NCBI RefSeq assembly: GCF_000220395.1
Contig: NW_004087547.1
Location: 16,589-58,509 of the forward strand
Source: Ichthyophthirius multifiliis
Lineage: Eukaryota; Ciliophora; Oligohymenophorea; Hymenostomatida
Direction: 5' to 3'
Length of the DNA: 41,921 nt
Positions 1 to 41,921 of the stretch are shown here, in pieces (positions within the stretch are counted from its first letter, which is position 1; each line of letters opens with the position of its first letter). The notes below the pieces were generated by a model. That model was not told where the DNA came from. It saw nothing but the letters and a program-made list of their open reading frames with translations, and did no database searches. The translations under genes were made by a program, and so were the position numbers.

Positions 1-1406
1 ATAAGTGACTAAACCATAAACCCATTTTGTATTTTTTAGTTTACAACCTCTTAATAGAAAATTATTCATATCAATCGATATTTATGTTTGATTTTGTAAT
101 TAACATGTGCCTTAAAATTTATGTAAAATCGCGTTTGGAAATTCATATTATAATATTATTGGTTTATTTAACAAATTTTTTCCTTTTTTTTTTATTAAAT
201 AAAAAAAAAAATTATTTTAGAAATTATTTTACATCTATTTCTGATCCAAAATATTAATATATATTCTTTTATGCAATTCTTTGTTTTAAATTAGTTTCCC
301 CGTCTAATGATTAAGTTTCTATATAACATAGTCCCTTTTTTTCTGAAGAACTTAATATTAATAAATCTGCAGGAAAATACTGCTTGTCTAAAATCTTTTT
401 TTTTTATAATTTAAAAAGAATACTTTTTTTTAAATACTTTAACAATCTATCCGACTTATAAATATTATTGTTCCTTTTAAATAAACTTTTCTTTTTTGGT
501 ATCGTATACAAGACATAATCTCTATTATAAAAAATAAAAAATAATAATTTAAATGAATAAATTAGAAAATATATTTAATATATAAAATATTATATTTTAT
601 GTAATTTTTGAAATTAATTTTAGTTTAAAAAATTGCAATGTTTTTCATATATATAAAAAAAAAACAATAATTTTTAAAGAGTAAATATATTATTTTATAT
701 AAGTATAAAATACTTGGTTTTCTTCATTGTCCGATTTATGTCTATAATAATCTTCGTAAAAATCTCTGATTGCAGTTATAGTTAAAATGAGAGAAAAAGG
801 ATAAAATGAATTCGGTATACCATTTGATACTGTAATTTCTGGAATCATTTAAAAAAGGCCAGCTATCTAAAAATATATAAATAAAAAAATAAATTTATTT
901 TAGGTATTTTTTTTTTTTTGGACTAAAAAATATATATTGTGCAATTTGCTAAATTATTCAATAAGATTTTTAGGTAAAAAATTAATAAATGTATATTTGC
1001 TCGTAGAAATTTTATTATTTTTTAATTAAGTATCTAATCTGTTTGAAGTTATTTTTCTGTTTATTAAGGGTGATGATATTTTCTTATTTTTAGAATTAAA
1101 TAAAACGTTGTTATATTCATAATCTTATCCGAAATTTTTCAAGTAATTATCTGATTTTTATTTATTATTCAAAATTTATAATTATGTATGACTATATAAA
1201 ATAAATAATAAGTAAAATAAAAAATTTCAAAAAAAAATAAAAAAAATAAGAAAAATAAGATAAGAAAATAATATTAAATATTAAAAATTAAATATTAAAA
1301 TTTAACTTTTTAAATATGTTTTTATAATATTTATATAATATGTTTAATAAATAATAAATTGATAAGATTACTTTTCTAATATTGAGATTGATTATACTAA
1401 ATTCAT
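1..1406 (-). CDS. P4-type ATPase (phospholipid flippase), N-terminal part, copy A (truncated by window edge)
   Basis: Minus-strand, multi-exon 5' part of an aminophospholipid-translocating ATPase. Such pumps move phospholipids to the cytosolic leaflet of membranes. Exon 1 (1372..1406) starts with ATG and joins exon 2 at 1191 across a GT..AG intron. Later exons encode the P4 N-terminal signature around TSKYT and [13 protein letters not shown], the membrane-1 region (YFLIAGLFQMIP), the actuator region ([20 protein letters not shown] in copy B, very similar here), [12 protein letters not shown] and the SLDGETNLK dephosphorylation loop. The last readable part ([20 protein letters not shown]) reaches the left edge, so the catalytic half lies outside. 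It is nearly identical to the N-terminus of the complete gene at 4931..9602, with amino-acid changes (MNL versus MNQ at the start, IETQ versus TETK before SLDGET) but no disruption seen. The start is supported because both copies conserve exon 1 and its phase-2 junction. Confidence 0.88.
522..713 (-). other. Expanded intron of flippase copy A (192 bp versus 47 bp in copy B)
   Basis: The intron after the EEN(Q/K) codons begins GTATTTTATACTT in both copies and ends before AGATTATGTCTTG. In copy B the matching intron is 8893..8939. Copy A carries about 145 bp of extra A/T-only sequence inside otherwise matching intron ends. Both reading frames are intact once it is spliced. Confidence 0.75.
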
Positions 1407-3530
1407 TTTTTTTTTTATTTTTTTATAAATATTTTAATATTTATAAACATATAAAATATAACATAAATAAAATAGAATAATTTAAAGACAAAATACAATA
1501 GCAATTGAAATATAAAAATAAATAAACAAAATAGATAAAAAAAAAATATACATATATAAAAAAAAACATTATTTATTCTAATGATAAAAAATTTATATAT
1601 AAAATATTTTGAATATTTTATTATATAATAATATATAATTATTTATATTATTTCTACATTTTATTTATAGAAAATTAATTTTCCTATCATTTTATATTTT
1701 AATTATAATTTTTTTATTTAAACAACATATATTTAAATATATATTTAAAAATTTACTTTTAAAATATATTTAAATAATTTTTTTATTTAATTTAATACCA
1801 TAAATATTATAATAATTTTTAATTAAATAAATTAAGTATCTACAAATTTTATTTTATTATATATTGAATATTATTGAATATTATTAATTTTATATATTAA
1901 TTCTTTTATAAATATATTTTTTAATAAAAAGTATTTTAAGAAATTTATTTATTTATTATATTTATAATTATGTATTACTAATCTATTTTTATTAAATAAG
2001 AAATTTATTTAAATAAAGTTTAATAATTTTATATTTAAAATCATAATAGCTTATTTATTTATTTTTAGATATATTTTTTATTTATATTTATTTTCAATTT
2101 ATAAAAAAAAAATTAAATATAATTTATATTATAACTAATATATATATGAAATTAATAATAATATTTTTTATTTTTTATATATTATAAAATTTATATAAAT
2201 TTTTTTTAATTGTATAAGAAAATTACAATAATTTCTTTTATTTAATATAATATAAAAAAGTGAATTTTTAAAAGTTATATACTGTAATTTTATTATGTAT
2301 TACTTAAAATAATGTTATTATTTAAATATAAATAATTATTATTTATTTGAGAATTTCATAAAATATATCTAAACTATTTGAATAAAAAAAGTATTTGCAA
2401 GTTTTAAATAATTTTTAAACATTAAATTATTGCAATAAAATCTAAATATCTTTTAATATTTTTTTTTATATACAGAATATATTAATTGTAAACAATACAT
2501 TAATATAAATATAAAAAATAATAGAAATTCTATTTGAAAAGATTTAAGATAACAAATAATTAAAATATTATATATAATATAATATAATATAATATAATAT
2601 GATATTATATGTTTAAAAGAATATCTATAATCTTAAATGTTAAAATTAAGATTAAAATTATTTAATATTTATGGCAAAAAAGAACTATAAATATAATATT
2701 ATTGAAATATTAAATAATTAAAAATTATTAATATAAAATTTATTTATTCAAAATAAAAATTATAATTAAAAATTATAATAATAAGATTTCATTATAAATA
2801 AAAATATTATTATATTAAATATCAATAAATATATTTTTTTTTATATATAAAAAAATATTAATATATTTTTATAAAATAAAAAAATCATATTAATGAGGAT
2901 TGTTAATATGTATATATAAGTATAAATGTTTTTAAAAATTATAAACAAAAATGATTGATTTTTATAATTAATAAAAAAATAAAAATAAATATAAAATTAT
3001 AAATAGAAAAAAACTTAAAATAATAATAAATTAAAATAAAATATATAATATATTTATATATATATATATATAAAATATATATATTTTATATATTTAAAAT
3101 TCTTATAATACATATATTTATATACTTTTATAGTTATTAAATCTTTAATATTCAATTCTTTTTTTCATAGTGCTAAATTATCAAATTTATAAATGAATAA
3201 AATATTATTTTAGAATTTAATTTTTAAAAAAGATATGAAAATTATGTCTATTATTTTTTATAATAATGAATAAAATAAATAATTATTTTCAATTTTACAG
3301 ATCTTGAATCTTTATTAAATAATACTCTTTCATATTTTGATTTTTTTTTATATTAAATAACATTTATTTATAATAAAAATGTAATTAAAATATATTATGT
3401 TCTTTTTTTTATTATTAATTCATTTATTATAAAAAAATTAAAAAAAAGAATAAAACATCATCAAAATAATAATATGTTATTTAGAAGATAATGTAGTATA
3501 TATAAAAAAATTATGTTTATAAAATAATAA
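1407..3530. other. AT-rich intergenic DNA upstream of flippase copy A
   Basis: Extremely A/T-rich, with dense poly-A, poly-T and AT runs and no reading frame that looks like protein. It contains the presumed promoter of the minus-strand gene starting at 1406; a T-run right after the start (A-run on the coding strand) is typical of genes here. Parts match 9603..11050 (duplicated upstream DNA). I see no RNA gene. Confidence 0.6.
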
Positions 3531-4275
3531 TTTAAATGAAGATAATATTTTTAATATTAAGAATGGTTTTCTCGTTTATAAAATTTAAAATCTAATAATT
3601 TATTCTAATATATTTTATGGAATAATTAAAATATTGGAAAATTGTAAAAACAGTATCTGAAATATATAACTAAAAGAATTTAAAAGTAAAGAGTTTTCTT
3701 AAAATAAAGAAGGAATTTTTATAATCTTTTAGTTGATTTTATTATGTATGGAAATAAGCTTTTATTAAAAGAATATAATAAATAATTTCATTTAAATGTC
3801 AGTTTATTTTATATTTTTTTGAAAATTTAGAGGATAAAAAACCAAGATAATATAATTTAATATTTATAATTTATTATTTTTATAATACAATAATATAATT
3901 AAAATGTATATCAAGATTTAGTTTAAAATGAATTGATAAGTCTGAAAAATTTATATAAGAAAAAGGAAAAAAATTAGAATAGATTTAAAAATAATCTCTA
4001 AATTAAAATATAATATATAAACAATCAAAAAGTTAAATGAAATGCTTAAAAAAGCGGTTTAAATTAAAGATTTATTGGGCGTTTAAAATTAAAATTATAC
4101 AAAAAGCTTATTGCCTAATTTTCTATTAGAAGAAGATAAAAAAAAGACTAATCTAATAAATAAATTGATTTTTAATAAAAGAAATCGATTTAGAAATATA
4201 AATAGTAAAATAAAAGTAAAATTAAAGTCAAAAATTCTAGTTGTAATTGATATATAATTATAATTTTTAAAATAT
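3531..4275 (+). pseudogene. Possible decayed or fragmentary coding sequence, unrecognised
   Basis: This stretch has more G/C and more protein-like frames than its flanks, under the ciliate code. One frame gives peptides such as NEDNIFNIKNGFLVYKIQNL near 3537. Another, open from about 3945 to 4275, gives KKLNEMLKKAVQIKDLLGV and SLLPNFLLEEDKKKTNLI. The frames are interrupted by TGA codons and do not join into one product with obvious introns. It could be an old gene relic, or a real gene with introns I could not place. No family is recognised. Confidence 0.25.
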
Positions 4276-4930
4276 ATATTTATATATAAATAAAATTATT
4301 GATATTTTTTTTTTTTTTTTTCGAATTTCAGTTTTATAATAAGAATTTAAATTTAATTTAAAAACACTTCTATTACATATTATTTACAGGTTTTTTATAT
4401 ATTATTTATAACTCGCGAAAATTCAATTTAGTATTTAATTTATTAATTTACATTTATACGTATATATTTTTAAATGCTCTAATTTTAAATATGAATATTA
4501 AAAATTTTATGTATTTGTTCAAATGTAGTAATAATTATTTATCTTAGCTTAACTGAAAAAATTAATTGGTAAAATATTATTATTATTGATTATTTTAATT
4601 ATAGATTTATTAGCATTATACGAATTTAATAATTTAAGTCTTAATTTTTTCTTTTTTATAATTTTTTTAATCTAATCTTTATAAATAATTCTAATAATTG
4701 TACATATTCCCGATTGATTTTTTATTTAAAATAAAATTATTTTGTTATTAATATAATATAATAAATAAATATATTTAATTTATAAAATAATACTAATTAA
4801 TTATAAATTTAAAGACTTGTTTTTTTAATATTTATTAGAGAAAAAGAGACAAACACGATATGCTATATAAAACATTGTTAAAATAAAAATTATATAAAAA
4901 TTGGAAATGTATATTATTTATAAATTTTTA
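4276..4930. other. AT-rich intergenic spacer downstream of flippase copy B
   Basis: No gene seen. It holds a T-run near 4305..4321 and many poly-A/T runs. It should contain the 3' end and poly-A signal of the minus-strand flippase. Confidence 0.5.
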
Positions 4931-7900
4931 TCATTCAAACTATTCTTATAATATTTATTTTTTTTAATTATTTTTATATTATAGAATTTAATTCCAACCT
5001 TTTTGTTTATTTATATAAATATATATATATTTATATATATGTATATAATATTACGATCCCATAATTCCATTCCATAATCAAAAAAGGAAGTGCTGCCAAT
5101 AGAAAGTATAATCCCAAAATAAAAATTAGGACAATTAAGTATACTTTAAAAGTATATATAAATATTTATAAAAATTTTTTTTTTCTTATACTCATTAAAA
5201 ACTGAATAAGTTTCTGATTATCTAAATGCAATAGGAATGGTTTTAGTCATAAAAATATAATATAATATAGATATAATGGTAAATAATAAATAAGCCAAAT
5301 TATATTAAAATGATATAATTAAAACTTTTAAATTAGCAATAAATATTGCTATTGTAAATACCAAAGAACCTTCAGTCCAAAAGTTCATAGTAAAGCCATT
5401 GGGATTAATAAAGTTAGATTCTAATGAGTAATAGCTTAATTTATTTATTTTAATTTAATTGTTTTTAATATAAGTGTGTATTTATTATTAATTTACCTAA
5501 AATATGTTATTATGATTGATTACCATATTGCATTTATAATCCAATAACCGAATACTTTCGTATTAAGTAGTTTATCTATATTATTTAAATTATATTTTTC
5601 TACAAATAAAATATTTATTTACTTTTTATTCCTTATTCGTAATAATTTTATTTATTTTAAAGAAGAGTTTTATATTAATATTCATTATCATAAACCTATA
5701 TTTGAAAAAAAAAAAAATTTAAAAATTTAAATAATATAAAATCAATAAACCGCATATATAATAATAGGTAAAATAGTATAAAAGATATTAAATAATTAAA
5801 ATGTATATTTCTCATAAATAGCTTACCCAGAGAAATTATTAAAAAACGAATACCAAAATTAAGGAAAATTAAGAACCATATTTTTAAAAAAATTATAACA
5901 AACAAGTCTCGAGTTCCTTCTATAACATTCTCTTCCATGAAAAAATAACAAATTTTTTAAAATTTTGAATTCTCCAACAGCGAAATCACTAGCTCTAGCA
6001 GCCTTTTTTAATTTTAAAAAAAATATAATTTAATTTAATTTAGAAAAAAAATTTTTTTTTTTAAGATATTTTACTTATTAACCTTCAATACCTAAAATTC
6101 CTACACCTACATGTGCTGCATTAATCATATTAACGTCATTAGCACCGTCGCCAATAGCCAAAGTAGAAATTTTAGAATTATTATCCCTAACTAATGAAAC
6201 TAATTATTATTTTTATTAAGGGCTAACACGACAGCATAGTACAGAAGAACAATTATTTGTAATTTTTAAAATTAAATCTTTATTTTCACCTTTTGTTGCA
6301 TAAATTAAAGCATCTCCTGTAATAATAAAAGCATTATTGAGTAATATTCTACCATTTTTATCTCTATTTAAACTTATTTTATTATAAATATCCTGAAGAC
6401 GTTAATTAACTTCTTTTTGAATAGAATATTCGTCTTATTTTTAATCGAAATCTCCTAATAATTTCAAAATATATTAATTCAAGTTTTTGGACAAAAGTTT
6501 ACATGAAAATCCTATATTTATAGCTGTTTCAACTTTATCACCAGTTAAAACCCAAATCTATAATAAGTAAAAAATTAAATATGCAAAAAAATATATAAAT
6601 ATATAAATAAATATATATATGTGTATATTTATATATATAAATATTTTTATACATATTTATATATATATAATAATTATAATAATTTTTTATTAATATTTAT
6701 TTTATAATATTTATATATCTAATTATATATTTTTTTTTATTTTTATATTTATATTTATATAAATATTTTTTATATTTAATTTTACTTTTATTCCAGCTTT
6801 TTTTAAATCATTTATAGTTTCTTCTACTTTATCTTGCATCTTATCTTCTATAGCTGTAGCGCCAACTAAAATTAAATTATTTTCTAAAAGTTCCTATACC
6901 TCATACATTTTTTATTCTCTATTTATTAATGTTGTACATGCTTCATGGTATTTTTCAGACCAAACTTTATATTCGTTTTCTGATATTTCTCTTTCGCATA
7001 AAAGTAGAGTCCTTAGGCCTATGTTACCATAATTTTCAAGATTTTTTTCAGTTTCTGAAACATGCTAGCTATTTTTTTTGTCTATTAATTTAAATAAAGT
7101 AGAATCTGCACCTTTACAAAATAAATGTATTTTATTTGTTTCTTTATCTCTTAAAACTACTGATTAACGCTTTCTAATGGAATCAAATTCAAATACATGT
7201 AATAAGACTATTTTTTTTTATACCCCTTTAAAACTATATAATATATTATGATCTTCATCTAAACCAATAAATTCTACACCGCAATATTTTGAGAAATGTA
7301 CTAAAGCAAATATATATAAAGTAAATATATTTTATATATATATATATATATTTAATATATATGTAAATATATATATAATATATATTTTAATATATATATT
7401 TTTCTATATATTTTTTTTTTAAATTTTAATATATACATTATAAATTATTTATTATTCTTCATTTTCTGTTGTTATTTCACTTATTATTGTATGTGTAAAT
7501 GCTAATATTTCTAATGCTTTTCTATTTTTTTTTTTATTAATATAATAAATGTATTAAACTTTATGCTTTTATATTAAGGATTATTTTAATCATTAAATGC
7601 ATCTATAAAATTTTAATCTCGGAAATCTACATTTGTTACTTTAGGATATTATGATATATCTATAATATAATTTGGATCTCCTAATTTTGTTTCGCCTTTT
7701 TAATTTAAAATAATATATACATTTTCTTAAATAAAAATACCATAAGAAATTCCATTAATACATATTTTTTTAAAAACCATAATATTTTATGTTAAAGTTC
7801 CTGTTTTATCTGTAAATATATATTCTATTTACCCTAACTCTTCCATTAAATTTGAGCTTTATACATTTGTTGGTTTAATTAGGTTTTCTCCTTTTTCATC

Positions 7901-9602
7901 TGTTAATTATTAAATCATTTATTCATCCTTAATAACTATTTTTGCTTGCATAAATTTAACCATATCTATAGTTACTGCTAATGCTGTATTTATATAAATA
8001 TACATTTATTTATTTTTTATATAAAATAATATAAATATATATTTTTACATATTGGTACAAAATTATTTAAAATTAAAATATAATTTCCAAATCTGACAAA
8101 GAAATTATAATAACCAGCATGATCTTAAATCTAAATATAAATTTTTATTTTTTTTATTTTAATACTTAATAAAAAGAAAAAGTTACTTTGTTTTTATCAA
8201 TGTATAAATATTAGATTTTATTATATTCATTATTATACCAAATAGTATAATAAAGAGCACAAAAAGCACTTAAAAACATTTATAAGAAGAAAACAAAAAT
8301 AGTGTATCTCCCCATAATTCTTTCAAGCTTGGTCTATTTAGCTCTTGCTTTAAATGAATTCATCATTATTTTACTTTCATGTCCTGTATAAGTGACTAAA
8401 CCATAAACCCATTTTGTATTTTTTAGTTTACAACCTCTTAATAGAAAATTATTCATATCAATCGATATTTATGTTTGATTTTGTAATTAACATGTGCCTT
8501 AAAATTTATGTAAAATCGCGTTTGGTAATTCATATTATAATATTATTGGTTTATTTAACAATTTTTTTTCCTTTTTTTTTTATATTAAATAAAAAAAAAA
8601 AATTACATTACATTTATATCTGATCCAAAATATTAATATATATTCTTTTATGCAGTTCTTTATTTTAAATTAGTTTCCCCGTCTAATGATTTAGTTTCTG
8701 TATAACATAATCCCTTTGTTTCTGAAGTGCTTAATATTAATAAATCTGCAGGAAAAAGTTGCTTGTCTAAAATCTTTTTTTTTATAATTTAAAATTTTTT
8801 TTAATTACTTTAACAATCTATCCTACTTATAAATATTATTATTCCTTTTAAATGAACTTTTGTTTTTTGGCATCAAATACAAGACATAATCTCTTTTATA
8901 AAAAATTAAAAATAATTATTTTATATAAGTATAAAATACTTTGTTTTCTTCATTGTCCGATTTATGTCTTTAATAATCTTCGTAAAAGTCTCTGATTGCA
9001 GTTATAGTTAAAACAATAGAAAAAGGATAAAATGAAGTCGGTATACCATTTGATACTGAAATTTATGGTATCATTTAAAAAAGGCCAGCTATCTAAAAAT
9101 ATATAAATAAAAAATAAATTTCATTTTAGGATTTTTTTTTTTTTATGGACTAAAAAATATATATTGTGCAATTTGCTAAATTATTCAATAAAATTTTTAG
9201 GTAAAAAATTAATAAATGTATATTTGCTCGTAGAAATTTTATTATTTTTTAATTAATTATCTAATCTGTTTGAAGTTATTTTTCTGTTTATTAAGGGTGA
9301 TGATATATTTTTTTTTTTAGAATTAAATAAAACGTTGTTATATTCATAATCTTATCCAAAAATTTTTAAGTAAGCATCTGATTGTTATTTATTATTCAAA
9401 ATTTATTATTATGTATGACTAAATAAAATAAATAAAAAGTAAAATAAAAAAAATAAAAAAGAATAAGATAAAAAATAAAAAATATGAAAAATTAAAAAAA
9501 ATTGTAATAATATATTTTTTTAATATTTATTTAATATGTTTAATAAACAATAAATATATAATATTACTTTTCTATTATTGAGATGGATTATACTTAATTC
9601 AT
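4931..9602 (-). CDS. P4-type ATPase (phospholipid flippase), full length, copy B
   Basis: Complete multi-exon P4-ATPase, an ATP-driven lipid flippase with about ten membrane spans. In order on the minus strand I see the start MNQVQSISIIE (exon 1 at 9602), then [28 protein letters not shown] and SLDGETNLK near 8680. These are followed by [19 protein letters not shown] with the phosphorylated Asp at 7808..7810, [19 protein letters not shown] near 6550, CCRVSPQQKQQLVSLV, then [20 protein letters not shown] near 6150. Further on are [19 protein letters not shown] and the C-terminal membrane part ([29 protein letters not shown]). Every catalytic motif is intact. At least ten short GT..AG introns are needed, including ones after the ATP-binding and C-terminal exons. 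The exact 3' end is uncertain: a last intron gives a TGA at 4931..4933, without it 4935..4937. It is the tandem paralogue of the gene cut at position 1. Lipid specificity cannot be told from sequence. Confidence 0.92.
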
Positions 9603-11050
9603 TTTTTTTTTTTTATTATTAATTTATTAATTATTTAATAAAATATATATATAAAAAATAAACAAAATAGAATAATTTAAAGATAAAAAATATTAATAAT
9701 AAAAAAATAAACAATAAAATAACAAAAAAACAAATAAATAAATTTAAAAAATATAAATAAAAACATTAATTATTCAAATATTAAATAATTTATATATAAA
9801 ATATTATATGTATTTTTATTTTATTATTTTTTATATTTTTTTATATTATATTTTGATTTTATTTATTTAAAATTAATTTATCCTATTATTTTTTTATTTA
9901 AATTATAATTATTTTATTTATAAATCGTATATTTATATTTATTTAAAAATAACTTTTTAAATTAATTTAAATAATTTTATTTATTTATTTTTATACCATA
10001 AATATTATAATATTTATTATTAAATAAATTAATTCTCTACTTATTTTATTTAATAAAAGAAAATTAATTTATGATAATTCTTTTATAAATATTCTTTATT
10101 AAATAAAAAATATTAAAAAAATTATAATTAGGTATTACTAATATGATTTTATAGAATAATAATATATTTAAATATAAATTTAATAAATATCATTTACGAT
10201 AATAAAAGCTTAAATTATTTTATTTAAAAATATATTCTAAACTCATCTTAAAAGTATTTTCAAAAAATTAAAAATTAGAAAGGGTTTAATCTATAAAAAA
10301 AACTAATATAGAATTACATTTATAAAAAAATAATTTATAAATATATAAAAAAGTAAATAATTAAATTTAATTATTAAATTTGAATATAAATATAATAGTT
10401 AATTTTATTTTTATATTAAAATTATAGTTATGTATTTTATCATATATTATATAAAATAGTGAATTTTAACATGTTTTTTATACTGTATATTATTATGTTG
10501 TTTATACTGTATATTATTATTTTTTACTTAAAATACTGTTAATATTTAAAAAAAAAAAAATTATTAATTAATTCGATAAGTTCATAAAACTAATATAATT
10601 ATTAAATAATAGTAAGTAATTATTAATTCTAAATAATATATAAACATTAAATTATTGAAAAAAAACCAAAATATTTTTTAATAAAATTATTAGAATATAA
10701 AATATTTAATTGTGAACATAACATAAAAATTAATATAAAAAAATTATGGAAATTTTATTTCAAAATATTTTAGAAAATAAATGATTAGTATATTATATAT
10801 AATATAATATTACATTTTATAAAAAATGTATATAATCTAAATTTTTAAAATATATTATAATTATATAATTTTCAAAGAATTATTAAGGTAATATAATTAT
10901 TTATAATATTAATTATAATAAAATATTTAAATAAATTATTAACATTAAGATTTATTATTTAAATGATAAAAAATTTTAATTTAAAAATAATAAAAAATAA
11001 GATTTCAAAATTAATTAAAATTATTATTATATTAAAAATTATATTAAATA
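8389..11050 (-). repeat. Tandem segmental duplication, unit B
   Basis: Second copy of the unit that starts at position 1, beginning inside the flippase gene. The gene parts are highly conserved, and the upstream 1.5 kb is only patchily alignable because of AT-rich drift and many indels. Confidence 0.8.
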
Positions 11051-11554
11051 GATTTTTTTTTATTTTAATTTAAACTAAAGATATATCAATAATTTTTTAT
11101 AAAAATAAAAATTGTATAAAAATATTAATTATTTTTATAATATAATATATATGTTTATAATTATATATAAAAACAATTTATTTTATGATTATTTAATAAA
11201 AAAATAATTGTAATTTAAAATTAAATATAGTAAAAAAAAATTTTTAATAATTTAATAAAAATTTATATAAAATATATATATATATATACTAAATAAATAC
11301 AAATAAATTTATTTATATTCATATCAGTAGATAGTATATTTTTTTATATTATTTCTTGTATTATATGAATAAATATCAATATATATATATATATTTATTT
11401 ATTTATAATATATAATAAATTTTATATAATTCTTTTTTTTAAGTTTTTCTTTTTTTTATTATTTATTTTCTTTTTTTTTTTAATTATTATTAAATTTACA
11501 AAAATAATAATTAAATTTCCTTCCCATTATTATTATCATTACTTTTATTTTTTT
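9603..11554. other. AT-rich intergenic DNA upstream of flippase copy B
   Basis: No gene seen. The first 1.4 kb is a diverged copy of 1407..2830. It contains a short direct repeat (tttatactgtatattatta at 10477 and 10500) and several AT microsatellites (for example 11277..11288 and 11378..11392). Confidence 0.55.
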
Positions 11555-12232
11555 TCAATATTGACTTATTTGTACTTAATTTAAATCAAAATAGTTTTTA
11601 TTGTTTTATATATAATTTTAAAAATTGTTTTTATTTATATGCATTTTATTATCTTGTTAATATTAATTTTTATTATTTTATTAAAATTCGTTATTTTGTT
11701 TTTAATAAATAGAATAATCTCTTATAATTTCATTTCTATTAATATTTTTTTATTTTTAAATTGTTCTTTAAAAAATATATTATTTAAATTATAGTGATTT
11801 ATCTTTGAATTATTAAATTTCATTTTTTATTAATTATAATAGAGAAATTTTTTATTCTTCAAATTATGGATTAGTAATTTATTTGAAATTTTGTTTTTAT
11901 ATAGGGTTTAATTTTAAAGGAGAGTTTTCTTATATTGTCTAAGTTTTTATATTTTTTGTACTTTATATATTTATATTAGTATTATAATTTGTCAATTATT
12001 TTTGTTTTGTTTCATTATTGTATTCCTTTTTAATAATTTATAGATTTAACTAACTCGCATATAAATATAATTAGGATGATGAAAAGCTTTTCTAAGTTAA
12101 AATTTATTTGAAATTTTGCCATTCTTATATTACTATTCCTTCTGGATCGTTTATTATTTATAAAATTTTCTCGAAAAAAGTCTTTATTGATTCTATAATA
12201 AAAAAACAATCACTATTTTTTATAATGTCCAT
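11555..12232 (-). CDS. Hypothetical Gln/Asn/Lys-rich protein, 225 aa
   Basis: A single minus-strand frame runs from ATG at 12232 to TGA at 11555..11557, 226 codons with no internal TGA and with TAA/TAG read as Gln. The N-terminus MDIIKNSDCFFIIESIKTFF and the following KILQIINDPEGIVIQEW look like an ordered helical domain of about 75 residues. The rest is a hydrophilic N/Q/K-rich tail (for example NSPLKLNPIQKQNFKQITNP). I do not recognise a family. It lies 204 bp downstream of the WBP11-like gene on the same strand. The globular-looking start and the better G/C than the flanks argue for a real gene; a further 3' exon cannot be excluded. Confidence 0.6.
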
Positions 12233-12435
12233 TATATATTTTTTTATTAATGTATAAATATATAATAAAAAATTAATAAAAAAAATTAAATATAATATTA
12301 AGAATATTAAGTATTATTCTAAATTTTTAAATGTAGATTTTAAACAATATTTTTAAATTATATATATAATATTTTTATAATAGAATCAACTTTTATTATT
12401 TTATGAAGAAATAAATATATAAAAGATTAAGTATA

Positions 12436-12685
12436 TCAATTCATTTTTTGCAGATCTTCCATAAATTTTCTATAAATATCTTATTAATCATTTATTTATT
12501 ATTATTAATATAATTCATCATATTATTAATTATTATTTTGAATAATTTAAGGATTTTTTTAATTAATATTATTATTACCAACAACCATACTTCTAGGGAT
12601 AAACAATTATTTTTTATAAGTTAAATCGATTTTGCTTTTTTTTACAGTACTTTCTCTTTAAAGAACTTCAAAGTTTTAAATTTAC

Positions 12686-12729
<44 letters not shown>

Positions 12730-13524
12730 ATTATTATTATTATAAATTAATTTTTTTTTCCATTTTCTAATTTTATTCTTAATTTTTAAATTTTTACATA
12801 TCTTGTTTTTGCTAATTTATTATATCGTCGATAGCATTGTAATCTTCTTCTTATGTTACTTTATAAAAAGGATCATTAATCATTTTATTTTGGGCTTGAT
12901 TTTTTCTTTATTAATAATTTTATTTTTGTTAATGTTTTTATTATTATATATTTTAATTTTATTGTCCTTATTATACTAATGGAATAGGCTGCTATACTAA
13001 ATAATGAGTATTATGTTATTCTTAAGAAGTATGATTTTGTTATGATAAATGAGATTGATTTGGTTATATTGAAGTATGTGATTAAAATAAAGGTTGTTAA
13101 AACGAAGGTGGTGGCAGTTAAGGAGGTGGTGGAAGTTTAGGAGGTGGTGGAGGTATTTGAGATTACTGAGAATTTTTTTTTATTATTAAAGTTTTTTATA
13201 TTATTATTATTCTTAAAGAAACTTTAATTTTTCTTCTTCTTTTTTATTTCTTTCAATTTATTATTATACTAAAAATTCGGATGAATATCCGGGTACTTTA
13301 ATTTATTTTTGGGATAAAAGCTTTTGGACTTTTATAATTTTCTCTTGAGTCAACTCATTTTTGTCTATTTCCTGTTTTTAGCGAATATTACCTTCTTGTT
13401 TTAATAGTTTGAGTTTTTCCTCTTTTTTCTCTTTTTATATTTTTTTATGTTTATCCCAATATAGCTTCATTGTCCCATTTGCTTATTTTCCATTGTCTAA
13501 TAATACTTTTGAATTTTTACCCAT
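12436..13524 (-). CDS. Pro/Gln-rich protein resembling WW-domain-binding protein 11 (splicing-associated)
   Basis: Minus strand, ATG at 13524 and TGA at 12436..12438, 1089 bp without an obvious intron. The N-terminus is a charged coiled coil (WDKHKKIQKEKKEEKLKLL). The middle holds a proline block (PPPPPKLPPPPQLPPP near 13100..13155). The C-terminus reads KKSKIDLTYKKQLFIPRSM and ends DIYRKFMEDLQKMN. That tail resembles the end of animal WBP11 (a FVP..LRV block, then DVYEAFM..M..L), a nuclear protein that binds WW/polyproline partners in splicing; the match is from memory and weak at the N-terminus. Reading requires two compensating frame changes: one at the 9-bp T tract 13173..13181 (cured by one extra A on the coding strand) and one inside the TTA microsatellite near 12720. 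These may be base-call errors. If real, the middle would be out of frame. Confidence 0.6.
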
Positions 13525-14070
13525 TTTTTTATTTTATTTTATTTTAGATTGTTTAATTAATTTATATATATGAAATATTTATTATAAATTTTGTGTATTA
13601 AATTAAATATATCGAATTATTTTTATTTTATTTTTTCAAAATTTAATATTACATAAAATAGATAAGATTAATATATATGTATTTCATTTTTATTAAATAG
13701 TTTATAAATTATAAATTTTATTATTATAATTTGTATATTTATATCTAAATATTTCTATTAATATAGTATATATTATATATGCTTATTATTATTAAATTGT
13801 ATATCAAATTTACATATTTTTTAATATATTATTTTAAATAGAAAATTTTAAGATTATTACAAATAATAAAATATAAATTTATTATATATATTTTAAAAAA
13901 TAGATAATAGCTTTTAGTTATGTATGTTTTTTTAATAAATATATATTTTATATATTCATTACAATAAATATATACAAACACTTAAAATTTAATAAAATTA
14001 TAATCTTATATTTAAACAATAATATTATTATAATTAATTTTAAAAATATATATATATTCTATATAAAATA
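13525..14070. other. AT-rich intergenic DNA
   Basis: No gene seen. Presumed promoter of the minus-strand WBP11-like gene at its left side; otherwise A/T repeats. Confidence 0.5.
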
Positions 14071-14760
14071 GAGGTTCTATTTAAGAAGGATATAATTTAA
14101 AATATGAAGAAAACTTCTTATAATATACTTTTTTAAGGAGAAACATTATCAAGTACGGGAAAAATAATGAAAAACATATTCAAAAATTATAAAAAATTCA
14201 AGAAAAATAAGCAATATAAATACACGTTAATAAAGTTTACTAAATTAAAAATAATTGAAGAAAAAAGTAAAAGAAGATGACAAAAATGTAAATGAAAATT
14301 AAATATAATAATATAAAATTTATTAAAGAAAATATTTTTAGTCAAAAGTTTAATTATAAATAAAAAGCTTATAATTATATTAATAATAATAGTAACTTTT
14401 AAAATAATTAATAAAATTTATAAATTATAATATAATAAAAATAGGATTAATACTAAAGAAAAAAATAAAATAAATAATATACAAAATATGATATGAACCC
14501 CTTTTAAAATAATAATTTTAATATTTGCTATAAAGAATATTTATAAAAATAAAAAACTTCCAAAAATGATTAATTCAATATATAAAAAAATAATATTAAT
14601 ATACATAATAAGTTATGAGAAATTACCAGATAAATACATATTAATTTATATAATAATGATTCTGGAAAAAATAATAATTAAACTTTTTGCTAATTTATTA
14701 TGTCGAAATTATTAATTTAGGATGGAAATTAACTTTTTTTGTTATTAAAAATATCATATT
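14071..14760 (+). pseudogene. Possible decayed plus-strand coding sequence
   Basis: After a splice-acceptor-like ...AAATAG at 14061..14070, a frame gives EVLFKKDIIQNMKKTSYNIL followed by FQGETLSSTGKIMKNIF. It then needs one extra A near 14262 to continue as KEDDKNVNENQIQQYKIYQ up to a TGA about 14490. Further protein-like fragments in other frames follow (NPFQNNNFNICYKEYLQK; FCQFIMSKLLIQDG). No start codon exon, family or complete frame could be fixed. Either a relic or a poorly resolved gene. Confidence 0.25.
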
Positions 14761-14829
14761 AAAGAAAAAAAAAAATATAAATGTTTTTTTTTTTAATGAA
14801 AATATATATATATATATATATAAATAATT

Positions 14830-14862
<33 letters not shown>

Positions 14863-15010
14863 TTTAATAAAATCTTTCTAAAATTTAGTTTTTTTTTATA
14901 AAAAACTTTCTAAAAATCAGAAATTTATAAATGTGCCTTAAATAAAAAAACCAAAAAATAAAATAAATTTTTAAGATAAAGTGAAAATAATAAAAAAAAA
15001 AAATTTAAAA

Positions 15011-15466
15011 ATGGAAGATTTAAATTAAGAAAATATTAATTATCTATAAACATCTACTAACTATACAGAAAAATTAAATAATATTTTAAATTCTTTAAAG
15101 AGTATATAAGACGGAATACACTATTTTAAAAACTACTAAAAATAAATATGCTTAGAAAGTTTAGGAATAGCAGAAAGTCATAAATTTTATATGCGAAAGA
15201 AGAGAAAAATTTTAAATATTTTAAATTAGTTAATTTCTTTATTTGGAGAATATAAAAATGGATTTGAAATATTTTCTTAAGGATTTTCTTATAATCCTAA
15301 AATAAATAAATTAAAATCTCCTGGCGTTTTAATTTTTAAGAAAAGCTCAATTTCACCTCCCGATTGGAAAAAATAGCAAAAAGTCCTAAAAATTGTTCTA
15401 AGTTTTTTTGGCTTTATTGCGTGGTAATTTAAAAGAAAAAATAATGATTTTTTTCAATATTATTGA
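15011..15466 (+). CDS. Hypothetical protein, 151 aa
   Basis: ATG at 15011, TGA at 15464..15466, no intron. The protein starts MEDLNQENINYLQTSTNYTE. It continues as a probable helical domain (KFYMRKKRKILNILNQLISL), a glycine/proline-containing linker (PGVLIFKKSSISPPDW) and a short hydrophobic helix (VLKIVLSFFGFIAWQF) that could be one membrane segment. G/C content is clearly above the flanks. The C-terminus is doubtful. Removing one T from the 7-T tract at about 15448..15454 lets the frame continue NIIEQTLNVEIILKEKIRF to a TGA at 15573..15575, so the real protein may be about 36 residues longer. No family recognised; a vague peroxin-like look was not pursued. Confidence 0.6.
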
Positions 15467-15637
15467 ATAAACTTTAAATGTTGAAATTATTTTAAAAGAA
15501 AAAATTAGATTTGTTAATAAAGTTTAAAACTTTATTTTATAAGATAAGACTGGTAAGTATTTAGATTTAATTTGAAAAATAATATTTTATTCTTATTATT
15601 TATTGATAAAATTATAATTTTTTTTTATATTTTTGTT

Positions 15638-15639
<2 letters not shown>

Positions 15640-15670
<31 letters not shown>
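15640..15670. repeat. 31-bp uninterrupted T run
   Basis: Thirty-one consecutive T residues just downstream of the 15011 gene. Its length is likely to vary or be mis-called. Confidence 0.9.
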
Positions 15671-15671
<1 letters not shown>

Positions 15672-16377
15672 AATTTTAAAATATTTATTAATAAATTAAT
15701 TTTTATAAATGTTTTACATATTATTACTTTTTTGATATTTTATTTTTTATGTTTTTATTCTTTTAAAATTAATATATAAAAGCAAATTATAATTGAATTT
15801 ATTAAAAAATTCAATAAAAAAATCAATACAAGCAAGAAATAAAATAATTTTTCGTTTATGATTCTTTTTTTAGTGTTTAATATATATTTAAATTCTTCTT
15901 TGTTTTTATTTTATAAAAAATTCTTAATTATAATAAGCAAATTAATTAATGCAATTATTAGTTTATAAATTATAATATTATAAAAAATGCTTAATGTAGT
16001 TATAAAAGTTATTATTTAAATATAAAAAAATAGTTATAAACTTGATTTTATAATAGTGATTAAAAAAAAAGTACTAATAATATAATTAATATAAAAAGCT
16101 ACTTTTAAATGCCTTAATTGAATTTAAAGAAAAAAATTAAAGTTAACAAGCCATATCAAACAAAATTTGTAAAAAAAAAATATATTATAGACAATATATA
16201 CAGTAGTTATTTAAATGTATCAAATTTGATAAGCAAAAAGAATAAAACAATATGCAAAAATGAATACATTTTAAACTAAAATATAGACTATAATAAAAAA
16301 TAAGATTAAAATAAAAATAATTAATTAATATAATTAATATAAATTATAAAAGAATTGTTTATTTAAGCCAAAACTAA
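15671..16377. other. AT-rich intergenic DNA
   Basis: No gene seen. A few short open stretches under the ciliate code carry no recognisable domain. Confidence 0.5.
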
Positions 16378-16800
16378 TATCATACTCTCACTAATATTTT
16401 AAAGACTTATTCTAACTAATAGTATATATGAAAAACGAAAAAAAATTCTTTCCGAAATCGTATTTTTCTAATATTAATAAATTTTAGGTCAATAATAATT
16501 ATGATAAAAAAACTAATGTAATAAAGATAATTAATAAAATTAATAAATTTCATGAAAATTAAGATAGTAAAAGAATGAAACAAATATTTGAATCAATTTG
16601 TAAAGTAAATAAATTAAAGATTAACTACTAAAAATTTTAAAAGAAAAGCAAAAATAAAAATAAATTTTTAAAACATTATAATATAAAATTAATCAAATAA
16701 AAGAAAAAAAGAAAATAATTAATTGATGATTTAAAAAATAAAAAAAGAAAAAAAACTAAATAAAAAGAATTAAGATATTATATTATTAAATATTTATAAT
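16378..16800 (+). other. Lysine-rich open stretch, possible gene fragment
   Basis: An open frame under the ciliate code reads ISYSHQYFKDLFQLIVYMKN then EKKFFPKSYFSNINKFQVNN. It continues as an increasingly Lys/Asn/Ile-rich stretch that merges into simple A/T sequence. The first 50 residues faintly recall the start of a cyclin box (acidic/aromatic helix, then a FxP..Y block), but the invariant ...R.ILIDWL... helix is not present. It could be a decayed cyclin, another gene, or chance, since with only one stop codon long frames are easy in A/T-rich DNA. Confidence 0.2.
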
Positions 16801-17563
16801 TTAAACATAAAAGATTTATAATATAAAAATAATAAATATATAAGAAAAAAAAATTTATAAATAAGAAAAAAAATTAGATATGTATTTATTCGAATTAATA
16901 ATTTATAAACAATCATGTAAGTTTATAAAAAAAGTAATTTAGAAAAAAAAAATGGATATAAAAAAAAAAAAAAATATTAGAAAAATATATAAATTATATA
17001 TTATTTATATATAATGAAAAAGAAAAAAAATTAAATTAAAAATGTTAACTATAATAATAAAATAAATTAAAAAAAAAAAAATATTTAAATATATATATAA
17101 ATATATAAATATATAAATATAAAATTATATAAATTTATAAATAAAATATTTTTTTTCTTTATATTTATTAAATAATTTTCTTTTGAAATTTTTTAATATT
17201 TATATAAATACTTTATTATTAAAATATATTTTTTTTTTTAAATAATATTTTTTATAAAAAAAAATATTTTTTCTTAATAAATATTCATAACAAATAAATT
17301 ATATTCATTTATTAATATTTAAATAATATTATAATTATTTATGATACATAAATTTTTCTTTTATTAAAAAATTTTTAAAATAATATTGTCAAATATTTTT
17401 AATATATTAATATTAAATTATTAAAGTGTCTATAAATAATTAATAAAAATGTTTTATATATACAAGAAAATTGTAAATAATATTTATTTGTAAATATAAA
17501 AAATATAATTAAATTAATTATAAATTGTTTTTAGATTATAAAAAAAGAAAATATTTTATTTTT
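16801..17563. other. AT-rich intergenic DNA
   Basis: Almost only A and T, with poly-A runs and an ataaatatataaatatataaat-type repeat near 17087..17110. Nothing gene-like seen. Confidence 0.5.
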
Positions 17564-17792
17564 TCAAATAGTTTTACAAGGATTATTTTATGGTATTAAA
17601 ATCGATAGTGCTTAATGCATTTAAATAATATTTTTTTTATATTTTTATTCATCAAAATTCATTTCTTTAATAACTTTATCTGGAAAATGTATTTTTTTTT
17701 CATCAAGAACAGTATCTTTAATATTTTTTTAATTAATAAAAGATATAAGATATATCAAAATAATAATATATATAATTTTTAAATTAAAATAT

Positions 17793-17828
<36 letters not shown>

Positions 17829-18403
17829 CATTTTTATATTAAAAATTTATGTTTTTTTTTTTTTATTATTTTTTACTTTAAGGTATTTTAATTGTTGAAC
17901 CTATTGAACATTTATTTTTAATTATGCATCCTTATTCTACTATGCCTTTTTATATTTTTATTATTTTTATTTTTACTTATTTATATTACATCTGGCCTCA
18001 AATGTATTAAAATCTCCAATATCACATGTGTCTATTTTTGATCCTACTTCAAACATATTATATGATCCTATTATCATAGTTTTATTTTTGGATGGACTTT
18101 CTTTGTTTTTTCTATTAACTATATTTACTCTCTCCTAATTTTTGATTTTTTTTAAGTTTTATATTTTTTTAAATAAAAAAATGAAAACAACTTCTATTAT
18201 ATTATAATCTCCAATTACTATATCACCTCCTTCTGCTATTATAGCACTATTCGGATGAATAATGCAACCTTTTTTTAATTATTTTTTATTTTGCTTTATT
18301 TACTTTTATATATTTTACCTTATCCAAATTTAATATTTGCTGTTACTTCGCTTTTCTAACAAATTATTGTCGAGGCTCTTTTTGTTTCTGGAATTTATTC
18401 CAT
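17564..18403 (-). CDS. DCTN6: Dynactin subunit 6 (p27), left-handed beta-helix protein
   Basis: p27 is part of the pointed-end complex of dynactin, the cofactor that links cytoplasmic dynein to cargo. Five exons on the minus strand encode, from ATG at 18403, TIICQKSEVTANIKFGQG, then GCIIHPNSAIIAEGGDIVIG, NIIE, then MIIGSYNMFEVGSKIDTCDI and GDFNTFEARC. The last exons give IVEQGCIIKNKCSIGSTIKI and a C-terminal helix ending QALSILIPQNNPCKTI before TGA at 17564..17566. These match DCTN6 hexapeptide-repeat turns in order (VVCQ.S.., IHP.A.IIAE.GPIVIG, MIIG..N.FEVG, G..N..E.). Introns are 45-60 bp except the last, which is about 160 bp and contains an (AT)n run at 17800..17822. The gene is head-to-head with the LC8 gene. 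Confidence 0.9.
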
Positions 18404-18842
18404 TTTATATTGTTTTATATAAGTATTTAAATTTATCTTTTTAAAATTTTAATTAATGTGAATGCATAAATATTTTTTTTTTTTTTTTTATTAAAATATT
18501 TTTTTTAATAAAAATTTAATCTTTTTTCTTTAAATCTAAATTTTAAAAAAAAAAAAATTTTGTATATAATATAATTAAATTAAATAGATTTTTTATATAC
18601 ATTTTTTGTTTTTTATGTATATAAAAAAATTCTATATTTTTTAAATAGAGTACTTGTTCGTTCAATAATAAAAAGAAAAAAAAGTCAAACAACTTTGCGA
18701 CTTTTTTTTTAAAAAAAAATAAATAAAAAAAATCGTAACTTATATATATATATTTAAAATTCAATTAAAAATATAAAAAATAAAATTTATTTTAATTTAA
18801 AAAAAAAAAAAAAAAAAACCAAAAAAATATATATAAAAAAAA
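18404..18842. promoter_or_regulatory. Shared 439-bp divergent promoter region between DCTN6 and LC8 genes
   Basis: The only DNA between two divergent start codons. It holds a T-run at about 18473..18489 (A-run on the DCTN6 coding strand) and an A-run at about 18799..18818, each within 25-90 bp of its gene's ATG. No named transcription-factor site can be asserted. Confidence 0.55.
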
Positions 18843-19118
<276 letters not shown>

Positions 19119-20006
19119 TTTAAGAATATAAAAGAAATATTATATTATTATATATACGTATATGCCGATATATATTTTTTTATTTATTATGACTTAATAT
19201 ACTTTTAAATGTTTGATATTTTTTTTCTTTTTCTTTTTTTTTATATTTCTTTCTTTTTAGTTTAAGAAAAAATAAAAAAAATGTTATTAATTATGTATTT
19301 AATGTTATTTCTTAAAATTTATTTAAAAAAAAAGAAATTAAAAAATATTTATTCATTATATAAATAATTATAATAATTTTTTTTTTTTTTATAAATATTA
19401 TGAAATTAATTAAAACTATTTAAATATATTTCACTTTTAGTCTTTATAATAATTATTAATTATTAAAAAACAAAAAAAATCTAAAAAAAAAAAATTCATA
19501 AACTATTAATAGATTTCTATATTTAAATATTTATAATTTATTATTTTAACTGTATTAAAATATGTTCATCTATATATTATTTCAAATATTTTTATTTTAA
19601 GATTAAACTTAGACCATTTAAGTTTATTTATATAATTTTTTAAAAAAGAAAAATCATTTTTTTAATTTAAATATTTAAAGTTGTTACAGATTAAATTGAA
19701 TAAAATAACATAATTTCACTTTTATTTTATATAATTATTAAAAATAACTAAATTAATAATAATTTATTTATAATAAATATGTATTAAGTTTTATATATTA
19801 TAATTTTATAAATAGAGAAATATTCAACTTTTTTATATTTGATATTTTTAAAGTATATATATAATCATTATTAGAATAATATAATATTATAAAAATAATT
19901 TGTATTATAACGAAATAGTTAAAAAGAAAAATTATATATAGATTTATAATAATATGAATATTTACTTAAATATTTATTTTATTTGTTAATTATATTATAA
20001 TAATAG
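19119..20006. other. AT-rich intergenic DNA between LC8 and the GBP-like gene
   Basis: No gene seen. The LC8 3' region begins with pyrimidine-rich runs (19220..19257); the rest is A/T simple sequence. Confidence 0.5.
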
Positions 20007-20043
20007 AAAAAAAAAAAAAAAAAAAAGCAAACAACAAAAACAT

Positions 20044-20080
<37 letters not shown>

Positions 20081-20112
20081 CCTTTTGGGTTAAAATAAAT
20101 TAAATTAAATAC

Positions 20113-20139
<27 letters not shown>
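20007..20139 (+). promoter_or_regulatory. Three long A-runs in the presumed leader of the GBP-like gene
   Basis: A-runs of 20 (20007..20026), 31 (20048..20078) and 27 (20113..20139) bases lie within 150 bp upstream of the ATG at 20156. Similar but shorter coding-strand A-runs precede most starts in the window, suggesting a role in nucleosome exclusion or the transcript leader. This is inference. Confidence 0.5.
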
Positions 20140-20143
<4 letters not shown>

Positions 20144-20155
20144 TACATTTTTATA

Positions 20156-23100
20156 ATGAATTCAGTTTTCAAAGAAGAAGCTATAGCTTTTGTAACATAC
20201 AATTAAGAAACGAGATGTAAACTCAAATAAAATAAAACAAAATAAAATACAAAAATTAAATCATAAAAGAAAAAATATAAATCCAAATTAATATTCATTT
20301 ATTAAAATAAAATAAAATAAAGAATATAGTTTAAATTAAGAGGCTGTATAATTAATAAAACAAGTCCCAAAGCCCATTGGAGTAATATCAGTTGCTGGTG
20401 CTTACAGAACTGGTAAATCTTATCTTTTAAATAGAATGTTACTTAATAGAAGTGGCGGTTTTGGGGTTGGTCCAACAGTTAATCCTTGCACTAAGGTAAA
20501 AAAATAAAAAAACTTTAATTTGATTATAAAAAGTACATATATATGTATTTTAAATTAATAGGGTATTTGGGTTTGGGGAACTCCGGTTAAAGGTCAAACT
20601 GTAGATGGAGAACCAATAAATATTTTAATTATGGATTCGGAAGGTATTGGATCTACAGATGAAGATTAAACACATGATACTAGAATTTTTTCATTAACTA
20701 TTTTACTTGCTTCAAGTTTTATTTATAATTCAATGGGATCTATTGATGTATTTTTTTTTAATTTTTTTTTAGCATATTTATTTAAAATTAAAAAAAATAG
20801 GAAAATGCATTAAGCAATTTATCATTAGTTGTTAATTTAACAAAAAACATTCATATAAAATCAACTGATTGTGATGAAATTGATTAAGAAGGTATATATA
20901 TTTTTAATTATATTTTATAAAAATAAAGGAAAAAAATAAAATAAAATCATATTTATAATTATTTATATATATATATATATAAATTACTATCAAAATATTT
21001 GATTTTTGAAAATATATATAATATGTTTTTTTTAAAAAAATAAAAAAATATATAAAAATAATAATTTTATATTTATATTTTATATATATTTATTTTATTT
21101 TCTAAAAATATTTTTATATATATATATATATAGAATATTCGAAATATTTCCCTAATTTCTTTTGGGTAATAAGAGATTTTTCATTATAATTAGTAGATTA
21201 AGAAGGAGAGCCTATAACATCAAGTGATTATTTAGAAAAAGCATTATAAGGTTAAATATTATATTAATATATATAGATTATAATGTATTTTTTTAAAAAA
21301 AAAATAGAATAGAAAGGTTTCTCAGATGAAGTTGAATAAAAAAATAGAATAAGAAGACTTTTAACAACATTTTTTTAATAAAGAGAATGTTTTACATTAG
21401 TACGTCCTTTATTAAATGAATAGAATTTATAAAAATTAGATAAAATGGACTTAGATTAATTACGTCCTGAATTTTTCGAATAAGTAATTTGTTTAAGGAA
21501 AAGAATTCTATAAAGAATTAAACCAAAATAATTAAATGGAAAACCTTTAAGTGGGGAAATGTTAATGAGTTTATGTAATTCTTATGTATAGGCAATTAAT
21601 AATGGGGCAGTTCCAAATATTTAGAATGCATGGACTTATGTTTGCTAAGATGAATGTTAAAAAGCACTATAGAAATCTTTTGAATTTTATGAAAAACTAC
21701 TAAAAGAATAGCTTTTTGTAAAAATTCCAACTACTTTAGAAGATTTAAAAGTATTTTTTTTTTATATATATTATAATATATAATATAAAATAAACAATAT
21801 ATAATTATATTAATATTTTATTCTCTAGTTATTTTTTTAAAATTTAATTAATAAAAAGAAGAAAAAATATTATATTTAATTATAAATATATATCTTTACT
21901 ATATATTTAAATTTGTTTTTAATATATAATAATAATTACACTATATATATATTAATAAAAAGAGTAAAATAAAATTAATCTATATATTTATATAATTAAA
22001 TGAATTTATAAAAATTAAATAAATATAAAAATATTATAATAATAAATAAATATTTATATTAATAAATACCTAAATTAATAAATATTTATTTATTATTTTT
22101 TATATTTAATATTAGCTTTTAAAAATTCATTTTTTTTTGTTTAATTTTATTATTATTATATTAAATAATAAATCTAAATTAATATTTTTTATATTTTTTT
22201 TTTATTTCCATTTATATATATATATATATTTTTTAAAATATTAATATTTTAAAGTTTTTGCATAAATAAGTAAAAGAATAAGCTATAGAATAATTCAAAA
22301 AAAAAGCAGTCGGGGATGTTATTATATAATATTAAGAGGAATTAGTTAAAAAAATAAAAAACCGAATTTAATAAGTTAAACAAATAAACGAAAAAGAATC
22401 AACAAATTAATGCTAGATTTTTATTTAAAGAGAATTCGCCCCAATAGATAGAAAATTAAAATCTAATTAATATGAAAATTTTTAAGAATACGAGAAAGAT
22501 TTGAAGTTTTTTTATTAGTTTTTGATAGAACATGGTCCTAATACAGTAAATAGATTTGTTGTTTTTTTAGATTTTCTTTAAAAAATGACTAATGATGGAG
22601 CTTTTTATTTCATTAAAAATTAAGAGTCTGAAATCGAGATTTAAAAAGTAAAAATTTAATTAAATATTTTTTTGTTTTATTTTAAAAATTACAAAAAAAA
22701 TAGAATTGCAGAAATGAAATTTAGAAGAAATTCGAGAATGAAATTTAGGAACAAAAAAAAGACAAGAAGATGAAAAAATCCAATTTTAAAATAAAATTAA
22801 TAAATTATAAAATGAAAAAGAAGAAATTTTAAATAATTAATAAAAAAATTTAAAATCATTAAGTGAATCAGAAGAAGAAAGACTTAAAATGGAAAAAGAA
22901 TTAAAAGAATAAATACAAGCGGATAAATTAGAATATTCCGAAAAAATAGAGTCTTTAAAAAATAAACTTAAATAAGTTGATGAACAATTAAATAAAAGCG
23001 AAAGACAACTTTTATTAAAAGAAAGTTAATTTTAAAAAAAAAAGCACTTTTGGAACATAAGGCAGGTCATTTTGAGTAACTTTGTAATGAATATAATTAA

Positions 23101-26100
23101 AAGATAAGAATAATGAGAACTATATGTAGAGCTATTAAATGATTTCAATAGTAAGATAAAGAATAATAGATTTAATATGAAAAGACAATCAAATAATTGG
23201 AAAATAAACTTAATATAATCAAAGAATAGAATAATGATTTAAATGAGAAATTAATAAATATATAAAATCAATAGGCCTAATAATAAGAGAACTTTTTATT
23301 TAAAGAAAAAAATTATCAAAAGAATATTTAAGATATGTAAACTGAAATCATGTAGTCGAAAAAATAAGTCACTGAACTTTCTAATAATGGTTTAAAAAAT
23401 TTAGATGATTTAAAAGATTAATATAATGATTAAGTGGAATAATTAAAAAGCCAAAATTTAAAACTAAATACTGAATTATAATAATTTATTGAAAAAAATA
23501 AATAGGAGAAGTCCGAACTTAAATAAAAATAAGCTCTTTTATAATAAGAGAAAGGATTTATTGAATCAGAAGTAGAAGATTTAAAAAAATAATTAGTTGA
23601 AGTAAAAAAAGCACATGAATCTACTTTATCAGCTTTGGAATTAAATTCTTATAATAATAATGATACTGTTTAAAATAAATAATATTTATAATTAAAGGAA
23701 AGTCATTTGTAGTAGATGAAATAATTGGAAATTGAAAGTGCAAATATTAAAAAGACTTTAGAAAATTAAATTGAAAATTTATAAAAGGAAGTTTAGGAAA
23801 GTGATATGAAATAAAAATTGTATATACATGAAAGTGAAATTAAAATTTAAGATTTAAGTTAATAATTAAATGAGAGTAGAAATTAAAAAAACATTATAGA
23901 ATAAAAACTTAAGGAAACTGAAGGTATGCTTAATTTAAATTCGAAAGATATGGAAAAAAAATTCGTTTAGAAAATTAAGTAATTGGAAGAAAATATAGAA
24001 AATATTAAAGATAGGTCTTAAAATGAACTAAGGGAAAATTAATATAAGTATGAAGAAACACTTTATTAACTAAAAAATATGTTTGAAATTGAAAGAGAAA
24101 CTTTAGAGAAGAGATTACTTGATGAAAAGTATAATTAATTTATTAAAATTTAATATTTAATTATTTTATTATTTATATTTTAGAGACAAAAGAGAAAAAG
24201 CTTACAATTCGTCAGTTGAAGAATATGAACAAAAATTGATTGATGAAAAAGCATAATTAGAAGAAGAAATAGATACACTTCGTGTATTAAATAAATATAA
24301 ATTTGATAATAATATTATTATTATTTATTATTTATTTATTTAGGAAGATATTAAAGAATATGAAATTTAAGTTATTAATATGTAAGGATAATATGAACAT
24401 GAATTAGAAATAAAATAGAAAAGTATTGAAAATTTAGAAAAGAGTTTAAATGAGACTAAATACTAATTATAATAATTATAATAAACATATTAATAATAAG
24501 TTGAATAACTAACAAATTAATATATTACTGAAAGGAAAGATTTATAATTAAAATATGAATAGACATAAAGAACTTTATAAATGAGTGAAAGTTCTAATTA
24601 AAATTTAAGTTAAAAATTAGAAAATTCAGAAAAGAATTATGAAAATAAAAAGAAGGAATTAATATAATTAAAGGAAGAGTTTACTTAATAAAAATAATCT
24701 TTAGAGGAAAAATGGGAAGAAATAAATAAAAAATATTAATAGGTATAAGACGAGTATTTATAAACGAAGATTAATTCAGAAAAAACTATGGCTTTATCAG
24801 GTTAATAGAATGAATTTTATCATAAGAAACTATAGGAATTAGAAAAAACAATAGAGTAATCTTCTTAAAGATATGAAGAAAGACTTAAGGCTTAAAAAAA
24901 TGAGTGGACGAAAGAAACGAATGATAAAATATAAGCTTTGAATGAAGAAAAGATTATTCTTGAATAAAAAATTATTAGTATTAAGAAATATAATAAAGAA
25001 AATGAATCTAATGCTTAAAAAATATTGGCTGAATTGGAAAAAGAAAAAGCCATTTATTTAGAAAAACAATAATTTTTGGAATTAAGGCTAAAAGAAAATG
25101 AGGAAAAATACCAAATAGAAACTGAATAACTAAAAGACCAATTATTAAAGGCTAAAGAATTCACTTCTTAAGAAAAAAGATGTTTAATATAAGAAATAGA
25201 AAAATTAAAATCATAAAATGTGCTTTTAGATAATGAAAAACATGAACTTAATACTTCTTATGAAAGAGATAAAGTACTCTGGGAAGGGAAATTTTCATTC
25301 CTTAATTAATAAAAGGAATAGGCTAAATCTGATCTTTTGGAAGCCCAAAAAAAATTCGAATAAACACTTACTCATTTATAAAAATAAAGATAGGCGGAAA
25401 AAAACGAGAGGGAATAAGGAGTTTCGGATATGCTTAATTAAATAGAAAGGAAATATTAAACATAATTTAATGAATTAAATGAAAACTATAATCAAAAATT
25501 GTAGACTGCAAACCTTAAAATAACTAAATTGGAAGCCGAGTTAAAAAATAATGTAGGATAAGCACTTTTTGAAAGTAGATAAAAAAATTCTAGTGCTATT
25601 TTTACTGAAAAAAGACTTACTGAGTTGTTGGAAAATGAAAAAAAATATTAGCTTGAAATCGAGAATTTAAGAAAAGAAAAAGAATATGAAAAAAATGAAG
25701 CTTAAAATAAAATTGATAGTGAAAAAGATATTTATAAATAGAAATTAAATACTATTGAGGAGAAAGTAATAATTTTATTTTGATTTTTTTTATATTTTTT
25801 ACCTTTTATTATTTTAGTTTAGAGAAGCTGAAAAAAAAAGAAATCTTTTAATTTTTGAACATGAAAAAGAAAGGGCAAAATGGAATTTAGAAAAAGATCA
25901 TTTAATAAATCAAAAAAATGAAATATTAGAAAATCTTAATAAACTTGAAAAAAAGAAAGAAATTTTGTTAAGAGAAAATGAAAGATTGAAAACTGATACA
26001 AGGCAATCAAGAAGGTATTTTTTTTAAATATAATTGATTTTTCTTTTTAAAAAAAAATAATTAGATAATCAATTAATTAAGGTGGATCTAATATATTAAA

Positions 26101-26449
26101 TATGAGTAAAAATATAGGTAATGATAGGAAAAGTCCTATGAGAAACAGTAGTAGAAGTAGAGAAAGAAGTAGTATTAATGATTATAGCTATGTTAATAAC
26201 AGTAATGAGAATGGCGAAGATAATAATAGTGAAAATCTTAATAATTAAATAACTAATAGTATTTTAGATAATTTAGGATTAAATAATTCAAGGGAAAATA
26301 ATTAAAGTGGGACAGTTGGATTTATGAACTTTTATTAAGAAAAATAAAATTAAAGCAAATCTATTATATCATAAAATATATCGCAAAATATTTCATAAAA
26401 TTTGTCTAATTATAAAACTAGTAATAATGGAAGCTAAAGTTAAATTTGA
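20156..26449 (+). CDS. Guanylate-binding-protein-like large GTPase with giant C-terminal coiled coil
   Basis: About 12 exons, roughly 1,650-1,700 aa. Exon 1 splices at 20218 so that the protein reads NQETRQYSLNQEAVQLIKQV, then PIGVISVAGAYRTGKSYLLN. The P-loop GAYRTGKS is at 20397..20420 and the G3-like MDSEG near 20630. VIRDFSLQLVDQEGEP near 21165 matches the RD motif that replaces the usual N/TKxD in guanylate-binding proteins. Exons to about 22650 form the GBP helical domain (RIRRLLTTFF, RPLLNEQNL, LMSLCNSYVQAINNGAVPNI). The remaining roughly 1,100 residues are heptad-type Glu/Lys/Gln coiled coil, ending in a short Ser/Arg/Asn-rich tail (SPMRNSSRSRERSS) before TGA at 26447..26449. GBP/atlastin-family GTPases oligomerise on GTP and act at membranes; the target here is unknown. 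Two breaks: the A8 tract 22753..22760 needs one extra A, and an in-frame TGA occurs at 23140..23142. Intron 6 (about 21751..22250) is unusually long. Confidence 0.88.
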
Positions 26450-26738
26450 ATAAAAAAAATTATGCAAAATATTAATAAATATATGATAAATAAAATAAAT
26501 ATATATAAAGAATAAGATAAATTAAAAATAAAAAAATTAAATTATTATATATATAAAATTAAATAAATTTATATATATATATTATATATATATATATATA
26601 TATATTTCATTATATTATTATAATATTATTATTTATATATTAGACACAATTAATTATTATTTCTTCATACTATTTTATATTTTATTTTTCATATAAATCT
26701 TTTTTTTAAATATATATATTTTTTAAAAATTTATTAAA

Positions 26739-27371
26739 ATGTCTTCGAATAGAAGTAAATTTATTCAATGGATAGACTATAGGGTTCGAGTGACTATTTT
26801 AGATGGTAGAATGTTGGTCGGAACATTTCTTGCATTTGACAAACATTTAAATTTAGTTATTAGTGAAACTGAAGAGTTCAGACCAATAAAACCCAAAAAA
26901 AAAGGTTTTTTTTAAAAAAATAACATTATAATGTTTAAATATATAACTAAATTTATATGTATATTAATTATTATTATTTTTATTAAAAATTTAGGTGATC
27001 CTGAAAGATAAACTAAAAGAATTTTAGGATTAGTTATAATAAGAGGCGAAAATATAATTTCAATAAATGCTGAAGCTCCTCCAAATTAGCAAGTAAATAT
27101 TGTTAATTTTTTTTATCTTTTTATATATTTATTTTAATAGAGTAGAAAAGTAGATACTAGTACTGTAGGACCTGGATAAGCTTAACCAATATAAAGAATG
27201 GTATAAATTCCTCCTATGTAAGGAAATATAGATAGACCTCCAATGATGAATAATATGCCACCAAATTAACCTTTTATGTAAATGATGTAACAACCACCAC
27301 CTCCTTTATAAGGAATGTCTATGCCACCAAATATGGGATAACCTAACTTAAGACCTCCTGGTTAATTATGA
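26739..27371 (+). CDS. Spliceosomal Sm protein B (SmB/SmN family)
   Basis: Core Sm-ring subunit of U1, U2, U4 and U5 snRNPs. Three exons; introns 26905..26994 and 27093..27140. The Sm1 motif reads FIQWIDYRVRVTILDGRMLV then GTFLAFDKHLNLVISETEEF. Sm2 is RILGLVIIRGENIISINAEA followed by PPN. The KHLNLV and RGENIIS cores are the Asp/Asn-containing RNA-binding loops typical of SmB. The C-terminal tail is Met/Pro/Gln-rich (MMQQPPPPLQGMSMPPNMG), matching the proline-rich tail of SmB. TGA is at 27369..27371. It lies 290 bp after the GBP-like gene, same strand. Confidence 0.93.
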
Positions 27372-27868
27372 TGAGGATTATTTAATTTTTTAAGATTTTG
27401 TATATGAATTAATGTTAAATCAGATTAGGGATTATTAATAAATTTTATTATTTTTTCATATTTTTATATTTTTATTTTATCTAGAAATACATACCTTTTT
27501 TAATTTTCACTGTTAAATTGTAAGTTTTATTTTTGTTTTTTTTAGAAAATATAAAAATTAAAAATGATGTTTATTTATTTTTATTTAATTTGACAATTTT
27601 CTTTTGTTAATTTTTTGTTAAAATGGTTTATTTTTGTTATTCATTATATTTTTTTGTTAATATATTAAACTTAAATTTGAGTTTTATTAAAAATATAATA
27701 ATAAAGTTTGAAAATTTTATTATATATTTTTTCTTTTCTTTTTTTTTTTCAATATATGATTAAAAAATTGATAACTTAAAAGAATTCTAAATAAATATAT
27801 ATTTTTACTAATATAAATTTATATATATATAAATATTTTTTAAAAAAAATTAACAATAAATAATAATT
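27372..27868. other. AT-rich intergenic spacer
   Basis: T-rich 3' region of the SmB gene followed by the presumed promoter of the methyltransferase gene. No other feature seen. Confidence 0.5.
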
Positions 27869-28673
27869 ATGTCAAAATATTTTAAATACGGAATATCTGG
27901 CTTATGTATTAGATATATACATATTTTATTATAAAAAGAAATCTAAAACTTTAAATATATAAAAAAAAGTACTTTTTAGTGCTTCAACATATGCATCATT
28001 TAAATATCATTCATTAATAAAATTCGAAGAAGAATATAATAAAAATGCCGATAAAAAACGCCCTCTTTTATTTAAAGTCCATTAAAACAATGCCCATAAT
28101 TATGAAAAATAGGTATCTTCATATGAAGATCTTACAAAAATAAATAAATATCGAAAAACTTTAATATCATATGCACATGGTAAAGTATTAGAGTTAGCAG
28201 TCGGGACATCAAGGAATATAGATTTTTATCCCAAAGATGTAGATTTAGTAGGAATTGATTGGAGTTCAAATATGCTCGAAATCGCTTTATAAAAAAGTAT
28301 ATAAGGACACGATATTAATTTTGAATATAAAATTGATGATAGCGAGAAATTAAGCTTTTAAGATAATAGCTTTGATAGTGTAGTTGATACTTTTGGGCTT
28401 TAGTGTTATTGTGAACCCGAAAAGGCATTATAAGAAATGAAAAGAGTTTGTAAATAAAATGGGTTAATTCTAATTTTGGCTTAGGGATAGAGCTATTATT
28501 AAGCATATAATATGATCTTAGATTATTTTATGGCTTACAGTGTTTTAAATTAAGGATATTTTAATAATAGAAATTGGGATTAGTATATAAATAATTAAGA
28601 TTTCGAAATTCTTAAAAAAGAAAGAAAAATGAATGGAACTATTTATTTTTATATTTTGAGAAACATTAAATGA
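27869..28673 (+). CDS. SAM-dependent class I methyltransferase with N-terminal membrane anchor
   Basis: Two exons, intron 27906..27969, giving an N-terminus MSKYFKYGISGLLLFSASTY whose GISGLLLFSA stretch is a short hydrophobic anchor. Motif I reads GKVLELAVGTSRNIDFYP, with AVGTS in place of the common GxGxG. The acidic ribose-binding residue is in DLVGIDWSSNMLEIALQK. Post motifs follow: SFQDNSFDSVVDTFGLQCY (motif III/IV region, as in UbiE/METTL7-type enzymes) and ALQEMKRVCKQNGLILILAQ. It ends YFYILRNIK before TGA at 28671..28673. The layout (single anchor, then Methyltransf_11-like fold) recalls mitochondrial OMS1 and METTL7 proteins. Substrate and location are inferred, not shown. Confidence 0.85.
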
Positions 28674-29195
28674 GACAAATTATATATATTATTTTTTGTT
28701 TTAATTAAGTTTTTATATGTTTATTATATTAGTATTTATTTTTTGTATTTATAATTAAGAGAAAATTAATATATTATTTTTAATGTGTTATATAAGTATT
28801 TTGATAAATTATTAGTGCAATTTTTCAATGTTTAATTAATATATAAATAATATCATTTTAGTAAGTATTAGGATTATTATAATAAAAACATATTTTTAAT
28901 ACTTTTAAAAGGATATTTATATGACATATTTTAATGATAATAATTATATCATTTTATAAATTAAATAATAGAGTAATAAAGAAAAAGATTAAAAAAGAAA
29001 ATAAAAAATATTGAAAAATACATAATACCTAATAAATTATAATGATATTATTAAATTTTGTAAAAAAAAAATATATAATTGTAAAAATATTATTAATAAT
29101 AAAAAAGGACAATATAATGATTATTTAATAAATTATAAAATACAATAAATTAAATAAATAAAAATAAATAATATAGAATAATTATATATATTTTT

Positions 29196-29264
<69 letters not shown>

Positions 29265-29495
29265 TTTTTATATTTTTTTTATATAATTTTTTTTTTATTT
29301 TTATAATTTAAAACAACAATAATTTATTTTTAACCTTTTTTGTATATTTTATAAAAACTATTTATATTTTTCAATATATCCACATCCACAAATTATATAA
29401 TCAATAATGAAGCTCAATATTTAAAATAAAAATTAATAAAAATATAAATTTTAATATATTTATATAAGTATTATTATTATCGACATTATTTTTAT
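28674..29495. other. AT-rich intergenic region between convergent genes
   Basis: No gene seen. It lies between a plus-strand and a minus-strand gene and so holds both 3' ends, plus a 62-bp AT microsatellite. Confidence 0.55.
29199..29260. repeat. (AT)31 microsatellite
   Basis: Sixty-two bp of uninterrupted AT dinucleotide. Confidence 0.9.
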
Positions 29496-29905
29496 TCATT
29501 TTTATTTTTGCACTTAAGTTAAAGGTATTGTTCCTCCTTATTTGAAAATTTAATATTCTTACTCTAATTATTCTAATTTATCTTCTGATCGGAATATTGC
29601 TTTTTCCATAATCTATTCTTTTTGTTTTTCTCCACTTGATTTTGCCCAATAATAATGATACTTAATTATTTTTTTTATATTAATTTTAAAAAAAAAATTA
29701 TATATATTTTATACATAATTTTGTATTAATAAATTACTTTAAGTTCTTTTAAATGCTAGCGCGTTTTTTCATGTTCATCTGCTATTTCTGATAATTTTCT
29801 AGATTTTTTAATAAATTTTTTGGCTTTTGATGTAGCAAATTAAGTAAAATAAACTGCTAAAAATATTATTAAAATTCCTATAAACCATTATGCCAATTAA
29901 AACAT
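29496..29905 (-). CDS. Small single-span membrane protein with coiled coil
   Basis: Two exons on minus (29738..29905 and 29496..29660, intron 29661..29737), about 110 aa. It starts MFQLAQWFIGILIIFLAVYF, an N-terminal hydrophobic helix. A charged helix follows (KKFIKKSRKLSEIADEHEKT) and then, after the intron, KAIFRSEDKLEQLEQEYQIF. It ends GGTIPLTQVQKQK before TGA at 29496..29498. The layout suggests a membrane-anchored cytosolic coiled coil, perhaps a tail-less assembly or tethering factor. I recognise no family. Splice sites are clean and the frame is open, so a real gene is likely. Confidence 0.7.
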
Positions 29906-30144
29906 TTTTATTTATTTGTTTATTTTGTTAAGCTTTTTTTATTTTTAATTTATTAATATTTTGTTTAAGTTTTTTTCTTTTTTTTTTTAATAATAATAAA
30001 TAAGGATATTAATATTATGTAATTTAATTTTATATAATAAGACTTTAAATTTATTATTATAAAATAAAAAAGCAAAAAAAATGTAATTTAAAAAATAAGA
30101 AATAAATTAAAATATTAAAAAGAAAAAAAAAAATTTAAAAAACA

Positions 30145-30177
<33 letters not shown>

Positions 30178-30212
30178 TCTAAAATTTTTTTTTTTTTTTT
30201 TTAAATAAAAAG
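29906..30212. other. Divergent intergenic region
   Basis: Between divergent start codons at 29905 and 30213. Contains an AT microsatellite at about 30150..30174 and a T-run at 30185..30202. Confidence 0.5.
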
Positions 30213-32741
30213 ATGAACTAATAATAATTTAAACAATAATAAAATAATTTTAATATAATGAATTTCCTAAACAGCTAATTACCTTAAAATCCATTATAAA
30301 AAAAGGTAAAATTAAGAATAAATTAATTTTAATAATTCAACAGCCCTTAAATAAAGATAAATAAGCATTCTAATAATTAATAACTGTCATAATATAAGTA
30401 ATAATAAAATATTTAAACAAATAAAGAAAACTGCTACCAAAAACTGGTAAACGACTCTATGTAAATAAATAATATAAAGCCTGAAACTCCTTAATAGAAT
30501 AATGCTAATTTAAAATAAATAATCTAATCAACCAGAGAATATAATTATAACAATAATTAATAAAGATATAAAATTGAAGAAAATATTCACGAATATAGAC
30601 CTAGTGGTTAAAAAGAGAAAAATTTTAATTCCTGTTAAAATAATTAAAATAAAGTTTCTGAAAAAATAGATTATAATAATAATTTAGAAAATTATATACT
30701 TTAAATAAATAATGTAAGTATGAGTACTTAAAAAGCAAGTGAAAATATAAAAAATTTGATGGAAAATCAAAATTATGAAAAAGCTTTAAATTTATCATCA
30801 AAAACACTTTTCGATATTGATAATTAAATCATTAAAATTAAGACTACGATAGAGTTTGCCTTATAAAATTCTTAACTTCCTGTCACTAGGCAACTTTTAA
30901 TTGAAATAGTAGAAAATTTAGGAGATGTATTGAAAAATTAAGATTAGGAAGTTACAAGAAAAATAATTGAAAAAATATAAAAAAATGCTCAGAGATTAGT
31001 TGATAATTCTTAAAGTTCTTATAATCTTTTTGTCTATTTGGATAAAATTGCTAAGTTTTTAAAATAAAAGGAAGGCGTTATAGAATATTAAATATAAGCA
31101 AATGAAATTAGTATGCTTAATTAAACCAATAATAGTTTCTGGAATGTTAAATAAATAGACTGTACGGATTATAAACAATTTTTACCAAAATAAAATAATA
31201 ATAATAATTAGAATATATATACTAATAATAATGATAATGATATATATAGTAATCCTATATCTAATTTAAATACTTAGACAAATAATAATAAAACTGATTA
31301 TGACTATTAATAATAAATTCCCATTTCTTATTAAGGAGATTAAAAGTATTAATAATATAATGTATTTTAATAAAGTAGTAATACTCCTATTTAGTAATTT
31401 AAATAATATTAAATATAAAATAATTCATAGTAATAGTTATTTTGTTCGCCTTATGTGATTTAACCATTTTAATAATAATAATAAAAATATTCAATTAATA
31501 ATTTTTAAAGTCCGTAATTAACTTTTGAAAAGTATTAATAAGACGGGAAAAGTTAAAATTATTTGGAAAGGAAAGTTGGTTCTTATAGTAATTTAGATGA
31601 AAATAATAATTAGTTTTAAAGTTCTTTTAAATTCAAGAATAGGGAAGAGTAAGATTAAGTCAAAAGAAATTAAAAAATGCAAACTATGCCTGATTATAAT
31701 GAAGATTTTTAAAATAATTTGAGAAGATAAACAACACTGGATAAAACTTAATTTAATTCTTTTAATAATTTAAATAGTAATTTAAAATTAAATCCCTATA
31801 TTAATAATTAAATTGAAGATATAATGAAAAAATATATTAGTTAAGATAATATTAGCTTTAATAATAATTACAAAGCTTAAAAATATACTTAACCTTATGA
31901 TATTGATATTAATAATACTTAAAATAATAACATTGATATTTTATAAGAAAAATAATATAATTATTTGGATAATCAAAGTGATATTTTTTAAAAAGATTTT
32001 TTAAATGAAAATAAATTTTAATATGAAAATTTAATCTAAACAGAATAATCTTAAAATAATTATAATTCTGAAAATAGAATTAAAAAAAATTATTTAGAAA
32101 ATAATATTGGTGTACTTAATTTTGAAAATAAAACTAAAAATAATTATAATATTTAAAACTAAAGTGATTACAATTAAAATTTTGAAATTAAAACTAATAA
32201 TTATAATTTTGAATATAAAAATAATAATCAAGGATTAGTAAATAATACTAATAATAATCTTTTTGAAAATAAAAATAATGATATTATTTTAAAAAAAACA
32301 AATATAAACAATGATTATAATAAAGATATTAAAACTAATGAAAATAATAATTATTAATATGAAAATCATACTTAATAATTAAATTATTCTCGTAATAGTG
32401 TATATTAAAATTATAATAATTATTCTTATTCTTAACCTGAAAATACTTAAATAAGATTTAAAACAGAAGAAAACTTAGGTCTATTTAAAAAAGAAATTTA
32501 AATTGATTATTATTTAAGTCCTAAAAAGTAAAATAATAATAAATAATCGAATGAAAATATTTAAAATTTGTAGTTATTAAAGGTTAAATTTTTTGATATT
32601 GCCACTAAAATTAAATCATAATTACCTATTAATCATTAAGGAAAGTTTTTACTAGTAAGTGATATGTGGGAAAAAGCTAAAAATATTGATCAAAGTTAAT
32701 TCTAGAGCTTTATTTAACAATAAATTTAAAATGGTTAATGA
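30213..32741 (+). CDS. Gln/Asn-rich protein with shared helical and C-terminal domains (paralogue 1), 842 aa
   Basis: One uninterrupted frame from ATG to TGA (32739..32741), 842 codons, dozens of them TAA/TAG. Residues 1-165 are Q/N-rich and disordered. Residues about 167-310 form an all-helical domain (LLIEIVENLGDVLKNQDQEV, then SSYNLFVYLDKIAKFLKQKE). Residues 310-785 are very Asn/Gln-rich low complexity with repeats such as NFE(N/I)KT and NNYN, and a short motif EDIMKKYISQDN near residue 536. Residues about 788-842 are a compact C-terminal domain (VKFFDIATKIKSQLPINHQG then KFLLVSDMWEKAKNID). Both ordered domains recur in the gene at 35613..38052, so they are real folds and the two genes are paralogues. 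I do not recognise the family. Low-complexity N/Q stretches suggest a scaffold or condensate-prone protein; that is inference. Confidence 0.8.
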
Positions 32742-32809
32742 ATAAATAGATTAAAATTATTTATTATTATTTTAATTTTATTTCTTTAAAGTTCTAACTT
32801 TTTTTTTTG

Positions 32810-32841
<32 letters not shown>

Positions 32842-32914
32842 TTTAGTAAAAATTTTACCTTAATTTAAAATAATTTATTTATTCAAATTTTTATCTAATT
32901 TATATAAAAAAAAA

Positions 32915-35175
32915 ATGAACAAATAATTAATAAATAAATTATTTTAAAATAAATAAATAACGTTAAAAGAGGAAAATTAATCTAAATATTTTACAAATAA
33001 TGATGGTAAAAATTATACTTTTATTAGTTCTTTTTTTATTTTGTTAATTTAATATATAGATCCAAATTGTTCTAATGATTTTAAAAATTAAATATAGAAT
33101 ATCAATATTTATTAAATCAAAAATAAAAACTTTTCTTTGTAAGAAAAAATAAAATCTTTATAAGTTCCTCGTAAAATAAAGTAATAAAATAAAATATTTG
33201 ATAAGTTTATAAGATAAAAAAATATAACAAAGATCTAAATAACCAATAAAATTAATTAACTACTAAAAATTTTAAGAATAATAAATAAACATTTAAAAAG
33301 ATAATATAAATTCTTAAAGAAATTAAACTTTATTTAAAGATTAAATTTTTAAAACATTAAATATTTATTAAATAATTGAAAAAAATTCTCAATAATCAAT
33401 ATAAAATTATTCTTCTTCTGATATTTCTAGTAGTGACAAAAGTATTTTATATTTTAATGAAAATTTATTTAATGAAGAAAAGGATTAAAAAAAAAAGAAG
33501 AGAATATTTTACAATAATAATCATAATAAATTAAATAAGAAAATGGAATTAAAATTTATTTAGATAAAACACAAAATAATAAGGATGAAATTATAAAACA
33601 AAAAAAAGTAAAAACAACAAAACTAATATTAAATAAGAAGAATTATTTTTCAAAGAAAAATAGAAATTTTATATACATAGTAATTATAATAATATTCCAT
33701 TAGAAGAAGTAGTTTAAGTTATAAAAAATTAGTATAATGGAGAAATCGATTCTGAATTAAAAATAAATACTAATTATATTTTAGTTGGTGATAAAAATAT
33801 TAACAAAGAATCATTTGAAAAAGCTTATTATTTCAATACAAAAATTTTATATGAAAAAGATTTTATGTAAAATATTAAAATCTAATCTTAATATAAACGA
33901 AAAGAAAGTAATTAAAATAAAGTTTAAGAAATATTAAAACCTTAATAATAATAATTTAATTAATAAAAATAAGAAAATTAGTAATATTAATAATGGTCAG
34001 ATTTATATTCACCTTATGATTTAAAAGATTTTATTGGTAATGAAAGTTAAGCTTAAAAACTAGAAGTATTTATCTAAACTAATTTGGAAATTAATAAAAG
34101 TACCTCTGAGATTTCTAAAGGATGTCTGATTTCAGGTCCTAGTGGAGTTGGTAAAAGCTTGATAATAAAACTTCTTTGTAAAAAATATGAATTGGAATTA
34201 GTTTAATTTAATAATTTATAAATGAATAAAATTTTTAATGAAATTTAAGTTAAAGGAAAGAATATAAGTATATGGAAAAAAAGAATAATTTTTTTAATTG
34301 ACGATATAGAAATTTTCGAGAAGGAAAAAATAAAAGAAATAGTTGAATTTATAAAAAAATCATAAAATATACTAATATGTGTTTGTAATAATAAATATTA
34401 AGAAAAGTTTAATTAATTAAGATAAATTTGCGTAAATATAATTTTTTATAAAATTCATAAAGAAAAAGTATTAATGAGAATATAATAAGTATGCAAAATT
34501 GAAAATATGAGTTCCTTTTTTTAAAAAAATGAGGTTATTATTGAATAATTAATTGAAAACTCGAATTTTGATTTAAGATTATGTTTAAATTAATTTTAGA
34601 TTTTAAATTAAATTTATAAAAATAGTTAAGCTTTTTAAATTAAAAGTATACTTGATTTCTAAAAAAATGAATTCTTAAGTCCTTTTGAATGTGTAAAGAA
34701 GATTGTGAATTAAGAAAGTAAAAAAAAATTGACTTTTTAATAAAAATAAGACCTTTATTTATATTATCCTTCTATTGTTTTTTAAATATTACATTAAAAT
34801 TATGTTTATTTTATTGAAAATAATATTAATAGTTTAGTTAGGATTTCATAGTCTTTTGCTTTTTTTGATATTTTTAATAATTTTAATCATTCTTATTAAA
34901 ATTTTTGGCTAGAAGATGATTAGGGGTTTCTTATTTCTGATTTTATTCCTAATTTTATGTGTAATAATATTTATTAGTAGTTAAGCATGGAAAATAATTA
35001 TAATAGTTATTTTATTTAAAAGAAAAAGTTTATTAAATAAAAACTTAGAGGAATCTGTGATTATTAAAGTTTTGAATTTTTCAAAAATATTTTTTTAAAT
35101 TTGGAAAATAAAGATCAAATTATTAAGTAGTTTTTTTTAGAAAAAGATGTTTTAAATTCTTTAATAAAATAATGA
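32915..35175 (+). CDS. Replication factor C large subunit-like protein (RFC1-like), frame-disrupted
   Basis: RFC1 is the large subunit of the PCNA clamp loader. Intron 33006..33059 follows a short first exon. A BRCT-like segment lies at 33640..33870 (IDSELKINTNYILVGDKNIN, then SFEKAYYFNTKILYEKDFM). Next come SDLYSPYDLKDFIGNESQAQ (the RFC1 KYKP..IGN block) and Walker A GPSGVGKS at 34135..34158. Walker B RIIFLIDDIEIF is near 34283..34318, with Asp where DE(x)D is usual. ILICVCNNKYQEKF matches PIICICND, and FDLRLCLNQFQIL matches the DIR..LN.LQ helix. LSPFECVKKIVNQESKKKL and YYPSIVFQILHQNYVYF fit the RFC1 C-terminal domain. TGA is at 35173..35175. The N-terminal half needs one extra A at 33487..33496 and at 33600..33607, plus a compensating shift near 33216..33380. 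From about 33610 to the end the frame is clean. About 735 aa; more diverged than other genes here, so it could be a fast-evolving or decaying copy. Confidence 0.78.
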
Positions 35176-35458
35176 TTTTATATAAAATATTTTTACAACT
35201 AAAATACAAATTTTAATTTTACCTATTAAAATTACTTAAAATGTATAAAAAATAATCTTAATATTAGTATTATATATCAATATAATATATGATAATTTTA
35301 TATTTATGTAAAAATTGATTTAGTATTTATAAAAAAATATATTTTTTTTATTTATAAATTAAAACTTATCTAAATTAATATAAATATATATTTATTTTTT
35401 AATATATATATACTTATTTTTATTATAAATTATATGCAAATTTTTTTTTTAAATAAAT
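35176..35458. other. AT-rich intergenic DNA
   Basis: Short A/T-only spacer after the RFC1-like gene; no feature seen. Confidence 0.45.
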
Positions 35459-35535
35459 AAAAAAAAAAAAAAAACGAAAACAAAATCAAAAACAAAAACA
35501 AAAACAAATAATAAAAACAAAAACAAATAATAAAA
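35459..35535 (+). repeat. A-run and AAAAAC/AAATAAT simple repeat upstream of paralogue 2
   Basis: An A-run is followed by repeated AAAAAC and CAAATAATAAAAA units, ending about 80 bp before the ATG at 35613. It is strongly strand-asymmetric (no T-runs, no G after the first). Likely promoter or leader sequence. Confidence 0.7.
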
Positions 35536-35612
35536 ATAATACTATAATATTAAAAAAAAAAAAAGCTTAAATAATAATATTTTCATCATATAAAAATATA
35601 TATAAATAAAAT

Positions 35613-36652
35613 ATGTATTAATATCAAGACCATCCAGAATATAGAAGATCATAATAATTATATAGTACAAGCTAAAATGAATTAATGAATTAATTTTAAT
35701 AAAAAGAAAGAAATACAGTAGATTTAGACAATATAATGAAAAAATATTAAAGTAAAAATAAATAAAAAATAAAATAAAATAATATATAACAAAAAAAGTA
35801 AATAATTAAAAACCATTATTAGCTTAAGTATATTCTCAAAATAAATAAACATAATAATAATATCCTTAATTATTATAAAATACATAAGAAATATAAAGCA
35901 AGTAACCAATTCCTAATAATTATGAAAAATTTTATAAATTTGAAAAATTAGATTTAAATAATGTAAATATATCAAATAATACGAAACAATCACAATAATA
36001 ATAATTTATTTAAAACTTTTCTAATTAAAAACCTTAATAACAATAGGTTTAGTAAATAATATAGCCTTCATAAATATAATAGTAGTAAATATAGTAAAAA
36101 TAATAATAATAATAATATTAATAACCTTAATAGTAATAAAAATAACTAAAATTAATAATAAATCAAGTATAACTGCCTTAATAAATTTAATAAATAGGAA
36201 TAAATAATGAAAAAGAAGAAAAGATATTCGATAGTGATGATGAAGATTTGACAAAAAATGAAGTTTAAGAATTAAGAATTAACCAAATGCATGCTGAAGT
36301 AAGTGTATTAAATGATTAAGTACATAAATTATTGGCAAATTATTAAAAATAACTATAAAATAATAGAGATAAAAATTAAGTAAAATAGTAAGTGAAATAA
36401 GACGCAAAGCTTCTTTAATAAGGGTTTAAGGAAATTATAAATAAATTTGAAGATTTGTCTTGTATAGATATTTCTAATATATCTATGCATTCTAAAAGTA
36501 ATATAAGTATAACAGGAACTTATTCATTTTTCTTAAAAGGAGAATCTAAAAAATAATAAGAAATTAATATAATGATGAATCTTGTGGAGTAGTTTTTAAC
36601 GAAATTCGATGAAGATTCAGTAATAGAATAATAAAATTAACTTTCATAATAA

Positions 36653-36705
<53 letters not shown>

Positions 36706-37720
36706 TTAATAATAATCATTTTAATAATAATCATTTTAATAATAATAATCCTAATAATAATAAAATAATAATAATAATTAAATATTTCACTCTTAATAAA
36801 AAATTAAATGTGAAAATTTGTAAGAATTATCAAATTTTAATTATTCTCAGAAAGCAAATTGTTAACAAAATAATTTATAAGCAATTGAAATATTAGAAAA
36901 TCTCGAAAATTTAGATTTATATTGTGGAAATTGTGACTTATATTTTAAAAACAATACTTTTTTTGAACATGTTAAATAGTGTGATAAAAATCATTTTTCA
37001 TAATTAAATGCAGATGAATCTTTTTATAATTTGGAACAAACTAGTAATGTTATGTAAAATTTAGATAAAAAACTATTCAAAATTAGTGAAAATTTTAAAA
37101 ATACGCTTGCGCTTTAAAAATTACCTTAAACTTAAGAAGTTTTAAAAGAAACAATTTGTGATTTGGGGGAAGTATTAAAATTTTAAAATGGATAAACAAC
37201 TAAAAATATTATAAGGAAATTAGAAAAAAATTATAAGAAATGGACGTTAATGATAAAAAAGCGTCTTACAAACTGTATTTGTATTTAAAAAGAGTAACTA
37301 ATTTATTAAGGGAAAAAGAAACTGCTTAGTAGTAAATTACTGTCTTATAAGAAATTAGTTTTATGTATAATTCTAATTTGAATGAATTAAATAATAAAAA
37401 TAAATAAATACTTTAGTAAAATTAGCCTAATATTAATAGATTTAATGATATTTCTATTATTAATTAAAAACCTAATGTTAACAATAATACTAATCCTAGT
37501 ATTAATTCTACTGCTACTGGTACTTTTGGTACTCTTTCTAATGGTGGATTTGGAATGATTTTATAGAATAATTAAGTATCTAATAATTACGGAAGTAATA
37601 ACAATAATAATAATTACGGAGGTAATAATAATAATAATAATTTACTTAATTTAAATAATTATGGTACAAACAACACTTTTAATAATAGTAATAACACTTT
37701 TAATAATACAAATAATAATT

Positions 37721-37756
<36 letters not shown>

Positions 37757-38052
37757 TTGGAAATATAAATTGTAATTTTGCTAATAATAATAATTTTGGA
37801 AATACTGGTGGTGTTTTTGTGAATAATTAAATTGGTATTAGTAATTTATATTCTAATAAAAATAATATTTAAAATGCTTAATAAGAATTGGAAGAAAAAA
37901 GCAAGTTTTATGATATTGTTAGTGAAATTAAAAATAAATTACCAGCTAGTCATATTGGTAATTCGATTCTTATTTCTGAACTATATTAATAAGCTAAAAA
38001 TATGCCAAAGGCTTAATGGTTATCTTTTATTCATTCAAAGTTTAAAATATGA
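35613..38052 (+). CDS. Gln/Asn-rich C2HC zinc-finger protein with shared helical and C-terminal domains (paralogue 2)
   Basis: Starts MYQYQDHPEYRRSQQLYSTS and carries DLDNIMKKYQ near residue 45. A long polyQ region and an acidic helix (FDSDDEDLTKNEVQELRI) follow. Then comes a polyQ tract coded almost only by TAA (36658..36705). A zinc-finger CGNC...H...C (C-x2-C-x11-H-x3-C, from about 36923) sits mid-protein. The helical domain (KETICDLGEVLKFQNGQTT, then SYKLYLYLKRVTNLLREKE) and the C-terminal domain (KFYDIVSEIKNKLPASHIGN, then LISELYQQAKNMPKAQW) align with the gene at 30213. Between them is an Asn-rich stretch with NTFNN-type repeats. Two A7 tracts (35791..35797 and 37224..37230) each need one extra A. 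Adding both gives 2442 bp, exactly 814 codons, and restores the alignment with the paralogue. TGA is at 38050..38052. Family unrecognised. Confidence 0.75.
36658..36705 (+). repeat. (TAA)n polyglutamine tract inside paralogue 2
   Basis: A pure TAA trinucleotide run read in-frame as glutamine under the ciliate code. It would be a run of stops in the standard code. Confidence 0.85.
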
Positions 38053-38738
38053 AATTTTTTTTATTTATGAAATGTATAATTTTAAAAAAAAAAATTCATA
38101 TATTTTTATTTCTTTTATATTATAGTTATTTCATATATATTTTTTTTATAAAAAATATATATATATTTTTTTAAATTGTGAATATTTATTTATTTTAATT
38201 TTATATTCAATTAAATTTTCAAATATTACATTAATTTTTTATTATATAAAATTGTAATCTAAAATATTTATATTTTATAATTTTTTTAAAAAAATATATG
38301 TTTTTAAAATTTTATTTTACGTGTATTTGAAATAAAATTTAAATTGATTTTAATAAATTAAAATTTATTTTAGTAATAAATGAAAATAAAAAAATTATAA
38401 ATAATATAAAATAATTATAATTAATATAAATAATAAATATATATATAAAATTAAAATTATTTTAATATTATATAAATATATTATTAAAATAAAGAAAATT
38501 TAAAATAAATTATTAAAAAAATTAAATATATATTTATTTATATTCATAATTATATTTAATAATATATATTAATATTATTTAAGTTAATAATTATATATTT
38601 TACATTTTACTTAATTTTAAATTTATATACAATCATTTACAAAAAATTTAAAAAATAAATAAATATAATAAATTAACATAATAATAATTTCATAATAAAT
38701 ATTTTATATCTTATTTATTTTACTAATTCAAAAAATAA
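38053..38738. other. AT-rich intergenic region between convergent genes
   Basis: No gene seen; it holds the 3' ends of paralogue 2 (plus) and the Cdh1-like gene (minus). Confidence 0.55.
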
Positions 38739-39156
38739 TCATCTTAAATCACTGATATCATTTACAAGTATACTTTTTTATTATAATTAATCGTTAATAG
38801 AAGGAAAAACATTCCAAAATCTTAAAGTTTCATCTCCAGCTCCTGTAACAATTGTCTATCCATCTGGACTCATAGCCAAGAATAAAACTCTTGATGTATG
38901 TCCTGTTAATTCTGCGACTTTTTACATGGATGGATATTTCCATACTATAATTTAATTCTAAGAATATCCATGTGTACTAACTATTTCATTAACACTTTTA
39001 CCAAACATAAGATTACAAACTTATGATTAAGTATCTATGAAATCTAATTATTTATTAGTAGAAGTATTCCAAAATCTAATACATCTATCTTATGTGCCTC
39101 CTCCTGATGCTAATAAATCTTAAAATAGATAAATTTTAATATATATATAAATATAA

Positions 39157-39201
<45 letters not shown>

Positions 39202-40574
39202 CTATGTTAATGAGATGACCAAGCTATAGCTTTGACAGCAGCTTGATGTTCGTAGAATTTACAAACAGGTTCTTATGAATGATTATTCCAGACATTTAAT
39301 TTATTATCATTACCTCCTGAAGCTAATAGTTGTTCATCAAAACTCCATTTTAAACCACATATTTCTTATTTATGTTCTTTTAATTTTTTATAATAATGAT
39401 TTTTATCTCTTAGGTCTCTCATTAATATATTTTTATCTCTAGAACCTGTAGATAATGTTCCTTAAGACCAAGCTATAGAACCTACTCTTCCCTAATGTCC
39501 TTTTAGAGTCCTTATGTTTTAAATCTCACCAGCATCCCAAACTTATGTTTCTCCTTTGGAAGTTCCTATACATAATTAATGACCCTTAGGGTGCCAATTA
39601 ACACTTGCAACGGAATCATTGGATCCTAAATCGCAAAACTTTACCACTATATTGCTGTTTGCCTTCCATAAATAAACACAAGGACCAAGTGCAACTGCAA
39701 GGACATTCGTTAAAGACCAATCTACTAAATTTAGGTAGAAATCGTCTTGTAAGGAAGGTGCGTCTAGTACTTTGAAAGGGATTTTTGATATATTTCGAAG
39801 GTTTTTTTTCTTTTTGAGGTCCATTTAAAGATTATCATAAATTAAGTAGTTATTTTGGATTTCTTGTTGGAGTTTTTGGGAAGGGTTTATAGGTGAATTT
39901 TATTTATAACTAAAAATATTTTAATTATTTCCTTAATGATAGTTTTCTTCGTATTTATTAGTTTGGCGTAATTATAAAACATGTTTTTTATATAATTCGT
40001 CAATTGATATTTAATATTATTTATCCAAAAATTGGCCTTTTAAGCCATTTTTATGAGAAAAAATGTTTGTGTTTTCCTTTACGTCGTGTAAGTCGGTAAA
40101 TGCAATTGTTAATTTGGAAGTTTTTCTAGAAGGTATGTATCGATCGGATTTCTTAGTGTCGGATTTTTTTTGGGTGAATTGTTTTTTAATTTTGGTAGTT
40201 TCGTCTATGCTTTATTCTTATAAAGTTTAATTTTTTTAGAATTTTAAGTCTTAATTTATATTTGTTTATGAATTATAGCTTTTATTTTTTTTTTATTTAT
40301 TTTTATATTTTTAATGGTTTTTATTTTTTTACTTGCTTATATGTTTTAGGGAAGGTATTGTACTTTATAAACAATTGTATTTACTTGAAGAAATTAATGT
40401 TGTAGTGTCATCGTGTATATATGATAATGATGGGTTATAATTGATTTAAGAATATTGCTTGTTTGTGTTTTAGGATATTAGGGAATAATTATCTAATTTT
40501 TTTAAAGGCTCTTATTCAGTTTGGAAGTTTTCGAAAGTTGATTTTTCTAGTTTATGTCTTTGTGTATAGTTCAT
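38739..40574 (-). CDS. APC/C activator, Cdh1/Fizzy-related type WD40 protein
   Basis: Recruits substrates to the anaphase-promoting complex ubiquitin ligase. Two exons (39203..40574 and 38739..39118, intron 39119..39202 containing an AT microsatellite) give exactly 584 codons, 583 aa. The disordered N-terminus carries a perfect C-box SDRYIPSR (residues 143-150), which binds the APC/C, and a KEN degron (166-168). The propeller starts [20 protein letters not shown] and continues [20 protein letters not shown]. Blades include [66 protein letters not shown] and [20 protein letters not shown]. The protein ends DISDLR, a Leu-Arg tail equivalent to the IR tail that docks on [14 protein letters not shown] and DLG.NDSV are closer to Cdh1/FZR1 than to Cdc20. 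No frame break. TGA is at 38739..38741. Confidence 0.94.
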
Positions 40575-41839
40575 TTTTTTTATTATTAATATATTAGTAT
40601 TTTTTTTTGTTTAATAGGTAGAAATAATAAATATTATTTATTTTTTTATTAAGAAATTATATTTTTTTTATTTTTAAAATTAAAAATTTTATTAGAAATA
40701 ATTTATAAACACAAATAAAATTTATTTTAATAAGTAAATATATTAAATTTATTATTTAATTATATTAATAAAAATAATAAAAATATTATTTATTAAATTA
40801 TTATTATTTATTGCAAAATATTTTGATATAAAATAATATTATTATTATTTTTTAATGTTTTTTTTTATCTTTTTAATTGAATATCTACTTTTAATTTCTT
40901 TATATTTTAAAATATATTATTTCTTAGGTAGGTATAAAATTTTAAATATATACTACAATTGCTTTTATTTAATTCAAAATACTAACAAATGGATTTTAAA
41001 ATCGAAACTAATTTTAAATATTGTCAGCCTTTATTTTAAAATAATTATAAAATAAAAAAAATATAATGTAACAAAAGTATTTAAAAATCATATACTTTTT
41101 TTAATGTTAATATTTTAACTGAAATGTTTATTTATGATTATTGAGATTTCATTTTTATTTATATTTTTTAGAAATCAAATTTATATTAATATTATTATTA
41201 ATTACTACATTTAATTAAATACTTATGTGTAAAATATACATAATCATTATTATATTATATATTTACTACCTTGTATAATATAAAATTTGAAAATTGAAAT
41301 ATAAAAATATATTTAAGTTTTGTTATTTTATAAATAAATATAAATATTAATATTTATCAATATCTGGATAAAGTATTATAAAAAAGTATAGAATTTAATA
41401 GTTTAATTATTAAAAACATTATGAATTATTACTTATATATAAACAATTTTAACTTACTTTTTTTTATTTGTAAAAAAAATTTCTTTTTAAGATGAAAAAA
41501 GAATTTAGAAAATAAAAAGTTACTGTAAATAAAGTTTTATATACATTAAAAACCTATTTATATTATTAGCATTTATTCAATATATAAATAAAAATGAATT
41601 AGTAACTTTATAATATATATTATTAATAAAATAATTATTACTTTTTGTAAAATAAAAATAAAATGATAAATTAAAAAGATTAAGAAGATCATGTTTATAA
41701 TTAATATATAATACTTAACAAAAATTGTGCAATATTTCAATAAAATTAAATAAAAAAAATATAAATAAAAGATTTATAATAATATATAAAATATAAAATA
41801 AAATATATATATAAAAATAAACATATGTATATGTATATT

Positions 41840-41895
<56 letters not shown>

Positions 41896-41921
41896 CTTAT
41901 ATATATAAAAAGCAAATTATA
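40575..41921. other. AT-rich intergenic DNA to the window end
   Basis: The first part is the presumed promoter of the Cdh1-like gene. Short open frames near 40855 and 41715 are simple A/T translation products (Ile/Tyr/Phe/Leu only) and not credible genes. A 50-bp AT microsatellite lies at 41843..41892. Confidence 0.6.
41843..41892. repeat. (AT)25 microsatellite
   Basis: Fifty bp of uninterrupted AT dinucleotide near the right edge. Confidence 0.9.

Follow-up and report, generated by a model that had tools for sequence, protein, structure and literature searches.

The HisK-N-like domain (PF20302), which takes its name from the stress-kinase complexes of animals known as the ASK signalosome, has its place within the ASK proteins (MAP3K5/6/15), which also have kinase, PH, and SAM domains. 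In ASK1, a small SAM domain comes after a C-terminal coiled-coil region (PMC10972558). The ciliate locus described here encodes two related proteins, P1 and P2, with relatives that are denoted by their contigs (C21, C350, and C917). The likeness of this family to the ASK system is the alignment of a helical domain of C350 and P1 with PF20302, every member falling below the cut-off; unlike ASK, the family has no listed kinase, PH, or SAM domain. Another likeness is to C2HC fingers of the zf-C2HC_2 and UBZ4 types, whose spacing we take to be comparable to the C-x2-C-x11-H-x3-C finger of P2, C350, and C917. The family differs from proteins with Pfam zinc fingers in that none is listed for it except zf-C4, at E values of 1.6 and 4.1.

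The window, the whole 41,921-nucleotide stretch of Ichthyophthirius multifiliis DNA that was analyzed, has a GC content of 15.2% and belongs to C72 (58.5 kb), one of 937 contigs that make up a 44.96-Mb genome. The published genome description gives 15.9% GC, 49 Mb, introns in 79% of genes, and an assembly sequenced mostly by pyrosequencing, and it describes a streamlined genome in which 12 Ich-specific paralog groups hold only 26 genes (PMC3341644). The window contained no closed open frames of at least 100 amino acids under table 11 versus 187 under table 6 and was therefore read as ciliate DNA, with TAA and TAG encoding glutamine. Near-copies at 1-1425 and 8388-9621 share six ungapped blocks of 81 to 95% identity and reflect either tandem duplication of part of the region or an effect of the assembly; the minus-strand stretch between them includes, in 5742-6908, a PhoLip_ATPase_C match (phospholipid-translocating P-type ATPase). 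A CDC20/Fizzy-type WD40 gene (38739-40958, minus strand, E = 2.5e-116) is located just downstream of P2 and is convergent with it.

P1 is a single open frame of 842 amino acids under code 6, with the start codon assumed. Its features are:
30213..32741, + strand, P1, family member without a zinc finger
30690..31142, + strand, helical domain of P1, five predicted helices (AF2 model)
30822-31070, + strand, sub-threshold HisK-N-like (PF20302) match in the P1 helical domain (E = 0.0035; 3.5e-4 for the trimmed fragment)
31821..31841, + strand, IMKKYIS motif of P1 (residue 537, within the linker)
32580..32738, + strand, C-terminal helical domain of P1 (family alignment, shuffle test)

The features of P2 are:
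35613..38052, + strand, P2, zinc-finger family member, coding in three successive frames
35643..35654, + strand, N-terminal RRSQ motif, common to C350 and C917 (sequence)
35733..35750, + strand, IMKKYQ motif (residue 41)
35752..35822, + strand, candidate GT-AG intron of 71 nt, adjoining IMKKYQ
36206..36620, + strand, conserved block ahead of the finger (HAEVSVLxDQV..., NIMMNLVEQFLTKFD; alignment to C917)
36923..36982, + strand, C2HC zinc finger, CGNCDLYFKNNTFFEHVKQC (pattern and alignment)
36983..37395, + strand, helical domain, with the second frame change inside (family alignments)
37891..38049, + strand, C-terminal helical domain (AF2 on 37864-38049, shuffle test)

The preliminary description had proposed two domains common to P1 and P2, one helical and one C-terminal, and this was confirmed by comparing Smith-Waterman scores of P1 against P2 segments with those of 2000 shuffles, with the Q/N-rich linkers serving as the control. 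The N-half of the helical domain scored 112 (shuffle mean 35.0, z = 12.9), its C-half scored 70 (shuffle mean 32.6, z = 6.8), and the C-terminal domain scored 126 (shuffle mean 26.0, z = 19.9). For each of the three segments, 0/2000 shuffles of the same composition reached the score. The linkers scored 72 against a shuffle mean of 74.1, a score reached by 1168/2000 shuffles, which is chance. The peptides that had been quoted for both domains are present. As had also been described, both proteins carry an IMKKY motif at different positions, and of the pair only P2 has the C2HC finger, a pattern found in neither P1 nor C21. The IMKKYQ of P2 sits in the N-terminal place where C350 and C917 have DIDxII..Y; the IMKKYIS of P1, a single occurrence within the linker, may be a chance match.

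More than half of the Q/N richness of the two proteins stems from base composition. Asparagine plus glutamine made up 34.3% of P1 versus 22.0% predicted from base composition, and 31.2% and 36.1% of the two P2 pieces versus 21.3% and 19.6% predicted. The corresponding values were 21.9% versus 20.0% for the RFC1-like gene between P1 and P2 and 18.4% versus 20.1% for the CDC20 gene. Base composition accounts for 54 to 68% of the Q/N level in P1 and P2, and the remainder is real enrichment. This enrichment was highest in the P1 linker (36.5%). AAT/TAA-type long near-repeats in P2 (36640-36800 and 37580-37840) encode poly-Q and poly-N stretches. The linkers would be flexible tethers rather than evidence of prion-like function.

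When P1, the C21 protein, two P2 pieces, C917, and the C350 tail were each searched against the organism's own genome, at least five family loci were recovered, a lower bound: two on C72 (P1 and P2) and one each on C21, C350, and C917. C350 (739 amino acids) and C917 (545 amino acids) are single open frames. Across the five members, six columns of the C-terminal domain and three of the helical domain are invariant. Two architectures were found. P1 and C21 have the two domains and no detected finger. P2, C350, and C917 have RRSQ and DIDxII..Y-type N-terminal motifs, a conserved block (around HAEVSVLxDQVxKLLxNYQ and NxMMNLVExFLxKFD), the C2HC finger, and then the helical and C-terminal domains. 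The P2 block is 42% identical to that of C917 over the aligned piece, with the finger counted in. The linker between the two domains is about 480 residues long in P1, 41 in C350, and about 25 in C917. A literature search with broad terms, which does not imply absence in print, found nothing on the family of P1, P2, C21, C350, and C917.

A tree of the five members built from 116 shared columns grouped P1 with C21 in 100% of 200 bootstraps (FastTree support, 0.972), and the C-terminal domain of P1 is nearest to that of C21 (43% identity; 38% to P2). P1 and P2 had been described as a duplicate pair, possibly a local duplication. However, the tree, in which P1 is closest to C21, leads us to reject the idea that P2 arose recently by tandem duplication of P1. 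The other internal split placed C917 with C350, and P2 on the P1/C21 side, at 53% bootstrap and 0.478 FastTree support. By identity, the nearest relative of P2 is C350 (48% in the C-terminal domain and 50% in the N-half of the helical domain). The zinc finger and the N-terminal motifs of P2 recur in C350 and C917, and its position in the tree is weakly supported at 53%. Because the weakly preferred split puts P2 with P1 and C21, P1 and P2 may trace back to an older duplication in one place, with later dispersal.

Both shared domains are predicted to fold alone. The AF2 model of the P1 helical domain has five helices (pLDDT, 86.4; pTM, 0.80), and the model of the P2 C-terminal domain (37864-38049) reached a pLDDT of 94.5 and a pTM of 0.77, with no convincing Foldseek match. 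For the helical domain, Foldseek and VIA returned generic bundles, designed proteins, spectrin repeats, and syntaxin Habc, among others. When the PDB was searched by sequence, P1 had no match at E values up to 1, and the best match of the P2 pieces, which hit unrelated chains, was at 0.072. Family profiles searched against PDB sequences returned designed binders and unrelated chains, the best at 0.0039 being a designed protein. Full-length family scans of Pfam and NCBIfam gave nothing over the cut-off, the conserved N-terminal block before the finger had no Pfam match, and the Pfam scan of the P2 middle piece gave Hydrolase_6 at 0.15 and nothing else. A CID (Pcf11-like) identity was also considered and rejected: in this genome the PF04818 profile matches a single locus, on C210, and none of the five, and it was absent from the fragment scans. 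The earlier statement that no named family is recognizable holds for matches over the cut-off in Pfam, NCBIfam, and PDB sequences, and requires qualification for the helical domain, which has a sub-threshold lead to PF20302.

The helical fragment of C350 matched PF20302 at an E value of 8.6e-6 and 26.4 bits, not reaching the curated cut-off of 27.8 bits. That of P1 matched at 0.0035, or at 3.5e-4 and 21.2 bits when trimmed, also below the cut-off. These two matches are not independent, because the proteins are related. PF20302 was not listed for C917, C21, or the half domain of P2. The aligned profile positions, of 132, were 14-106 for C350 and 22-104 for P1. At the right-hand end the registers agree: profile position 104 corresponds to P1 residue 286 and to C350 residue 642 (its place counted back from position 106), which alignment A3 pairs with each other. 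At the left end, the registers are about three positions apart. Five reversed decoys gave a best E value of 0.0022, each with a different best family and 0 with PF20302, and the forward fragments also gave unrelated families at 0.0015 to 0.0091. Searches with the PF20302 profile gave 0/1 for the organism's own genome, and among 14 controls Synechococcus elongatus matched below the cut-off. The profile was found in 0/7 cyanobacterial genomes reached by locus and, in the phylum of one such cyanobacterium, in 3/386 genomes at 20.2 to 23.0 bits, all below the cut-off, with one of the three matches reading through six stop codons. With regard to the globin-like fold of PF20302, the AF2 model has five helices and the VIA rows are generic bundles, and absence from those rows excludes nothing. 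Judged from these alignments, kinship of the helical domain with PF20302 is a lead rather than membership, to which we give a little less than an even chance.

Pfam scans of P1, the P2 pieces, C350, C917, and C21 (which lacks a resolved 5' end) listed neither a kinase nor a SAM domain. In contrast to the SAM domain of ASK, the modeled C-terminal domain of the family begins with a long helix, and its listed Foldseek matches include no SAM chain. One specific reading, conceivable but doubtful, is that the proteins are a kinase-free ciliate adaptor family that combines a HisK-N-like domain with a C-terminal fold for which no solved counterpart was found, three of them with a C2HC finger and an N-terminal docking motif. 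If this were true, part of the ASK signaling toolkit would exist in ciliates without the kinase.

P1 and P2 enclose another gene, of which one part was recognized:
33625..35175, + strand, 3' part of a third, diverged RFC1-like AAA+ gene (Pfam, blastp)
Its description as RFC1-like was borne out by matches above the Pfam cut-offs to AAA (PF00004; E = 7.3e-7, 30.1 bits, cut-off 21.2) and Rad17 (2.1e-5); AAA_lid_RFC1 (0.016) was below the cut-off. In blastp (51 frames) the protein matched the RFC1-type protein of C439 at 4e-20 and that of C2 at 9e-17. Like RFC1, it is an AAA+ ATPase, and it retains Walker A. A stretch that may be BRCT-like is 37% identical over 65 amino acids to its counterpart in the C439 protein and has no listed Pfam BRCT match. 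It differs from the C2 and C439 RFC1-type proteins in having DDIE, where they have DEID. The RFC1 C-terminal domain (PF08519) was found, at E values up to 10, on C2 and C439 only and not in the window. The genome may thus have three RFC1-type large subunits, and the enclosed gene may be a diverged clamp-loader paralog.

It had been suggested that P1, P2, and the RFC1-like gene could form a lineage-specific system; in it, P1 and P2 would act together with the enclosed replication factor. The three are adjacent on the same strand, and the CDC20/Fizzy gene is just downstream. However, the nearest relative of P1 sits on another contig (C21), and the other three family loci have no RFC1-like frame nearby: when the enclosed protein was compared by blastp with 225 frames from the C21, C350, and C917 loci (5.3 to 7.0 kb each), there was one match at 0.71 and none below 0.7. 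Furthermore, the two RFC1 C-terminal domains of the genome map to C2 and C439, contigs on which no family member was found. Such a system is very improbable, and the RFC1-like gene, tied to the family by position alone, is probably an unrelated neighbor. Nor does it seem probable that P2 is a pseudogene, a decaying copy that would make at least one of the pair a relic; we assign this a low chance. Under code 6 the P2 reading frame changes from 0 to 2 near 35750-35830 and from 2 to 1 near 37225-37240. The 71-nt GT-AG candidate at 35752-35822 would explain the first change, and 35690-35860 contains three further GT-AG pairs that would fit in length. The second change favors decay in that no fitting GT-AG intron was found within 37180-37290, but it adjoins a run of A. 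Pyrosequencing miscounts runs of one base. Because the assembly was mostly pyrosequenced (PMC3341644), a sequencing error and a broken gene are equally possible at this site. In addition, the remainder of P2 is open, and its domains retain 48 to 50% identity to C350.

What P1 and P2 do is a separate question, for which we tentatively favor, at somewhat short of an even chance, the reading that the proteins of this family of at least five members act as modular adaptors whose two shared predicted helical domains bind partner proteins. The helical bundle would serve for self-association or docking and might be akin to the HisK-N-like domain of ASK complexes. The compact C-terminal domain would be a putative partner-binding site, as would the IMKKY-type motif, with the C2HC finger adding a contact and linkers of very different length acting as flexible tethers. 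The members might instead be cytoskeletal or cortical structural helix-bundle proteins whose resemblance to PF20302 is chance among helical profiles, an alternative that we consider unlikely. It would account for the generic bundles and spectrin repeats among the Foldseek and VIA matches, for the three of five members without a PF20302 match, and for the block ahead of the finger, which by eye is coiled-coil-like. However, no cytoskeletal family was above the Pfam cut-off, and the finger, the compact C-terminal domain, and the short N-terminal motifs would suit a docking protein better. It is less probable still that the proteins belong to a eukaryotic family that is both old and known, such as a vesicle-trafficking or RNA-processing factor, and that divergence in a 15% GC genome has carried them past profile detection. 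The lack of a Pfam match for the conserved N-terminal block argues against it, as does the restriction of the CID profile to C210, away from all family loci.

Whichever function applies, P1 and P2 belong to a real protein family that is nameless in the libraries searched, has one plausible sub-threshold kinship, and lies in an ordinary genomic setting. Retention of at least five members in a genome described as streamlined argues for a maintained function covered by no library searched. Should the HisK-N-like lead fail, the family would still provide a small, confidently modeled domain that has no convincing match among solved structures; if it holds, a signaling module would be extended to ciliates.
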